Source: Syntrophomonas sp. (GTDB taxonomy: Bacteria > Bacillota > Syntrophomonadia > Syntrophomonadales > Syntrophomonadaceae). From it: a stretch of 64,000 nt of DNA. The notes under the pieces are model-generated. The model did no database searches, was not told where the DNA came from, and saw only the letters and a list, made by a program, of their open reading frames with translations. Positions 1 to 64,000 of the stretch are shown one piece after another. The position numbers and the translations under genes are program-made. Location: contig JAENZE010000006.1 of the NCBI GenBank assembly GCA_016841425.1, forward strand, positions 132,362-196,361. The letters run 5' to 3'. Position 1 is the first letter of the stretch; the number at the start of each line of letters is the position of its first letter.

Positions 1-16
1 AACCAGCCGAATAATC

Positions 17-1108
17 TTATTCTTCAAAAAGAGCCCGGGCAAATACTTCTGCATCAAAAGCCTTCATATCGTCCATACCCTCACCTATGCCGACAAATTT
101 TACCGGGATTTTAAGTTCACTGGCTATCCCCAGTATTATGCCGCCTTTAGCAGTTCCATCCAGTTTAGTTAATACGATCCCCGTTACTCCGGTAGCCTCT
201 TCGAATATTCTAGCTTGACTTATGGCATTCTGTCCGGTAGTAGCATCTAAAACCAGAAGCACTTCCTGAGGTCCGGCTGGAACCTCTCTCTCGATTATTT
301 TTCGTATTTTACTGATTTCTTTCATCAAATTAGTTTTATTTTGCAGTCGGCCTGCCGTATCTATAATCAGCACATCCGCTTTACGGGCCTTAGCAGCATT
401 TATAGCATCGAACACTACTGCTCCTGGATCAGCGCCTTCCTGATGCTTTATTAACTCTACACCGACCCGGTCAGCCCATATCTGCAACTGATCTATCGCA
501 GCAGCTCGGAAGGTATCGGCAGCGGCAAGTATAACCCGCTTCTGTTCGTTTTTAAATTTATAGGCCAGCTTGGCTATGGAGGTAGTTTTACCAGCCCCAT
601 TAACACCCACCACCATGATTACGCTGGGAGTTTCAGACCTCAGATTTAGCTCAATACCTTCATAATTGAACATTTCCCGCACCTCATCAGCGATGATGCT
701 CATAACTTCCGAGGAATCTGATATTCTTTTATTGCGGGCAGTTTGTTTGACCTTGGCCACCAATTCAAGAGAAGTAGAAACTCCCACATCGGCCTGAATC
801 AAAATCTCCTCCAATTCCTCCCAGAATTCTTCATCAAGCTTTTTGGTGCTCTGGATTAACTCGTTAATTTTGCCACTCAGGTTACTTCGTGTTTTGCTCA
901 ACCCTAATTTAAATTTATCAAATAATCCAGTTTTGCTCTTTTTCCCGGCGTTGTCGTCCAGCATGACTTCATTCTGCCTGGTCTTTGCATCAGCCTTCAC
1001 CTCTGCAACAGCTGGAGTTAACTCTTCTATTCCCTCCATAACCTGCTGCTGCTTGTTTTCTGCGATATTTTCTTTGTGATCTTTGCTCTTGCGTCTAAAT
1101 AGTCCCAT
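17..1108 (-). CDS. ftsY: Signal recognition particle receptor FtsY
   Basis: SRP-receptor GTPase that docks ribosome-SRP complexes at the membrane for co-translational insertion. About 363 residues: a short charged N-terminal region, a helical N domain (about residues 60-150), then the G domain with G1 GVNGAGKTTS near residue 168, DTFRAAA, DTAGR and TKLDGTAKGG, all typical of SRP GTPases. The start is the ATG at 1108, behind AAGGTGGGAG; an in-frame GTG lies 12 nt upstream. It follows smc by 25 nt on the same strand, the usual smc-ftsY order in Firmicutes. The acidic A domain is short, as is common in Gram-positives. Complete, with its stop just inside the window edge. Confidence 0.96.
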   Translation of the reverse strand: MGLFRRKSKDHKENIAENKQQQVMEGIEELTPAVAEVKADAKTRQNEVMLDDNAGKKSKTGLFDKFKLGLSKTRSNLSGKINELIQSTKKLDEEFWEELEEILIQADVGVSTSLELVAKVKQTARNKRISDSSEVMSIIADEVREMFNYEGIELNLRSETPSVIMVVGVNGAGKTTSIAKLAYKFKNEQKRVILAAADTFRAAAIDQLQIWADRVGVELIKHQEGADPGAVVFDAINAAKARKADVLIIDTAGRLQNKTNLMKEISKIRKIIEREVPAGPQEVLLVLDATTGQNAISQARIFEEATGVTGIVLTKLDGTAKGGIILGIASELKIPVKFVGIGEGMDDMKAFDAEVFARALFEE

Positions 1109-1133
1109 TTTTTCTCCCACCTTGATTGATATT

Positions 1134-4100
1134 TTAGCCGGCTCGACTTTCAGCCTCTTTAATGTTAAGGGTCAATACCTTTGAAACTCCTTTTTCCGGC
1201 ATAGTAACCCCATAAATATTCTCACCCGATTCAATAGTAGACTGCCTATGAGTGATTATTATGTACTGCATCTCCTGGGCCATTTTTCTTAAAAACTGTG
1301 AAAATCTTACCAGATTGGTATCGTCCAGAGATGCATCAATTTCGTCCAGTATACAGAACGGGGCTGGTTTTAATCTTAATAAGGAGAATATAAATGCAAT
1401 ACAGGTCAGTGCCCGTTCTCCACCCGAAAGAAGGTTTAGCGACTGGGTTCTCTTGCCAGGAAGCTTGACATCGATGTCCAGACCTGCTTCTAATCTATCC
1501 TTACCCTGCTCCATCCTCAAACAGGCTTCACCTCCGCCAAATATATCCTGAAAGGTCTGAGCGAAGCTCTGGTCAGCAATCCTGATAAAATCAGCAAATT
1601 CCCGGGCCATTATTTTTTCTGTTTCCTGCAGCAGGTTGTTCAATGAATCCCGAGCAGTTAATAAATCTTCGTATTGCTGGTTTATAAATTTAAATCGCTC
1701 ATTAACTGTTTCGAATTCTGATATTGAATCCAGGTCAACTGGCCCGATTTCTTCCAGCTGATCAGATAAGAATTCTACTCGCTGCCGGAATTCTCTGATC
1801 TGGGAGGTATTAGTCTGGGGCTCTCCAATATCATCTATTTGCTTGTCATACTCATTTTGCCATCTGCTGATTAGAGCTTCAAATTCCGTTTCCAGGCGGG
1901 CCAAACCTATTTCCGTGTTCCGGGAATTATTCTCCATCTGTATCAGAGTCTGCCTCAACGGCGAGATTTGCTGGCGAATATTTCCTATCATTAGTTGGCA
2001 GTTCTTCTCTTCTTCCTGCTGAGCCGCAAGTCTGTCCTGTATAAGACTTAAAGCTTGCTTTTCTTCGGTTATTTTTATTCTGGTGGCTGCCATTTTATTC
2101 GTTTCAGCTTCAGTTAGATTAGAAAGCCGTTCCTGCAATTCGATTGCCTCCAACCTGGATTGCTGATATGAGCCTTCCACCTGCTTGAACTGGTCTATAT
2201 TTTTCTCTATACTTTCCAATTCTCGTTTTTTTGAATCTAACTGTTCCCTATAAGAAATTAGCCGTTCCTGATTAACCTCATAGTTTCTTTTACTGATATC
2301 GATTTTTTCCTTTAATGCTTCTAACTCCTCAGATTCAGTTTCGCTGCTGCTGTGAATGGAGTTCTTTTTCAGCTGCAAGTCTTCCTTTTCCAGTAATAAT
2401 TCCTCATAGCTGCTCTCCAAATGGGCCAGTCGTTCAATACTGGACTCCCATTCTTTGCGATCATTTAGAAGATCATCTTTATTCTGGGCAGCTTGCTTAT
2501 CAATAATTTCGAATCTGAATTCTTTTTCAATCAAGGCATTTTTTTGAGTTTCCACCTGCTTCTGTACTATTTCGTAATCCTGGTTCATATTTTCGCTTTC
2601 CTGACGATTCTGCAGCAGGCTCTGCTTTACCTCCGCCTGCTGCTTCAAAAGATTTTTCTTTTCTCTCTTTCTCTGCAGGGGTGTCTCTTTTCTGTGATCA
2701 ACACTGCCTCCGGTCATGGCTCCGCTAACATTTATCAGTTCTCCATCCAGGGTAACAATCTGCAATGGGAAGCTGGTACTCTTAAACACCTTAATTCCCG
2801 TCTCCATATCTTTGACCAGCAATACCCGCCCTAGCAGGTATCTTACCGCCTTTTTATATTCCTGCTGATATTGAACAAGATCTGAAGCTAGTCCCAGTAC
2901 CCCATCTAACTTGTTCAAGGCTTCTTTAACATCAGAGGGCACCGGGGTGCTTAATAAAATATCCAGCGGTAAAAAGGTCAATCGTCCCAATCTGGTTTTT
3001 TTAAGATACTCGATAGCTTGTCTGGCACTTTCACTGTTCTTTACGATTATGTTCTCCATTTTTCTTCCCAGGGCAGTTTCTATAGCTGTTTCCAAACCTA
3101 ACGGCACATCGATTACTTCCCCTACCAGGCCTTTGACTCCACTCAGTTTTCCCTTATGGGCTGCTTCCAGAATTGATTTAACTCCACGGGAATATCCCTC
3201 CATGTTTCTTTCCATATCATTTATTAACAGCAATTTCTTATCTATTTTGAGTTCCCCTTCACTGAGCAGTGCGTACTGATCAGCATTGGCTTTGAGTAAG
3301 GCTTCCAGTTTCTGCTTACTCTGCTCTATCTTTTCTAAACTATGCCCAAGCTCTTCTATTTCTTTCTGAAACTGTTTTTTTTCCTTCTCCATATTTATAA
3401 ACATGGCTTCCTTCTGGTTTATCTTAACCTTTAAATCGCTGCAGAATATTTCGGTCCGGTCTTTCTTCTCCCGAAGCTTTCTCTGGTTTTCTTCGATCTC
3501 AAGCACTTTGTTATTAATCCTGCTTTCTTCTTGCATGCGTTCAAATATTCCGGCTTTCTTTTCTTCAAAATGCTGCATGCTGTCCTGCATAGAGTTTTGC
3601 AGGGCTAGAATCTGCTCATTTAACTGTTCAAAATTGCCGTTTAAGATTAGAAAACTGTTCTTCTGCTGCTCATAGTCCGCCATTCTGGCCTTGAGGTCTT
3701 CGTTCATCTTCTGCAGCATAGTCTGATACTTATTCTCATCTTCAACTGCTGCAGCAGTTCTTTCATTATAATTGTTAATCCTCTCTTCACTTAACCGGAC
3801 CTCGCTGTCCAAACCTGAAAGCAGGTTATCCACGTTATGTCTGTCTTCCCTCAAACCGTTGATCATATCCCGACAATCTAACAGCTTCATTTCTTCCCTG
3901 GCTATGGTATCCTCCTGTTCCTGAACCTGTCTTTTAAGCTCTTCGATCCCTTGTTTTTTATCCAGCAAAGCTTCGTTTTTCTTCAATAGATCCTGATGCA
4001 TCTTATAAATTTCAAATCGAAGAATATCTTCTTCCAACTGCCTCTTTTCTGTATCAAAGTCGATGTGTCTCCTGGCTTTTCCAGCTTTTTTCTCCAGTTC

Positions 4101-4709
4101 GTCCCGTCGTTGTTTCAACTCATTCAGAATATCCCGCAGTCTGGTCAGATCATTGCCAGTATTAATCAGCCTGGTTCTTACTTCATCCCTCTGATGGCGA
4201 TATTTTATTATCCCTGAAGCTTCCTCAAGTATAAAACGCCGATCCAGGGGCTGTCCATTCAGCACCTGTTCCAATTCTCCCTGACTGATTATTGAGTATC
4301 CCTTCTTGCCCAACCCGGTACCAGTAAACATACTGGCAATATCTTTCATGCGCACCCTTGATTTATTAATGTGAAATTCACTCTCCCCAGATCTGAAAAG
4401 CTTACGGGAGATGGTTATCTCATTATAATCAACCGGCAGAGCCTGATCTCCATTATCGATGGATAACTCGACAAACGCCATACCCTGAGCTCTTTTATCA
4501 TCCGTTCCATTAAATATTACATCTTCGCCCTTGTGTCCTCGCAGATTGCGTACATTGCTTTCTCCCAGGCACCAGCGAATAGCATCTACTATATTGCTTT
4601 TGCCGCATCCGTTGGGTCCGACAATCACATTGATACCAGGCTGTAATACTACCTCGGTACTATCAGCAAATGTTTTAAAACCTTTTATGTCCATTCTCTT
4701 CAGATACAC
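1134..4709 (-). CDS. smc: Chromosome segregation protein SMC
   Basis: Structural-maintenance-of-chromosomes ATPase that folds and segregates DNA with ScpA/ScpB. The N-terminal head has Walker A GPNGCGKSN at about residues 32-40. Two long coiled-coil arms flank a hinge at about 510-640 (GLVGEVIDVP region). The C-terminal head has LSGGERAL and the Walker B CILDEIDASLDD. The start is taken as the GTG at 4709, with GGAGG 8 nt upstream, giving 1191 residues, the normal family length; the GTG at 4730 would add seven residues and has a poorly spaced site. It is followed by ftsY, probably in one transcript. Confidence 0.96.
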   Translation of the reverse strand: MYLKRMDIKGFKTFADSTEVVLQPGINVIVGPNGCGKSNIVDAIRWCLGESNVRNLRGHKGEDVIFNGTDDKRAQGMAFVELSIDNGDQALPVDYNEITISRKLFRSGESEFHINKSRVRMKDIASMFTGTGLGKKGYSIISQGELEQVLNGQPLDRRFILEEASGIIKYRHQRDEVRTRLINTGNDLTRLRDILNELKQRRDELEKKAGKARRHIDFDTEKRQLEEDILRFEIYKMHQDLLKKNEALLDKKQGIEELKRQVQEQEDTIAREEMKLLDCRDMINGLREDRHNVDNLLSGLDSEVRLSEERINNYNERTAAAVEDENKYQTMLQKMNEDLKARMADYEQQKNSFLILNGNFEQLNEQILALQNSMQDSMQHFEEKKAGIFERMQEESRINNKVLEIEENQRKLREKKDRTEIFCSDLKVKINQKEAMFINMEKEKKQFQKEIEELGHSLEKIEQSKQKLEALLKANADQYALLSEGELKIDKKLLLINDMERNMEGYSRGVKSILEAAHKGKLSGVKGLVGEVIDVPLGLETAIETALGRKMENIIVKNSESARQAIEYLKKTRLGRLTFLPLDILLSTPVPSDVKEALNKLDGVLGLASDLVQYQQEYKKAVRYLLGRVLLVKDMETGIKVFKSTSFPLQIVTLDGELINVSGAMTGGSVDHRKETPLQRKREKKNLLKQQAEVKQSLLQNRQESENMNQDYEIVQKQVETQKNALIEKEFRFEIIDKQAAQNKDDLLNDRKEWESSIERLAHLESSYEELLLEKEDLQLKKNSIHSSSETESEELEALKEKIDISKRNYEVNQERLISYREQLDSKKRELESIEKNIDQFKQVEGSYQQSRLEAIELQERLSNLTEAETNKMAATRIKITEEKQALSLIQDRLAAQQEEEKNCQLMIGNIRQQISPLRQTLIQMENNSRNTEIGLARLETEFEALISRWQNEYDKQIDDIGEPQTNTSQIREFRQRVEFLSDQLEEIGPVDLDSISEFETVNERFKFINQQYEDLLTARDSLNNLLQETEKIMAREFADFIRIADQSFAQTFQDIFGGGEACLRMEQGKDRLEAGLDIDVKLPGKRTQSLNLLSGGERALTCIAFIFSLLRLKPAPFCILDEIDASLDDTNLVRFSQFLRKMAQEMQYIIITHRQSTIESGENIYGVTMPEKGVSKVLTLNIKEAESRAG

Positions 4710-4767
4710 TATGGGTTCCTCCCATTCCACACTACTCCAATGATATTAATTAATATTAGTAGACTTT

Positions 4768-5532
4768 TTATAAAACTTTAACGTCTCCGGCACTTATTAA
4801 TTCAATATCTATACCGTTATCCACCAGCAATCTGCCCCTGGAATCAATACCCACATTAGTTCCTGACACGGTTCGGCTGCTGCATTCAATCTTAACCCTC
4901 TTCCCCAGATGCAGGCACAACTCTTTAAATTCCTCCAGAATCTCGCCAAACCCCTTCTGCTGGTAATCTGAATAATATATTTCCATATACTCGAGTACCG
5001 TTGTTAAGATACTATCCTTATTAATATCTGCTGACGAATATTCAGATAATGATACTGCCCTGTTATTCAGTGAACCCAGCTCATCTCTATTGACATTTAC
5101 GTTAATTCCCACCCCAACAATTAGATAGACATCTTCCTCCAAACTGCTGGTCTCCAGGAGTATACCAGCCAATTTTTTTTGGTCCAAATAAATATCATTA
5201 GGCCACTTGATTTTACACTCTTGCTCTATGTATTTATCCAGTCCCCGGCAAATGCCTGCGGCAAATACCAGTGATAAAAGAGCCATTTCCTCCAACGGCA
5301 GCCTGGGGTGCAGCAGTACTGAGAACCATAACCCACCGGGAGGAGACTCCCAGACTCTGCCAGCGCGGCCTTTGCCCTTGGTCTGAATGCCGGCTCGAAC
5401 TACTGTCCCTTCGATAATCTCTCTCGCCTCAAGGGCCCTTTTTATATAATTGCTAGTTGAATCCACCTTATCCAGGTGAATAATCTTTTTACCTATCAGT
5501 CTATTTTTACTAACATCTACTATATGTGGCAA
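4768..5532 (-). CDS. birA: Biotin--[acetyl-CoA-carboxylase] ligase, no DNA-binding domain
   Basis: Biotin protein ligase that makes biotinyl-5'-AMP and transfers biotin to a carrier-domain lysine. The motif KGKGRAGRVW (about residues 53-62, the GRGRxGR biotin-AMP loop), KWPND and KLAGILLE are visible, followed by a small C-terminal beta domain. About 254 residues: it lacks the N-terminal winged helix of bifunctional BirA, so it is probably an enzyme only, not a repressor. The start is chosen as the TTG at 5532 (AAGGTGG 8 nt upstream); a GTG at 5544 is the alternative. It lies 58 nt upstream of smc on the same strand and may be co-transcribed. Confidence 0.9.
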   Translation of the reverse strand: MPHIVDVSKNRLIGKKIIHLDKVDSTSNYIKRALEAREIIEGTVVRAGIQTKGKGRAGRVWESPPGGLWFSVLLHPRLPLEEMALLSLVFAAGICRGLDKYIEQECKIKWPNDIYLDQKKLAGILLETSSLEEDVYLIVGVGINVNVNRDELGSLNNRAVSLSEYSSADINKDSILTTVLEYMEIYYSDYQQKGFGEILEEFKELCLHLGKRVKIECSSRTVSGTNVGIDSRGRLLVDNGIDIELISAGDVKVL

Positions 5533-5651
5533 AGACCCTTCCACCTTAAATGTTTATTTATTAATAGCTATTTATACACTGCAGGACATAATCCCTTCCA
5601 TTAAAAATCAACATATTTTTAGTATACTAAAGATATCCTAATCTTTTCTAC

Positions 5652-5688
5652 AAAAAAAGACTAAAGTTCTAGCCCTTCAGTCTTTTTT
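5652..5688. terminator. Bidirectional intrinsic terminator
   Basis: A-rich/T-rich hairpin whose arms, AAAAAAGACTGAAG and CTTTAGTCTTTTTT when read on the minus strand, pair with one G-U. It lies just downstream of the radical SAM gene, whose transcript runs leftward, and would end the plsX-acpP-rnc-radical SAM operon before birA. Confidence 0.75.
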
Positions 5689-5715
5689 GTCTGCTTCTGA
5701 TGTTGATTAAGTCGA

Positions 5716-6810
5716 TTATTGCAAATATATCTCTAAAAATTCAGTCCTGCTAAGGCTTGCTTCGGGTTGATCAGAACCAGCAGGTCCGATTCCGAGTTCA
5801 TCTTTTTTAATTTGTTCATCAGCCTGCACCCCCTTTACACAGGGCAGACTTTCAAGATGGTTTAAATAAGACAGATTAGCTTTTTTGTGCCCTATCATTT
5901 TAGATAAATCCCGATAATTAGTGAATAACTTTAAATCCGAATCCAAATTTTTAATATTAAAATAATTTTGCAGCAAAACCCGGGCCTGTTTTTTAAAAGC
6001 CTCCTGTTCCACCAACTCACCAAAGGCTGGATGAAATGGACCAGCAATCACTATTCCCTCTTCTCTCAATTCCTCTGCAGGATGTAATCCCATCCGTATA
6101 ATCTCTATACCCTTTTGCTGAAAACGCAAAAACATTTCACAGCAAATAGAAACTGCTTCTTCCAGCTCCAGCGGTTGATAATGACCTTGAAGGTAGAGTT
6201 TTTCCAGACCAGTATCTTTGATCACCAGCACCGGATAAATCCTCACCATATCGGGTTCGATAGAAATGGTACCAATAGTAGTATCCATATCGTACTCATA
6301 ACTATCACCCGGCAGTCCAACCATAAGCTGCACACCCAATTTAAATCCATACTCTTTTATCATACCGCAGGCATTGATTACCGTTCGGGTTGTATAGCCC
6401 CGGCAGGAAGCTTTCAAAACCTCATCCTTTAAAGATTGAACCCCTAATTCTATAGTTGTAACACCATTATCCAAAAGGAATCCCAGGATAGAGTGGTCGA
6501 TAAAATCGGGGCGGGTCGATATACGAATACCATCAATAGATCCTGCATCCAGAAATGGCTGTAGCACCAGCAAATAATCTTCCTGCAATTTTTTATCCAG
6601 GGCAGTAAAACTTCCCCCAAAATAGGCTGCTTCTGCTTCTCGTCCCGGCCAGGCGGCGGGAATAGTATCTAAAGCTTTCTGCACTATAATAGGTACTTCC
6701 GAGGCAGCAGGGGCTGGTTCGTGCTGGGCGATATTTTTTTGATTACAAAATATACAATTAAACGGGCATCCCAAATGAGGAATGAAGATGGGTATATTAT
6801 AGTGTCTCAT
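5716..6810 (-). CDS. Radical SAM protein, Elp3-like, next to rnc
   Basis: A 364-residue radical S-adenosylmethionine enzyme. The cluster-binding cysteines C15, C19 and C22 form CxxxCxxC within HLGCPFNCIFCNQ, followed by a TIM-barrel-like region (AAYFGGSFTAL, STRPDFID, TTIELGVQSL, VQLMVGLPGD) that resembles the radical SAM half of Elp3. No acetyltransferase domain follows; the C-terminal third is unassigned. The gene is a conserved neighbour of rnc in many Clostridia. Its start overlaps the end of rnc by 14 nt, which implies translational coupling. Its substrate is unknown to me; a tRNA or rRNA role would fit the context but is inference. Confidence 0.85.
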   Translation of the reverse strand: MRHYNIPIFIPHLGCPFNCIFCNQKNIAQHEPAPAASEVPIIVQKALDTIPAAWPGREAEAAYFGGSFTALDKKLQEDYLLVLQPFLDAGSIDGIRISTRPDFIDHSILGFLLDNGVTTIELGVQSLKDEVLKASCRGYTTRTVINACGMIKEYGFKLGVQLMVGLPGDSYEYDMDTTIGTISIEPDMVRIYPVLVIKDTGLEKLYLQGHYQPLELEEAVSICCEMFLRFQQKGIEIIRMGLHPAEELREEGIVIAGPFHPAFGELVEQEAFKKQARVLLQNYFNIKNLDSDLKLFTNYRDLSKMIGHKKANLSYLNHLESLPCVKGVQADEQIKKDELGIGPAGSDQPEASLSRTEFLEIYLQ

Positions 6811-7528
6811 ATCTTAAAACCTTATCCAGGCACTCCAGTGCTTTTTCGTCTTTTAAAACTGCTTCAGCGGCTTTCTGCTCAGCTTCTTTCTTGCTTTTCC
6901 CGGTTCCAGTCTCCAGCAGCTTACCCTGATAATAAACTCCAGCAACAAATACCTTGGCATGGGCAGGCCCGGTTTCATTAATTATTTCATAATACACATT
7001 CTGCTTATTCTTTCCCTGAACTAGTTCCTGCAATCTGGACTTATAGTCATAATAGTCACCCTGGGAAGCTTCTCTGATCAGACCTTCCAAATGGAAGAGA
7101 ATAAATTCAGCTGCCTTTGCATAACCCTGGTCAAGATATATGGCACCTATTACAGATTCAACTGCATCTGCCAGTATCGACTTCCTTTTCCGCCCCCCGG
7201 ACATTTCCTCTCCTTTGCCCAGCAGCAGGTATTGCCCCAGGTCAATGCTTCGGGCCACTTCGGTCAGTGACCTTTCGCATACTACCCGGGCCCTTATTTT
7301 GGTCAAATCGCCTTCAGCCTTTTCTTTATAATTATTGTAAAGGTATTCTGCTACTACAAAGTTAAGAACGGCATCCCCCAGGAATTCCAAGCGCTGGTTG
7401 TTGCCGGCAGCACTTTTTTCCTGGGAATAGGACGGGTGTATTAATGCCATATGAATTAAAAAATAATTGTTAAATACTATATTAATCTTTTTTGTAAATT
7501 CCAGAACCAGATCCTTATCACTGCTCAT
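6797..7528 (-). CDS. rnc: Ribonuclease III
   Basis: Double-strand-specific endoribonuclease for rRNA processing. The family signature NQRLEFLGDAVL lies at about residues 44-55, with acidic metal ligands E48 and D52; the second acidic site (LADAVESVIGAIYLDQG) is near 120-136. A C-terminal double-stranded RNA-binding domain spans about 160-235 (SRLQELVQ to KKEAEQKAAEAVL). At 243 residues it has full family length. It overlaps acpP by 11 nt and the radical SAM gene by 14 nt, so plsX-acpP-rnc-radical SAM is a tight operon. Confidence 0.95.
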   Translation of the reverse strand: MSSDKDLVLEFTKKINIVFNNYFLIHMALIHPSYSQEKSAAGNNQRLEFLGDAVLNFVVAEYLYNNYKEKAEGDLTKIRARVVCERSLTEVARSIDLGQYLLLGKGEEMSGGRKRKSILADAVESVIGAIYLDQGYAKAAEFILFHLEGLIREASQGDYYDYKSRLQELVQGKNKQNVYYEIINETGPAHAKVFVAGVYYQGKLLETGTGKSKKEAEQKAAEAVLKDEKALECLDKVLRYETL

Positions 7529-7769
7529 TTTTTACCTTCTGGATATAGGAATAGAGTGCTTGTACCAGAGATCCGAAAGCAGGGAAATCCTCCAGGTCTT
7601 CCTCGGGAAATTCTACATCATAAATGTCTTCCAGAGCCATAATTAATTCCACAATATCAATGGAATCTGCATCAAGTTCCTCAAAAGTAGTATCCATCTC
7701 TATTTCCTGTGGTTCCCGGTCCAACTGTTCGGCAAGTATTTTTCTGGCTAGCTCAATAAATTCCTGCAT
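7518..7769 (-). CDS. acpP: Acyl carrier protein
   Basis: Small acidic carrier that holds fatty-acyl intermediates on 4'-phosphopantetheine. About 83 residues, with the attachment site DADSIDIVEL (Ser36 from the chosen start). The start is the ATG at 7769 because GGAGG lies 8 nt upstream; ATGs at 7784 and 7775 lie before or too close to that site. It sits between plsX and rnc, a classic Firmicute order, although fabD and fabG are absent here. Confidence 0.93.
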   Translation of the reverse strand: MQEFIELARKILAEQLDREPQEIEMDTTFEELDADSIDIVELIMALEDIYDVEFPEEDLEDFPAFGSLVQALYSYIQKVKNEQ

Positions 7770-7850
7770 ATCCATAACCTCCATAATATTAGTATATACA
7801 CTAGATCCCCATATATATCGATTCTTAATAAGTAAAAAAAATCCTCTATA

Positions 7851-8807
7851 TTAAATAAGACTTTTTATAGTTTCTTGCTGCCTTTGCACCATGTTGTTGT
7901 TTATACAAGCACTTGCGATATTCATTCCACTATATACCGAATTGCTCCTGGAACTGCCGTGGCAGACTACACTTATACCCTTCACACCCAGCAGAGGAGC
8001 TCCTCCTACCTGGGTATAGTCTAATTTAGTCAGAGCCTTGGGTACCATACCGCACTCCTGGCTGATAAGCTTGGCCACAAACATGGCCAGACCTTCTATG
8101 CTCTTTAATACAATGTTCCCGGTAAAACCGTCGCATATTATGACATCGCTTTTGGTATTAAACAGATCCCGTCCTTCAACATTGCCAATAAAATTAAGAT
8201 TCTTCTGTTGGCTCAACATGGCATAGGCTTCGACGCTTACGCTGTTTCCCTTTCCTGCTTCCTCACCATTATTTAAAAGAGCTACTCGGGGGGTTACTAT
8301 ACCTTGGACTGAAGCGGCATAAGCACTGCCCAGTGCAGCAAATTGCAGCAGCTGAGAGGCTTTGCAATCAACATTAGCTCCTACATCCATTAACAGAGTA
8401 GTACCTCCAGCCTGATTAGGTATCGAAACACCTATAGGAGGACGCTCTACTCCCTCCATCCTGCCCAACAGAAACAGGGCTGCTGCCATTTGAGCTCCAG
8501 TATTACCACAGGAAACAACCGCATCAGCCAACCCTTGTTTTACCAGGCTGGTAGCAACCGTTATAGATGCATCCTTCTTTTTGCGAAGCGCCAGGGCTGG
8601 CTGTTCATCCATACCTATAACCTGACTGGCGTTCATTACCTTCACCAATGATTGATCATAAACATGCTTTTCTAATTCATGGCCTATGCTTTCTTGCTTA
8701 CCTACTAGGATCACCTGGTTGGAAGTGTTTTTCGCCCATTCAACCGCACCGGTTATTACCTCGCCGGGAGCATAGTCTCCGCCCATTGCATCAACTGCAA
8801 TTTTCAT
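7851..8807 (-). CDS. plsX: Phosphate acyltransferase PlsX
   Basis: Converts acyl-ACP and phosphate to acyl phosphate for phospholipid synthesis at the membrane. It begins with the family signature MKIAVDAMGGDYAPG and carries DGFTGNIVLKSIEG and a late GVKGISVVCHGSS, both conserved in PlsX. The start is the ATG at 8807, preceded by AAGGAGG; the frame extends 21 codons further upstream but without support. 318 residues. It has its own promoter-like site and is separated from rpmF by a terminator. No fapR is present between rpmF and plsX. Confidence 0.95.
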   Translation of the reverse strand: MKIAVDAMGGDYAPGEVITGAVEWAKNTSNQVILVGKQESIGHELEKHVYDQSLVKVMNASQVIGMDEQPALALRKKKDASITVATSLVKQGLADAVVSCGNTGAQMAAALFLLGRMEGVERPPIGVSIPNQAGGTTLLMDVGANVDCKASQLLQFAALGSAYAASVQGIVTPRVALLNNGEEAGKGNSVSVEAYAMLSQQKNLNFIGNVEGRDLFNTKSDVIICDGFTGNIVLKSIEGLAMFVAKLISQECGMVPKALTKLDYTQVGGAPLLGVKGISVVCHGSSRSNSVYSGMNIASACINNNMVQRQQETIKSLI

Positions 8808-8852
8808 CGTATTCCTCCTTGTAGATCTATTGCAGTAATAACTTACATATTT

Positions 8853-8880
8853 ATTATAGCCCGAGAACATATGTGCACAA
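8853..8880 (-). promoter_or_regulatory. Probable vegetative promoter for plsX operon
   Basis: On the minus strand, TTGTGC, a 16-nt spacer and a perfect TATAAT box lie about 45 nt before the plsX start, between the rpmF terminator and plsX. The -35 match is only partial. Confidence 0.5.
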
Positions 8881-8884
8881 AAAC

Positions 8885-8928
8885 AAAAAGTAAGCTTTTG
8901 GCTTTATTAGCCTTAAATCTTACTTTTT
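8885..8928 (-). terminator. Intrinsic terminator after rpmF
   Basis: Arms AAAAAGTAAG and CTTACTTTTT enclose a smaller GGCT/AGCC-type stem; on the minus strand the hairpin ends in a T-rich run just downstream of the rpmF stop codon. It separates the DUF177-rpmF transcript from plsX. Confidence 0.75.
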
Positions 8929-8943
8929 GAGCTTCCTAATTCA

Positions 8944-9114
8944 TTACATTACGGACTTACCTTTATAATACCCGCAGCTTAAACATGCATGATGAGGTAA
9001 TTTCAATTCCTTGCACTGGGGACATTCAACCAGTCCAGGTTTATCAATCTTACGCCATTCTGAAGCCCGTTTGTTGCTCCGAGATTTAGAATGCCTTCTC
9101 TTGGGAACACCCAT
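8944..9114 (-). CDS. rpmF: 50S ribosomal protein L32
   Basis: A 56-residue ribosomal protein of the large subunit. It begins MGVPKRRHSKSRSNKRA, as L32 does, and has a zinc ribbon with C31-x2-C34 and C44-x2-C47, so it is the zinc-binding form. The ATG at 9114 follows a TAAGGAGG-like site. It sits 19 nt after the DUF177 gene, the standard yceD-rpmF pair. Confidence 0.96.
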   Translation of the reverse strand: MGVPKRRHSKSRSNKRASEWRKIDKPGLVECPQCKELKLPHHACLSCGYYKGKSVM

Positions 9115-9133
9115 TTCTCTTAACCTCCTTACT

Positions 9134-9628
9134 TTATTTGAATTGTTTTAACTTCTCCCATCTGGGATCAACATCATTTTTTCCACAACTGCAGGTGGTC
9201 AAGTTCAGGTTAATCCCGCAAAACGGGCATAAACCCTTGCATCCCTCACTGCACAGGGGATTTAATGGTATTAGAGAAAATATTTCTTCCTCTATCCGAG
9301 GCATGATTTCTGCTTGACTATCCTCAAGCACGATCAATTCCTCATCTTCCTCGCAACCTGATGTTTCAGATGCATTCAGGGTCAGACCAGTAGTGATTGG
9401 CAATTTGAACTCTTCCAGGCATCGTCCGCAGGTCAAGGAGATCATTGTAGAGACCCGTCCTCGGCCAATAAACATCTTCCCGGTGTTCTCAACCAGCAGA
9501 TCAATAACCACTGGTTCCAGGAACCTGCCTCCTATATCGGACAGGAATGAATCTCTGCCTGGAGCACTGAGATGAAATTCTTCAGAATCCATGGTACGCA
9601 TCTGCAGTGATTTCAAATTTACTTTCAT
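9134..9628 (-). CDS. YceD/DUF177 family protein
   Basis: A 164-residue member of the DUF177 family, which in bacteria is nearly always encoded upstream of rpmF and is linked to 23S rRNA maturation in some organisms. The sequence shows LTCGRCLEEF in the middle and a C-terminal cysteine-rich tail (CSEGCKGLCPFCG, then CSCGK and DPRWEKLKQ), both typical of the family. It begins with ATG behind TAGGAT. The function in this organism is inferred only from family and context. Confidence 0.88.
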   Translation of the reverse strand: MKVNLKSLQMRTMDSEEFHLSAPGRDSFLSDIGGRFLEPVVIDLLVENTGKMFIGRGRVSTMISLTCGRCLEEFKLPITTGLTLNASETSGCEEDEELIVLEDSQAEIMPRIEEEIFSLIPLNPLCSEGCKGLCPFCGINLNLTTCSCGKNDVDPRWEKLKQFK

Positions 9629-9699
9629 ATCCTACCACCCCACAAAAACACCAGATTAATTATAGTCTGCACCTATTATTATTGTCAACCTATACCCAT

Positions 9700-9772
9700 T
9701 TGAGTCAGAGAACGGTTTCTTTGGCACATTTTCTTCTTTAAAATAAATCAAAGCATCCGTTCTCTGACTCAA
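9700..9772. repeat. 16-bp inverted repeat, GAGAACGG family
   Basis: TTGAGTCAGAGAACGG at 9700-9715 is repeated in perfect inverted form at 9757-9772, with a 41-nt spacer, between the DUF177 gene and the ackA terminator. A related CAGAGAACGGTT occurs near 20958, so this belongs to a dispersed palindromic repeat family, not to a gene. Confidence 0.6.
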
Positions 9773-9776
9773 AAAT

Positions 9777-9811
9777 AAAAGTGAGGTGGGAGGGAATCCC
9801 ACCTCACTTTT
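9777..9811 (-). terminator. Intrinsic terminator after ackA
   Basis: A perfect 15-bp stem (AAAAGTGAGGTGGGA and its complement) with a 5-nt loop, followed on the minus strand by TTTTATTTTTG, just downstream of the ackA stop codon. A strong terminator for pta-ackA. Confidence 0.9.
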
Positions 9812-9821
9812 GTAAACGGAA

Positions 9822-11015
9822 TTACTTGGTAAGATTATAGGTGTCCCGGGCAATAACCAGCTCTTCATTAGTAGGTATAATGAAAATACGAATTTTAGAA
9901 TCTTCAGTTGCTACGTCGACTCTCTTGCCTCTGACATTATTCTTTTCTACATCCATTTTAATTCCCAGAGCATCCAGGTCTGCACAGATGTTGGCTCTAA
10001 CGTCTATACCATTTTCACCAACTCCAGCAGTAAAGATGATGCAGTCACAGCCATTCAGCTGGGCTATATATTTCCCAATATATCCTTTGATATTTTTGTA
10101 GTAAACATCTAAAGCAACCTGGGCTCTTTCATTACCTGATGCCGCAGCTTCCAACACATCCCGGAGGTCGTTGGATACTCCAGATAGTCCCAGCATACCC
10201 GATTTCTTATTGAAATAATTGTTGGCTTCTTGTGAATCCATGCCTAATTTATCCATAAGGAAAAATACTATAGCTGGATCTATGTCACCAGATCTGGTGC
10301 CCATAACCAATCCTTCCAATGGAGTAAAGCCCATGGAGGTTTCAACTACCTTACCATCCTTGATAGCAGCCATACTTGCTCCATTACCCAGATGCAGGGT
10401 GATGATCTTACATTCTTCATAAGGTTTGCCCAGCATGTCAGCAGCCTGATGGGCTACATAATAATGGGAAGTACCATGGAAACCATATCTTCTAATACGG
10501 AACTTCTCGTATGCTTCGTAAGGAATAGCATACATATAATGAGCGGGCTCCATAGTCTGATGGAAAGCAGTATCGAAAACTGCTACATGTTTTACATTGG
10601 GCATTAGTCTCTGGCAGGCATCAATCCCCATCAAATTAGGTGGGTTATGTAATGGAGCGATGTCAAAACAATCTCTGATTACTTTCTTAACTTGATCATC
10701 GATAACTACGGATGCTGCAAAAGCTTCTCCCCCGTGTACCACCCTGTGACCAACAGCCCCAATTTCATCCATGCTCTTAATGCAGCCGTATTCAGGGTTA
10801 ACCAGTACTTCAAGTACCAATTCCATGCCGGCGGTGTGATCCGGCAGGTCCTTTTTGATAACTACTTCGTCTTTGCCCAGCGGCTTATGCTCCAGAGTGC
10901 TGCCTGGAATACCTACCCGGTCTACCAGACCAACGGCCAATACTGATTCATCATTCATATCCATTACTTGATATTTAATTGATGAACTTCCCGCATTTAC
11001 TACTAAAACCTTCAT
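9822..11015 (-). CDS. ackA: Acetate kinase
   Basis: Converts acetyl phosphate and ADP to acetate and ATP, the substrate-level phosphorylation step of acetogenic fermentation. 397 residues, normal length. It opens with VVNAGSSSIKYQ (phosphate-binding region) and shows GHRVVHGGE, VFDTAFHQTM, RRYGFHGTSH and FTAGVGENG, the acetokinase signatures. It lies 80 nt downstream of pta and ends at a strong terminator. ATG start with GGGGAGG about 10 nt upstream. Confidence 0.97.
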   Translation of the reverse strand: MKVLVVNAGSSSIKYQVMDMNDESVLAVGLVDRVGIPGSTLEHKPLGKDEVVIKKDLPDHTAGMELVLEVLVNPEYGCIKSMDEIGAVGHRVVHGGEAFAASVVIDDQVKKVIRDCFDIAPLHNPPNLMGIDACQRLMPNVKHVAVFDTAFHQTMEPAHYMYAIPYEAYEKFRIRRYGFHGTSHYYVAHQAADMLGKPYEECKIITLHLGNGASMAAIKDGKVVETSMGFTPLEGLVMGTRSGDIDPAIVFFLMDKLGMDSQEANNYFNKKSGMLGLSGVSNDLRDVLEAAASGNERAQVALDVYYKNIKGYIGKYIAQLNGCDCIIFTAGVGENGIDVRANICADLDALGIKMDVEKNNVRGKRVDVATEDSKIRIFIIPTNEELVIARDTYNLTK

Positions 11016-11094
11016 TTCATTTCTACCTCCCCAAATAATACAGAATATTTAGCACAGGAGTTATATTTTTCTCCCTGCCTAGCCCTTTTTATTA

Positions 11095-12087
11095 TTATGC
11101 CTGCATAGCAGTCATAGCTACCACATTTACAATGTCTTCTACGCTGCATCCTCTGGACAGGTCATTAACAGGTTTAGCAATTCCCTGTAGGATAGGTCCA
11201 ACAGCTTCAGCCTTGGCCAGCCTCTGTACCAGCTTATATCCAATGTTACCTGCCTGAATATCCGGAAATACCAGCACATTACAGTCACCTGCAATATCGC
11301 TTCCCGGTGCTTTGGATGCCCCCACACTGGGTACGATAGCAGCGTCAAACTGAAACTCTCCATCAACTTTAAGTTCAGGGAATTTAGCTTTGGCAATATT
11401 GGTAGCCTCAACCACTTTGTCGACCAGTTCATGACTGGCACTGCCTTTGGTTGAGAATGATAACATGCCAACCTTGGGATCTTTGAATCCGCAAACATTA
11501 ACTGCTGTCGAAACTGAAGCCTTAGCAAATTCTGCCATTTGCTGTGCGGTAGGAACAATAGTAACTGCACAGTCAGCGAAAACAAACAAACCGTTTTCTC
11601 CAAATTCGCAGTTGGGTACTATCATAATAAATGCTCCAGAAACAGCTGAGATACCTGGAGCAGTTTTGATAATCTGGAGGGCCGGCCTTAATACATTGCC
11701 AGTAGTATTTTCAGCACCTGCTACCTCTCCATCTGCTTTACCCATCATAACCATCATAGAACCAAAATACAGCGGATCCAGCAAAGTTGCTGCAGCCTGA
11801 TCCATACTTACTCCCTTGTCTTTGCGCATTTCATAGAACGCTTGTACAAAATCATCTTTGAATGAAGCAGTGGCTGGATTGATAATCTCCGCTCCCGAAA
11901 TGTCAGCACCAAGTTTGCCAGCCAATCCTCTGATTGCACTTTCATCCCCTAGCAAAACTGGATTGGCTATCTTATTGTCGACGATGCCTTTGATTGCTTG
12001 AAGTGTTCTTTCTTCTGTTCCTTCGGGAAGAACTATTGTTTTCCCTTTGACTGCTGCTTTTTCCCTAATTTCAGCCAACAAACTCAT
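11095..12087 (-). CDS. pta: Phosphate acetyltransferase
   Basis: Interconverts acetyl-CoA and acetyl phosphate. 330 residues from the ATG at 12087 (GGGGGAGG 8 nt upstream; the frame extends six codons further). It is the single-domain short form: the sequence starts MSLLAEIREKA, and carries EGTEERTLQA, GAENTTGNVLRPALQI, MLSFSTKGSA and FPDIQAGNIGYKLVQR, typical of the PTA_PTB fold. No N-terminal regulatory domain. With ackA it forms the acetate/ATP branch; in a syntrophic fatty-acid oxidiser this would be the main ATP-yielding step (inference). Confidence 0.97.
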   Translation of the reverse strand: MSLLAEIREKAAVKGKTIVLPEGTEERTLQAIKGIVDNKIANPVLLGDESAIRGLAGKLGADISGAEIINPATASFKDDFVQAFYEMRKDKGVSMDQAAATLLDPLYFGSMMVMMGKADGEVAGAENTTGNVLRPALQIIKTAPGISAVSGAFIMIVPNCEFGENGLFVFADCAVTIVPTAQQMAEFAKASVSTAVNVCGFKDPKVGMLSFSTKGSASHELVDKVVEATNIAKAKFPELKVDGEFQFDAAIVPSVGASKAPGSDIAGDCNVLVFPDIQAGNIGYKLVQRLAKAEAVGPILQGIAKPVNDLSRGCSVEDIVNVVAMTAMQA

Positions 12088-12187
12088 GGTCTTAACCTCC
12101 CCCATTCTTTATCTTGTGATCGAAATTTGTATTAATTCCGCAATTCACATTCTTAGTTAATTCTAGCATAAATCAAAATATTAGTGG

Positions 12188-12201
12188 TAACATTTATGTT
12201 A
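12188..12201. promoter_or_regulatory. Small palindrome between pta and tmcAL
   Basis: TAACAT-TT-ATGTTA lies midway between the divergent pta and tmcAL genes, about 35 nt upstream of the tmcAL start. It could be an operator for either gene; no regulator is identified, and AT-rich chance occurrence is possible. Confidence 0.25.
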
Positions 12202-12235
12202 CTATTATCACATAAATATTTACAGGAGAATATCT

Positions 12236-13489
12236 ATGCAGGTACTTGGAATTATCGCTGAATATAACCCATTTCACAATGGGCACCTATATTTAATTGA
12301 AGAAGCTAGAAAAAGGCAGCATTTCGATGCTGTATTAAGCATCATGAGCGGAAACTTCGTGCAGCGTGGAGAACCAGCAGTATGCAGCAAATGGGATCGA
12401 GCAGAAATGGCATTGCGAAGCGGAGTGGACCTGGTTATTGAACTGCCCTTTATTTATGCGGTGAGAAGCGCCTATTATTTTGCCCGGGGTGCGATCGAAT
12501 CTCTATATAGAACCGGAATAGTATCACACCTGGCTTTTGGAAGTGAATCCGGAAACCTGGAACAGTTACAAGATATAGCCAAAATTATAACTAACGAACC
12601 CGAAGATTACAAATTCATTTTGAAGCAAAAACTAGCCCTGGGTTTAAGTTATCCAGCTGCACGAGCCAGAGCTCTTCATGATTACCTGGGACATAACAGC
12701 TTAGAAATGGAAGGTTTGCTTTCTGGGCCTAATAATATTCTAGCCCTGGAATATTTAAGGGTTATCGAAGAAATGAATCTCCCTCTTAAACCACTCACTA
12801 TCAGCAGGAAAGGCCAGGGATACCATGACTCAAGCTTATCAACGCCAACCCTGGCCAGTGCCACTGCTATCCGCAGAGCCCTGTTTGAACACCAGAACTT
12901 TGAGGATATTCAGGTCAATATGCCCTGGGCTAGCTGGGAAGTACTGCGTCAGGCGATTAACTCCGGCCAGGCCCCGGTTCTGTCCGACTCCCTGGAGCAG
13001 GCTATTTTAAGCAGATTACGCACCTTATCTATACATGAAATACGGCAGCTGTATGAGGTGACAGAAGGTTTGGAATTTCGAATCTTCGAGGCGTCCAGAA
13101 GCTGTGGAACTCTGGCTGGCCTGCGGCAGCATATAAAATCCCGGCGCTACAGCCTTACCAGAATTAGACGCATACTGCTATACAGTATTTTCGGAGTGAA
13201 GAGCTCCCTGGTTGATGAGTTCGATAAAGCAGGTCCTGCTTATCTTCATATCCTGGGTTTCTCCAATCGGGGTAAACAGATCTTGAAGGAAATTAACCAT
13301 CGCAGCAGTCTACAAGTCTTAAATCGAGGCAAGGACGTTAAAAGCTTCTACGAGGAGAACAAAGGATACCCCTCCGGGTATATGCTTGATCTGGATATCA
13401 AGGCTACTGATATCTACAGCCTGCTTTTACCAGATCCTGGTGCCAGAATTGGTGCCAGGGATTATACTACATCACCTGTCAGGGTGTGA
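12236..13489 (+). CDS. tmcAL: tRNA(Met) cytidine acetate ligase
   Basis: The family (formerly YlbM) activates acetate with ATP to acetyl-AMP and N4-acetylates the wobble cytidine of elongator tRNA-Met. 417 residues. The nucleotidyltransferase motif NPFHNGH (H14, H17) sits near the N-terminus, followed by SGNFVQRGEPA and GVDLVIELPF, which are diagnostic of the family. ATG start with AGGAG upstream. It diverges from pta-ackA, which make acetate and ATP, and its 3' end overlaps the convergent patatin gene by 18 nt. Confidence 0.93.
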   Translation: MQVLGIIAEYNPFHNGHLYLIEEARKRQHFDAVLSIMSGNFVQRGEPAVCSKWDRAEMALRSGVDLVIELPFIYAVRSAYYFARGAIESLYRTGIVSHLAFGSESGNLEQLQDIAKIITNEPEDYKFILKQKLALGLSYPAARARALHDYLGHNSLEMEGLLSGPNNILALEYLRVIEEMNLPLKPLTISRKGQGYHDSSLSTPTLASATAIRRALFEHQNFEDIQVNMPWASWEVLRQAINSGQAPVLSDSLEQAILSRLRTLSIHEIRQLYEVTEGLEFRIFEASRSCGTLAGLRQHIKSRRYSLTRIRRILLYSIFGVKSSLVDEFDKAGPAYLHILGFSNRGKQILKEINHRSSLQVLNRGKDVKSFYEENKGYPSGYMLDLDIKATDIYSLLLPDPGARIGARDYTTSPVRV

Positions 13490-14287
13490 CCTGGCAACTT
13501 GATTCCGTGCCTGGCCAAGTTCGATTAGTTCTTTTATGTCGGGAATTTTTGCCAGAGCAGCTTCCCTGCCTAGTTCTATCAGTTCAGAGGTTTTATCAAA
13601 GTCCCACGAATTATAAGCTGCTACAGCCGGTTGGATGAGTATATCCGAAATATTGTTTATAGTCTGCAGCTGCTGGTTCTCCATGATATCCAGAGTGGTC
13701 AGAATAACATCCAAGGTATTCCTAATAACAATTTCTTTACCGTTACCGAATTTCACGTCTACCGCAATAATAAGATCGGCACCCAGCTTGGCAGCAGCTT
13801 CTACCGGCACCCGTTCAGTAACCGCGCCATCCACCAGCAGCATATCGTCTTTTTGAACCGGCCTGAATATTCCCGGGATCGATATACTGGCTCGAATGGC
13901 CTCGGCGACTATTCCTTCTTGTAAAATCACACTGGCGCCCGTATAGAGGTCGGTTGCCACCATATATACCGGCATTGATAATTCGTTAAAGGTGCTGTTT
14001 TTGGTCAATAACTTTAAAAATTCATTAAGCTTAGTCCCGTTGATAAGACCCATATGGGGAACCTTGAGCTCAAAAAATCTGCCTATATCTATGTGTTCGA
14101 ATATCTTCCCCAGCATTTTAATATCAGTGCCACAGCTGTAAATGCCTCCAATCATGGCCCCCATACTGCTTCCTACTATAAAATCAAATGGGACATGATT
14201 CTCCTCTAATACCTGCAGAACCCCGATGTGAGCCAATCCTCTAGCACTACCTGCACCTAAAACCAATGCTATTCCAGGTTTCTCCAT
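13472..14287 (-). CDS. Patatin-like phospholipase
   Basis: Probable lipid acyl hydrolase of the RssA/YlbK type. 271 residues from the ATG at 14287, which has GGAGGTGA about 8 nt upstream. It shows the oxyanion-loop GAGSARG (residues 11-17), the nucleophile elbow GSSMG (Ser41) and LLVDGAVTERVP with the catalytic Asp in DGA. No signal peptide, so it probably acts in the cytoplasm or at the inner face of the membrane. The ylbM-ylbK-ylbJ neighbourhood seen in Bacillus is kept here in altered orientation. Confidence 0.88.
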   Translation of the reverse strand: MEKPGIALVLGAGSARGLAHIGVLQVLEENHVPFDFIVGSSMGAMIGGIYSCGTDIKMLGKIFEHIDIGRFFELKVPHMGLINGTKLNEFLKLLTKNSTFNELSMPVYMVATDLYTGASVILQEGIVAEAIRASISIPGIFRPVQKDDMLLVDGAVTERVPVEAAAKLGADLIIAVDVKFGNGKEIVIRNTLDVILTTLDIMENQQLQTINNISDILIQPAVAAYNSWDFDKTSELIELGREAALAKIPDIKELIELGQARNQVARSHPDR

Positions 14288-14421
14288 TATTTCCCTCACC
14301 TCCAGGTTGTTTGATAACACTGAAGTGTCATAATACCAACATCGCATGTACTTCTATCTATATCTATAGCATACATATGTAGGGATGAAAATAGTCCCTT
14401 CAATTAGAAAATAACTTTCCT

Positions 14422-14594
<173 letters not shown>

Positions 14595-14665
14595 TTGCCA
14601 ATTCTCATAAGTGGTTGTGGCCCCTGGTCACGGGGGAATAAAAGTCACCAGAAGGAGTTGCTGTC

Positions 14666-15844
14666 TTGAACACTTACAGCCGTATGTTTTTCCTGTGCAT
14701 AATAGTTATCTTAACCTTGTTCATGATCATTAATCCATATGAAACCGTAAATGCAGCCGGTCAGGGCTTTGAATTGTGGTATTCAGTTATCGTACCTGCC
14801 CTTTTGCCTTTTTTTATAGCCGCAGACCTCCTAATCAGCCTGGGGTTTGCTCAATTTCTGGGAGTAATTCTAGAACCGGTCATGCGCCCCCTTTTTAAAC
14901 TGCCTGGTTGTTCTTCCCTGGTGGTAGCTATAGGGTTCACTTCCGGGTTTCCCATCGGGGCCATCTTAACCAGACGGCTGTATGACGATAAAATGATAAC
15001 TGGATCTGATGCTGAGCGTCTAGTGTCTTTTACCAACAATTCCAGCCCCTTGTTCATACTAGGCGCAGTAGGAGTAGGAATGTTCAACTCCCCTATGCTG
15101 GGCTGTCTTCTGGCCGCATCTCACTATCTTGCTAACCTTTTGGTAGGATTGATATGGGGTTTAACAGCCCCTCCTCGGCTGCCCCCCAAGAAAACCGCCC
15201 CCGGACGGCTTTTGTATGAGGCTTTTAAAACGCTGGCTGAGAATAAAGCTGATGAAAAAACTCCCGGCAGGCTTCTCAGTGATTCTATTAAAAACGCCGT
15301 CAATAATATATTGGCCATAGCCGGATTTATCATAATTTTTTCAGTCTTAACCCGGATGCTCTCTGTATGGGGCATCATGCACTTCCTGGCCGTATTTTGG
15401 AGTAAAATACTTTTCTTCCTCAACCTTCCCTACCAAGCTGCCTTTGGAATAGGAATGGGAATGTTCGAAATAACTATAGGATCAAAATCTATAACTGCTG
15501 CTGCCAGCCATGATATTCTGGATCAACTGCTGGCGGTGAGCATGGTGCTGGCATTCAGTGGTTTTTCTATAATAGCTCAGGTCATGGGCATAGTTGCAGG
15601 AATGCCTGTTCGCCTCTCTTTTTACTTGAAATCCCGCCTGATGCAGATGCTTTTTTCTTTGATAATTACCTGGGCTGGATACCGTTTGTTTTTCGAGAAC
15701 GGCACCGCCTTCACTCTTGCACTGCCAATTGAAAAAGCTCTCTACTCTGTCAATGCCTGGCAAATCTCACTGTGGTGCATGCTGATTAGCTTTATCATTA
15801 TATTAATAATGCTGATATTCAGCCTCATTCAGACCATTAAATAG
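14666..15844 (+). CDS. ylbJ: Sporulation integral membrane protein YlbJ
   Basis: A 392-residue polytopic membrane protein with about eight or more hydrophobic segments and the nucleoside-recognition/Gate-type motifs FTSGFPIGAILTRRLYDD and SFTNNSSPLFILGAVGVG that mark YlbJ. In Bacillus YlbJ is made under SigE in the mother cell and needed for spore cortex formation. TTG start at 14666, with GAAGGAG 8 nt upstream. Its end overlaps the convergent coiled-coil gene by 8 nt. Confidence 0.9.
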   Translation: MNTYSRMFFLCIIVILTLFMIINPYETVNAAGQGFELWYSVIVPALLPFFIAADLLISLGFAQFLGVILEPVMRPLFKLPGCSSLVVAIGFTSGFPIGAILTRRLYDDKMITGSDAERLVSFTNNSSPLFILGAVGVGMFNSPMLGCLLAASHYLANLLVGLIWGLTAPPRLPPKKTAPGRLLYEAFKTLAENKADEKTPGRLLSDSIKNAVNNILAIAGFIIIFSVLTRMLSVWGIMHFLAVFWSKILFFLNLPYQAAFGIGMGMFEITIGSKSITAAASHDILDQLLAVSMVLAFSGFSIIAQVMGIVAGMPVRLSFYLKSRLMQMLFSLIITWAGYRLFFENGTAFTLALPIEKALYSVNAWQISLWCMLISFIIILIMLIFSLIQTIK

Positions 15845-16304
15845 TCCCCTTTTCAATTTCCCTGCGCAGTTCATCTTTGCCCTGACTTATAGTATCCAAG
15901 CTCCGGTTTAATACCATTTCCACATGAGTAAGAATCTGTTTAGCGTATTCATTTGCTTCCTTACGTATATCCGAGGCTACTTCTTCGGCACGATTCACAA
16001 TATCTTCGGCCATTTTAACTGCATTACGGGTAATCTCATTGTCATCCACCATGCGAGCTACCTTGTCCCTTGACTCATCTACATACTGATCTGCCTGGTG
16101 GCAGGCATCCTTAATAATCCTCTCCTTTTCTGATATGACCAGTCTAGCCGTCTCCAGTTCCTCGGGCATGATCGCTCTGATTCGATCTAGCCGGTCCAGG
16201 AAATCGTTGCTGTCAATAACAATCTTTCCACTGGATAACGGGACCTTTTTCCCTTCTTTTACCATTAATTCAAGATCATCCAGTATTCTGTATATTTCCA
16301 TCAT
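15837..16304 (-). CDS. Coiled-coil ATPase-B-like protein downstream of rsmD
   Basis: A 155-residue soluble protein, almost entirely helical and charged (RAIMPEELETARLVISEKER then repeated KxxAxxIVxxAEEVAxxI patterns), resembling the hypothetical proteins annotated as ATPase or DivIVA-like beside rsmD/coaD in Clostridia. There is no membrane segment, so it is not a true F0 b subunit. It is coupled to rsmD by a 4-nt overlap. Function unknown. Confidence 0.7.
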   Translation of the reverse strand: MMEIYRILDDLELMVKEGKKVPLSSGKIVIDSNDFLDRLDRIRAIMPEELETARLVISEKERIIKDACHQADQYVDESRDKVARMVDDNEITRNAVKMAEDIVNRAEEVASDIRKEANEYAKQILTHVEMVLNRSLDTISQGKDELRREIEKGTI

Positions 16305-16876
16305 ATGCTAACATCCTCCTCATTTATATTATAATAATGCAAGGTGGACTCACCGTAATCGTTTGCCCGAAATTTCTTCAGGTTTTTCAAGTCCTCAGGC
16401 AGTATCATTTTGCGGCGAGTACGTATAATAATCTTGCCCTGATAATCTATAATGCCTGTTTCATCCATCCGATGCATGATTCTGCCAAATATATCCTCAT
16501 CTGTAAATGGGGGGTCTATATATATAAAATCGAATTCGACTCCTCTCTTCTGCAGGATGTCAACTGCTTTAAATACATCATTTCGGTGAATTTCATATAG
16601 TTTCCTGTCAAACCCGCAGCTTTCCAGGTTGGTTTTTATAACTCCAGTTGCCCTGGCATCCCGGTCAATAAAGACAACCATGGCCGCTCCCCTGCTGAGT
16701 GCCTCGATACCTATACTACCACTGCCGGCAAACAAGTCTAAAAATCTAGAACCTCCCACAGCAAAACCTAATACGTTGAAAAGTGCTTCTTTCACCATAT
16801 CGGTTACCGGTCTGGTAGTCATCCCCGGGGGGGCCTTTAAGCGCTTGCCCTTGGCAGTTCCTGAAATAACCCTCAA
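16301..16876 (-). CDS. rsmD: 16S rRNA (guanine(966)-N2)-methyltransferase RsmD
   Basis: SAM-dependent methyltransferase for 16S rRNA G966. The start is the TTG at 16876, which gives the family-typical MRVISGTAKGKRL opening and has AAAGGTG upstream; a GTG three codons earlier is possible. SAM motif LDLFAGSGSIGIEALSRG and catalytic FIYIDPPF are visible. 191 residues. Usually followed by coaD in Firmicutes; here coaD is about 11 kb away. Confidence 0.92.
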   Translation of the reverse strand: MRVISGTAKGKRLKAPPGMTTRPVTDMVKEALFNVLGFAVGGSRFLDLFAGSGSIGIEALSRGAAMVVFIDRDARATGVIKTNLESCGFDRKLYEIHRNDVFKAVDILQKRGVEFDFIYIDPPFTDEDIFGRIMHRMDETGIIDYQGKIIIRTRRKMILPEDLKNLKKFRANDYGESTLHYYNINEEDVSI

Positions 16877-17048
16877 ATGCTTCACCTTTTCTTTTCATCA
16901 TAATCTGCCACTTATTTCTAATATTTTATCATAAATTTTTTTTAAAATACTGTATATAATCTGCAATTAGAGGCAATCATATTAGTACCAGATAAAGATT
17001 CTGGTAAACAAACCCTCCCCAACAACTTTACAAAATTCTCCTCTCCCC

Positions 17049-17077
17049 AAAATGGCGGTCTTTTAGATCGCCATTTT
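17049..17077. terminator. Orphan terminator-like hairpin between rsmD and gpr
   Basis: AAAATGGCGGTC and GATCGCCATTTT form a 12-bp stem with one G-T mismatch and a 5-nt loop, followed by T-rich sequence on both sides. It lies between divergently transcribed genes, where no transcript should end, so it may be a remnant of a lost gene or an upstream-transcript block. Confidence 0.45.
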
Positions 17078-17120
17078 AATTTCACCCAATATCTTAACAC
17101 TTAATTTTCACTGATTATTT

Positions 17121-17150
17121 GCATAATTATATTGTTTTGTATGGAGAATA
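17121..17150 (+). promoter_or_regulatory. Possible forespore (SigF/SigG-type) promoter of gpr
   Basis: GCATA, 17 nt, then GGAGAATA lies about 20-50 nt before the gpr start; the -35 fits the SigF/SigG pattern, the -10 only loosely. Expected from the known forespore control of gpr, but weak on sequence alone. Confidence 0.3.
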
Positions 17151-17171
17151 GACTTGAGGAGGTAATGAATT

Positions 17172-18131
17172 ATGAAAACAACAATTGAAGAGTTCAAGCT
17201 GCATATTGATCTGGCCGTTGAAGCACGTGATTTAGCCAGAGGAACAGCTGATGTTGAAGTCGAAGGGGTAGAAGAAAAAATTGAGACCTTGGAACACCTG
17301 AAAATTACTACCATAAATATCCTAAATAATACTGGTGCGAGCAAGGTTGGTAAACCAGTAGGTACTTACATCACTATTGAGACTCCCCCTCTAAAAATCA
17401 ATGACCCTTTTGTTAATGATGAAGTAATACAGGCAGTAGAGAAATGCATGACTGTTCTCACCGCAGGAAAACTAAATCCAGGAGACCTGGTTTTAATGGT
17501 AGGATTGGGTAACTGGCGAGCTACACCAGATGCACTGGGGCCAAAATTTATAGAATACAGTCCCATAACCAGGCAGTACCATGAATTTGCTCCCGATGCA
17601 CTGGTTGAGGGCATGCGGCCTGTTTGCGGCATCGCCCCGGGAGTACTGGGTATTACCGGACTAGAAACCTTTGAGGTTATAAAAGGTACGATAGATAATA
17701 TCAGGCCTGCCCTGATGGTGGTAGTTGATGCACTGGCAGCCCAGAATGTTGATCGCATCGGGACTACCATACAGATGTCAAATACCGGTATCCAACCCGG
17801 AGCTGGAGTTGGAAATGCCAGACATGCACTAACGGAGGAAGAACTAGGCCTGCCAGTTATTGCCATTGGCTGTCCTACTATAGTAAGTGCTTCAATTATT
17901 GCCACTCAGGCCATCAAAGAATTTTGCACTAGCAGCGGTGCTATGTATAATGAATCAGTATCCAGCGAAAGCGTCAAATCTATCCTTTCTCGTTTTGGCG
18001 GTAGTCTGGCAGTAACTCCCAAAGAAATTGATGATATTATCGAATACACCTCCAAAACCATTTCCATGGGAGTTGCCCACTCGCTGTTCCCGGGTATATC
18101 CCGAGAGCAACTGGAACTTTACACAACTTAA
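17172..18131 (+). CDS. gpr: Germination protease GPR
   Basis: Peptidase family A25 enzyme that degrades alpha/beta SASPs during spore germination. 319 residues. The N-terminal HIDLAVEAR resembles both the pro-peptide processing site of GPR (cut expected around D13/L14) and the SASP target. Conserved stretches GLGNWRATPDALGP, PVCGIAPGVLGITG, VVDALAAQNVDRIGTTIQ and NTGIQPGAGVGN are present. ATG start with GAGGAGG upstream. The SASP gene, its expected substrate, lies immediately beyond a palindrome. Confidence 0.96.
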   Translation: MKTTIEEFKLHIDLAVEARDLARGTADVEVEGVEEKIETLEHLKITTINILNNTGASKVGKPVGTYITIETPPLKINDPFVNDEVIQAVEKCMTVLTAGKLNPGDLVLMVGLGNWRATPDALGPKFIEYSPITRQYHEFAPDALVEGMRPVCGIAPGVLGITGLETFEVIKGTIDNIRPALMVVVDALAAQNVDRIGTTIQMSNTGIQPGAGVGNARHALTEEELGLPVIAIGCPTIVSASIIATQAIKEFCTSSGAMYNESVSSESVKSILSRFGGSLAVTPKEIDDIIEYTSKTISMGVAHSLFPGISREQLELYTT

Positions 18132-18153
18132 TAGATGACCCTACGCCACGTAC

Positions 18154-18252
18154 GCCACGGGGACAACGCCACGGGGACAGGTTCCCTGGCCCACCTGATA
18201 TCCAACTTAGGGTGGGCCAGGGAACCTGTCCCCGTGGCGTTGTCCCCGTGGC
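18154..18252. repeat. Perfect 42-bp-arm palindrome (GGGGACAGGTTCC type)
   Basis: GCCACGGGGACAACGCCACG opens a 42-bp arm (18154-18195) that is repeated exactly in inverted form at 18211-18252, with a 15-nt loop. The arm itself contains two GCCACGGGGACA units, and partial further copies flank it on both sides. It resembles REP/BIME-type palindromes moved by RAYT (TnpA-REP) transposases; no such gene is in the window. It may also stop gpr transcription. Confidence 0.85.
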
Positions 18253-18301
18253 ATCCCCGTGGCACATTTTGGAACCGTTCCCAACTGTCATCAAAAATGA
18301 A

Positions 18302-18336
18302 AACAAGCGGATATTTGTGTAAATAATCCGCTTGTT
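18302..18336. terminator. Terminator between gpr and SASP gene
   Basis: AACAAGCGGAT and ATCCGCTTGTT form a perfect 11-bp stem with a 13-nt loop, placed downstream of the SASP gene (minus strand) and 3' of gpr. Suited to ending either convergent transcript. Confidence 0.6.
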
Positions 18337-18370
18337 AAGAGTAGTATGATTAGTCAATCAAGTTATATTA

Positions 18371-18571
18371 TTACTTCATGGTCTGGTTCTGCTGGTAGGA
18401 GTAGATCATTTTCTTAACCATCTGCCCACCTATGCTACCAGCTTGCTGTGAAGTCAGGTCTCCATTGTAACCCTGCTTCAGATTGACACCTACTTCCTGA
18501 GCTGCTTCCATTTTGAACTGATCCATGGCCTGTCTTGCCTGAGGAATTAAAAGTTTATTGCTTCTTGCCAT
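18371..18571 (-). CDS. Small acid-soluble spore protein, alpha/beta type
   Basis: A 66-residue DNA-coating spore protein. It contains the GPR target KMEAAQEVGV (cut expected after E22) and the second conserved block GDLTSQQAGSIGGQMVKKMI. The family usually has TSRxxG here; this copy has TSQQAG, so one expected DNA-contacting Arg is replaced by Gln. ATG start behind AAAGGAGGTGA. It faces gpr across two hairpins. Confidence 0.95.
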   Translation of the reverse strand: MARSNKLLIPQARQAMDQFKMEAAQEVGVNLKQGYNGDLTSQQAGSIGGQMVKKMIYSYQQNQTMK

Positions 18572-18601
18572 CTTTTAATTTCACCTCCTTTGCTTTGGTA
18601 G

Positions 18602-18633
18602 TCTTATTGTTTCCCGAGTAAAAACTTATATGC
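18602..18633 (-). promoter_or_regulatory. Possible SigG-type promoter of the SASP gene
   Basis: On the minus strand GCATA is followed about 19 nt later by CAATAAGA, roughly 30 nt before the ribosome binding site. The -35 element fits forespore promoters; the -10 is approximate. Confidence 0.3.
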
Positions 18634-18653
18634 TAGAAGTATTTTCATGGCTT

Positions 18654-18764
18654 TTAACTTTTTTTCTTCTTTTTCTTAGAATCATCATTAACGGTTGCTG
18701 TTTCCTGATGACCTTCCGATCTGCTTCTTGGAGCGTCTGGCGACCCTTTTTTCTTTTTGCCCAT
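18654..18764 (-). CDS. Small lysine-rich protein, 36 residues
   Basis: An open frame with ATG at 18764 directly after AGGGAGGTGA, an excellent ribosome binding site 6-8 nt away. The product starts MGKKKKGSPDAPRSRSEG and ends DDSKKKKKKS; it is highly basic, Ser/Pro-containing and without a hydrophobic segment. I do not recognise the family. Its place between recG and the SASP gene suggests, but does not show, a spore-related nucleic-acid-binding role. Too short for most gene callers. Confidence 0.6.
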   Translation of the reverse strand: MGKKKKGSPDAPRSRSEGHQETATVNDDSKKKKKKS

Positions 18765-18793
18765 TTTTTCACCTCCCTGAAATTACATTTAAA

Positions 18794-18826
18794 AATAAAA
18801 AAATACTGCGGTTGTTAACCTGCAGT
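18794..18826 (-). terminator. Intrinsic terminator after recG
   Basis: Read on the minus strand, ACTGCAGGTT...AACCGCAGT forms a stem with a single bulge and is followed by ATTTTTTTATTTTT, 50 nt downstream of the recG stop. Confidence 0.75.
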
Positions 18827-18876
18827 CTTAGCTTTTTCTTATTCTGCTATTTTATTTAAGCATTTTTTGCCATGTT

Positions 18877-20913
18877 TTAATTTCCTGCAATATGCTGATT
18901 CTTCTTGAATTTCTCATTAATATACCTCTCCAGGTAATCATAGTCGGACAGATTGAGTTTCTTAATCAGACACTGGCTGATCTCCATAAGTTTTTGATCT
19001 TTGACCAGGTTGGCTACCTTGAGCTGGTTTAAACCATGCTGTTTAACCCCCCAAAACTCACCTGCCCCCCGAATTATCAGATCATGCTGGGCTAGTATAA
19101 ATCCATCGTTAGTCTTCTCCATTATCTTCAGTCTTTTATACCCATCTTCGGTGTGCGGGTCTCCTATTAAGAAGCAATAGGACTGCTTCTTACCCCTGCC
19201 TACCCGACCACGCAGCTGATGCAGCTGGGACAAACCAAAACGTTCAGCATGTACCACCGCCATGATGGTAGCTTCTGGAACGTCAACTCCTACCTCGATT
19301 ACCGTGGTGGATACCAGCACCTTAACTTCACCCCGTTTGAAACGTTCCATGATTAATTCCTTTTCTGCCTGCTTTAATCTACCGTGTATGAGTCCTACCT
19401 GAATATCGGAAAATATGTTGTTTCTTAATTCATCATAAAGGGTAACCGCTGCGATAAGGTCCTGCTTCTCCGATTCCTCTACCAGCGGACATACTATATA
19501 AGCCTGAGCACCATGATCATGAATTTGAGTACGTATAAAATCGTATACTTTTTCGCCATCTGAGTTTCGGATGAATTTGGTTTTAACTGCTTTTCTGCCT
19601 GGCGGCATTTCATCAATAATTGATACCAACAAATCACCATAGACAGTTAGAGCCAGGGTACGCGGTATAGGAGTGGCAGTCATTACCAACAGATCAGGCA
19701 TATCCCCCTTTAAACCCAACAACGCTCTCTGTTTCACCCCGAATCGATGCTGCTCATCAATGACTGCCAGACCCAATCGCCAAAAGCCTAGCTCCTCCTG
19801 GATCAGGGCCTGGGTGCCGACCACAATATCTATTTGCCCGGAAGCCAGTGCCTCCAGTATCATCCTGCGTTCTCCAGGTGGGGTGGAACCAGTTAAACGG
19901 GCAACTACTACATCACAATGGGCAAACAACCTGCTTATAGACATATAATGCTGTTCAGCCAGTATCTCGGTGGGCGCCATCATGGCGGCTTGAAATCCAC
20001 TGCTAACTGCTTTGGCCATAGCTAAAGCTGCTACGATTGTTTTTCCCGAACCCACATCTCCTTGTAAGAGCCGATTCATGCGACATGGTGTCTCCATATC
20101 CTGGTATATCTCATCCACTACCCTGGCCTGGGCTGCTGTTAGCTCAAAGGGCAGCTTTTTCCACATCTCCTGAACCAAATTAGTCTTTTCTAAATGAACT
20201 ACACAGGACTGCGGCTTAGATTTTGCCTGTTCCAGGCGCAGGCTAATCTGGAATAAAAGCAATTCTTCCAGGGCCAGACGTTTTCGAGCTCTAAGGTAAG
20301 CTTTGCCATCTTGAGGGAAATGAAGATTATAAAAGGCAAAGGCTATATCACATAAATCATATTCTTCCTTAATATCTTTAGAAAGTATTTCCGGGTAAGA
20401 AGGCAGATATTCAGGCAGTATGTTCATCATAATAGCTCTTAAAGCTTTTTGACTCAAGCCTTCAGTAAGTATATAAATAGGCAGTACATCAATATGCTGG
20501 GAGGTTTCATCCAGCACTTCGTATTCGCTTACATTCAATTCCAGAGCTCCAGGACTTCCCTTGACCTTGCCGCTCACAAAGATTTCCTGGCCGGAAGAGA
20601 TAATACCAGCCAAGAAGGGTTGATTAAACCATACCGCTGTCACTGCCCCCGAATCATCCTGCAAAATAGCTTTAAAAATATTCATACCCCGACGACTGCG
20701 GGAAGCATGAGTACCTTTAACCACTCCTCGGACCGCAGCAAATTCGCCATGAATCAGAGATCTTATCTTATCCGGGTTGCCGCGGTTAAAATAAGCCCGG
20801 GGAACATGCCAGAGCAGATCAAATATATTTTCAACTCCCAGTCGTTTAAACTGCTGGCTTCTTTTAGGGCCAATCCCTTTTAAGTATTGTATATCCTGAA
20901 AAAGATGTTCCAT
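18877..20913 (-). CDS. recG: ATP-dependent DNA helicase RecG
   Basis: Branch-migration helicase that remodels stalled forks. 678 residues, full length. An N-terminal wedge/OB-fold region occupies about the first 200 residues (LKGIGPKRSQQFKRLG, then RGVVKGTHASRSRRG). The helicase core has Walker A GDVGSGKT, DEQHRFGVKQR, VMTATPIPRTLALT, STTVIEVGVDVP and HQLRGRVGRG. ATG start with GGAGG upstream. It ends at a terminator. Confidence 0.96.
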   Translation of the reverse strand: MEHLFQDIQYLKGIGPKRSQQFKRLGVENIFDLLWHVPRAYFNRGNPDKIRSLIHGEFAAVRGVVKGTHASRSRRGMNIFKAILQDDSGAVTAVWFNQPFLAGIISSGQEIFVSGKVKGSPGALELNVSEYEVLDETSQHIDVLPIYILTEGLSQKALRAIMMNILPEYLPSYPEILSKDIKEEYDLCDIAFAFYNLHFPQDGKAYLRARKRLALEELLLFQISLRLEQAKSKPQSCVVHLEKTNLVQEMWKKLPFELTAAQARVVDEIYQDMETPCRMNRLLQGDVGSGKTIVAALAMAKAVSSGFQAAMMAPTEILAEQHYMSISRLFAHCDVVVARLTGSTPPGERRMILEALASGQIDIVVGTQALIQEELGFWRLGLAVIDEQHRFGVKQRALLGLKGDMPDLLVMTATPIPRTLALTVYGDLLVSIIDEMPPGRKAVKTKFIRNSDGEKVYDFIRTQIHDHGAQAYIVCPLVEESEKQDLIAAVTLYDELRNNIFSDIQVGLIHGRLKQAEKELIMERFKRGEVKVLVSTTVIEVGVDVPEATIMAVVHAERFGLSQLHQLRGRVGRGKKQSYCFLIGDPHTEDGYKRLKIMEKTNDGFILAQHDLIIRGAGEFWGVKQHGLNQLKVANLVKDQKLMEISQCLIKKLNLSDYDYLERYINEKFKKNQHIAGN

Positions 20914-21558
20914 CTTTCCTCCATGCTATTTACGGGGCAGACTGTTCTCCTGTCTGCAGAGAACGGTTCTTCTGATTGCATGCAAATCTGCTGGTGACGA
21001 TCATCTCAGACTTATTCCATCTTGGACTCATGCCGTCTTTTGGGAGACGGTTCTCGAACTCATTCCGTTGGGACCTGGATCTATTAAATAGGTAAAACTG
21101 TACCCATTGGGGTGAATGAGTTCTAGAATGTTCGGATCACTTTATTTAAAATTTCTCTATAAGTTTTGATCTACCTGCCTGCTGCTATGACTGTATTTGT
21201 CGAAAACAAAATAGAATCCAAACTCTGGTTAAAATTATTTTACTATGAGGGTCAAAGTTAACTTCGCAGTGGTTAAATAGGCAGCAAGTTAGGCCTTGTT
21301 TTAATGTAGCTCAGCCTAAAAAGATGTGCAGAAAATAACCCGGGGCAAGCTCTTTTACCCGGGTAGAAATCTGCTCCAGGCATAAACGAACCCTGGGAGA
21401 TGGTAGGGAAGAATTATATTCTAATATAATGAGGAGTACCTGCCATGTGGGACACTAAAAACCTTTTAGACAACTAAATGTATCCCTGTATAATGGAACC
21501 GATTAATTAAAAGTCAGGACCTTCTTTTACAAGGAGGAGTTGGCAGGCACTCCTGCAA
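20914..21558. other. 645-bp intergenic region rich in inverted repeats
   Basis: No gene is supported. It holds a compound palindrome at 20937-20964 (GCAGAC/GTCTGC and GTTCTC/GAGAAC interleaved, related to the 9700 repeat), an inverted pair TTCTCGAACTCATTC and its near complement around 21050 and 21120, a GC-rich hairpin ACCCGGG/CCCGGGT at 21338-21364, a second stem-loop CTCCAGG/CCTGGGAG just after it, and a 121-bp block with inverted ends at 21433-21553. Confidence 0.6.
21433..21553. repeat. 121-bp block with 12-bp inverted ends
   Basis: GGAGTACCTGCC at 21433-21444 and GGCAGGCACTCC at 21542-21553 match in inverted orientation with one mismatch. The interior contains GGACACTAAAAACC, TATAAT and a GGAGG box but no reading frame. 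It may be an insertion-sequence remnant or small mobile element. Confidence 0.35.
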
Positions 21559-22020
21559 TTAATTGCATCTTTGTAAATTCATAATTCTCTTTAATATTAT
21601 CTGGCTATCAATCCACAATATCTCACCCAGGCTTACCAATACCTTGGTCACTGCTTTCCAACTAAAACCATCAACCGTTATTAAAGTCATCTTGTAGTTT
21701 ATCGACCCGCTTGCATAGTAGAAAAACCCGGGGTTATTATGAAACGCATTTAACTCATTTATATACGTATACAACTCATTCTTAACCTGCTCCGGCAACT
21801 CATCTAAACCCTTAATTACATCGTGACATATAAAAACCATAATGTTGCTTGCTGGTTTGTATGTTACTGAAACCATCCTGACTATTTCATTCAGCGAACT
21901 GAGCACTTTGGACGTTTCATATATAATACTTATGCCTTCATACCCAACCCTTGTTTGCATCGGATACCATTCCATATTCAAATTGTCCAAACATTCTATT
22001 AAAGAAGCAATCGCACTCAC
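21559..22020 (-). CDS. Hypothetical protein, possibly YbjN-like
   Basis: A 153-residue open frame with GTG start at 22020 and a weak AAGGG-type ribosome site. The composition is that of a soluble alpha/beta protein: an N-terminal helix (SLIECLDNLNMEWYPM), a strand pair around EGISIIYETSKVL and MVSVTYKPASNIMVF, a helix PEQVKNELYTYINELN, and a C-terminal helix. This order loosely resembles the YbjN/type III chaperone-like fold. I do not recognise it firmly. It is surrounded by non-coding repeats. Confidence 0.55.
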   Translation of the reverse strand: MSAIASLIECLDNLNMEWYPMQTRVGYEGISIIYETSKVLSSLNEIVRMVSVTYKPASNIMVFICHDVIKGLDELPEQVKNELYTYINELNAFHNNPGFFYYASGSINYKMTLITVDGFSWKAVTKVLVSLGEILWIDSQIILKRIMNLQRCN

Positions 22021-22557
22021 AGCTTTTTTCCCTTATCCATTTATTGTTTTGAAGATAGTGAAATATTTAGCATTCGGATCACCATATAATAGAATACCAC
22101 CTGCAGCAATAAAAACAATATACAGGGCGCATAAGCACGGTTTACAGGTTTATTTTGACGATCTGGGGTATTGAAAGTGCTTTTCACTAAACTTACAGAC
22201 CATGTTCAGAAGGTTAAATTGACTGGCAGGAATAATAAGAGTAAATTGGTCTTTAAATGAGCGGATTAAATCGCGCCAGGTTATTATACTTAAGACTAAT
22301 ATTTTCATTTGAACTGGTTTCTAAGAAGGGCTCCTATCGACCTATGGAGGTAATAAAATATTTTGTTTTGCATGAAATTTCAGATCGAACGTTTTTAGTC
22401 GCCATATTTATGCTCAAAAACGTTGTTTTTCTGCTTATTAACCTTTTGTTCCATTTTAAACGTGGAGGATTTTGTAAATATAGTAACGAATAGATTTTTA
22501 TAATTAATTCTTTTAATGCATTATTATTCCATTACTTGATTAATCTGGAGGTATACT
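22021..22557. other. AT-rich intergenic stretch before the LytTR regulator
   Basis: No gene can be supported. A plus-strand frame at 22257-22493 is open for 78 codons with a hydrophobic second half, but its ATG has no ribosome site; a GGAGG at about 22345 has no good start behind it. The last 20 nt contain the CTGGAGG site of the regulator gene. Confidence 0.5.
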
Positions 22558-23292
22558 TTGGAAACACTAGATAATCCTATTACAGTCATTATTGCTGAAG
22601 ATAATCTTTGCGATGCGAATCTATTAGAATCAGTTTTATCAACTATACCAGAAGTAACAGTAATGGGAAAAGCAGCAGATGGAGCATTAGCAATTGAACT
22701 AGTTAAACAATATAAGCCCACCGTAGTCTTTTTGGATGTGATGATGCCTTCAATGGATGGTCTGTCAGCAGCCCATATTATAAGAAATATACAGCCGGAT
22801 ATTTGTATAGTTTTTGTTACTAACCATTCTGAATATGCTGCCGCCGCTTTCCATCTTGATGCCATTGGCTATTTAATTAAGCCGGTTAGCCAGGATTCAG
22901 TACACAAGGTAATAAACAAAATACTTAAATATGAAACTCATAATAGAAGCAATACAGTTGATAAAGATAATAATTTAATAATAAAAAACAATAAGGAAAC
23001 CTATTTTATTGATGTTTCCAGGATTTTATTTATTGAAAGGTCCGGCCGTAAATCAAATATTCATACCCGGCATAAATTATATACTACTGTAGAATCATTG
23101 GCTTCCTTGGAAAAAATGCTTAACCATAATTTTTGGAGATGCCATAAAAGCTATCTTGTTAATACAAAACAAATAGATGCTATTCGTCCTCTGGCTGATC
23201 GTATTTATAGAATAAGTTTTTATGACTATCCTCATACAGCTTCAACTACCCGGAAGAATTTAAATGAATTTTTTGCCAGGTTCAAATTTTAA
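22558..23292 (+). CDS. LytTR-family response regulator (orphan)
   Basis: A 244-residue two-domain regulator. The receiver domain (1-120) has the acidic pocket (AEDN), the phospho-acceptor D60 in VVFLDVMMPSMDG and the conserved Lys in YLIKPVS. The LytTR DNA-binding domain (about 140-240) shows ILFIERSGRKSNIHT and FWRCHKSYLVNTKQIDAI. TTG start behind CTGGAGG. No histidine kinase is next to it, so its partner and targets are unknown. Its coding sequence is noticeably AT-rich compared with the housekeeping genes. Confidence 0.9.
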   Translation: METLDNPITVIIAEDNLCDANLLESVLSTIPEVTVMGKAADGALAIELVKQYKPTVVFLDVMMPSMDGLSAAHIIRNIQPDICIVFVTNHSEYAAAAFHLDAIGYLIKPVSQDSVHKVINKILKYETHNRSNTVDKDNNLIIKNNKETYFIDVSRILFIERSGRKSNIHTRHKLYTTVESLASLEKMLNHNFWRCHKSYLVNTKQIDAIRPLADRIYRISFYDYPHTASTTRKNLNEFFARFKF

Positions 23293-23417
23293 GCTAACTC
23301 ATATGGAGAAAGTAAGACCTGACCCAAGCGCTCTTAAGCATTCATCCGTACAATTTTCGTCGCACTCGTGTCAGGCAGACATGTTTGGTTGAGTCAGTAT
23401 AGAACTAAATACAACTA

Positions 23418-23445
23418 AAAGGAGCTCAAAATCTTGAGCCCCTTT
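23418..23445 (-). terminator. Terminator after fakA
   Basis: AAAGGAGCTCAA and TTGAGCCCCTTT form a stem with one mismatch and a 4-nt loop, followed on the minus strand by a TTTAGTTG run, 13 nt past the fakA stop. Confidence 0.65.
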
Positions 23446-23458
23446 CAAGCTTCACATT

Positions 23459-25090
23459 CTATTCTACTGAAATAAAATAACTATAGTGCGGCTGACCACC
23501 CCAGTGCATTTCAACTTCATGTTCGGGGAAGGATTCTTCAATAATTCCCTTTAAAGTTTCGGCCTCTTCTTCCTGCAGACCATTACCATAGAAAAGAGTA
23601 ATTAATTCGCTTTCTTCGTCCACCATCTGTTCCAGCAGTTTTTTAGCAATTTCGTTTTCGTCATCTCCGGTAACAGAAATTTCCCCGTCGACAATTCCTA
23701 TTTTATCTCCTTCTTTGATTTCTAACCCATTCATCACTGAATCTCTTACCGCGTAAGTTATTTCTGCAAATCTGACCTGTTTTATCTCTTCGCTCATCTC
23801 ATTATATATTTCTTCGATCTCTCCCTCGGGATCATATGCAACTAGTGCGGTTATGGACTGCATTACTGATTTGGTAGGGACTACCGCTACTTTTTTGTCA
23901 CTCAGACTATCCACCTGCTGGGCAGCCATAATGATATTGCTGTTATTGGGGAATATTATTACTGTTTCAGCATTCACTTTTTCACTGGCACTCAGAAGAT
24001 CTTCGGTACTGGGGTTCATAGTCTGCCCGCCCTCGACCACTTCATCTACACCCAGGCTCTTTAATATCTCTATAACCCCATCTCCAGATGCTACAGCCAC
24101 TAATCCAATTTTTTTGGCCGGATTCAAATTAGGCTGCTTATTCTCTTCCATATTCAGACGATGTTCATGTATCTCTTCCAGCATATTATTAATTTTAATA
24201 TCGCTTAACTGTCCCCACTGCAGGCAGGATTCCAGGACCTTACCTGGATGGTTGACATGAATATGCACTTTGACCAGATCATCCCCGCCTACTACCAGCA
24301 TAGAATCACCGAGCGGAGCCAGATGCTGTTTTATTTCCTCGGGATCCAGACCTTCCCCTTTTATCAACAGCTCTGTACAATACTGATATTCCAGTTGTTC
24401 CTGCAGTCCAGGGATTTCACCTGCTGCCTCTGGCAACATACCATAGCGGTAGGTCTCCAGGGGGATTTCTTTTTCAAAAGCAAACCCTTCCATAAAGCCT
24501 TCCAGGAAATACAGCAGACCCTGCCCACCTGAATCTACCACCCCTGCCTCTTTCAAGACTGGCAGCATATCCGGGGTTTTCTTTAGAGTAATCAGGCCTG
24601 CATTGATTCCTGCCAAAAGCATAGCTATTACATCTTTACTGCGAGCGGCTTCGTTTTCACAAGCCCGGGCTACCTCCCTGATAACAGTAAGGATAGTGCC
24701 TTCCACCGGTTTCATAACCGCTTCATAGGCAGTATCTGATCCTGTTTTAAAGGCCCGGGCCAGATCCATAGAACTGGCCTTTTCTTTTCCTTCTAATTCC
24801 CGTGCGATCCCCCTAAATATCTGGGACAGAATAACCCCTGAATTTCCCCGGGCACCCATAAGTGCTCCCCGGGATATGGCTTTAGCTACCTTCCCCAAAG
24901 GCTGCTCTTGATTCTTTTCGCCCTCTTTTACTGCTGACATCAGAGTAAGATACATATTGGTCCCAGTATCTCCGTCCGGCACCGGGAAAACGTTTAGCAG
25001 GTCGACTCTATCTTTATTGTGCTCCAGTTTAATGCAGCCCGCTTTTATACTTCTTACCAGATCAATTCCTTCAACAAACTCGAGACTCAA
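23459..25090 (-). CDS. fakA: DAK2/DegV-associated fatty acid kinase subunit, FakA-like (YloV)
   Basis: 543 residues, the length of YloV/FakA, the ATP-binding kinase subunit that phosphorylates fatty acids bound to a FakB (DegV) partner. The N-terminal DhaL domain has the Mg-ATP motif PDGDTGTNM (D39, D41), GARGNSGVILSQIFRG and DSGGQGLLYFLEG. The C-terminal half has the second FakA domain with VGGDDLVKVHIHVNHPG and FPNNSNIIMAAQQ. Paired with the Asp23-family gene 15 nt upstream, the usual yloU-yloV arrangement. Confidence 0.88.
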   Translation of the reverse strand: MSLEFVEGIDLVRSIKAGCIKLEHNKDRVDLLNVFPVPDGDTGTNMYLTLMSAVKEGEKNQEQPLGKVAKAISRGALMGARGNSGVILSQIFRGIARELEGKEKASSMDLARAFKTGSDTAYEAVMKPVEGTILTVIREVARACENEAARSKDVIAMLLAGINAGLITLKKTPDMLPVLKEAGVVDSGGQGLLYFLEGFMEGFAFEKEIPLETYRYGMLPEAAGEIPGLQEQLEYQYCTELLIKGEGLDPEEIKQHLAPLGDSMLVVGGDDLVKVHIHVNHPGKVLESCLQWGQLSDIKINNMLEEIHEHRLNMEENKQPNLNPAKKIGLVAVASGDGVIEILKSLGVDEVVEGGQTMNPSTEDLLSASEKVNAETVIIFPNNSNIIMAAQQVDSLSDKKVAVVPTKSVMQSITALVAYDPEGEIEEIYNEMSEEIKQVRFAEITYAVRDSVMNGLEIKEGDKIGIVDGEISVTGDDENEIAKKLLEQMVDEESELITLFYGNGLQEEEAETLKGIIEESFPEHEVEMHWGGQPHYSYFISVE

Positions 25091-25105
25091 CTTGTTTATC
25101 CTCCC

Positions 25106-25468
25106 CTATTTTTCTGTAAGAACCTTGACGCCTCTTACGTTTACATTCACAGCGGCAACGGGTATCCCCGCATTTTTTTCCAGTTCGTACCTTACTTTTT
25201 GCATAACATTGTGGCCTACTTCCTTTATCTTGATACCATAGCCAACTATAACATGCAAGTCGACTTCTAGTCCATCTTCACTTGTTTTAACGGTAACGCC
25301 CTTACGGACCGATTCTCTCCCCAAAATACTCGTCAGCCCGGACTGTAGATCCTGAGCTACCATACCTACCAGGCCATAACAATCAATAGCAGCTAAACCC
25401 GCTATAGTCTGAACTACTTCGATAGCGACTTTCACTGCACCAATGTCATTTGTCTTAATGGTATACAT
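25106..25468 (-). CDS. Asp23/YloU family protein
   Basis: A 120-residue Asp23 (DUF322) protein, a family of envelope-stress-linked, membrane-associated cytosolic proteins. It shows IAGLAAIDCYGLVGMV, DGLEVDLHVIVGYGIKI and VNVNVRGVKVL, the core family blocks. ATG start with AGGAGG upstream. Forms an operon with fakA and diverges from rpmB, as in Bacillus. Confidence 0.9.
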   Translation of the reverse strand: MYTIKTNDIGAVKVAIEVVQTIAGLAAIDCYGLVGMVAQDLQSGLTSILGRESVRKGVTVKTSEDGLEVDLHVIVGYGIKIKEVGHNVMQKVRYELEKNAGIPVAAVNVNVRGVKVLTEK

Positions 25469-25590
25469 AAAAATACCTCCTATCTGTTAATTCATAATTC
25501 TACAACAGAATATTTATTCCTTTTTCTTGCCCTTTATCGTTGGTTTTGATAAAATATGTAAGTGCACTTGAAAGAGAGGGGGCAAGAAAC

Positions 25591-25779
25591 GTGGCTAAAT
25601 GTGAAATTTGCGGGAAAGGCATCGGTTTTGGTAAAAAATACAGCCACTCCCATATAAGAACCAACCGGCAATGGAAACCAAACATTCAACGAGTTAAAGC
25701 TATAGTTGATGGAACTCCAAAAAGAGTTTATGTATGTACCCGCTGCCTGCGTTCAGGAAAAGTTCAAAGAGCAATATAA
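25591..25779 (+). CDS. rpmB: 50S ribosomal protein L28
   Basis: 62-residue large-subunit protein. The GTG at 25591 gives the normal start [10 protein letters not shown] and has GAGGGGG 8 nt upstream; the frame is open 17 codons further without support. Two CxxC pairs (CEICGKG and CTRC) make the zinc form. [11 protein letters not shown] and [18 protein letters not shown] are typical. It diverges from asp23-fakA, the usual context. Confidence 0.96.
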
Positions 25780-25788
25780 TAAACTGAG

Positions 25789-25818
25789 CCTGGGATATTT
25801 TATATCCTGGGTTTTTTG
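25789..25818 (+). terminator. Intrinsic terminator after rpmB
   Basis: CCTGGGATAT and ATATCCTGGG pair (two G-U) with a short loop, followed by TTTTTTG on the plus strand. It overlaps the last codons of the convergent hslO gene. Confidence 0.8.
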
Positions 25819-26693
25819 TTTTTTATAACCTCTATTTCATCCCTGCTGAAAGTGTATGCCTGGTTACAGAAGTTGCAGGTAACTTCCAACCTTCCAGTTT
25901 CTTCACAAATATCAGCTATTTCTTCATCTGATAAACCTGATAAGATCACCCCCAGCCTTTCGCTGCTGCACTTGCAATTAAAGGCTAGTTCCCTTTCTTC
26001 GACCTGGTGGTAGGGTACACCATTCATAACCCTGTCTAACAATTCTTCCAGAGATTCACTATTATGGATAGCTTCGCTTATCGGCCCCATGTTTTTCACA
26101 TTGTTTTCCATTGTTTCCAGAATATCATCCCGGGCTCCTGGCATAGCCTGTATAATTAAGCCACCAGCTGATTTTATGCTCAAATCCCTATCTACCAGAA
26201 CTCCCAGTGAAACCAGAGAAGGTATCTGTTCTGACTGAATATAATACTGGGCTAAATCTTCTGCTATTTCCCCACTGATCAGATTAACCCGGCCTGTGAA
26301 AGGCTGCCTGAGCCCCAGATCAGTAATGATTTCCAGATATCCGTTTTTCCCTACCAGGCCTCCCACATCTAACTTACCCGGGGCTTGCGGAGGCAGATCT
26401 GCTTGAGGGGCTGATATTAAAGCCCTTCCCTTGCCAGTAGAGTCAACCGTAGCAACGATAGACCCTGCTGGCCCATCTCCATTAACTCTTAAAGTAAGCG
26501 CATCTTCTTCTCCCTTGAGGTCGCTGCCCATCATAAGAGCAGCAGTCAAGACCCGGCCCAATGCAGCAGAAGCAGTTGCCGAAGTATGGTGCCTGCGGTG
26601 CGCCTCTTCCACCAATCCGGTAGTACTGGCCAGGATGATCCGGACCTGTTTATCATTATCAACTGCTTTTATCAAATAGTCTGATTTAATCAC
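25800..26693 (-). CDS. hslO: Redox-regulated chaperone Hsp33
   Basis: Cytoplasmic holdase activated by oxidation. 297 residues. N-terminal Hsp33 core (TASAALGRVLTAALMMGSDLKG, PPQAPGKLDVGGLVGKNG) and the C-terminal zinc switch with C-x-C (NCKCSS) and C-x2-C (CNFC). GTG start at 26693 behind AAGGGATT. An oxidative-stress chaperone is common even in strict anaerobes. Its 3' end overlaps the rpmB terminator. Confidence 0.95.
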   Translation of the reverse strand: MIKSDYLIKAVDNDKQVRIILASTTGLVEEAHRRHHTSATASAALGRVLTAALMMGSDLKGEEDALTLRVNGDGPAGSIVATVDSTGKGRALISAPQADLPPQAPGKLDVGGLVGKNGYLEIITDLGLRQPFTGRVNLISGEIAEDLAQYYIQSEQIPSLVSLGVLVDRDLSIKSAGGLIIQAMPGARDDILETMENNVKNMGPISEAIHNSESLEELLDRVMNGVPYHQVEERELAFNCKCSSERLGVILSGLSDEEIADICEETGRLEVTCNFCNQAYTFSRDEIEVIKNKKPRI

Positions 26694-26909
26694 ATCAACA
26701 ATCCCTTATCCATAGTACTTTATTAGTAATTATAACCACAATTAGACTATTTTTAAAATTATTTAAGAAAAAGTTTGAAACAAGCATATTGTAACCGAGG
26801 TTAAATCCTAAAAATGTATACCCTATTTTAATTTAAGTTAAAATATAGTACCTTTAAATCAGGCATTATATTTATCACCATTCACTAACAAACTATGGAG
26901 GAAAGATTC

Positions 26910-27440
26910 ATGGCAATATACGAATTTGAAGGCAATCGCCCTGAGATCAGCGTTTCTGCCTACATCCACCCCACCGCTTCGATCATTGGAAATGTGCTGA
27001 TCGGAGATCAGTGTTTTATCGGACCGGGAGCCGTGATCCGAGCAGATTATGGTAAAGTCTGTTTGGGTTCAGGTTGTGCAATTGAAGATAATTGTATAAT
27101 TCATTCCGAACCTGGCAGCATCGTAATAATGGAAAACGACATTATTGTTGGACATGGAGCTATAGTTCATGGTCCCTGTCTAATTAAGAGCAATGTGATA
27201 ATTGGTATGGGCTCTATCATATCTACGGGCTGTGAGATTGGCTCGTATGGCTTCCTGGCCGCAGGCAGTATTCTTCTGCCGGGACAACATATCCCCGAGA
27301 GAACCATGGCAGCAGGCAACCCGGCTTTACCCAAGAAGCCTCTGGATGAAAAATTATTATATTACAGCGAAAAGGCTCCCGCCTTGTACCGTGAGCTTTC
27401 CGGACGTTATTTAAAAGGTCTGAAACTGATCAGCCCTTAA
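26910..27440 (+). CDS. Gamma-carbonic-anhydrase-like hexapeptide-repeat protein
   Basis: A 176-residue left-handed beta-helix protein of the PaaY/CaiE/gamma-carbonic anhydrase group. Imperfect hexapeptide repeats run from about residue 15 to 140. The metal-site histidines of the family are visible in CIIHSEP and VGHGAIVHG, together with the conserved Arg/Asp in VIRADYG. The start is the ATG at 26910 with GGAGG 8 nt upstream. Enzymatic activity cannot be judged from sequence; many relatives are acyltransferases or inactive. Confidence 0.85.
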   Translation: MAIYEFEGNRPEISVSAYIHPTASIIGNVLIGDQCFIGPGAVIRADYGKVCLGSGCAIEDNCIIHSEPGSIVIMENDIIVGHGAIVHGPCLIKSNVIIGMGSIISTGCEIGSYGFLAAGSILLPGQHIPERTMAAGNPALPKKPLDEKLLYYSEKAPALYRELSGRYLKGLKLISP

Positions 27441-27885
27441 CATATACGGGCTTGGAATATACTTGTATCCCGCGCCATCTGAATTTTATCTTCTCCCCGG
27501 GTTTCGGCATCTCTTCCTGGCAAATAAGCCAGACCAACTGCTCTAGCAGGATATGTATGTATATCTGCTGGTCAGGAAGTTGGCCATCAAGGAAAAACAG
27601 GATGGATTTATGCTTCGATGCTCATCAAACACTAAACTGGAGTAGAAAAATGCTTAAGATCACTATTTAATTTACCCCTGAAAGGGGTATTTTTTCATCC
27701 ATAACTAGAACGATTAGCATAAGCAGAGCATTCTTTTTTGATAATTTATGAAAAATGTTATTATTACTCGAAAATAAAGATTTTTTATGCCTAAACAAAA
27801 AGAAAAATATTGTATCAGGCAGGGAAATATAATCAGAAGGTAGAAATTCTTACTTTGTGATTGTGGGATTAAAGGGGGTATCAAA
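27441..27885. other. Intergenic region, gamma-CA to coaD
   Basis: 445 bp without a supported gene. A minus-strand frame of about 63 codons (27430-27621) reads through plausible-looking sequence but has no start codon with a ribosome site. The only clear element is the terminator at 27674-27695; the rest, up to the coaD ribosome site, is AT-rich. Confidence 0.5.
27674..27695 (+). terminator. Intrinsic terminator
   Basis: ACCCCT-GAA-AGGGGT hairpin followed by ATTTTTTC on the plus strand, about 230 nt after the gamma-carbonic-anhydrase-like gene. Confidence 0.75.
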
Positions 27886-28374
27886 TTGCGTGTTGCAGTT
27901 TACCCGGGCAGCTTCGATCCAATTACCAACGGCCATATAGATGTTCTGGAAAGAAGCAGTAAAATATTCGACCGGATTATTATTGCAGTTGTTCACAATG
28001 TTACTAAAAAGGCCATGTTCACATTGGATGAACGAGTGGACATGATAAGGCAGAGCGCAGCTCATATACCCAATATGGAGATCGGTTGCTTCAGCGGTTT
28101 GCTGGCTAATTACCTAATTGAAAAACAGGCCTGTGCTATTATACGAGGTCTTAGAACGGTTACCGACTTCGAGTATGAAATGCATATGGCGATGATGAAC
28201 CGGGAAATAATACCGGATATTGATACGATTTTCATAACATCTGATAAAGATTATTTGTTTATTAGCTCCAGCGGAGTGAAGGAAGCGGCCATGGTAGGCG
28301 GTAACGTTGAAAGCATGGTACCCCAAGCAGTTAACCTGGCGCTTAAGCAAAAATTCCAGGCCGTCCAGTCTTGA
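27886..28374 (+). CDS. coaD: Phosphopantetheine adenylyltransferase
   Basis: Penultimate step of coenzyme A synthesis: 4'-phosphopantetheine plus ATP gives dephospho-CoA. 162 residues. The nucleotidyltransferase motif GSFDPITNGHIDV (residues 8-20, T/H-x-G-H), RGLRTVTDFEYE and SSSGVKE are diagnostic. TTG start at 27886 with AAGGGGG upstream. Separated from rsmD, its usual partner. A strong hairpin follows. Confidence 0.96.
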   Translation: MRVAVYPGSFDPITNGHIDVLERSSKIFDRIIIAVVHNVTKKAMFTLDERVDMIRQSAAHIPNMEIGCFSGLLANYLIEKQACAIIRGLRTVTDFEYEMHMAMMNREIIPDIDTIFITSDKDYLFISSSGVKEAAMVGGNVESMVPQAVNLALKQKFQAVQS

Positions 28375-28414
28375 TCTGCCATGTGCTATCCACGTACGGG
28401 TAAATATTGAAATT

Positions 28415-28453
28415 ATCAAGGCAGGTATCCTTGTGATTGATACCTGCCTTGAT
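28415..28453 (+). terminator. Hairpin terminator after coaD
   Basis: ATCAAGGCAGGTATC and its exact complement form a 15-bp stem with a 9-nt loop, about 40 nt past the coaD stop. The following T-run is weak. Confidence 0.7.
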
Positions 28454-28497
28454 TTGATAGTCTTAATCCTGAAATATACTTTATATCGTGTGTAAAA

Positions 28498-29250
28498 TCA
28501 AGCATCCTGTTCTAATAATCGGATGGAATCGCTATCGTTACTACCACCGCTGCCACCTGAGGAACTGCCATCTGTTCCTGCATCCGGCACAGTATTCCCA
28601 GAATTATTGCTGTTGCTGCCCGGGGAACTGTTATTCGTTCCTGCATCCGGGATAGTATTGCCGGTGTTATTGCTGTTGCTGCCCGGGGAAACGTTATTCG
28701 TTCCTGCATCCGGAGTAGTATTGCCAGAATTGTTACTGTTGCTGCCCGAGGAATTGCTATTAATTATTACATATGGTACAGAATTTACGCTGTTGCTGAG
28801 GTTGGGACTGCTATCAATTCCTACATCATTAGTCCATCGCCAGTACCAGCGTCCCTGGAACCAGTAGCCATCAACTCCATCTATAGTATCTTCCCGATAA
28901 CCGCCATCTCCCGTATCTAACGATGGATCATAAGTGGGATCCACATATCTGCTGGAAGAAAAATTTCCATTGGTTTTATTGCTGCTTCCACCACCAAAGA
29001 TACTATCAAAAAAGTTACTGATTCTGTTTATCCACTGTTTGATCATATCAAATATAATCTGATTCTTGATATCCTGCAAAATATCGTCCAGCAGACCTCC
29101 AAAGATATAGGCAGCCGAACCGCTGGCTGAAATAGTTACATCAAAGCTGCTGTCTTCACCAGTTTCCCCGGTCGTCCATGCCAATACGCTCATAGGGGTC
29201 AGAAGCAGTATAAGCAAGGCTAATAGAATAGCAATATATTTAGCAGACAT
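28498..29250 (-). CDS. Secreted low-complexity repeat protein
   Basis: A 250-residue exported protein: N-terminal signal peptide (hydrophobic ALLILLLTPMSVLAW), then a region with a predicted amphipathic stretch (DDILQDIKNQIIFDMIKQWI), a YRED...GYWFQGRWYWRWTND block, and a C-terminal tail of three 21-residue repeats (GSNSNNxGNTxPDAGTN). The tail would be flexible and extended. I do not recognise a family. ATG start behind a GGGGGG stretch. A surface or extracellular role is inferred only from the signal peptide. Confidence 0.75.
   Translation of the reverse strand: MSAKYIAILLALLILLLTPMSVLAWTTGETGEDSSFDVTISASGSAAYIFGGLLDDILQDIKNQIIFDMIKQWINRISNFFDSIFGGGSSNKTNGNFSSSRYVDPTYDPSLDTGDGGYREDTIDGVDGYWFQGRWYWRWTNDVGIDSSPNLSNSVNSVPYVIINSNSSGSNSNNSGNTTPDAGTNNVSPGSNSNNTGNTIPDAGTNNSSPGSNSNNSGNTVPDAGTDGSSSGGSGGSNDSDSIRLLEQDA
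28570..28758. repeat. Three 63-bp tandem repeats in coding sequence
   Basis: Three near-identical 63-bp units, each encoding a 21-residue Ser/Asn/Gly/Pro-rich repeat at the C-terminus of the secreted protein. DNA identity is high between units, so copy number may vary. Confidence 0.85.
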
Positions 29251-29436
29251 AATTCCCCCCTATGCAAAAATCCATAATCATCACCTTCAAGAAAATTATA
29301 ACATAAGCTTTTCTACGTTATAATATATACATTCTTAAAAAAAAGGTTTAGTTCATTTTATGGCCAGGAAAAGTTTATGATCTAAATTTTATATGATCAC
29401 TGAATATAAAAATTGGATGCCAAGGAGTGTAGAAAC

Positions 29437-29952
29437 ATGTTCCTCTTTGCGGATAATGCAATTTTAGATGCTTCTCAACTAAAAGATATGGTAAAGGCGA
29501 GAGCTCTCATCAGCAAACTGTTGTGTGCCCATTATCTGGAGATACATAATCCTTTTGCCATTCACATCTATGATAAGGGTATTAGACCTTACTGCCCTGG
29601 AGTAAATAAGAATGATGTTGAAGACTCTACCTTGAACAGCTGGTTTATTCACAGGTTGACAGCAGATATATATCGATTGAGTATAGCATCAAAAGAGCAG
29701 TTTGAAAGATATTTGGACCTGATTGATCGCAAATCCTCCCAGGCGCTTTTAGAGCTGGGAAGTATTGCAGTTAAATACGACCTGTACCCGACTGATTATA
29801 ATGAAAACGGGTCAAAAATTATTGCTGATCCTGCTGAAAGAGAGCATTTTGAAAAATGTTTCTTAAATGAAGCAGTCTTAAATTCAGCCTTTGAAGTGCT
29901 GGCTTATATCTATTTTAGAATTCATGGACAACTGTATGCAGTAAAGACCTAG
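29437..29952 (+). CDS. Hypothetical protein upstream of Ku
   Basis: 171 residues from the ATG at 29437, which has AAGGAG 9 nt upstream. Mostly helical, charged, no signal peptide or membrane segment. Readable features: LKDMVKARALISKLLCAHYLE, RPYCPGVNK, WFIHRLTADIYRLS, and a final ILAYIYFRI-like helix (VLAYIYFRIHGQ). I do not recognise the family. The Ku gene starts about 210 nt later on the same strand, but the gap holds a minus-strand fragment, so joint transcription is uncertain. Confidence 0.65.
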   Translation: MFLFADNAILDASQLKDMVKARALISKLLCAHYLEIHNPFAIHIYDKGIRPYCPGVNKNDVEDSTLNSWFIHRLTADIYRLSIASKEQFERYLDLIDRKSSQALLELGSIAVKYDLYPTDYNENGSKIIADPAEREHFEKCFLNEAVLNSAFEVLAYIYFRIHGQLYAVKT

Positions 29953-30000
29953 AGGCAGCCAAAGAGCTTAATTTCACAGTACTTGATTATATGGCTGTGG

Positions 30001-30120
30001 CTACACTCCCCAGAGCTTAACAACTTTTGCATGTCCAGCCTCTTCCAGGCGCACTTCTTTATTAGCCACAACAATCTTGGGTTTGGGCTCAGAAACCTTC
30101 AGGAATAAAAGATTGCTCAA
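30001..30120 (-). pseudogene. Possible short gene fragment
   Basis: On the minus strand a 39-codon open stretch ends in TAG and reads EPKPKIVVANKEVRLEEAGH then AKVVKLWGV, which looks protein-like, but it has only a TTG start with no ribosome site. It may be the 3' remnant of a lost gene between the hypothetical gene and Ku; chance is not excluded. Confidence 0.2.
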
Positions 30121-30161
30121 TCAGAAAAGCTAAAAATAAAAGTTTTGAGAGGAAGATTATT

Positions 30162-30989
30162 TTGAAGACTCTTTGGAAGGGCGCGGTCAGCTTTGGCCTG
30201 GTCAACATCCCGGTAAAAATGTATGTTGCCACTGAGCGAAAGGATTTAAAATTTAACTATCTGCATAAAGATTGTATGTCCCCGGTTAAATACCGAAAAT
30301 ACTGTCCTAACTGTGAGCGGGAACTATCCAGTGAAGAGATAGTAAAGGGCTATGAGTACCAGAAAGACCAGTATGTAATAATAAACGATGAGGATATGGA
30401 ACGAATACCCCTGGAAAATACTAAAACTATAGACATACTCGATTTCGTCGATCTAACTCAGCTGGATCCCATTTATTTTGATAAAACTTATTATCTGGAA
30501 GCTTCCCAGGGGGGTGAAAAAGCCTACACCCTATTGATACAAGCCATGGAACAAACCGGTAAAGTAGCGGTAGCAAAGGTATTGATACGTACCAAGCAGA
30601 CCCTGGCCGCCCTGCGGATTAAAGAAAAGGTGCTGGTAATGGAAACTATCTTTTACCCCGATGAAATCCGCTCCCCGGCATCGCTTAATCCGGGAATTGA
30701 TGCAGTCAAGCTTCATGATAATGAGATTAAAATGGCTGTTAACCTGATTCAAAACCTGTCTACCGATTTTGATCCCTCCAAATATCAAGATGAGTACCGT
30801 CAGGCTTTGTGGGAAATGATTGAAGCTAAAGTTGCCGGCAAGGAGATTGTATCATCGCCAGTATCGGATGTAAAGGGAAATGTAGTAGATCTTATGGAAG
30901 CTTTAAAGGCGAGTGTGGAGCTCTCAGAGAGCAAAAGAAAATCCAGCGGAGATAAAAAGCCGGGCCGTCGCAAAAAAACCGGTACCTAA
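30162..30989 (+). CDS. ku: Non-homologous end joining protein Ku
   Basis: Homodimeric ring protein that binds DNA ends and recruits LigD. 275 residues, typical for bacterial Ku: it starts MKTLWKGAVSFGLVNIPVKMY, with CMSPVKYRKYCPNCERE, YEYQKDQYVII and the bridge region (EASQGGEKAYTLL). The C-terminal tail is lysine-rich (KRKSSGDKKPGRRKK), the extension that binds DNA in spore formers. TTG start at 30162. First gene of a three-gene NHEJ cluster. Confidence 0.95.
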   Translation: MKTLWKGAVSFGLVNIPVKMYVATERKDLKFNYLHKDCMSPVKYRKYCPNCERELSSEEIVKGYEYQKDQYVIINDEDMERIPLENTKTIDILDFVDLTQLDPIYFDKTYYLEASQGGEKAYTLLIQAMEQTGKVAVAKVLIRTKQTLAALRIKEKVLVMETIFYPDEIRSPASLNPGIDAVKLHDNEIKMAVNLIQNLSTDFDPSKYQDEYRQALWEMIEAKVAGKEIVSSPVSDVKGNVVDLMEALKASVELSESKRKSSGDKKPGRRKKTGT

Positions 30990-30999
30990 ACAGAAATAA

Positions 31000-31932
31000 A
31001 TGTATAGCATACTGAAGCCAATGGAACCAATTTCACATAGTGACATTCCAATAAGCAGTGAGTATTTGTACCAGGTCAAATGGGATGGAGTGCGGATGCT
31101 GTCCTACATTGAAGATAATAAGGTGCGTTTGATCAACAAACGTCTGAATCCCAGAACCATCCAATATCCGGAACTACAACTTCTTCCGCAGCTTTTATCC
31201 GGTCATAACGCCGTTCTAGATGGAGAAATAATAGTATTAAAGGATGGCCGACCTAGTTTTCCGTCCGTAATACGCCGGGATCAGTGCTCTTCCAGCAAGT
31301 CTATTTCGTATTGGAGCCAGTATTTACCCATCACCTATATGCTATTCGACATAGTGTTCCTGGATGATCTCAATCTTACCGCGCTGCCGTTTTCAGAAAG
31401 ATACGACCTTCTGACGCAAATCCTTGATTTCAGTTCGCCTCATCTGCACCTGGTAGAAAATTTCAGTGAGGGAAGGAGCCTCTTCGAAGCAGTAAAAACC
31501 AATGAAATGGAAGGAATAGTTGCAAAAAGAAAATCCAGCCTGTACCTCCCGGGCAAACATCATCGAGAGTGGCTAAAAATCAAATATCGACGCAGTTTAA
31601 ACTGTGTCATTGCCGGTTATACTATGCGGAGTAATCAGGTAAATTCTTTATTGCTGGGTCTTTTCCAGGATGAGCAGTTGATTTACGTGGGCAGAGCCGG
31701 CAGCGGCCTTAGTGAATCGGATAGACAAATCTTATCCAAGCGGCTGCCCTCCCTGGCTGTACCCGAGTCAATGTTTGTCCGTTCTTCATCGGTTGGCATA
31801 CCGACCGCCATATTTACCAGACCTTTATTAACGGTTCGGGTGGAATTTGCCGAGTGGACCGAGCATATGCAGCTCAGATCTCCTGTTATCAAGGAATTCC
31901 TAACTATCAATCCTCAACAATGTACGATATGA
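31000..31932 (+). CDS. ligD: ATP-dependent DNA ligase, LigD ligase-domain protein
   Basis: 310-residue stand-alone ligase. The adenylation lysine is K27 in the motif KWDGVR; further nucleotidyltransferase motifs are DGEIIVL, MLFDIVFLD, EGIVAKR and WLKIKYRR, followed by an OB-fold (VIAGYTMRSNQ to TVRVEFAEW). No polymerase or phosphoesterase domain is fused. It begins 10 nt after ku, so co-translated, and 46 nt before the polymerase gene. It seals ends held by Ku. Confidence 0.93.
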   Translation: MYSILKPMEPISHSDIPISSEYLYQVKWDGVRMLSYIEDNKVRLINKRLNPRTIQYPELQLLPQLLSGHNAVLDGEIIVLKDGRPSFPSVIRRDQCSSSKSISYWSQYLPITYMLFDIVFLDDLNLTALPFSERYDLLTQILDFSSPHLHLVENFSEGRSLFEAVKTNEMEGIVAKRKSSLYLPGKHHREWLKIKYRRSLNCVIAGYTMRSNQVNSLLLGLFQDEQLIYVGRAGSGLSESDRQILSKRLPSLAVPESMFVRSSSVGIPTAIFTRPLLTVRVEFAEWTEHMQLRSPVIKEFLTINPQQCTI

Positions 31933-31978
31933 ATAGCTGTACTGCTTACTAGAATAAAACAGAGGAGATGGAAGCAGA

Positions 31979-32899
31979 ATGCAAAAAATGGATATAACGG
32001 TTGATAACCACAGTTTCTCAATTTCCAAGCTGGATAAAATATTCTGGCCAGAAGATAAATATACTAAAGGTGATCTTATCAAATATTATATAGAAATTTC
32101 TCCATATATAATAAAATACCTTCACAACCGCCCGGTAGTATTCACCCGTTATCCTGATGGCATTAAGGGGAAACATTTCTATCAGAAGAACGCTCCCGCC
32201 TATCTCCCCTCCTGGATAGAAACCTTCTCCCAGTATTCTAAAGATTCCGGACGTAATATTGAATATATTCTAGTAAAAGAAGCTGCTGTACTGGCCTGGC
32301 TGGCCAACCAGGCCTGTATCGAGATGCATCCCTGGTTATCCAGCATAGGCTCTCTTGACTATCCTGACTTCGCAGTCATCGATCTAGACCCATCACCCGG
32401 TAATTCTTTCCAGGAAGTTATAGATATGGCCCTGCTGGTGAAAAATGTATTCCAAGAACTGGGCTTGAGATCTTACCCCAAAACGTCGGGTTCCGAAGGA
32501 CTACATATCTACCTGCCGCTGAAAAACCACTATACTTACAGCCAGGTGCGGGAGTTCGCCCGGGGGGTGGCTGCTCTTGTTGCCGAGATCAGACCAGATA
32601 TAAGCACCATTGAGAGGACGGTCAGTAAAAGAGGTCCTAAAATTTACATCGACTATCTGCAAAATGTGAAAGGGCAAACCCTGTGTTCGGCCTACAGCGT
32701 ACGCCCGCGTAAAGGCGCCCCGGTATCTGCTCCATTGACCTGGGAAGAGGTAGCCCTGGTTTCTCCTACTGATTTCTGCATAAAAAATATGCTCCCCCGC
32801 GTAAAACAAGCCGGGGATCTTTTTTCTCCAGTACTGGAGGATAAACAGGCTCTGGAGCATGCCTGCCAGAAGCTGGGCCTGCCGCAGCTGACTCAATAA
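31979..32899 (+). CDS. LigD polymerase-domain protein (primase-polymerase)
   Basis: 306-residue archaeo-eukaryotic-primase-type polymerase that fills or adds ribo- and deoxynucleotides at breaks during NHEJ. It shows RPVVFTRYPDGIKGKHFYQK, CIEMHPW, the catalytic D135-x-D137 in VIDLDPSP, and KTSGSEGLHIYLPL. A stand-alone form of the LigD polymerase domain. ATG start with GAGGAG upstream. It ends 16 nt from the convergent pdxT. Confidence 0.93.
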   Translation: MQKMDITVDNHSFSISKLDKIFWPEDKYTKGDLIKYYIEISPYIIKYLHNRPVVFTRYPDGIKGKHFYQKNAPAYLPSWIETFSQYSKDSGRNIEYILVKEAAVLAWLANQACIEMHPWLSSIGSLDYPDFAVIDLDPSPGNSFQEVIDMALLVKNVFQELGLRSYPKTSGSEGLHIYLPLKNHYTYSQVREFARGVAALVAEIRPDISTIERTVSKRGPKIYIDYLQNVKGQTLCSAYSVRPRKGAPVSAPLTWEEVALVSPTDFCIKNMLPRVKQAGDLFSPVLEDKQALEHACQKLGLPQLTQ

Positions 32900-32915
32900 G
32901 TTTGGTGCCTATGGT

Positions 32916-33485
32916 CTAACTAATTTTCTTGATGAAGTATTTATGAAAGCTCAAGTCCTCGGTAAGTTCAGGATGAAAGGAGGTAGCCAGTATGTTGTCC
33001 TGTTCAACAGCAACGATGTTTCCATCCAGTATCAACAGTATTTCTGCTTCCGGACCACACTTTTCAATGTAGGGAGCCCGGATAAAGGTCAGGGGAATAT
33101 CATGCTCAGCAAGTTTATGTATAACGGCCGAGCTTTGAAAGCTGTCTAATTGGCTCCCGTATGCGTTACGCCGAACTGAAACATCTAAAACATCCAGGTA
33201 TACCTCATCTTGACCTACTATATCTTTAGCCAGCAGGATCATACCGGCACAAGTTCCCCACACTGGCAGACCAGACTGGATCAAATCTCTGAGGGGCTCT
33301 ATTATTCGGTATTCCCTAAGCATTTTGCCTATAGTGGTGCTTTCTCCCCCGGGCAAGATGAGACCATCAATCTCCGAAAGCTGCTCGGCTTTTCTAACCT
33401 CAACAACCTGTACTCCCTCAATCTTCTGCAGACATTGTATATGTTCAATAACTGACCCCTGCAGAGCCAGAACACCTATTTTCAT
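32916..33485 (-). CDS. pdxT: Pyridoxal 5'-phosphate synthase glutaminase subunit PdxT
   Basis: Hydrolyses glutamine and channels ammonia to PdxS. 189 residues from the ATG at 33485, 4 nt after the pdxS stop; an upstream frame extension overlaps pdxS and is not needed. Catalytic triad C79 (VWGTCAGM), H171 and E173 (SFHPE), and GGESTTIGKML are present. The ribosome site is weak, so translation is probably coupled to pdxS. Confidence 0.95.
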   Translation of the reverse strand: MKIGVLALQGSVIEHIQCLQKIEGVQVVEVRKAEQLSEIDGLILPGGESTTIGKMLREYRIIEPLRDLIQSGLPVWGTCAGMILLAKDIVGQDEVYLDVLDVSVRRNAYGSQLDSFQSSAVIHKLAEHDIPLTFIRAPYIEKCGPEAEILLILDGNIVAVEQDNILATSFHPELTEDLSFHKYFIKKIS

Positions 33486-33489
33486 TAGT

Positions 33490-34359
33490 TTACCAGCCCC
33501 GTTTTGCATATTGATCTTCCAGCTTATCAATTTCTATTCCTACCATGGCTTCTCCCAGGCCTTCCGATACTTCCATGATAATATTAGGATCATTGTAGTG
33601 GGTGGTAGCTTTGACTATAGCTCGTGCCCGCTGGGCCGGATCACCAGACTTGAAGATACCAGATCCGACAAATATACCATCACAGCCCAGCTGCATCATC
33701 AAGGCTGCGTCTGCCGGAGTAGCTATCCCTCCTGCGGCGAAATTAACTACCGGCAGTTTTTTATGTTCAGCGATATATTCCAATAAGTCAACCGGGGCTC
33801 CGATTTCCTTGGCAAAAGTCATCCGTTCCTCTGCAGGCAGGAGCTGTACCTGACGCATCTCAGACATTATTGAACGCATATGCCTTACGGCTTCTACTAC
33901 ATTACCGGTACCGGCCTCGCCTTTCGTTCTGATCATGGCAGCCCCTTCGCCTATTCTCCGCAGAGCTTCTCCCAGATTCCTGGCTCCACACACAAAAGGA
34001 ATATCAAAGCTCCTTTTATCAATATGAAACATCTCATCTGCCGGGGTCAATACTTCACTTTCATCAATATAGTCAATACCAATGGCCTGTAATATCTGAG
34101 CTTCCACAAAGTGCCCGATTCTAACCTTGGCCATAACCGGGATGGTAACTGCCTTCTTTATTTCTTTTATCATAAGGGGATCTGACATGCGGGCTACCCC
34201 GCCCTGTTTTCGTATATCAGCCGGTACTCTCTCCAGAGCCATAACGGCTACGGCTCCTGCCTCTTCGGCAATGAGTGCCTGCTCTACATTGGTAACATCC
34301 ATTATAACCCCACCCTTAAGCATTTGGGCCAGGTTTTTATTAAGGGTATATCGATCCAT
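33490..34359 (-). CDS. pdxS: Pyridoxal 5'-phosphate synthase subunit PdxS
   Basis: Makes PLP from ribose 5-phosphate, glyceraldehyde 3-phosphate and ammonia. 289 residues. The Schiff-base lysine of the family falls at K78 in [10 protein letters not shown], and [39 protein letters not shown] and [16 protein letters not shown] are conserved. ATG start with AAAGGAGG upstream. Forms pdxST, transcribed away from the pdxR-type regulator. Confidence 0.97.
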
Positions 34360-34397
34360 TTTCTTGTGTCCTCCTTTAATTTAATATTACTATACGA

Positions 34398-34424
34398 TAC
34401 AATTATCAGTGTACCGTTACAATT
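34398..34424. promoter_or_regulatory. Direct repeats in the pdxS/pdxR intergenic region
   Basis: TACAATT occurs at 34398-34404 and 34418-34424, exactly 20 bp apart (two helical turns), between the divergent genes. MocR/PdxR regulators bind direct repeats on one helix face, so this is a plausible operator. Confidence 0.4.
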
Positions 34425-34501
34425 TACTCAACATGCTAAACCGATAAACATTAGTATCACATACAGACCATGTGCTGTCAATAAGTTAAGGAGCCAGATT
34501 A

Positions 34502-35998
34502 ATGGAGATTTTTGTATCGATACAATTAAATAAACGAAGCAGCCTTCCTCTTTATCAGCAGCTCGCTCAACAAATTAAAAACCTCATATTCGAAAGTCAG
34601 CTAAAACCAGACGAAAAACTTCCCCCCATACGGAAACTAGCCGCAAGACTGGGGGTAAATAACGTAACCGTTGTTAATGCTTATCGTCAGCTCGAGCAGG
34701 ACGGCCTGCTCTATTCAAAGGTAGGCAGCGGCACATATGTAAAACCCTATCCCCCTTCCCGGGGAGCAAATGCATTAACCGTTACCCCGCCCTTCTCCGG
34801 ACTGGAGTATAGTATTCCAGGGTTAAACATCATGGATCAAGGCCAGCTGCATATACCATCGGGGTCCTATAATTTTGCCAGCGCCATTCCCACTCCGGAA
34901 CTTTTTCCAGTGGCAGACTTTAAACAAATATTAAATGAGGTACTGGATAGAGATGGGGGCAGTGCTTTCGCCTATCAGGAAGGCCAGGGATATTTTCCTC
35001 TGCGGGAAAGTCTTTCCAGGTACCTGAAGGATAATGGAATTGGTGCTGATGAAAGCAGTATCCAGGTTATATCAGGAGCCCAGCAGGGTATCGATATTAT
35101 TGCTAAGTCCTTACTAAAACCAGGAGATTTTGTTATTACCGAAAATCCTACTTATACCGGAGCCATCGCTGCTTTCAAATCCAGAGGGGCTCGCATTGTA
35201 CCTGCAGTCTTAAAGGAAGATGGTATTTCAATCGAGTATTTACAGGATGTTATAGAAAAATATAGACCCCGGCTGATGTATATTATACCTAACTTTCAAA
35301 CTCCAACCGGTATATGTTACAGTGAAGAAAAGAAGAAAGCTCTGCTGAAATTATGTCAGGCCTATAACATTATTATTATCGAAGATGATTCATTCACGGA
35401 TTTATCTTATTATACCCAACGCTTGCCCATTAAAATAATGGCCGGAGCTGATAAGGTAATATTTATAAAAAGCTTTTCCAAAATACTTATGCCTGGCTTG
35501 AGACTGGCATTCTTGCTGGCTCCAAACAATGTCATTCCTGGCCTGCTCAAAGCCAAGCATTCTTCAGATATATCCACTCCTGGCTTGATACAGCGCGCAT
35601 TTGACCTTTATTTGAGAAAGGGTCTATGGGAAAAACACCTGGAGTATATGAAGGAAAAATACCAGCAGAGATACCATGTTATGCTAGAAGCAATGACAAA
35701 TTATCTGCCTCCAGAGATTACTTACAGTAAATCCGGCGGGGGTCTAAGTTTCTGGCTAAAACTGCCTGCTGGCGGTTCATCCAATCATTTTTATACCCGC
35801 TGTCTGGAAAAGAAGGTTATCATCAGCCCAGGCAGCCTCTTTTCAGCTTCTGATGAGCGGGATAGCGAATATTTCCGACTCAGTTTTGCCGGGCTGTACC
35901 CAGATGAAATAGTAAAAGGAATACAGGCACTTAGCGAAGCTTACGAGTACAGACAAAACCAACTTCTTGCCAGGAACAGCTATTCCCCCTTGCTATAA
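34502..35998 (+). CDS. pdxR: MocR-family transcriptional regulator, PdxR-like
   Basis: 498 residues: a GntR winged helix (about 10-80, with PPIRKLAARLGVNNVTVVNA) joined to a class I aminotransferase-like domain with the PLP lysine at K327 (FIKSFSKIL) and IIPNFQTPTG. In such regulators PLP binding senses vitamin B6. Its divergence from pdxST strongly suggests control of PLP synthesis. ATG start with AAGGAG upstream. Confidence 0.9.
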   Translation: MEIFVSIQLNKRSSLPLYQQLAQQIKNLIFESQLKPDEKLPPIRKLAARLGVNNVTVVNAYRQLEQDGLLYSKVGSGTYVKPYPPSRGANALTVTPPFSGLEYSIPGLNIMDQGQLHIPSGSYNFASAIPTPELFPVADFKQILNEVLDRDGGSAFAYQEGQGYFPLRESLSRYLKDNGIGADESSIQVISGAQQGIDIIAKSLLKPGDFVITENPTYTGAIAAFKSRGARIVPAVLKEDGISIEYLQDVIEKYRPRLMYIIPNFQTPTGICYSEEKKKALLKLCQAYNIIIIEDDSFTDLSYYTQRLPIKIMAGADKVIFIKSFSKILMPGLRLAFLLAPNNVIPGLLKAKHSSDISTPGLIQRAFDLYLRKGLWEKHLEYMKEKYQQRYHVMLEAMTNYLPPEITYSKSGGGLSFWLKLPAGGSSNHFYTRCLEKKVIISPGSLFSASDERDSEYFRLSFAGLYPDEIVKGIQALSEAYEYRQNQLLARNSYSPLL

Positions 35999-36073
35999 GA
36001 TGACAATGGTGGTCCCACTGTCATCTTGGGTATAATATATGATAGGCCATATCAAATTAAGGAGTGAAGTGCA

Positions 36074-36595
36074 ATGAAATTCTCCAACGAATACTTCTGG
36101 GGTGTTTTACTGGTGGCACTAGGGTTAATAATCATCCTAAAAAATTATTTCCATATAAACATACCCGTGGTTAGAACTTTTTTTGCATGTATTTTCATCT
36201 ATATCGGGATTATGATGTTATTTGGTGGTTTTGCCAGCAAATCTAACGATATGATGCTATTTGACGAAGGAAATATTGAAATAACAGAGTCCTCTCCTGA
36301 ATATAGCATTTTGTTTTCGATGGGAACAGTCGATTTAACGAATCTCAAAACAGATACTAATGCAAAGGAAATTAAAATTAACGTTATTTTTGGAAGCGGA
36401 GAAGTTAAGTTAAGTCCAAAATCACCGGTTATTTTAAAAGTTAATTCCGCCTTTGCCAGCAGTTCTTTTCCAGATGGCAGCTCTTTGGTCTTTGGAGATT
36501 ACACTTACAGAGCCGGTAACTCTTCTGGAAATAATCCTGTGACAGTTGAAGTATCAGCAGTTTTCAGCAGGCTAAAGGTTAGCGAGATTCCATAA
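36074..36595 (+). CDS. LiaF-like membrane protein
   Basis: 173 residues: two N-terminal hydrophobic segments (GVLLVALGLIIIL and FFACIFIYIGIMMLFGG) followed by a soluble beta domain (SILFSMGTVDLTNL, IKINVIFGSGEVKL, VFGDYTYRAG) as in the C-terminal domain of LiaF/YvqF cell-wall-stress proteins. No LiaRS two-component pair is adjacent, so its role here is uncertain. ATG start behind AAGGAGTGAAG. Confidence 0.75.
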   Translation: MKFSNEYFWGVLLVALGLIIILKNYFHINIPVVRTFFACIFIYIGIMMLFGGFASKSNDMMLFDEGNIEITESSPEYSILFSMGTVDLTNLKTDTNAKEIKINVIFGSGEVKLSPKSPVILKVNSAFASSSFPDGSSLVFGDYTYRAGNSSGNNPVTVEVSAVFSRLKVSEIP

Positions 36596-36703
36596 TTCAA
36601 GCTTTACTCTGCTATAGATATACAGTCTTTTTTCCTATCCTCTTGTCATTACTAATTTAAGAATTGCTAATTCCTTACCAGATTGATCCTTCGCCAAGCA
36701 TAT

Positions 36704-37180
36704 CTATTGCTTGATATCAGTGTCTAGATTTAATTCCAAGTACAGAGCCCCTGGAAGAGGATTATATCTGTAGGGTGCTATATACTTAAAACCAAGCGCC
36801 TCATACAAATGAACAGCTTCTTTCATAGATATCAGAGTATCCAATCGCATACACTTATACCCCATCCTTCTGCCTTCATTAATAATTTCTAAAGTCAGTT
36901 TCTTGCCTATGCCTTTATCCCTGAAAGCGGGCCTTACATAGAGCCTTTTCATCTCACATATATCAGAGTCGATTTGCTTTAAGCCTGCACACCCTGCAGC
37001 CTGGCCTTTCCACTCGTATAACAATAAGACTCCGCCCGGTCCGGAATACTCACCTGGCAGACCTGCCAGTTCTTCATTGAAACCCTGAAATCACAGGCTG
37101 AAAGGAAGGGATTCCTCATATTCCATAAATAATCCCCTGATGGATTCTATGTACTGCTCCCTCTCAACTTTGACAATCAT
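36704..37180 (-). CDS. GNAT acetyltransferase with one in-frame TGA
   Basis: The frame from the ATG at 37180 (GGGGAAGTG upstream) to 36704 encodes a complete GNAT-family N-acetyltransferase of 158 residues if the TGA at 37091-37093 (codon 30) is read through. Before it: MEYEESLPFSL; after it: FQGFNEELAGLPGEYSGPGG, then CEMKRLYVRPAFRDKGIGKK (acetyl-CoA loop) and HLYEALGFK. Relatives commonly have Cys or Ser where the TGA stands. Either a nonsense-mutated gene or a selenoprotein; a hairpin with loop GGTC lies 21 nt after the TGA. Without read-through, only a 106-residue C-terminal part starting at 37024 could be made. Confidence 0.7.
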
Positions 37181-37265
37181 AATTTTCACTTCCCCAATTT
37201 TTTTCTTTAACTGCTGTTGGCAGCATTTTTCTCCTGTCTGTAAGCCACATATGTTCCCTGTAAAT

Positions 37266-37309
37266 GAATCGCCTTTATCCCTCTGCGCTAACCTTAAGCT
37301 TCCATCCCC
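37266..37309. repeat. Single MITE-type end (copy 3)
   Basis: In reverse orientation this matches the left end of the 14422 element (GCTTAAGGTTAGCGCA core, then GGCGATTC). It overlaps the last eleven or so codons of the YkvA-like gene. No matching opposite end is seen nearby. Confidence 0.6.
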
Positions 37310-37688
37310 AAGAAACTATTTTATTAAGTATTATGAAGATTATTAAAAACCAGACCACGATTACCATTAGCCCTGCAGTCCAGCACACCGGCTTCTCATG
37401 CCCCATACTATTCTCGGCTTCCAGTCTGCATTCTTCTATTATATGAGCCGGTATAATTCTCAATGCCAGCCAGATGCCCAGCGGTATCAGAACCAGGTCA
37501 TCAAAGTAACCCAATACCGGAATAAAATCAGGTATTAAATCTATTGGACTCAAAGCATATGCCACAACTATAATGATAAGTACTTTCGGCAGCAGGGGTG
37601 TGTCATGCCTTTTCGATGCCAGCCCCAAAACCCGGATTTCTTTTTTCAGGCTTTTTGCTTTTGCTTTAACGGCTTCAAAACTTCCCAC
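37275..37688 (-). CDS. YkvA/DUF1232 membrane protein
   Basis: 137 residues from the GTG at 37688 (TGGAG 7 nt upstream). The DUF1232 signature AYALSPIDLIPDFIPVLGYFDD lies in the first half with membrane segments either side; a second hydrophobic segment (LMVIVVWFLIIFII) is near the C-terminus. The final residues (WGWKLKVSAEG) are encoded by a dispersed repeat, so the original C-terminus has probably been replaced. Function unknown; the family is small membrane proteins. Confidence 0.82.
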   Translation of the reverse strand: MGSFEAVKAKAKSLKKEIRVLGLASKRHDTPLLPKVLIIIVVAYALSPIDLIPDFIPVLGYFDDLVLIPLGIWLALRIIPAHIIEECRLEAENSMGHEKPVCWTAGLMVIVVWFLIIFIILNKIVSWGWKLKVSAEG

Positions 37689-37761
37689 GTCATTTCTCCA
37701 TATAACAATATTATATAATCTTGAATGCATGTTTTAATAATATCACAGGGAAACGTAACAG

Positions 37762-37799
37762 TGGGGACAGTTCCCCCTTTAAGGTTGGAACTATCCCCA
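37762..37799. repeat. Inverted repeat, GGGGACAGTTCC type
   Basis: TGGGGACAGTTCC at 37762-37774 and GGAACTATCCCCA at 37787-37799 pair with one mismatch. Same core as the 18154 palindrome; REP-like. Confidence 0.75.
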
Positions 37800-37813
37800 T
37801 TTTCATTAAATAA

Positions 37814-37843
37814 GGGACAAGGTACGACCTGTAACCTTGTCCC
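37814..37843. repeat. Inverted repeat, GGGACAAGGT type
   Basis: GGGACAAGGT and ACCTTGTCCC, perfect 10-bp arms with a 10-nt loop, 14 nt after the previous palindrome. Confidence 0.75.
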
Positions 37844-38228
37844 ATAAAAAAGATGTAAAATTGCCTTTAGCTCAACCGGATATACAAGAATGTTACCTAT
37901 ACATCAGATCTTCTCATCGACCAGTGCAGAAGTTTACCCCCTCTGCATTAACCTCAAGTCGAATCTTATACACCTGTGGCATATGAGATTCTTAGCTCGG
38001 CAATTCTACATCTTAGTCTTATTATCACCATAAAAATGAAAATTATTAATTCCTTTTTATGTTTATTGCAGATCGATCCAAAATGGAATTCATAATTCAA
38101 TACAGTTATTGCTGGTGGGCATTGGTACAACATGTTATTAGAAAGTGATCCAGCTTTCCCTTATTAGAAAGAGATCTCTTTTGTTGGCTGAAATTGGGCA
38201 GGGGTGTTTTAGGCATTGTCTTTTATGT

Positions 38229-39335
38229 TCATTGGCTGGTTACCAGCCTGCTTGCTCTTCGTTCTGCCAATAAAAGGTCTACCATTCTACCGTAACTGTT
38301 TATCCCTTCTTGCTGGTTATTAAATTTTAGATAAACGTTATTGACCTGAGCAGATACCCTCAAAACAGGCCCCTGAAATTGCTGCCAGAATTCTCGTATT
38401 GCTGCCAAATCCCTTGTAACCCCCTCCGAATATTCCTGCTTCAATTTCTGGTATTTATCATAGTCATAACCTGACAGGGCATTCATGGAATTAATAAGTG
38501 CCAGGAGAGTGCCGGAATACTTAAAGTTAGGATCGGGGTGCTGAAGGCACGAAAGGTAGGCAATATAATTTGCTTCATCTTCTCGCGCAAATCCCCGTTG
38601 ATGAGCCATTTCATGACATACGGCAGCGGGAAAAAGAGGAATGGGGACTTCCATATTAACGTTGGCTTCCCCGGTAAAAGGAAAGTATATTCCCGATATT
38701 CCTAAGATAGACATTACTCTTGATAACATAACAGGTTTGGGTCTGCCGTATCTGCCTCCCAGTTCAGAATATACGGACCCTGCCATGGCATATCCCTTCC
38801 AGGCCTGGTCAAGCACTTCTTTTTTGTATGTTATGCCTAATAATTGGGCATCGTCCTGCGCAGCCTGCATTTCATTGGCCTGCCCGATTAACTCTATGCA
38901 TAGCAGCTCAAGTTCCTCCCCGCATATCTCTGTTGTATCCAGACCAGCCAGATCAGCAAATGGCAGGCGGTAATAATTGATACCCCACATAAGCAAAAAG
39001 GTGAAATAGCCTACGCTTACTACTACCAGCAGCATCACTGCTGTTCTTGCAAGAGAAGTGCCGGGGGAGGATTTTCTAAGCAGATTTACTAGATACTTGA
39101 CTGCACTGTAAACGAATGCCAGCAGTATAATCTGTACCAGTAATTCTGCTATGGAAATTGGCACCAACCCGATGATTCTGCTTAAAGCCGAAGCAAATAG
39201 TCTGTAGAACCCATTGGAATACAATTTCTCTACCGTCTCCGGCATGTGATAAAAAAGCCCGGTTAACAATACACCCCCGGGCAGCAGTAGAATCAGAAAT
39301 ATCTGCTTTTTAGATATAATTGCCACTACTCTCAA
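38229..39335 (-). CDS. DUF3810 membrane protein with HExxH motif
   Basis: 368 residues. Three hydrophobic segments in the first 130 residues (FLILLLPGGVLL, AELLVQIILLAFV, VMLLVVVSVGYFTFLLM) and a soluble domain with CHEMAHQRGFAREDEAN, a zinc-metallopeptidase-like HExxH plus downstream Glu. This is the DUF3810 pattern. Probably a membrane-bound metalloprotease; substrate unknown. The start is uncertain (TTG at 39335 or GTG three codons later). Confidence 0.8.
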   Translation of the reverse strand: MRVVAIISKKQIFLILLLPGGVLLTGLFYHMPETVEKLYSNGFYRLFASALSRIIGLVPISIAELLVQIILLAFVYSAVKYLVNLLRKSSPGTSLARTAVMLLVVVSVGYFTFLLMWGINYYRLPFADLAGLDTTEICGEELELLCIELIGQANEMQAAQDDAQLLGITYKKEVLDQAWKGYAMAGSVYSELGGRYGRPKPVMLSRVMSILGISGIYFPFTGEANVNMEVPIPLFPAAVCHEMAHQRGFAREDEANYIAYLSCLQHPDPNFKYSGTLLALINSMNALSGYDYDKYQKLKQEYSEGVTRDLAAIREFWQQFQGPVLRVSAQVNNVYLKFNNQQEGINSYGRMVDLLLAERRASRLVTSQ

Positions 39336-39444
39336 CTCACTTTTACCTGCGGGACAAATAGCCGGTTTACCAGCCTGCTCCTATAGCGAAGGATTAATAG
39401 TCGCTCTTTCCTTCCATCCAACTTTGGTGGATGAATAACTTTAA

Positions 39445-40038
39445 TTATGCTGACTCAGATTTATTTTTCTGATAATTATACGGTTTGGCTGCTTTTTCCA
39501 GGCCCTGCATCCATAGTTCAACCAGTTGTACTCCACTAATCAGCATTATATCAAGTCCTTCAGCATATTTCCGGGCATGAGGGGTAAAATCACTGGTTGT
39601 TATTACATATCCTCCTTTGGCATTCTGTTTAGTTATCTGGGAATGGATCACCGCAATCGGTTCGTAAGACACAAAATGATCTGGGGCATAACATTTTACC
39701 TGTCCCAGATATTTACCAGCCCGGTGATCATGCTCAATATCAATGCCATAATCGCCCGATCCTCCTGTTACAAAAGCCTGCCCGCCATAATAATTGACCA
39801 TTACCCGGGCTACAAAGTTTTCAAAATCCATGGGATTTTCTCTTTTTTTCTCTTTGCCTTCTTCCTGTTTGAAACGCTCATACAACCCCACTGCCATAGT
39901 TTGATACATATCATGGCTGGTCTGCAGAATATCCAGTTTAATCTTCCTTAAATGCCGGTATTCCTGGCGGTACTTTATTAAGAAGTATAATACCGCAGTA
40001 ATCCCGATCAACAACAACCCGGTTAGGCTAAGGTTCAT
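39445..40038 (-). CDS. Membrane-anchored Mrr-type restriction-endonuclease-like protein
   Basis: 197 residues. An N-terminal transmembrane helix (LTGLLLIGITAVLYFLI), a charged coiled linker, then an Mrr_cat-like PD-(D/E)xK domain: MDFENFVARVM, GGSGDYGIDIE (catalytic Asp), YLGQVKCY (the QxK motif) and KGGYVITTSDFTPHARKYAE. Such fused TM-Mrr proteins are widespread and their job is unknown; they may act on incoming or membrane-associated DNA. No methylase partner is nearby. Confidence 0.82.
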   Translation of the reverse strand: MNLSLTGLLLIGITAVLYFLIKYRQEYRHLRKIKLDILQTSHDMYQTMAVGLYERFKQEEGKEKKRENPMDFENFVARVMVNYYGGQAFVTGGSGDYGIDIEHDHRAGKYLGQVKCYAPDHFVSYEPIAVIHSQITKQNAKGGYVITTSDFTPHARKYAEGLDIMLISGVQLVELWMQGLEKAAKPYNYQKNKSESA

Positions 40039-40105
40039 TGGTTTCTTCCACCCCTTCTCATCATCTCCTTATTTAATATCTGCAATTACTGACATATTAA
40101 ACCGG

Positions 40106-40164
40106 AAGCAGGGGGACGTTCTTTTCGCTTCCACTAAGGAAGCAAAAAGAACGTCCCCCTGCTT
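40106..40164. repeat. Inverted repeat, GGGGGACGTTCTTT type
   Basis: A 27-bp arm (starts AAGCAGGGGGACGTTC) at 40106-40132 is repeated inverted at 40138-40164 with one mismatch and a 5-nt loop. It lies 12 nt past the polysaccharide deacetylase stop and could terminate that transcript. Confidence 0.85.
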
Positions 40165-40175
40165 GTACAATTAAT

Positions 40176-40883
40176 TTAATTGCTGTCATATTCCAATAAC
40201 TCTGAAACAGTTTTGAAAGTATAACCTTGTTCCTTCAAACTCGTGATCAACCCTTTTATAGATTCCAATGATTCTCTTTCTTCATCATCATACATGACAT
40301 GTAACAGGATAATAGAACCTGGCTGAATATTCTCCAGCACATTGTCAATAATTTTCTCAGCATCGGAAGCTACTTCTGAATACGAATCTGGTTCAATATT
40401 CCAGGTAATGGTCTTCCGATTATTCTCTGCCAGATAATAGGTGGAAAATATTAATTTTTTACAATATGGCGGCCTATAAAGAATATCCCCCTGGTAGCCG
40501 GCCTGTCGGATAAGATTATCAGTCTTTTCTATTTCTTGTTTAATAAATGATGGCGATTTAAATATCATCATTGAATGCGAATAAGTGTGATTCCCCAATT
40601 CGTGCCCTGCTTCAACAATGCTTTTAGCCTCTTCCAGATTATTCTCCATACTGCTTCCTACCAGAAAAAAAGTTGCTTTTGTACATGATTCATTCAGCAC
40701 CTTTAATATTTCATCTGTTTCCACAGTGGGTCCATCATCAAAAGTAAGTGCAACCACCTTCTCTTCTGTTGATACCCTGGGTATAATATCGCCAAAAATC
40801 TGAAAGGTTCTAGAATTCATAACATTATATGTCGTGATGCCCAGTATCACAATTAATAATAAAATGCCAAGAATCTTTTTCAT
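40176..40883 (-). CDS. Polysaccharide deacetylase (NodB homology)
   Basis: 235 residues: an N-terminal membrane anchor (ILGILLLIVILGITTY) and a carbohydrate esterase 4 domain with TFDDGP (D49, D50), the metal-binding H-x3-H (GNHTYSHS), RPPYCKK and HVMYDD. It probably deacetylates peptidoglycan or another cell-surface glycan outside the membrane. Flanked by two copies of the same palindrome family. Confidence 0.9.
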   Translation of the reverse strand: MKKILGILLLIVILGITTYNVMNSRTFQIFGDIIPRVSTEEKVVALTFDDGPTVETDEILKVLNESCTKATFFLVGSSMENNLEEAKSIVEAGHELGNHTYSHSMMIFKSPSFIKQEIEKTDNLIRQAGYQGDILYRPPYCKKLIFSTYYLAENNRKTITWNIEPDSYSEVASDAEKIIDNVLENIQPGSIILLHVMYDDEERESLESIKGLITSLKEQGYTFKTVSELLEYDSN

Positions 40884-40900
40884 GAATTACTCCCATATGT

Positions 40901-40939
40901 CTAGTGGAAGCGGGGGGACGTTCTTTCCGCTTCAGCTAG
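40901..40939. repeat. Inverted repeat, second GGGGGACGTTCTTT copy
   Basis: CTAGTGGAAGCGG and CCGCTTCAGCTAG pair around GGGGACGTTCTTT (two mismatches). The left half matches the 40106 element. It overlaps the stop codon of the thioesterase gene. Confidence 0.7.
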
Positions 40940-41325
40940 AGGATTCGGAAATCTATGGTAACAACTGCCAGCAGCTTACGCTCCTTATTATAGAGGTCTA
41001 CCTGCCAGACCGACGAAGTTTTACCCCTGGATCGAGCCTGGGCCTCCGCCCGCACTGTTTCCCCTTCATCAACTGCCCTAATGTAATTTGCCGACATACT
41101 CACTACCACCTTGGGTTGACCAGGATAACTGGCTATCATTCCTACAGTTACCGTGGTAGAAGCCAGGGCGGTAAACATACCTACGTGCAAGTGGTTGCCC
41201 TGGCTAAGATGCCGTTTCTCTACCAGCAGTTCCCCCACTGCCCAGCCTTGATCCAATTCTATTATTCTAATTCCTATTTCATCCTGAAAGGTCCCGGCCG
41301 CCCTTTCGTTAATTTTCTCCAGCAC
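40936..41325 (-). CDS. PaaI-type hotdog thioesterase
   Basis: About 129 residues. The start is set at the GTG at 41325 because GGAGG lies 7 nt upstream and the protein then begins with the family-like LEKINERAAGTFQDE; the frame is open 22 codons further. Hotdog features: HLHVGMFTALASTTVTVG and SMSANYIRAVDEG. It probably hydrolyses an acyl-CoA; substrate unknown. Its 3' end touches a palindrome. Confidence 0.82.
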   Translation of the reverse strand: MLEKINERAAGTFQDEIGIRIIELDQGWAVGELLVEKRHLSQGNHLHVGMFTALASTTVTVGMIASYPGQPKVVVSMSANYIRAVDEGETVRAEAQARSRGKTSSVWQVDLYNKERKLLAVVTIDFRIL

Positions 41326-41449
41326 ATTCATTCCTCCCACACCAAAAACTCCACCGATATCGAGCTTCTTTTTTTCTTTTAAATTATACACTAAACAAAT
41401 GAAATGAGGTCACAGCTTATTATTCTCTCTGTACCCCTTAGCAGCAAAA

Positions 41450-41484
41450 ATCATTCCCATTAAAGTAAATTAACAGGGAATGAT
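41450..41484 (-). terminator. Intrinsic terminator after the M15 peptidase gene
   Basis: ATCATTCCC and GGGAATGAT form a 9-bp stem with a 17-nt loop, followed on the minus strand by TTTTTGC. Confidence 0.7.
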
Positions 41485-41507
41485 TATTATCGCGGATCTT
41501 TGATAGT

Positions 41508-42752
41508 CTATTTTAGTACTTCAAAGTGCATAGCGTCTGAATAAGAATTGCCCCAGCTAAACCCGGCGGGCTTAAACGCCTTTTCCCAGAGTATCAAATT
41601 GGGGTCGTTAGGTTCCCATGAAGGATTAACATATCTAAAATGATCAGCGGCATTGATATCTATAGCTATCCCCCATGAATGATTGCTCAAACCCCTTGAC
41701 TTGTCCCAATTAACATGCCGGGTCACAAAGGTTCCATCCATACTCTTTATAAGACTTAATAAAGAAACCTGTTTACCGTTTATCATAGCTGTACCATTTT
41801 TTATGTAATTAAATGCAGTTATAAAATTATCTGCAGCATCCTTATGTACCTGTACCTGTTTATTTAATCCCGGAAGGGTTATCGTTACTATATTTTCTGC
41901 CACCCATATTGGGTCTATCTCTATCCTGCCCCCTGTGGTATCCCGGTAATAGAATTGTCCAAATGACCCCTGCACTTTGCTTAAATTCGGATATTTATAA
42001 TTATTTACCGAACGAGATATTGGGATACTTTCGGATTTACTCTCTGTATTCCTGGGCTGCTGGTCGTTTATTGCTAAATTAATTACCTCTGATTTTTCTT
42101 GAATCAACACCATTAGCTGTTTATGTCCTTCTTGCCGGTCATCCTGAGCGCTAATCTTAAGCAGGTACTCACCCGGGCTTAAGCTACCGGTATCCCAGTC
42201 GTAATTTAAAGCATCACCTTCTACGCTATGCGCCAAACTATCGTTGATATAAAGATTCATCGACTCTACTTTCTGGTCATCTTCAGCTGCCGCGGATATC
42301 GCCAGTATTTCACCCTGAGTTAGGTTCAGATTATCCTCGGGGGAGCTGATACTAACCACCGGGATGGCATTAACAGGTACTGTAAAGTCTTTAACCTCTC
42401 CGTAACTGATCCCCCGGACATTTACTGCAAAAGCCTGAAAATAATATGTATTACCGGGTTGCAGGTCACTGAGACTGACTGCAAAAGACTTATCTGCTTG
42501 AAGTGCAGTATCACAGATGACTTCCTGGCTCAGGTCGGAACTGGGTCCCCATCTAAAGCCATATTTACTTATTTCTTTCCCTCCTCCATCGCTGATTATA
42601 CCGGTGATAGAAGCAGTCCCGATATCTTTTACAGCTGCATCACTGGTATGTACCACAGGCTTGTCCCCTGCATAAACAGAATAATAGAAGGCCAGGGACA
42701 TGAATACTGCCATAACAATAATCGCCAGACTCCAAGAATGCTTTTTGTTCAT
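41508..42752 (-). CDS. Secreted M15-family peptidase with Ig/FnIII-like domains
   Basis: 414 residues from the ATG at 42752 (GGGGAAG upstream). Signal-anchor LAIIVMAVFMSLAFYYS, a FnIII-like domain (about 35-125), an Ig-like domain (VVSISSPEDNLNLTQGE to LLKISAQDD), a linker, and a C-terminal VanY/L-Ala-D-Glu-peptidase-type domain with LSNHSWGIAIDINAAD (zinc His/Asp) and SYSDAMHFEV. It probably cleaves peptidoglycan stem peptides outside the cell. Confidence 0.85.
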   Translation of the reverse strand: MNKKHSWSLAIIVMAVFMSLAFYYSVYAGDKPVVHTSDAAVKDIGTASITGIISDGGGKEISKYGFRWGPSSDLSQEVICDTALQADKSFAVSLSDLQPGNTYYFQAFAVNVRGISYGEVKDFTVPVNAIPVVSISSPEDNLNLTQGEILAISAAAEDDQKVESMNLYINDSLAHSVEGDALNYDWDTGSLSPGEYLLKISAQDDRQEGHKQLMVLIQEKSEVINLAINDQQPRNTESKSESIPISRSVNNYKYPNLSKVQGSFGQFYYRDTTGGRIEIDPIWVAENIVTITLPGLNKQVQVHKDAADNFITAFNYIKNGTAMINGKQVSLLSLIKSMDGTFVTRHVNWDKSRGLSNHSWGIAIDINAADHFRYVNPSWEPNDPNLILWEKAFKPAGFSWGNSYSDAMHFEVLK

Positions 42753-43123
42753 AAAAACTTCCCCATCCATTGTATTCCTGTACTTTTAGTTCTTGTTCTA
42801 TTAGACCGAAAATTCCTTTCTTGTATTTACCCTGCCATTTATAGATATAATTCTATATAGAGCAATGGATTATCGTCAAAGGTAATATCAGGATGGATTG
42901 CCATTGTCGCTTTAAGTATTCTTATACCCCTGGCCTTACTGAGATAATTACCGGGAAACGTACATATAGACTGATAGCTTGTTTAGTCATATTAATAATC
43001 TTAAGCCTGGAAAACCTTTAAGTCTGCTTTCTTAAATCCATTAGAGACACAAATATGGAGAAGGAAGAAAAATTTGCTTTGGACCTAGGCGGGCTTCTGT
43101 TTATTAGTAGCGGAGCTGTTCTA
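42753..43123. other. Intergenic region, no gene seen
   Basis: 371 bp between the M15 peptidase start and the aminotransferase stop. I see no supported gene, RNA or strong hairpin; one 26-codon plus-strand frame near 43054 lacks support. Confidence 0.5.
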
Positions 43124-44257
43124 TTAGCCGATTAATGTAATCAGCCTGTCTTTAACATATTGCTCAAACCTGTCCAGACAATTATCGAAGTTCTTACGGC
43201 CAAAACCAATTCGGAAATGATGATGGTCATAATCATAAACCCTGGCCGGCAAAATCAGAACCCCGCTATGCTGCAGCAGGTCCTGTCCTACTACCTCTGC
43301 ATCCAGTCCTTGCTGAAAGGCTGGAAATGCAATCGGACCCGCGTGGGGTCGAAACCAGGAAAACAACTCCTTGTATTGCTGGAAAAAATCGTCCAGCAGT
43401 TTTAAGTTTTGGGTTATAATATTACGGTTTCGTTTTATAATCTGTTCCCTATTTTCCAGAGCCAGTATGGACAGTAATTCTGAAGGGCCACTGGAGCATA
43501 TAGTCGTATAATCCTTCAATCCTTCCATGGCATGATACACTTCCGGGTCCCTGCTGGCTATCCAACCGATGCGAAGCCCGGCTAACCCAAAGGATTTTGA
43601 CATTACTCCAAGCGAAACCGCTTTTTCGTAAAGGTCACAGGCCCAGGGTATCTGGTTATCCAGATCATATTCCAGGTATTTATAAACTTCATCTACAAAG
43701 AGATGGATATCCCTTTCCCGGGCTATGCTGATGATTTCCTGCAGCTCCTGTTGTGACATCAGGTATCCAGTTGGATTATGCGGGGTGTTGATTATAATCG
43801 CCCTGGTTTTATTTGTTATCAAATTACGAAGTTCTTCCATGTCTACTCCCCACTGGCCGCCTGAGCGCTTCATCTCCCATTTATCAACCTGACAGCCCAT
43901 GGCGGCTGGAATTTCATAAAGCGATTGATAAGACGGAGTTTGTACTATAACGTGATCCCCCGGGGATAAAACTGCCTGCATATATAAGAACACAGCCTCT
44001 TCCGCTCCACAGAAGACCAGGACCTGCGCTGGATCGATATTCTGATAAAGTGAGGCGATCTGCTGCCGTAAAGCAGGGTTGCCTTTGGATTCAGTATAAC
44101 CCAATCCCAAATTAAGAAGCCTTTGAGTGGCATGGGGATCAAAATCCAGTAAATCCTGGATAGTCCAGGATTCACAATCAGAACAGCACATCAAATAAGG
44201 AGCTGCAAATTCATGTTGGGCAAAAAATCTTTCTAATTTGAATTCTGAAATTTTCAC
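43124..44257 (-). CDS. Class I/II PLP-dependent aminotransferase
   Basis: 377 residues, fold-type I. The PLP lysine is K221 in SKSFGLAGLRIGW; NTPHNPTGYLM and D189 in HLFVDEVYKYLE complete the cofactor site. GTG start with GGAGG upstream. The closest annotated types with this pattern are capreomycidine-synthase-like or general aspartate/tyrosine-type aminotransferases; the substrate cannot be read from sequence. It follows the tandem knuckle proteins on the same strand by 190 nt but need not be functionally linked. Confidence 0.85.
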   Translation of the reverse strand: MKISEFKLERFFAQHEFAAPYLMCCSDCESWTIQDLLDFDPHATQRLLNLGLGYTESKGNPALRQQIASLYQNIDPAQVLVFCGAEEAVFLYMQAVLSPGDHVIVQTPSYQSLYEIPAAMGCQVDKWEMKRSGGQWGVDMEELRNLITNKTRAIIINTPHNPTGYLMSQQELQEIISIARERDIHLFVDEVYKYLEYDLDNQIPWACDLYEKAVSLGVMSKSFGLAGLRIGWIASRDPEVYHAMEGLKDYTTICSSGPSELLSILALENREQIIKRNRNIITQNLKLLDDFFQQYKELFSWFRPHAGPIAFPAFQQGLDAEVVGQDLLQHSGVLILPARVYDYDHHHFRIGFGRKNFDNCLDRFEQYVKDRLITLIG

Positions 44258-44445
44258 TAATTATTCCTCCGTTACATTATTTCAATAATTACTGCATACT
44301 AAAATTCCCAAAACTTAAACACCTGATATTGTACTTTCACCTAAACACGTAAAGAAATAAAGATCATTACAAATCAATCTTCAGCAAAGGCACAAATGTC
44401 CTGCGAGATCAGTACCCCGACTTAAATACATTGTTTAAACCTCAA

Positions 44446-46134
44446 TTACTTCGTATGATAAGCCGGCAGACACCTTTTACAGCCATCGTAGCCCCGGTTA
44501 ACCGCGTCATTTAATAAATGGTAGCCGCGCTGGTGCTCTTCATAGGTATCCATCAGTGAATCGCACCCTATCTTGTGTATCTCTCTATTATTAATATTTA
44601 CTATGTACTTGGGCACATGAGGGATATCCTTTTTGAGTTCTGCAAAGTATATATCAGCAGCCAGGACTGCTTCATCAGGGTCAATAGTCAGTTTTTTGCC
44701 TTCGATCTTCAGGTCCCAGTCCACCAAGGGCACATCTACTGTAAAGGACGGAGTTATGACAATCGGGGGAATAGCACCAGCTATACTCGATTCACATAAA
44801 TCCAGAATCTTATTAAATAGCCATTCCGGGAAATTCAGAAATGGGCAGTCGGTGAAAGCTATAAAATCCCAGTACAGATCCAGCTGTTCGACTTTTATCT
44901 GCAGAGTATTGGTAGCATCATCCAGGAATACCTTGCCGACACCTTTTTTCAACTGCATATTAAAGAACGGCACATGCATCTCAAAAATCTTTACTTCCAC
45001 CCTATCATTTACTACTTCATAATCTGGTATTACATCAGGAAACCACCCGGTGGGATCGATCTCTACCGAATATTCAACATCCAAAAATACTTTAAGGCTG
45101 AAAATGATATTAGTATTTAATTTCTTTATCTTCACTTTATTGTCCGGCATCAGATCGAATTCCGGTTTACTTAATAGTGTAACATCCGCGCCCACCTCAA
45201 ACCTCATACCCTTCATCTCATAGTGAGTCTCCACAAAACCCAGAGTAGCAATTTCTGTCACTATGCGCTGGGCAATATCTATCACCTTTCCAATGATATT
45301 AATTACATCATTGAGAGTTTCACTCTCGAAGCTTTTATTGAATTTGAAACGCTTGTCCCAGTTAGTTTTTTCCCAGAAGAAGTCATAAACTTTATACATG
45401 GCAATCTCGGGAACGGCTACCGCTGCACTGCAGTTGCGGGCAAAGTTGCTTAACTGCTGCTCATCTCCTCCCTCATAGTCATCGATCTCAATATTGACCG
45501 CTACAGCCATGGTGGTAGCATCCAGGGTTTTTATAGCCCGCACACTGAGCGGCAGGTAGTTTTCCGGTATATCATCCATATAAGGGAGCAGTGGATCGAT
45601 GCTGGGCAGGTTGAAGCTAAAACAATTGTCCTGGTCCTTTAGATAGGCTAAAACCGCGTTTTCCAGGATACCGTCCAGCTTCATAGTAACTGTTTGTTTC
45701 ATATCATAGCGATATTTGACCTCCAGAGCCTCTATATCGGAATGAGCGAAATCTATCCGCATCTGATTGGTCTTGCTCTCTATTTCTAAACCTGCTGCCA
45801 GGGATAAATTCATATCAAATTTGATTTCCAGTCCGTCCCAGAGCCAGAAATATACCCGCAAGGCAGTATGAATCCTTACCCGAGCAGGCTCATCCGGGCT
45901 AAGCGGTGGTAAGAAATCAATCGAAGGTTCGAAATTCAGTTTCATCCTGTAATTGATGACCATAAAGTGGTATAAGCTCTCCGGTATCTTATCCAGGCTT
46001 TGCTGATCCAGCTCCTCGTATAGTTTTAATGTGCCGTTGATTCTTAGAAAACCATTGTAGAATAAGGCTCCGGTGACCTGGTTCAAAAATCTCTCATTTA
46101 GTAATACTACTATGTCATAACCAGCTGATTTCAT
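44446..46134 (-). CDS. Large beta-rich protein with C-terminal His/Cys knuckle, paralogue 1
   Basis: 562 residues, no signal peptide or membrane helix. The body alternates short hydrophobic strands (MKLNFEPSIDF, RVRIHTALRVYFWLW, LEIKFDMNLSLAAGLEI, KVFLDDATNTLQIKVEQLDLYW), reminiscent of lipid-binding TULIP/P47-type folds (tentative). The C-terminus carries H520-x3-C524-x27-C552-x2-C555 in an Ada-like zinc-knuckle context (NNREIHKIGC...GYDGCKRC). It shares this and several other blocks with the next gene, 18 nt away. I do not recognise a characterised family. ATG start with AGGAG upstream. Confidence 0.7.
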   Translation of the reverse strand: MKSAGYDIVVLLNERFLNQVTGALFYNGFLRINGTLKLYEELDQQSLDKIPESLYHFMVINYRMKLNFEPSIDFLPPLSPDEPARVRIHTALRVYFWLWDGLEIKFDMNLSLAAGLEIESKTNQMRIDFAHSDIEALEVKYRYDMKQTVTMKLDGILENAVLAYLKDQDNCFSFNLPSIDPLLPYMDDIPENYLPLSVRAIKTLDATTMAVAVNIEIDDYEGGDEQQLSNFARNCSAAVAVPEIAMYKVYDFFWEKTNWDKRFKFNKSFESETLNDVINIIGKVIDIAQRIVTEIATLGFVETHYEMKGMRFEVGADVTLLSKPEFDLMPDNKVKIKKLNTNIIFSLKVFLDVEYSVEIDPTGWFPDVIPDYEVVNDRVEVKIFEMHVPFFNMQLKKGVGKVFLDDATNTLQIKVEQLDLYWDFIAFTDCPFLNFPEWLFNKILDLCESSIAGAIPPIVITPSFTVDVPLVDWDLKIEGKKLTIDPDEAVLAADIYFAELKKDIPHVPKYIVNINNREIHKIGCDSLMDTYEEHQRGYHLLNDAVNRGYDGCKRCLPAYHTK

Positions 46135-46152
46135 GTTATCATCTCCTCTCCT

Positions 46153-47769
46153 TTAAAGCAGTCTGCTGGCACCAATGCACGCTTTGCAGGCCGAATAACC
46201 CTCTTTTAATGCTTCATAAAGCACATAAAAACCGAGTCTATTCTCCATCTCAATATCCTCAATAGATGGACAGTCAAAGTTATGGATCTTTTTAGTGCGT
46301 TTGTTAGCGATATACACAGGAACCGGCACCGCTTTGCTCATCAGTTCGTTTATACCGATATTCACAGTCAGGGCCAGTTCATCATTATCAAAAGAGATGT
46401 AATGAGTCGATACCTGCATAGTGTAGCCTGCTATGTCCTGCCTGGATAAGATCAGATTCGGTGAAATAACCAGATCAGGTATCTTGTTCAGAACCTTCTT
46501 CTCAAGCAGGTCAATGATGTAATTTACAGCCTTTTCGGACAGATTATGATACCATTGGTCCCCCAGTTCGATATTAATATCTGCTTTAACAATTTCCACC
46601 ACCAGACTGCCGCTGTCATTTAACTTAATGATCCCCTCTGCCTGAGATATGGAAAGCTCCAACTCCTGCTCAAGTTTTAATATATCTTTGGTCTCCGCTC
46701 GATGTTTTAACAGCTTATCATCCTCCCAGGGGGTAAGCCGGTCGGGGATAATGGAACTGCTATCCAGTTTAATATCCTTGACCACCTCAGCAGTGAAGGA
46801 CGCTTGAACTTGGGCTTGAATCTTCAACGAATTAATAAGTACTCTGTTATCCTCGCCGAACTCGAAGTCAGGCTTTTCCAGTACTTTGACCAGGCCATTA
46901 TAAATACATGACAGATTATCGTAATTTGTTTTAGTTTCGATAAATCCCAGGGTAAGCAGCCGGGTTAAAATATCGCTTCCCTTTTCCCACCAGGAATCAC
47001 TATTAATTGGAAAACTTCCGGAGAAATCTTCACATTTATCATATTCGGTGTTATCCCACCAGAAATCAAAAACCTCTTTCAAGGTTTTTTCTTGTAAGCT
47101 AATATATAACTCACTGCCCCTGCTCATATCCTGCATAACACTTATGTCCTCGGCAGTCTCATTAAAAAAATTAAGTCCCACAATCAGCAGGCGGTTATTA
47201 TAAATTAATACATCTCCCATTCTGACTGGAAGTTCATAAGCATCCCCGGCAGGCATCATAGGAAGCTCCAACTGCTGAAGAACCAGAGGGATTTCAATGG
47301 TTTTTTTATCCTCGGTCAGATAGGCGGACAACAGTACAGCAATTACTTCGTTGATATTATTTATGAATTTCTTATGAAAACGGTAGGTATCATTGATATA
47401 TAGATCAGTAATCTGAGCATTGCTTAAATCGAAGATCATTTTCTTATTAACAGCATCAAATCTGATTTGAGTGTCAACATAAAAAGAGGTATCAAATTCC
47501 AGAACGATCCCGGTTAGGACAATAAGTTTCAACTCCGCTGCAAACTTGATATACACCTGGTCTTTTCCTCGCAAGTCAATTAAAGGCTCATTTTTCAAGC
47601 GGACCTGGTAAGAAAATTTAGTGAAATCGTGCATGCTTTCAGGAATACCTTCTACAAAATTGTATTCTCCCTGCAGGGCCAGGAAACCAGAGTAATACAA
47701 GGCGGCCAGTGATTTGTTCAGTAAAACTTCATCCATCTGCAGCAGCAGGTCATAATTGCTCTTCGACAT
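46153..47769 (-). CDS. Large beta-rich protein with C-terminal His/Cys knuckle, paralogue 2
   Basis: 538 residues, clearly paralogous to the following gene: both open with YD(I/L)-x-LN-x-A-(F/Y)YxGFL, share IPES, EPxID, VFDFWW/VYDFFW, TLGF(I/V)ET and KP(D/E)F, and end with the same knuckle at identical spacing, here H496-x3-C500-x27-C528-x2-C531. No signal peptide, so probably cytoplasmic. ATG start with GGGAGGG upstream; first gene of the pair. Function unknown; the knuckle may bind zinc. Confidence 0.7.
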   Translation of the reverse strand: MSKSNYDLLLQMDEVLLNKSLAALYYSGFLALQGEYNFVEGIPESMHDFTKFSYQVRLKNEPLIDLRGKDQVYIKFAAELKLIVLTGIVLEFDTSFYVDTQIRFDAVNKKMIFDLSNAQITDLYINDTYRFHKKFINNINEVIAVLLSAYLTEDKKTIEIPLVLQQLELPMMPAGDAYELPVRMGDVLIYNNRLLIVGLNFFNETAEDISVMQDMSRGSELYISLQEKTLKEVFDFWWDNTEYDKCEDFSGSFPINSDSWWEKGSDILTRLLTLGFIETKTNYDNLSCIYNGLVKVLEKPDFEFGEDNRVLINSLKIQAQVQASFTAEVVKDIKLDSSSIIPDRLTPWEDDKLLKHRAETKDILKLEQELELSISQAEGIIKLNDSGSLVVEIVKADINIELGDQWYHNLSEKAVNYIIDLLEKKVLNKIPDLVISPNLILSRQDIAGYTMQVSTHYISFDNDELALTVNIGINELMSKAVPVPVYIANKRTKKIHNFDCPSIEDIEMENRLGFYVLYEALKEGYSACKACIGASRLL

Positions 47770-47890
47770 AAAATCCCTCCCCAGGCTTATTAACCAGTAC
47801 TCTATTAAGGATTATTCTTATTACCACTGGAAGTTTGTTCCATCTTAACCCCCCATGGCCGCGGCCACCACCACTCATGAAAAATGGCTG

Positions 47891-48026
47891 AGGGTGGGGC
47901 TGAAGGCTTAAGAACGCTTGGGGCCGTAAGTTAGTTGAGTGGTGCATGAGATTAGTTGATTAGAAGAGTTAAATTCCCGCTCTTCGAATCGCCTTTACCC
48001 TTGCGCTAACCTTAAGACTTCATCCC
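47891..48026. mobile_element. MITE-like intergenic element, copy 2
   Basis: Reverse orientation of the 14422 element: the B-type end (47891-47925, GGCTGAAGGCTTAAGAACGC) comes first and the A-type end (47985-48026, GCGCTAACCTTAAGACTTC) last. The ends match copy 1 closely while the middle differs, with no CAAT tract. Such end conservation with a variable core suggests a mobilised non-coding element. Confidence 0.6.
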
Positions 48027-48078
48027 AAGCTATTTTTTTATTTAATGTAACGACTGAATCATCCATACGCTGTCTTAA

Positions 48079-48127
48079 AGAATATAAAAAAAGACACTGT
48101 CCCCCTCAGACCGCGTCTTCTTATATT
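48079..48127. repeat. Hairpin around CACTGTCCCCCTC
   Basis: AATATAA...AAGAC and GTCTTCTTATATT form an imperfect stem (two extra A) enclosing CACTGTCCCCCTCAG, which again carries the GTCCCC core of the dispersed palindromes. Confidence 0.45.
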
Positions 48128-48640
48128 TGGATAAGATGCAAGCTGAGAGACGTGTACACTAACTGGCACATTTCTGTTTCATCGTTTTTGTACACCATCA
48201 AAGATAATGCATACCCCTTAGCCAATAGACCACCACTGAACTCAGATGACCAGCAGATTTCTCTGCAGACCAAATTAACCATATGGTTACCAGCTTGCAT
48301 TTCCATTATATACCCGAAGTATCAAATCGGCAATATATTTGTTATATATTTACATATCCCGGTTTTAACGAGATCAACACTGGCTAGTTTTGTGCTTTGT
48401 CTTAGCCAGAAGGGTAAGGCGGGTCAAAGTATAATTTAACTCCTTATAATATAGCACTTTATAGAAACCACCTCTTATAACCTATAATTATTCAACAACA
48501 ACATAATAGGAATATATTTACATACTGGTAAAAGTCTACATTTATTTTGTCCTCAATATGATATCATTTAATTATTCCGTAATCTAATTATTAAGGATGA
48601 TGCTTTTTATATGTTCTCAAGCCAGAGGGAGGTGAATGAA

Positions 48641-49048
48641 TTGTTTTTTGAAGAGGTCAATGCGGGTTATACTTTTAAGACCGGTACCAAACCTATTACC
48701 GGAACTGAAATTGATATGGTAGCCCAGATGTCCGGAGCGGACTTGCCAGGCTTCCTGGATGACGAATTCGCCAAAGGTTGGGGGTTTAAAGCCCGGGTAG
48801 CTCCTGGTGCCTATCTTATAGCATGTATGATGGGATTAATGGCCAAACAAGGTTTTCTGGCTGATGCGGTATGGACAGCTGCAGATGGTATTTCTTGGAA
48901 GACTCCAGTGCATCCAGGTGACAAAATTTATGCTGAGACTGAAGTAATTGCCACAAAAGAGATGAAACGCGGAGGTGGTCTGGTTACTTATAAGTGGATA
49001 ATTAAAAATCAAGATAACAATGTTGTTGCTCAAGGACAAAACACCTGA
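48641..49048 (+). CDS. MaoC-like hotdog dehydratase-family protein
   Basis: About 135 residues from the TTG at 48641 (GGAGGTGA upstream; the frame opens ten codons earlier). MaoC-type features: an N-terminal TFKTGTKPITGTEIDMVAQMSG, VAPGAYLIACMMGLM and the strand pair DKIYAETEVIATKEM and GGLVTYKWIIKNQD. The family includes (R)-specific enoyl-CoA hydratases and acyl-CoA handling proteins; the canonical catalytic Asp/His dyad is not clear here. A terminator-like hairpin follows. Confidence 0.78.
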   Translation: MFFEEVNAGYTFKTGTKPITGTEIDMVAQMSGADLPGFLDDEFAKGWGFKARVAPGAYLIACMMGLMAKQGFLADAVWTAADGISWKTPVHPGDKIYAETEVIATKEMKRGGGLVTYKWIIKNQDNNVVAQGQNT

Positions 49049-49130
49049 CTCTTTCCCGCAAAGTCATCTGCTTAGATGATTAAGTTCCTATAACCTCTTA
49101 GAGAAGCTGTGCCGAAGGGGCTATTATGAT

Positions 49131-49156
49131 AGGGCTGCCTTAATCTGCAGCCCTAA
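49131..49156 (+). terminator. Hairpin after the MaoC-like gene
   Basis: TAGGGCTGC and GCAGCCCTA, a perfect 9-bp stem with an 8-nt loop, followed by ATAAAATTTTAG. A weak T-run. Confidence 0.6.
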
Positions 49157-49259
49157 TAAAATTTTAGTATATTTTCCAAAAAAGAGCCTGATGACTGGCT
49201 TGTCTACAGGCTGATAATGACCGTGCTATTATTCTGTCTCTTAAATAGTATTGCAATTC

Positions 49260-49841
49260 CTAAATGCTTGGCTTGTGCTCAGCTTTTATTTTGGCCTTTA
49301 GCTCATCAACGGTGATGCCCATCTCTTTGGCTTTCTGTTCCATTTTCTTCTGTCGTTCCGCTTTCATCTTGGCCTTCAGTTCATCAACGCTAATGCCCAT
49401 CTCTTTGGCTTTCTGTTCCAGCTTTTCCTGCCGTTCAGCTTTCATTTTGGCCTTTAGTTCATCAACGGTGATGCCCATCTCTTTGGCTTTCTGTTCCATT
49501 TTCTTCTGTCGTTCCGCTTTCATCTTGGCCTTCAGTTCATCAACGCTAATGCCCATCTCTTTGGCTTTCTGTTCCAGCTTTTCCTGCCGTTCAGCTTTCA
49601 TTTTGGCCTTTAGTTCATCAACGGTGATGCCCATCTCTTTGGCTTTCTGCTCCAGCTTTTCCTGCCGCTCAGCTTTGCATTTAGCCTTTAGTTCGTCAAC
49701 ACTGATACCCAACTCTTCAGCTTTCTGTTCCAGCCTGGCTTCTGGTTGAATTACATCATCGGTCTGAGCAAAGAAAAATCCACCATACATGCTTGCGGTT
49801 AAAACAAAAGACAGTAGAAGACTCAGTGCCGCTTTCTGCAA
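49260..49841 (-). CDS. Exported protein with six 26-residue DUF2680-like repeats
   Basis: 193 residues from the TTG at 49841, which has AAGGAGGTGA upstream. A signal peptide (ALSLLLSFVLTASMYGGFFF) is followed by six tandem helical repeats of the form LEQKAKEMGI(S/T)VDELKA. Each has the LGIT-DELK pattern seen in DUF2680/YckD-type proteins. Highly charged, probably a rod-like helical array outside the membrane. It begins a new transcript diverging from nothing obvious; function unknown. Confidence 0.78.
   Translation of the reverse strand: MQKAALSLLLSFVLTASMYGGFFFAQTDDVIQPEARLEQKAEELGISVDELKAKCKAERQEKLEQKAKEMGITVDELKAKMKAERQEKLEQKAKEMGISVDELKAKMKAERQKKMEQKAKEMGITVDELKAKMKAERQEKLEQKAKEMGISVDELKAKMKAERQKKMEQKAKEMGITVDELKAKIKAEHKPSI
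49272..49739. repeat. Six 78-bp tandem repeats with a 156-bp superperiod
   Basis: Each 78-bp unit encodes 26 residues. Units 3-4 and 5-6 form two nearly identical 156-bp blocks (alternating GISV/EKLEQ and GITV/KKMEQ variants), which points to a recent duplication of a two-unit block. Confidence 0.9.
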
Positions 49842-50101
49842 ATTTTCACCTCCTTTCACTTAGTTATATTGTTCACCAAAACATTATACTGAATCACAAT
49901 TCACTGAGAAAAGAGTGGAAAAGCAAGAAAGAAATTATGAATAAAGAAAAAACCGTACATTGCAGAAGCATGCTTTTACTTTTTTTCTTAACTATGTTGC
50001 CATTCATTAATAAATTTCGTTTAATAACCTTAAAAATAATAGAAACCACCTATCGCCGGTCAACAACTATCAGGTGGTTTATCAATGCTTATTAAATTAA
50101 A

Positions 50102-50179
50102 TGGTCGGAGTGACTGGATTTGAACCAGCGGCCTCTTCGTCCCCAACGAAGCGCTCATACCAAACTGAGCTACACCCCG
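50102..50179 (-). tRNA. tRNA-Pro (GGG)
   Basis: A full cloverleaf on the minus strand: acceptor CGGGGTG/CACTCCG (one G-T), D arm with GGTATGAGC, anticodon stem CTTCG/CGAAG with loop TTGGGGA, so anticodon GGG for proline, T arm CTGGTTCAAATCCAG, discriminator A and an encoded CCA. It lies between the repeat-protein gene and lysC. Confidence 0.95.
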
Positions 50180-50240
50180 ACGCAAGGATTATTGTATAAC
50201 AGATGGATTTATTCGTCAAGGTTTGCCAGGGTATTATCTG

Positions 50241-51461
50241 TTAATCAACTTTATCCAGTTCAAATTTCCGGTGCAGTGCTCTGACTGCGGTCTCTATACA
50301 ATCCTTGTCTATCAAGCAGGATACCTTAATCTCAGAGGTGCTTATCATATGAATGTTTATGTTTTCGTCAGCCAGGGCTTCAAACATGTCTGCTGCTACA
50401 CCGGGATTAGTCTGCATCCCTGCCCCTACTATGGATACCTTGGCCACATCGTCTCCAAAAGTCATACCTGAGGCTCCAATCTCTTTTACTAGTATCCCTA
50501 TTACCTCGACCGCTTTTTTCAAATCATCACGACCTATGGTAAAGGCAATATCATTCCTTCCATCGCGCATGGCTGCCTGTATTACCATATCCACATTTAT
50601 TCCGGCACCAGCCAGAGATTTAAAAAGGGTCTTGGCAATTCCGGGCTGATCTGGTACATCAAATATGGCAAAGCGGGCGCAGTTATTATCATGAGCAACG
50701 CCGCTTACAATTACTTCTTTTTCCATGTTAGCCTCCTTGGTTATTATGGTTCCAGGATTATTATTAAAGCTGCATCTCACCTCCACATCAATCTGATAGG
50801 CAAGAGCCACTTCAACCGCCCGCGGCTGCATTACTACTGCTCCCAACACCGCAAGTTCCAACATCTCTTCATAAGATATCATGGGAAGTTTGCGGGCTTC
50901 AGGTACTATCCGAGGATCGGCAGTGTAAACCCCATCAACATCGGTAAAGATCATGCAGCGATCTGCCTGCAGACTAGCTGCCAATGCTACTGCGGTAGTA
51001 TCCGAACCTCCCCGCCCCAGGGTAGTTATGTCCCCTTCGGGAGATATACCTTGAAAGCCTGCAATAACCACAATATTTCCTGCTTCAATCTCTTTTTTTA
51101 TCCGACAGTTCTCAATGCCATTTATCTTGGCTTTATTGTGGGATGAGTCGCTTTTTATGCCAGCCTGCCAGCCGGTAAGAGATATTGCAGGGCATCCCAT
51201 ATTGTTTAGGGTTAAAGCCAGCAAGGCAGCTGACTGCTGCTCGCCGGTAGCCAGGAGCATATCCATTTCCCGACTATTTAAATCATCTCCGGTGGCTCCC
51301 GCCAGTTGTATAAGATCATCAGTAGTATCTCCCATGGCTGATACTACCACTACTACATCATGTCCCTTCATTTTCATTTCCCGGACCCTACACGCAATGG
51401 TTTTGATTCTTTCTATTGAAGCTACTGAACTTCCTCCAAATTTTGCAACTACTAATGACAA
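50241..51461 (-). CDS. lysC: Aspartate kinase
   Basis: First step from aspartate to Lys/Thr/Met. 406 residues. The kinase domain starts VVAKFGGSSVAS and has TTLGRGGSDTTAVALAA and FTDVDGVYTADPR; the C-terminal third holds two ACT domains (DVPDQPGIAKTLFKSLA and VSIVGAGMQTNPGVAADMF) for feedback by lysine and/or threonine. Monofunctional (no homoserine dehydrogenase fusion). It is the last gene of the ACT-hom-thrB-lysC operon. Confidence 0.95.
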   Translation of the reverse strand: MSLVVAKFGGSSVASIERIKTIACRVREMKMKGHDVVVVVSAMGDTTDDLIQLAGATGDDLNSREMDMLLATGEQQSAALLALTLNNMGCPAISLTGWQAGIKSDSSHNKAKINGIENCRIKKEIEAGNIVVIAGFQGISPEGDITTLGRGGSDTTAVALAASLQADRCMIFTDVDGVYTADPRIVPEARKLPMISYEEMLELAVLGAVVMQPRAVEVALAYQIDVEVRCSFNNNPGTIITKEANMEKEVIVSGVAHDNNCARFAIFDVPDQPGIAKTLFKSLAGAGINVDMVIQAAMRDGRNDIAFTIGRDDLKKAVEVIGILVKEIGASGMTFGDDVAKVSIVGAGMQTNPGVAADMFEALADENINIHMISTSEIKVSCLIDKDCIETAVRALHRKFELDKVD

Positions 51462-51520
51462 AACATCTCACTCCCCGGATTAATTCCGATTATTTGAGTT
51501 GGATTCTGCTAGAATCCCGG

Positions 51521-52420
51521 CTAATAGTATTGAACTCCCTGTAAATCTGGTTTCAAACATAGGATCTGCACGCTGACTCCTACTTCATTAAAGGCCTTTT
51601 CCATAACCTGACCTATATCTCGTTCCTTACCGATGGCCGTAAATGCCAGTATCGAAGGACCTGCTCCACTTAATGCTACTCCAAGAGCTCCTGCTTCCAG
51701 AGCAGAGTGCAGGATTTGATCAAAACCTGGTATAAAAACTTTCCTCAAGGGTTGATAAATAATATCATCCATGGCTCTGGCCAGATTAGAGAAATCACCA
51801 TTTTGTAAGCTGGCCAGTAGAAAACAGGCTCGTTGCAGATTAGTTACTGCCGCCTGCAGGGATATGTTTTGCGGCAGAACTGCACGTGACTGCTCGGTTG
51901 GCAGTATAAAATCCGGAACTGCTACCACCACCCCCAACTGGCTTCCAGGCTTGACCTGCTGGTAGTACACTTCCCCTTCACAAATCATGGCTACCGCCAG
52001 TCCTCCAGTAATGGAAGGAACTATATTATCAGCATGTCCTTCCATTTTAACTGCCCATCGCAATAATTCAGCAGGTAGAAATCGGTCTCCGATTAGACGG
52101 TTAGCAGTGAACATACCCGCCACAATTGCAGCCGCACTGCTTCCCAGCCCCTTACCTATGGGAATATCATTATCAATTTCGATATACAAGCCGGAAGGTG
52201 AATACCTGGCCTGTTTGAATACGAAATTCATAGCCTTATAAAGGAGGTTTTCCTGGGGGCTTTCCATAATGGACCTATCCCTTACTCCACTGAATACGAT
52301 TTCGATTCCACTCTGACTAAATTCAGCTTCTACCTGCAGGTACAATTCCAGAGCCATACCCAGAGAATCAAATCCAGGTCCCAGGTTAGCAGTAGTAGCT
52401 GGTGCTCTCACTCTTATCAT
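51521..52420 (-). CDS. thrB: Homoserine kinase
   Basis: GHMP kinase that phosphorylates homoserine for threonine synthesis. 299 residues. It begins IRVRAPATTANLGPGFDSLGMALELY (first motif), has the ATP loop PIGKGLGSSAAAIVAG and the third motif VALSGAGPSILAF. It sits between hom and lysC on one strand; threonine synthase is not in the window. Confidence 0.95.
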   Translation of the reverse strand: MIRVRAPATTANLGPGFDSLGMALELYLQVEAEFSQSGIEIVFSGVRDRSIMESPQENLLYKAMNFVFKQARYSPSGLYIEIDNDIPIGKGLGSSAAAIVAGMFTANRLIGDRFLPAELLRWAVKMEGHADNIVPSITGGLAVAMICEGEVYYQQVKPGSQLGVVVAVPDFILPTEQSRAVLPQNISLQAAVTNLQRACFLLASLQNGDFSNLARAMDDIIYQPLRKVFIPGFDQILHSALEAGALGVALSGAGPSILAFTAIGKERDIGQVMEKAFNEVGVSVQILCLKPDLQGVQYY

Positions 52421-52454
52421 TGTTCCTCCTGAATGAAGATAATACCGTTTGGCA

Positions 52455-53747
52455 CTATTCTCGGTCTGTACCCTCCAGCCGAATTACATTATCTATATTT
52501 CCCACTATATGCATTCCTCGCAAAACAGCCAATGAATCGTTTAGATCCTGCTCTTCCACTTCATGGGTAATAAGTATCAATTCGGCCATCTCTCCTCCGT
52601 GGGTGGTCTGGAAAACCGTAGCCAGGCTGACATTATTGCTGCCAAAAACCCCGGCAATTCCAGCCAATACCCCTGGTCTATCTTTCACCGTCATCCGAAT
52701 ATAGAACTGAGCTCTCAACTGGCTGACATCAAGTATTTTTTTGTCTTCATAACAGGTGCAGCCTACCCGTCCACTTATATGGTGGACGATGTTTCTTCCG
52801 ATATCTATAATGTCTCCCACCACAGAACTAGCAGTGGGTAATTTGCCCGCTCCCCGTCCGTAGTGCATTATCTCTCCAACTGCATCCCCGGTAACAAACA
52901 CGGCATTATAAACATCATTAACTGCTGCCAGCGGGTGCTTTTTGGGTAAAAATGCGGGATGAACACGGGCCTGGATAGAACCATCATCCCCCTGTTTGGC
53001 TACCGCCAGCAGTTTTATTACATATCCCAGATTGTGAGCAAATTTAATATCACTGGGAGTAATTTTACTTATTCCTTCGATATATACATCATCGAATGTA
53101 ACCCGGCTGTTAAAGGCTATAGACGATAAAATAGCGATCTTCCTGCCGGCATCTAACCCTTCCACATCGGAAGTTGGGTCAGCTTCGGCATATCCCAGTT
53201 CCTGTGCTTCAGCCAATACATCCTCAAAGAGACGTCCTTCTTCACTCATTTTGGTAAGGATATAATTGGTAGTGCCATTTAATATCCCTATAACCTCTTT
53301 AATTTGATTACCCGCCAGAGATTGTTTTAAGGGATAGATGATAGGAATCCCGCCCGCCACGCTGGCTTCAAAATAGAAGTCAACCTGGTTCTCTCTGGCA
53401 ATATCAAATAGTTCTTTACCTTTAATGGCAATTAGATCCTTATTGGCGGTCACTATATGTTTACCATGCTGCATAGCCCTGATAATCATGGTTAATGCTG
53501 GTTCAATTCCCCCTATTAACTCGACTACAATATCAATTTCATCGTCCTGTAATATGTCCTCGATATCCCCGGTTATTTTGTCTTCATCTATCCCCAGAGC
53601 CCGGCATTTATCGAGATCCTTATCCAACACTTTTTTCAATTCAATCTTGTCGCCTGTTCTGCGGGATATAATTTCAGCATTATTTTTAAGCAGTTCAACT
53701 ACACCTGAACCTACTGTTCCACACCCCAGTAATCCAACTTTAATCAT
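52455..53747 (-). CDS. hom: Homoserine dehydrogenase
   Basis: Reduces aspartate semialdehyde to homoserine. 430 residues from the ATG at 53747 (GGAGG 7 nt upstream). Rossmann motif GLLGCGTVGSGV, catalytic region (GILNGTTNYILTKM, EAQELGYAEADPTSDVEGLDAG) and a C-terminal ACT domain (KDRPGVLAGIAGVFGSNNVS). It competes with the HcyA-type enzyme of the metH cluster for aspartate semialdehyde. Confidence 0.96.
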   Translation of the reverse strand: MIKVGLLGCGTVGSGVVELLKNNAEIISRRTGDKIELKKVLDKDLDKCRALGIDEDKITGDIEDILQDDEIDIVVELIGGIEPALTMIIRAMQHGKHIVTANKDLIAIKGKELFDIARENQVDFYFEASVAGGIPIIYPLKQSLAGNQIKEVIGILNGTTNYILTKMSEEGRLFEDVLAEAQELGYAEADPTSDVEGLDAGRKIAILSSIAFNSRVTFDDVYIEGISKITPSDIKFAHNLGYVIKLLAVAKQGDDGSIQARVHPAFLPKKHPLAAVNDVYNAVFVTGDAVGEIMHYGRGAGKLPTASSVVGDIIDIGRNIVHHISGRVGCTCYEDKKILDVSQLRAQFYIRMTVKDRPGVLAGIAGVFGSNNVSLATVFQTTHGGEMAELILITHEVEEQDLNDSLAVLRGMHIVGNIDNVIRLEGTDRE

Positions 53748-53763
53748 AGTTTTTCCTCCTGCA

Positions 53764-54210
53764 TCAACTTTTTCCAACTACTTCTACCTCGATCACGCCG
53801 TCCAGATCAGCCAGATTTCTTAGCAGATCATCTACTGACACTGTCATCTCTTCAACACTTATAGAGATGGTCAGATATGCTGCTCCATGCATAGGCAGGT
53901 TCTGGTTGATGGTCAATATATTACCATTCATGCCAGCAATATTGTTTAATACACCTGATAATACACCGGGCACATGCCTTAAAAGAAGGGAAATGTTAAC
54001 GATTTCCATACTTTCAGCATTAAAAATGGCAAAAACACCGTCTTTATATTTATAAAAGGTGCTTCTTGCGATACCCACACCATCAACAGCTTCCTGGATG
54101 TTTAACGCTTCTCCTCTTACCAGCATCTCTTTGGCTTCTGCTGTCTTGCGGATAGAATCCGGCAATATATCTGCTCTTACCATATAGAATTTTTTGTCAT
54201 GTCCGGGCAT
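53764..54210 (-). CDS. ACT-domain protein, UPF0735/PheB type
   Basis: 148 residues. The N-terminal part (KTAEAKEMLVRGEALNIQEAVDGVGIARSTFYKYKD) looks like a small helix-turn-helix; a C-terminal ACT domain (ISLLLRHVPGVLSGVLNNIAG) follows. This is the UPF0735 pattern, usually encoded before hom or pheA and assumed to sense an amino acid. It is the first gene of the threonine operon, 16 nt before hom, with a promoter just upstream. Confidence 0.88.
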   Translation of the reverse strand: MPGHDKKFYMVRADILPDSIRKTAEAKEMLVRGEALNIQEAVDGVGIARSTFYKYKDGVFAIFNAESMEIVNISLLLRHVPGVLSGVLNNIAGMNGNILTINQNLPMHGAAYLTISISVEEMTVSVDDLLRNLADLDGVIEVEVVGKS

Positions 54211-54260
54211 AAAAATACCTCCGTCCGCTCCAGGCGGATAATATTCTTTCGCACTCGGAC

Positions 54261-54289
54261 ATTATACCATCATTCTGTCAGCCTGACAA
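54261..54289 (-). promoter_or_regulatory. SigA-type promoter of the ACT-hom-thrB-lysC operon
   Basis: Minus strand: TTGTCA, exactly 17 nt, TATAAT, about 50 nt before the ACT gene start; both boxes are near consensus. A short stem (TCCGCCTGGAGCGGA) lies in the leader. Confidence 0.75.
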
Positions 54290-54730
54290 TGCGTTTCTGC
54301 CTGAAAAAGCAAAATTCCGTGTAATTTTTATTATTTTGGGCATAATAGTATTTTTTGTCCCCTATTGCCAAAAGCCATGTCCTTCTGCCCGGGTGTTGTA
54401 TTATGCAGAATTGTTTGAGTCTGATGATAAGCCCACAGGACCTCCCCGCTGAAGCGGGACTACTGATGTACCTGCATTTCATTGCGGTACAATTATGGGC
54501 GCAATTTGGTTTCGCCGTATGGCTCAATAACTTAAGGAAGCCCACAGGACAGCAACTCGTTTGCTCGAAGAATATGGAAGCGAAGATCAAATGCATGAAA
54601 GAAGCCCGCGGTTGAGGCGTACTCGACGCTTATTGAGCGGACTTTTTGAAATAACGGACATATTCACTTTCAAATCAATCTAAGGCCGGAGTACATTGGC
54701 CGGCCAGTCAATAACTCTCCATAACCAGAG
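54290..54730. other. Intergenic island with short direct repeats and hairpin
   Basis: 440 bp between the threonine operon promoter and yebC. AAGCCCACAGGAC occurs at 54429-54441 and 54538-54550. A CCCGC-TGAA-GCGGG hairpin lies at 54445-54458. Frames on both strands are open for 80-100 codons but have no ribosome sites and poor composition. It may be a mobile-element or RNA remnant. Confidence 0.5.
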
Positions 54731-55489
54731 TTAGCTCAGTTTTTCCAGTATTTCATCCGGTATGTTCATATTAGTATAGACTCGCTGCACATCATCATGG
54801 TCTTCCAATAAATCAATAAGCTTGATGACTTTGGCAGCAGTATCCTGGTCATTGATATCTACAGTATTTTCCGGCATCATGATCAAGTCAGCCTCTTCTG
54901 CCATAATACCTTCTTTCTCCAGGGCCTCCTTGACCTCCATGAAATTATCAGGGGCGGTTATAACTTCAAAACTGTCCCCTTCTTCTTTAAAGTCATCCGC
55001 TCCAGATTCTAAAGCCACCATCATCAACTCATCTTCGTCCATCTTCACATCATCTTTATTGATGCTTATATAGCCTACCCGCTTGAACATCCAGCTAACA
55101 CAGCCAGCTTCACCCATATTCCCATTATGTTTTGAAAATAGATGTCTGATATCCGGGGCAGTCCGATTTCTGTTATCAGTAGTGATCTCCAGCATAACCG
55201 CAACCCCTGCTGGAGCATATCCTTCATAAATAATTTCTTCCAGAACTTCGCTATCCAGTTCCCCGGTTCCTTTCTTAATGGCCCGGGTAATATTTTCATT
55301 GGGCATATTGATAGCTTTGGCTTTCTGCATGGCCAGTTTGAGTTTGGAATTCGCTTCTGGATCTCCACCACCGCCGGTCTTAACCGCTATGGTAATCTCC
55401 TTGGCCAATTTAGTAAATTCCTTGCCCTTCTTCTCATCCGAGCGAGCCTTCTTGTGTTTTATAGTCGACCATTTAGAATGTCCTGACAT
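54731..55489 (-). CDS. YebC/PmpR-family regulator or translation factor
   Basis: 252 residues of the highly conserved YebC family (MSGHSKWSTIKHKK, GKEFTKLAKEI, INMPNENITRAIKKGTGE, YEGYAPAGVAVMLE, FSKHNGNMGEAGCVSWMFKR). Members have been described as transcription regulators and, more recently, as relieving ribosome stalling at proline stretches. In Firmicutes it is usually near ruvC; not here. ATG start with GGGAGG-like site. Confidence 0.95.
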   Translation of the reverse strand: MSGHSKWSTIKHKKARSDEKKGKEFTKLAKEITIAVKTGGGGDPEANSKLKLAMQKAKAINMPNENITRAIKKGTGELDSEVLEEIIYEGYAPAGVAVMLEITTDNRNRTAPDIRHLFSKHNGNMGEAGCVSWMFKRVGYISINKDDVKMDEDELMMVALESGADDFKEEGDSFEVITAPDNFMEVKEALEKEGIMAEEADLIMMPENTVDINDQDTAAKVIKLIDLLEDHDDVQRVYTNMNIPDEILEKLS

Positions 55490-55524
55490 ATATAACCAAG
55501 CCTCCCTATCAATAATTTAATTAT

Positions 55525-56187
55525 TTATGGCAGCAATTTCCCAGTTTTATCCATATATTTTCTGTATTCTTCTCCAAAATGCCGGAGCAGAAACTCTTCT
55601 TCTACTCTTATCCTGTAAATCAGGGCCGGCAGGGTGATAAGAAGTATAATTAATAATCCTCCCCATGAACTGAATATTAAGGGTACAGCAATAAAACTGA
55701 GCAGGTTGCCCAGGTATATGGGATGGCGGATTCTGGCATAGATTCCGGTGGTAACCAGACAATGTCCTTCATAGAGCGCCACCCGGTGGTTAAAGTATTT
55801 TCCTATTTTCTTAAAAGCCATCCATCTTATGGGACATGATATTAGAAATAATATATACCCAACTATTATGGTCCACGGTTCCAGAACCAGCATCCTTGTA
55901 TAATGAGGACCAGCAAAGTCTATGGCCGAATAAAAAAGAGCTATAAAAAATGATAACTGAAGATAAAGAAATGTTTTGCGATCATCATCATCGATCACAT
56001 ATACGTCTGGAGCCTGATAGACAATTGTCTCCGACAGCAGCGTCCAGGTAAGAAAAACCGCAAAAAAGAGCATTATAACTTCAAAATCAAAACGGGGCAT
56101 CATCTGGTAGGCAAAATAGCCAACATAAATAAATACCAGGAGGAAAATAAAAACCCTTATCAATACTCTGCGCTGTCTGGGGTCCAA
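55525..56187 (-). CDS. Isoprenylcysteine carboxyl-methyltransferase-family membrane protein
   Basis: About 220 residues with five or six membrane segments and the ICMT/PEMT-type C-terminus: TTGIYARIRHPIYLGNL, then RVEEEFLLRHFGEEYRKYMDK, with the conserved RHPxYxG and EExxL motifs for SAM binding. The start is chosen as TTG at 56187 (GGAGG 8 nt upstream); ATGs at 56193 and 56214 are alternatives, the latter overlapping nadE. Substrate unknown; relatives methylate lipids or lipidated groups. Confidence 0.78.
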   Translation of the reverse strand: MDPRQRRVLIRVFIFLLVFIYVGYFAYQMMPRFDFEVIMLFFAVFLTWTLLSETIVYQAPDVYVIDDDDRKTFLYLQLSFFIALFYSAIDFAGPHYTRMLVLEPWTIIVGYILFLISCPIRWMAFKKIGKYFNHRVALYEGHCLVTTGIYARIRHPIYLGNLLSFIAVPLIFSSWGGLLIILLITLPALIYRIRVEEEFLLRHFGEEYRKYMDKTGKLLP

Positions 56188-56206
56188 TTTCATCGCCTCC
56201 GTTGAT

Positions 56207-56959
56207 TTATTCATAAGTCCTATTTCTTGGTATACGTGCAATCTCCGGCATTTTCCTTTTATGTTCACTTGATCTTATCCTGGTCTCGATGCGCTCCAGG
56301 TTTTCGATTCCCTGTCGTTCGCCGCCCAGGTAACGATCCAATTCTTCATAAGTGAACCCCATCTCCCCTTCATCAGTCTGTCCTTCCCATAAGCCTCCCG
56401 AAGGGGGTTTGTTTATTATAACCTGTGGTATTTTTAAATACCGGGCTAATTCATACACTTCTTTCTTGGTTAAATCCCCCAACAGCTGTAAGTCTACCGC
56501 ATTATCACCATATTTAGTGCAGTATCCGGTACATATCTCACTCTTGTTGCTGGTACCAACAACCATATAGTTTCTAGCCTGAGCTGAATAATAAAGAGTT
56601 ATCATTCTGAGACGAGGTTTTAAATTACCCCGGATTAGTTTGCCCTGATCTCCTTCCAGACGTATATAGGATTCAAAATGGGTTACCAACAAATTATAGG
56701 CGTTGTCAAGGTCTACTATACGGTAAGGTATGTTGAATTCCTCGGCCAGCAGCTGTCCGTGCAATAAGTCAGAAACCTGGCTCTCACACGGCAGAATCAG
56801 TCCCATACAGTTGTCCGGAAAAGCCTTGCTGCAGATGACGGCTGCCACAGCTGAATCTACACCACCGCTTAAACCAAGAACAACCCCGGAAAACCCAGCT
56901 TCTGTCACCTTCTGCCGGAGCCAGTCCACCAGATAATTGACTTTAGCCTCAGCGTTCAT
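56207..56959 (-). CDS. nadE: NH3-dependent NAD(+) synthetase
   Basis: Amidates deamido-NAD to NAD. 250 residues from the ATG at 56959 (GGAGG 8 nt upstream). PP-loop SGGVDSAVAA (residues 31-40), GTSNKSEICTGYCTKYGD and KPPSGGLWEGQTDEGEMG are diagnostic. It lacks the N-terminal glutaminase domain, so it uses ammonia. Placed 13 nt after cysK, in the same transcript. Confidence 0.95.
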   Translation of the reverse strand: MNAEAKVNYLVDWLRQKVTEAGFSGVVLGLSGGVDSAVAAVICSKAFPDNCMGLILPCESQVSDLLHGQLLAEEFNIPYRIVDLDNAYNLLVTHFESYIRLEGDQGKLIRGNLKPRLRMITLYYSAQARNYMVVGTSNKSEICTGYCTKYGDNAVDLQLLGDLTKKEVYELARYLKIPQVIINKPPSGGLWEGQTDEGEMGFTYEELDRYLGGERQGIENLERIETRIRSSEHKRKMPEIARIPRNRTYE

Positions 56960-56972
56960 CTCATAGTCCTCC

Positions 56973-57890
56973 TTAATCAAACAATTCAGTTGACATGTAT
57001 TTTTCTGCCCCATCCGCTGCTATAGCCATTATCTTTGCACCTTTACCTAGCCCCTTTGCAACCTGGAATGCAGCATATATGGCTGCCCCGGAAGATATCC
57101 CCAAAAGCAGTGCATCTTTAGCTGCAACTTCTCTACAGGTTTTTATAGCAATATCACTTTCGACCGGAAAAATATTGTCAATCAATTCTAAATTCAACAC
57201 CGGAGGAATAAATCCTGCCCCAATTCCTTGTATTTTATGGGTACCAGCTGGTCTACCGCTTAATACTGCGGATTCTGCGGGTTCAACCGCAACTATTTTT
57301 ATACCTGGTATTTTCTGCTTTAGCACCTGGGCGATACCACTTATGGTGCCTCCACTTCCCACACCACATACTAGTGCATCCAGCTGCCCCTGCATTTGCT
57401 TATAAATTTCCTGGGCTGTTGATCTGGCATGGCTTTCTGCATTGTCCTGATTTTCAAACTGCTTTACCGCAAAATATCTGCGATCCTCAGCAGCCATCTG
57501 TTCAGCATGCTTGACTGCCCCAGGCATACCTTCGGCTGCTGGGGTAAGAACCAGTTCTGCTCCGTAAGCCCGGAGGATTTTCTTGCGTTCTTCACTCATA
57601 TTCTCCGGCATGACAATCACCAGAGGATAAGATTTTATCGCAGCTGCAATAGCCAGACCAATCCCGGTATTACCACTGGTGGCCTCTAAAACTATGGAGT
57701 CCCGATGCAGCAGCCCATCCTGCTCAGCTTTTTCAATCATGTATAAGCCAGGACGATCTTTAATACTCCCTCCCGGATTAAAACCCTCCAACTTAACATA
57801 GACATCTGCTCCTCCGGTATCATGCTCCGGGCTTAACTTTATTACTGGTGTTTCTCCAATCAGCTCCAATATATTATTAACTACTTTCAC
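56973..57890 (-). CDS. cysK: Cysteine synthase (O-acetylserine sulfhydrylase)
   Basis: PLP enzyme joining sulfide to O-acetylserine. 305 residues from the GTG at 57890 (GGAGG 7 nt upstream). PLP lysine K44 in NPGGSIKDRPG, TSGNTGIGLA phosphate loop, CGVGSGGTISGIA and GISSGAA are present. Directly after the UPF0280 gene (they nearly touch). A related cystathionine-synthase-type role is possible, but the sequence fits CysK/CysM. Confidence 0.93.
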   Translation of the reverse strand: MKVVNNILELIGETPVIKLSPEHDTGGADVYVKLEGFNPGGSIKDRPGLYMIEKAEQDGLLHRDSIVLEATSGNTGIGLAIAAAIKSYPLVIVMPENMSEERKKILRAYGAELVLTPAAEGMPGAVKHAEQMAAEDRRYFAVKQFENQDNAESHARSTAQEIYKQMQGQLDALVCGVGSGGTISGIAQVLKQKIPGIKIVAVEPAESAVLSGRPAGTHKIQGIGAGFIPPVLNLELIDNIFPVESDIAIKTCREVAAKDALLLGISSGAAIYAAFQVAKGLGKGAKIMAIAADGAEKYMSTELFD

Positions 57891-57891
57891 C

Positions 57892-58659
57892 TTATCTCCT
57901 CCTGTCAATGGGAACTATTTCCATACAGCCCCAGGCTGCCATCTTATCATCTTTTATGGCTAGTATACCAGTAATTCCTGCAATGTCTCTAATAAAATCA
58001 ACCGCTTTCATCAAGTCCTCTGCTGCTTTAACCCGGTTAGCAGCCGCTGTAGCGGCTGCATCTGCCAGCGCGGCAGTGCTGCCCTTAATAACAACCGCAT
58101 CTGCTTTTCCAAAACTCAAACTGGGTCCAACCGTCCCCGACGAAGTACAGATACCCATCGGAGTCTCACTGGCCTCAACCCGGACACCTATTTTATAGGT
58201 AAATTTCGATTGGCCAGCGAAAACTGCTATAATTCTATCTGATTGCGACGCCAGGAATATATCTCCGCCATTCTCCACCACTACTTCGCGACAGTTTTCC
58301 AGCAGCTTCTCCCCTATCATTTCTGATATGGCACCGGCTACTGCTGCCATCGGTCCTACCCCTGCTGCCCAGGCTGCTCTACCCATGCGGCGTACTATTT
58401 CTGGAGCACCAGTTAACAGAGGGACTGGTACCATCGAAGTTTGAAATTCCGGCTGCAGCTGAATATAATTTTCCAGGCAGTTCCTTAGCCGACTCAGTTC
58501 TTGATATGATAATGACACAAGGCTATCGGTATAGCTCTCTTTGTCTATACCGATAGCCAGATCACTTTCTCGAATATTAATTTTATAGTATTTGAGGTTT
58601 GCCCCCTCGTGCATAGCCCGGTAGTGCCGGTTAACATGATCCCGCTCTCTATTATTCAT
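57892..58659 (-). CDS. UPF0280 (COG2122), ApbE-like protein
   Basis: 255 residues, UPF0280. Readable blocks: GVGPMAAVAGAISEMIGEKL, VVENGGDIFLAS, GICTSSGTVGPSLSFGKADA and STAALADAAATAAAN, which resemble the flavin/FAD-binding core of ApbE-type proteins. The family is repeatedly encoded with COG1900 and NIL-ferredoxin proteins and is thought to support sulfur transfer in homocysteine synthesis. 8 nt after the ferredoxin gene. Confidence 0.9.
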   Translation of the reverse strand: MNNRERDHVNRHYRAMHEGANLKYYKINIRESDLAIGIDKESYTDSLVSLSYQELSRLRNCLENYIQLQPEFQTSMVPVPLLTGAPEIVRRMGRAAWAAGVGPMAAVAGAISEMIGEKLLENCREVVVENGGDIFLASQSDRIIAVFAGQSKFTYKIGVRVEASETPMGICTSSGTVGPSLSFGKADAVVIKGSTAALADAAATAAANRVKAAEDLMKAVDFIRDIAGITGILAIKDDKMAAWGCMEIVPIDRRR

Positions 58660-58667
58660 TTATTATT

Positions 58668-59090
58668 TTATACAGCCTCCCTGATATCAAAATGAAGCTT
58701 TATAGCCCTGGTGGGACAGCATTCCAAACACATACCACATACTACGCATTTAGAATTATCAAATGATACCTCCATACTTTCTCTCTCCATGGCCAGTGCC
58801 TCAGTAGGACAGAAGGATGCGCAGGCACCGCACTGTATACACAGCGTTTCATTCCACATTACGGTTTCGCTTAATGGTTCACAGGTTACCCCCAGGCTGC
58901 TCAGGTATTTTATACCTGAATCATAATTATCCTTCTCTCCGGTAAGTTCCATTACCATTAATCCTTCTTTCTGAGGATTAATATTGGCTTTTAATATATT
59001 AACTATCAGGTCATATTCTTTTACTAGCTGGTATATTATGGGCTGTTCTGATTGAGCAGCTGAAAAGTATAAGACAATTCTGTTTTTCAT
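58668..59090 (-). CDS. NIL-domain ferredoxin of the homocysteine system
   Basis: 140 residues: an N-terminal NIL domain (about 1-75) and two 4Fe-4S motifs, C84-x2-C87-x2-C90-x3-C94 and C115-x2-C118-x2-C121-x3-C125. Such a protein works with the COG1900 enzyme in making homocysteine from aspartate semialdehyde and sulfide in methanogens. It starts one nucleotide into the hcyA stop (TAATG), so translation is coupled. Confidence 0.92.
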   Translation of the reverse strand: MKNRIVLYFSAAQSEQPIIYQLVKEYDLIVNILKANINPQKEGLMVMELTGEKDNYDSGIKYLSSLGVTCEPLSETVMWNETLCIQCGACASFCPTEALAMERESMEVSFDNSKCVVCGMCLECCPTRAIKLHFDIREAV

Positions 59091-60334
59091 TATTTCTTAC
59101 CTCCCATCCCGGAATTAAAAATTATCCCATTAGCAGGGTGTCGGTCCGGTATTGATTTAAAGTCTATATTTGAATCAGCCCCGGGCAGCATTTGTACCGG
59201 CTGGCTGATTTCAAATTTCCCGGCAGTTATCCACTCTTTTAATGTAGCGGCAATTTTTCTAGCCCGGGGATAACTGGATTGCGGGGTAGTAACGACTTGT
59301 TTGCCGTTAATGGTAATTTTACCGCTTTTTAGTTCTTTAAAATTAGCGAATCCCAGATCTATGTCTTTTTTGTACGGGTACCCTTCAAAAAAGTCTACTA
59401 TAGGGCAGTAAATGTCTTCATCTTTAACCGCAGTATAATGCAGAATTTCTTCATCCAGAATCGGTATTGGAATACCTATCCCAATAGCCATGGTAGCTCC
59501 ATAACCAGCATAGCTCAGACCTACCAGCCAGTTGGGATCCATCTGTTTCAGGTCGCCGATAACGGAAAGGGTTCCAGCTGGAGTTTTGGGAACTCCATTT
59601 TCCTCCCTTAACACGTTAGGATGGTGCTGGGTCCCATTCCATGCTACATAGCCAATGCCTCCCCCCAGAAAAATCCTGGTACCTATCCCGATAGTCTTAT
59701 AATGGGGGTCGTTTAATAAGGGGCTCAATTGCCCGGAAGTAGAATACGCTGCATTACCAAGTTTGGGCCGCAGTATACCCATGTAGGTATAAAGGGGCCG
59801 ATCCCCCAGATTAACCGCACAGTTGTAGTTCTGATAAGCGTTTCGAGGATTAAACATAAATGCTTCGTTGACATCATCCAGGGTGATAATGGTTTCCAGC
59901 TTCCTATTCGGATAACAATCGGTACCATAAGCAATAGCTTCTAATCTTATTTCTTTGCCGGCAACCAGGTCCTGTATCACGTGCCCACCACCATAGGTGA
60001 ACCTGCCCGGGTATACTTTGTTTTCCGGATCTGATTCGGGAAGCTGTCCGGCCCCGATATAGGCATCTACTGCTGCGATACCGGTGTAGGCTTCTACTCC
60101 ATTTAACCACACCTTTTTCATCTTGATACGCGGGTTAGCATGACCAAAATTAATAAAGGCTCCTGAAGAACACATCGGGCCGAAAGTACCGGTAGTAACA
60201 ACATCAATTTCCCGGGCTGCTTTTGCGTATCCCTTTTCCTCGACAATATCTATTACTTCTTCAGCAGTAACAACTACCGCTTCTCCTTTTCTTATTCTTT
60301 CATTTATTTCTTCATAACTCTTTTGATAAGACAT
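59090..60334 (-). CDS. hcyA: L-aspartate semialdehyde sulfurtransferase, HcyA/COG1900 (DUF39)
   Basis: 414 residues from the ATG at 60334. The DUF39 family makes homocysteine from aspartate semialdehyde and sulfide without O-acylated homoserine. Visible: VVTTGTFGPMCSSGAFINFG with Cys55, YGTDCYPNRK with Cys140, FLGGGIGYVAWNGTQHHP and the C-terminal block ending NSGMGGKK. The two cysteines correspond to those regarded as functional in the family. It lies 91 nt after metH and precedes the NIL-ferredoxin. Confidence 0.93.
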   Translation of the reverse strand: MSYQKSYEEINERIRKGEAVVVTAEEVIDIVEEKGYAKAAREIDVVTTGTFGPMCSSGAFINFGHANPRIKMKKVWLNGVEAYTGIAAVDAYIGAGQLPESDPENKVYPGRFTYGGGHVIQDLVAGKEIRLEAIAYGTDCYPNRKLETIITLDDVNEAFMFNPRNAYQNYNCAVNLGDRPLYTYMGILRPKLGNAAYSTSGQLSPLLNDPHYKTIGIGTRIFLGGGIGYVAWNGTQHHPNVLREENGVPKTPAGTLSVIGDLKQMDPNWLVGLSYAGYGATMAIGIGIPIPILDEEILHYTAVKDEDIYCPIVDFFEGYPYKKDIDLGFANFKELKSGKITINGKQVVTTPQSSYPRARKIAATLKEWITAGKFEISQPVQMLPGADSNIDFKSIPDRHPANGIIFNSGMGGKK

Positions 60335-60425
60335 ATTTGCCCCCCTAACTTCCATTACTATTTTTTAATTATCATCAATTATATCGATGTCTACAGAATA
60401 GTTTTCTTCACACATTTTTTTCAGA

Positions 60426-62945
60426 TCAATATAGTCTTAATAGACTCTGAGCAACTAATACCGCTTTACGAGCATCCTCCCCGTATCCATCCGCACCAAT
60501 CTGATCAGCGTAATCCTGATTCAAGACTGCTCCTCCGACAATCACCCTGCATTTGAGCTCCCTTTCCTTGACTCCGGTTATTACTTCTTTCATGCGGGGC
60601 ATAGTAGTAGTCATTAAAGCACTTAAGCCTATAATGTCTGCCTTATGTTTTACAGCTGCATCCATAATTTCAGCAGCCTTCACATCTTTTCCCAGGTCTA
60701 TCACCTCGAAGCCATAATTCTCTAACAGGACACATACTATATTTTTACCTATATCATGAATGTCTCCTTCAACTGTGGCCATCACAATTACTCCACTGCT
60801 TTTACCTTCATCTCCTTTTAGATGAGGTTTAACAAAAGCAAAGGCTTTTTTCATAGAATCAGCAGCCATAATCAGCTGCGGCAAAAAATATTTTTTCTCA
60901 TCATATAACTGCCCGGCTCTTTCAATTCCCGGAATAAGATAATTATTTACGAGCTGGAGGGGCTCTATTTTTTCCTCGGATAAAGCCTGCCCCAGCAGGG
61001 ATTCAATATTATCTCGATCTCCTTTGAGAACTGCCTGCTGTATCTTCTCTCCGATACCTGATCGGTCTGGCTTTTCTTCTACAGAACCTGCTGGCCTCAC
61101 AGCAGACATATTTGCTATCATTGATTTTTCCACCATCAAATCTGGTATGTTGCACATCGAACACACCGGGTGTCGGGGCAGCCCGGTATGATTGGTACCT
61201 CCTGTTTTATAATCCTTATATTTCTCAATATACCCGGTGCAATTGACATCACGATTAAGCAGCACTGCGGCCGCCCGGGTAATATCCATTACTTTTTCAT
61301 CAAAAGGGTTCATAATAGGCAAATCCAGCCCTGCTGCCCAGGCCATGGCCAGATAAGCAGAGGTCAAAATTTCCCGGGCCGGAAGACCATGGGAAACATT
61401 GCTGATCCCCAGCACCGTCCTGACTGGCAATTCTCTTTTGACTGCCTGCAGAGCTTTCAGGGTTTCCATCACATGATTCTGCTCAGCACTGGCAGTCTTC
61501 ACCAGACAGTCGATATATACGTCTTCATCTCGCAGTCCATATTCTAATGCCTTATCATATATCTGACGAGCAATTATTACTCTATCTTCAGCTTTATTCG
61601 GTATCCCGGTTTCATCCAGACACAGGCCCAGAACTGCTGCCCCGTATTTCCTGGCTAGAGGTAGTATGACCTTAAGGTGCTTTTCTTCACCGGTAGTGGA
61701 ATTAATTAAAGCCCGTCCCACAAAATTCTTCAACCCTTCTTCTACCGCCTGGGCGTTAACCGAATCGATAGAAATAGGCATATCAACAGCTGCCTGTATA
61801 TCCATAACTGCCTTTTTCATGGCTGCAGCCTCATCTATACCTGGAACTCCCATATTAACATCCAGGATAGGCGCTCCGGCCTCCCACTGTTTTCTGGCTT
61901 CTTCTACCACTATCTGCATGCTGCCTTCTCTGATATCCTGAGCCAGTTTTTTCCGAGCAGTGGGATTTATCCGTTCACCAATGTAAGCCAGTGGTTGATT
62001 TTCTCCCAGTATTACATGATTGCTGCGAGACGCTAATGCGCTGAGATTTTTCCTGGATCTATGGACTGGAGCAAGTCCTTTCACCGCCTTGGCTATAGCC
62101 TGTATATGATAAGGTGTGCTGCCGCAGCAACCACCTATGATATTGGCGCCTGCATCACGAAGTTTAAGAGCAAATTCTGCCATTTCTTCCGGAGAATCAG
62201 GAAAAACCGTCCGCCCGTTAATTAGCTGGGGCAGTCCCGCATTGGGCTCAACCGATAAGAATATACTGGAATAACGCCCCATAGTCTCTATAACTGGCAA
62301 TAATTCCCGTGCGCCGCCGGAACAGTTGGCACCAACAGCCAGAGGCTGCAGAGCTTCCAAAATAATAAGAGCTGTCAACGGGTCGGTTCCCATCATGGTC
62401 CGGCCGCTGTTCTCAAAGGTCATATGCGCTATTATTGGCAGGCGGGTATTCTGCCGGGCAGCAATAAGTGCAGCTCGCATCTCACCAATATCAGTCATGG
62501 TCTCCAACGAAATCAGGTCTGCTCCTGCCTTTTCACAGGCTACTACCTGTTCAGAAAAAACCTGATATAAGTAATCAAAATCCACATCCCCCATCGGGTA
62601 TAGCAGCTTACCGGTAGGACCAATGGAGGCAGCTACCAGAGCTTTATTTCTGGCTCCCTGTCTGGCTATCTTAACCGCTTCGGCATTTATTTCCTCTACC
62701 TTCTCACCCAGCCCAAATTCAGATAGTTTGCAGCGGTTAGCTCCAAAAGTATTAGTCTGTATGATATCAGATCCAGCCTGTACATACTGGTAGTGAATTT
62801 CAGCCAGCACGGCCGGTTTTTCAATGCCGAACCATTCTGGGCATTGTCCGGGCTGCAGGCCTTGATTCTGGAGCATGGTTCCCATGGCACCATCCAGTAC
62901 CAGGATACGGTCTGTCAATATAGTTTTTATATCTTTGATAGTCAT
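60426..62945 (-). CDS. metH: Cobalamin-dependent methionine synthase (no reactivation domain)
   Basis: 839 residues, about two thirds of E. coli MetH. Homocysteine-binding zinc domain (GANCSGG and GGCCGS), a pterin-binding domain (ENQPLAYIGERINPTARKK), a B12 cap region and B12-binding domain with the ligand motif GDIHDIGKNIV. The C-terminal SAM-dependent reactivation domain is absent, as in many anaerobes. ATG start with GGGGGG upstream. A SAM-I riboswitch and terminator lie just before it; hcyA follows. Confidence 0.95.
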   Translation of the reverse strand: MTIKDIKTILTDRILVLDGAMGTMLQNQGLQPGQCPEWFGIEKPAVLAEIHYQYVQAGSDIIQTNTFGANRCKLSEFGLGEKVEEINAEAVKIARQGARNKALVAASIGPTGKLLYPMGDVDFDYLYQVFSEQVVACEKAGADLISLETMTDIGEMRAALIAARQNTRLPIIAHMTFENSGRTMMGTDPLTALIILEALQPLAVGANCSGGARELLPVIETMGRYSSIFLSVEPNAGLPQLINGRTVFPDSPEEMAEFALKLRDAGANIIGGCCGSTPYHIQAIAKAVKGLAPVHRSRKNLSALASRSNHVILGENQPLAYIGERINPTARKKLAQDIREGSMQIVVEEARKQWEAGAPILDVNMGVPGIDEAAAMKKAVMDIQAAVDMPISIDSVNAQAVEEGLKNFVGRALINSTTGEEKHLKVILPLARKYGAAVLGLCLDETGIPNKAEDRVIIARQIYDKALEYGLRDEDVYIDCLVKTASAEQNHVMETLKALQAVKRELPVRTVLGISNVSHGLPAREILTSAYLAMAWAAGLDLPIMNPFDEKVMDITRAAAVLLNRDVNCTGYIEKYKDYKTGGTNHTGLPRHPVCSMCNIPDLMVEKSMIANMSAVRPAGSVEEKPDRSGIGEKIQQAVLKGDRDNIESLLGQALSEEKIEPLQLVNNYLIPGIERAGQLYDEKKYFLPQLIMAADSMKKAFAFVKPHLKGDEGKSSGVIVMATVEGDIHDIGKNIVCVLLENYGFEVIDLGKDVKAAEIMDAAVKHKADIIGLSALMTTTMPRMKEVITGVKERELKCRVIVGGAVLNQDYADQIGADGYGEDARKAVLVAQSLLRLY

Positions 62946-62986
62946 TATTATCCCCCCTGTTTATGAGCCAGATAAATAATAGCAAA

Positions 62987-63010
62987 ACAAAAACCCTCAT
63001 ACGAGAGGGT
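62987..63010 (-). terminator. Riboswitch expression-platform terminator
   Basis: Minus strand: ACCCTC-TCGTAT-GAGGGT followed by TTTTTGTTTTGC. Its left arm can instead pair with the GAGAGG end of the aptamer, so SAM binding would favour this terminator and shut off metH. Confidence 0.88.
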
Positions 63011-63025
63011 CTAAAATGTTGCCCC

Positions 63026-63125
63026 CTCTCATCTTTCAGGATTACCCTGCAGGAATTGGCACCTTACCTCAATGGGCGGTTGCCGGGCTTCATCGGGCCT
63101 TTCCCTCCACCTCTCTAGATAAGAG
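63026..63125 (-). ncRNA. SAM-I (S-box) riboswitch
   Basis: Minus-strand leader of metH with the conserved S-box core: P1 (CTCTTATC/GATGAGAG), then AGAGGTGGAGGGA, GGCCCGATGAAGCCCGGCAA and GAAAGATGAGAGG. A TATAAT box at 63162-63167 lies about 40 nt before the aptamer. A rise in SAM should stop the metH transcript, and perhaps the hcyA block. Confidence 0.95.
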
Positions 63126-63180
63126 CATTCAACTGTATAATTAGCATTAAAACCGACCGGCATTATACCTGATTGCCGTT

Positions 63181-63477
63181 CTATTCTTCCGTCTTTTCTT
63201 CTGCTTTTTCTGCCGCTTCAGCTTTTTCTACAGCAGTTTCCTGCTTGGTATTGACGATGGTCTCATATTCCTTCTTTATTGTTGGTTTGTCATCATCAAA
63301 CTTCATAACGTCATTTATTTCTTTTTGGACCCCACTGGTAGCCTTCTTGAACTCACGAGCGGCTTTACCCATTCCCTTGGCAACTTCTGGCAGCTTGCCA
63401 GGTCCTACAACAATCAATGCAATTAATAAGATAAATATTAATTCCCAGGGACCTATATTGCCTATAAATCCAAACAT
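63181..63477 (-). CDS. tatA: Sec-independent translocase TatA/E
   Basis: 98 residues from the ATG at 63477 (AGGGAG 8 nt upstream). One N-terminal membrane helix (ELIFILLIALIVV), the hinge GPGKLPEVAK and an amphipathic helix (GMGKAAREFKKATSG), then a charged Glu/Lys tail. Forms the Tat pore with TatC, which is not in the window. It precedes the metH leader. Confidence 0.92.
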   Translation of the reverse strand: MFGFIGNIGPWELIFILLIALIVVGPGKLPEVAKGMGKAAREFKKATSGVQKEINDVMKFDDDKPTIKKEYETIVNTKQETAVEKAEAAEKAEEKTEE

Positions 63478-63788
63478 GTGAGTATCTCCCTTACCGGCAG
63501 CTTGAAGAAACAATAAATATATTCTTCATCCACCTTCTATATTCGCTATATATTTTACTTGTAATTCTTCATATTAGCAATGTTTAATTTTGCATTAATC
63601 CCTTAACAGCTATGCAGCAGAGGTATTAATAATTCCCTCTGCTGCTGGTTTTAACCACTGGTCTAATCTGGTACTTGAGAAGCGTTATTATAAGAAAAAG
63701 TCCATAAAGAAACCAAATCATTTCTATATGGACATATTTCTTAAATTCTTTAATGATCTAATACAACCTTGCAGGGATTAGCTCTTGG
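63478..63788. other. Intergenic region after the partial membrane gene
   Basis: 311 bp. The only clear element is a perfect 10-bp inverted repeat GCAGCAGAGG/CCTCTGCTGC at 63614-63645 with a 12-nt loop, probably ending the upstream membrane-protein transcript, although no long T-run follows. Confidence 0.55.
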
Positions 63789-64000
63789 TCATCGCAGCTC
63801 AGTGGGAACAAATGCATCTACCAGTCCTATAACCAGTGCTGCTAAAAGGCTCCCAATTAAAGATACTGACAGGTAATTAGGAATAATAAACTGCGCCAGA
63901 TAAATAACTACCGCAGCGGTGATAAACCCTACTATTCCACGTGAACGAGGGGAAATCCGATCACCAAATCCCAACTCTATCAGATAGCCTATACCCGCTA
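63789..64000 (-). CDS. Small membrane protein, 5' end outside the window
   Basis: The frame is open to the window edge, so the gene is partial at its start. The visible part has two membrane segments (GIVGFITAAVVIYLAQFIIP and VSLIGSLLAALVIGLVDAFVP) and ends with TELR, like the small holin-type/YvlD membrane proteins of Firmicutes. A TTG at 63974 has no ribosome site. Function unknown. Confidence 0.6.
   Translation of the reverse strand, partial: AGIGYLIELGFGDRISPRSRGIVGFITAAVVIYLAQFIIPNYLSVSLIGSLLAALVIGLVDAFVPTELR

Follow-up and report, generated by a model that had tools for sequence, protein, structure and literature searches.

The prokaryotic selenoproteins catalogued so far are mostly redox enzymes, metal handlers or proteins of the thioredoxin fold. 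No GNAT or acetyltransferase is found in a 2026 catalogue of 119 prokaryotic selenoprotein families and subfamilies, which takes in the families of Haft and Tolstoy 2025, nor in the 2025 deep-Sep list, and NCBIfam holds no matching selenoprotein model. The catalogued arsenite methyltransferase, methylated-DNA methyltransferase and MoeB resemble the locus described here as group-transfer enzymes that carry selenocysteine (Sec) without having a thioredoxin fold, but none of them is a GNAT or acetyltransferase. A literature search for a GNAT selenoprotein gave nothing relevant, although priority is not certain. In Syntrophomonas wolfei, ten selenoproteins were reported by a 2006 survey, a GNAT not being among them (PMC1794560).

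Regarding the signals that direct Sec insertion, the bacterial SECIS model has a loop 16-37 nt past the UGA, a stem of 4-16 bp, G in the first two loop positions and a minimum free energy (MFE) of -7.5 kcal/mol or lower (PMC13188914). The closest described elements are those of formate dehydrogenase genes. In five genomes of Syntrophomonas, all 11 Sec fdhA sites have an apical loop with GGUCU, located 18 nt past the UGA. The E. coli fdhF-type SECIS, ggttgcaggtctgcacc, contains the core GCAGGTCTGC (PMC3834832), and this ten-base core is identical in the hairpin described below, in agreement with the resemblance to the E. coli loop first noticed by the original prediction.

We describe here a GNAT gene of Syntrophomonas sp. 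which, judging from its sequence and that of its relatives, is very probably a selenoprotein gene, with the UGA at codon 30 decoded as Sec under the direction of a hairpin. It would be a candidate new selenoprotein family with known, ordinary decoding, and the family appears to be new to the published list.

The GNAT gene and its in-frame TGA

The window, that is, the whole stretch of 64,000 nt that was analysed, contains the following features, in window positions:

36704..37180, minus strand: GNAT-family acetyltransferase gene, candidate selenoprotein with one in-frame TGA (translation with TGA read as U, Pfam, orthologues in congeners G015 and G016)
37091..37093, minus strand: in-frame TGA, the proposed Sec codon, codon 30 (TGA in three species; Cys in 26 of 59 non-Sec relatives)
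37054..37069, minus strand: SECIS-like hairpin CUGGCA-GGUC-UGCCAG with a 6 bp stem and a GGUC loop (identical in three species; loop of the fdh genes)
37187..37197 (approximate limits), minus strand: Shine-Dalgarno-like GGGGAAG region upstream of the ATG (read from the sequence)

The coordinates first given for the frame and the TGA were correct on re-reading of the sequence, while the strand was missing. The gene starts with the ATG at 37180-37178, behind GGGGAAG, and ends with the TAG at 36706-36704; the GGGAAGTGAAAATTATG of the Shine-Dalgarno-like region is found in G016 too. The frame of 158 codons was said to be intact apart from the TGA, and this is borne out, codon 30 being the sole internal stop. 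Ordinary annotation would truncate such a gene or label it as a pseudogene.

A profile search with curated cut-offs assigned the protein to PF00583 (58.3 bits against a cut-off of 20.7, E 1.2e-15) and PF13508 (51 bits against 27). The acetyl-CoA loop R/Q-x-x-G-x-G/A can be read in the three Sec proteins as RDKGIG or RKKGIG. The AlphaFold model has a GNAT fold with a pLDDT of 85.4, and its best PDB match is 3d8p (E 1.6e-10). Both sides of the TGA had been ascribed to the GNAT family; whole-length relatives do align across it, but the PF00583 match lies only after the TGA.

Conservation of the TGA and of the reading frame

The gene was searched for in 54 genomes of the family, being found in two congener species besides our own (G015 and G016, one at 85% and the other at 83% identity, with one TGA each) and absent from two further congeners. 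The contigs of both orthologues are listed in a public collection as Syntrophomonas sp. MAGs and come from separate assemblies. In all three species the TGA is codon 30, with no indels up to about codon 155; the congeners carry TGA and not the Ser codon TCA that had been considered for related strains. Comparing our own gene with each congener (NG86), dS is about 0.55-0.65 and whole-gene omega about 0.13, with 0.06-0.08 for codons 31-52 and 0.11 for codons 31-155. Segments on both sides of the TGA are under purifying selection (omega 0.06-0.40). The frame has been kept by selection through the UGA in the three species.

The peptide encoded by the codons just after the TGA, FQGFNEELAGLPGEYS, is kept throughout the family. 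None of the three species has an in-frame ATG, GTG or TTG within codons 31-50, the earliest downstream starts being GTG 51 (one species) and TTG 53 (all three). Since FQGFNEELAGLPG (codons 31-50, ahead of these starts) is conserved family-wide and has no start within, it must be translated in frame with the preceding codons. Neither a stop nor a pseudogene nor a restart further downstream would preserve it.

Sec machinery and selenoprotein genes of the genus

Whether the genome has sel genes at all had been left to be checked, and selA, selB, selC and selD are all present. The tRNA-Sec gene selC has the anticodon TCA, and selB scores above the curated cut-off. A SelA-like ORF of 466 aa adjoins selB, and selD has its own in-frame TGA (LTQMVRAAGUAAK), these two having been named from the sequence without a profile search. 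The genes selB, selA and selC are clustered together, and selC is found in 47 of the 54 genomes of the family. The selD gene lies at 2469-3428 of L052, in contig C17 of the same genome, on the minus strand, and is truncated by a standard ORF caller, which places its start behind the TGA.

FlpD/MvhD genes with an in-frame TGA (MDCAAUIGTPK) occur in congeners G014, G013 and G016 (L066, L067 and L068, respectively), while no match above threshold was found in the genome of the window. Their hairpin, GCUG-UGGCG-CAGC, lacks the GGUCU loop and lies about 26 nt from the TGA, a spacing close to the 27 nt of the GNAT gene. The GGUCU loop is also absent from the SECIS of selD, the shared loop being that of the fdh genes and not of all selenoproteins of the genus.

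The hairpin as a probable SECIS element

The hairpin CTGGCA/GGTC/TGCCAG (37069-37054) begins 21 nt past the TGA and has its loop 27 nt past it, exactly as originally placed. It is identical in all three Sec species, where its conservation had been in question. With 27 nt, 6 bp, GGUC and -10.2 kcal/mol over 48 nt including a weak second helix, it fits the bacterial SECIS model. Folding energy was nevertheless dropped as evidence, with z about -0.2 to -0.4, which is insignificant, and the MFE is not exceptional. The arrangement itself is rare: among the 2229 TGA triplets of the window (both strands), a perfect stem of at least 6 bp with a GGTC loop 16-37 nt past the TGA is found once, at the GNAT site.

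Like the GNAT gene, the FdhA selenoproteins of the genus have an in-frame UGA and, behind it, a hairpin with GGUCU at its apex, and they draw on the same supply of SelB and tRNA-Sec. They differ in the distance of the loop (18 nt against 27 nt, i.e. 9 nt longer in the GNAT gene), and their Sec is a metal ligand in a molybdo/tungsto-enzyme of unrelated fold. The bulged U that is a feature of the E. coli SECIS is missing from the GNAT hairpin, which has a plain 6 bp stem.

The same nucleotides encode the conserved peptide ELAGLPG, and the objection that the hairpin is a coincidence of this coding can be answered in part. Relatives with the same or a closely similar peptide do not have the GGUC hairpin, which is present in 3 of the 28 family members compared, the three Sec genes, and in none of the 25 non-Sec ones; random synonymous recoding of the peptide yields such a hairpin in 0.2% of trials. 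No covariation was found in the hairpin, as its sequence is invariant among the three species. Its codons 37-42 are synonymously conserved, which fits a SECIS, yet this is not distinctive, codons 70-75, for instance, being equally unchanged.

We propose that, in this 158-residue GNAT-fold acetyltransferase, SelB and tRNA-Sec would insert selenocysteine at UGA codon 30, guided by the SECIS hairpin 21 nt downstream of the UGA. This is supported computationally by the reading frame, which selection has kept through the UGA in three species, by the Sec machinery and by a hairpin whose loop recurs in SECIS elements of established selenoprotein genes in this genome. The candidacy of the gene as a selenoprotein, as raised at the outset, gains from the conserved TGA, frame and hairpin together with the sel genes.

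Non-Sec relatives and probable origin of the Sec form

In 59 non-Sec relatives, column 30 is occupied by Cys (26), Asp (9), Gly (7), Ser (4), Ala (4), Glu (3) and others, with Trp never found in the sample. The expectation that relatives usually have Cys or Ser is partly right: Cys is the commonest residue, but Ser is rarer than both Asp and Gly. The column is not an invariant Cys, which makes the case less typical than a catalytic Cys/Sec pair. Two other cysteines, Cys 64 and Cys 75, are near-universal (59 and 50 of 62, respectively).

Some Cys-containing homologues (e.g. L032, SLCFQGFNEELASLPGDY, and L030) have about 45-57% identity to the GNAT protein over most of its length, with Cys at the Sec column, and differ from the Sec gene in having TGC or TGT for TGA and no GGUC hairpin. 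Apart from its Cys, the L032-type context is nearly letter-for-letter that of the Sec genes. The tree groups the three Sec genes in one clade (support 100/99), which is placed weakly near a Cys form. The simplest history is a single origin within the genus by Cys-to-Sec exchange, and the inserted residue would be Sec, derived from a Cys-containing ancestor.

Sec at column 30 occurs in one genus only, which, like the longer spacing of the hairpin loop, counts against the selenoprotein reading; no Sec form at this column was found among the matches in 398 and 396 genomes of two phyla. The TGA of the homologue in G032 (L024) was rejected as a Sec codon, being a normal stop at codon 153 and not at column 30, and none of the TGAs in G684, G553, G562, G490, G593 and G810 of the second phylum is at column 30. 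In another GNAT homologue (L062, in G416), a TAG interrupts the frame at the acetyl-CoA loop (PSYRR*KIGK), possibly as a result of a nonsense mutation or of TAG recoding.

Alternative explanations for the UGA

A fresh nonsense mutation, a pseudogene or a sequencing error would leave the gene dead or cut at codon 29, and TGA does serve as a normal stop here, ending 7 of the 41 open frames of at least 200 codons in the window. However, the same TGA is present in three species from separate assemblies, at dS about 0.55-0.65 and omega about 0.13, with no indel and no second stop. The presence of the TGA in three species together with purifying selection rules out a fresh nonsense mutation or a sequencing error, so that the nonsense mutant considered by the original prediction is refuted, with TGA, frame and hairpin all kept at this divergence; the reading as a whole retains next to no probability. 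The UGA might otherwise end a 29-residue leader, a shortened GNAT being made by re-initiation at TTG 53 or ATG 77, both of which are in frame in all three species. This is extremely unlikely, as codons 31-52 lie ahead of these starts and yet show an omega of 0.06-0.08 and family-wide conservation, and the shortened protein would be without helix 1 and the loop that follows it.

What the selection pattern directly shows is readthrough and not the residue inserted, and column 30 tolerates many residues, which would suit an ordinary near-cognate suppression of the UGA (by Trp, for example), with the hairpin as a chance or stalling element. Against it stand the full sel machinery of the genome, Cys as the commonest residue at column 30 in a sample where Trp never occurs, and a hairpin loop that recurs in the fdh SECIS elements of this genome. 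We regard suppression of this kind as very unlikely, and favor the decoding of the UGA as Sec.

Possible role of residue 30

The AlphaFold model places residue 30 in the loop that joins helix 8-24 to helix 34-39. In GNATs this loop, between helices 1 and 2, commonly shapes or lines the acceptor-substrate site, and these enzymes as a rule transfer the acetyl group directly from acetyl-CoA to an amine. The usually direct transfer and the variation of column 30 among relatives make it unlikely that basic catalysis depends on Sec. A role of the selenol in acceptor binding, metal or thiol binding, or redox control is more likely than one in acetyl transfer itself, because most relatives carry other residues at this column, although the role is the least certain part of our interpretation. 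Any role in binding the acceptor or a metal, or in a redox switch with Cys64 or Cys75, is a guess. That the gene represents an unlisted GNAT-fold selenoprotein family whose selenol has a direct part in acyl transfer, or in switching the acetyltransferase by redox state or metal, is a tentative and rather doubtful idea; if true, it would bring Sec into a class of proteins that is not known to use it.

A Sec acetyltransferase, if real, would add a family to the known selenoproteins and raise the matter of what selenium is for in an enzyme class without an obvious redox step. With relatives that carry Cys, Asp or Gly at column 30, substitution offers a direct test of what Sec does. The neighboring genes (36074-39335) give no clue to the GNAT substrate. 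On the same strand, DUF3810 and DUF1232 genes lie upstream, a LiaF-like gene is convergent with the GNAT gene, and DUF3810 is found upstream of the GNAT gene in both congeners as well.
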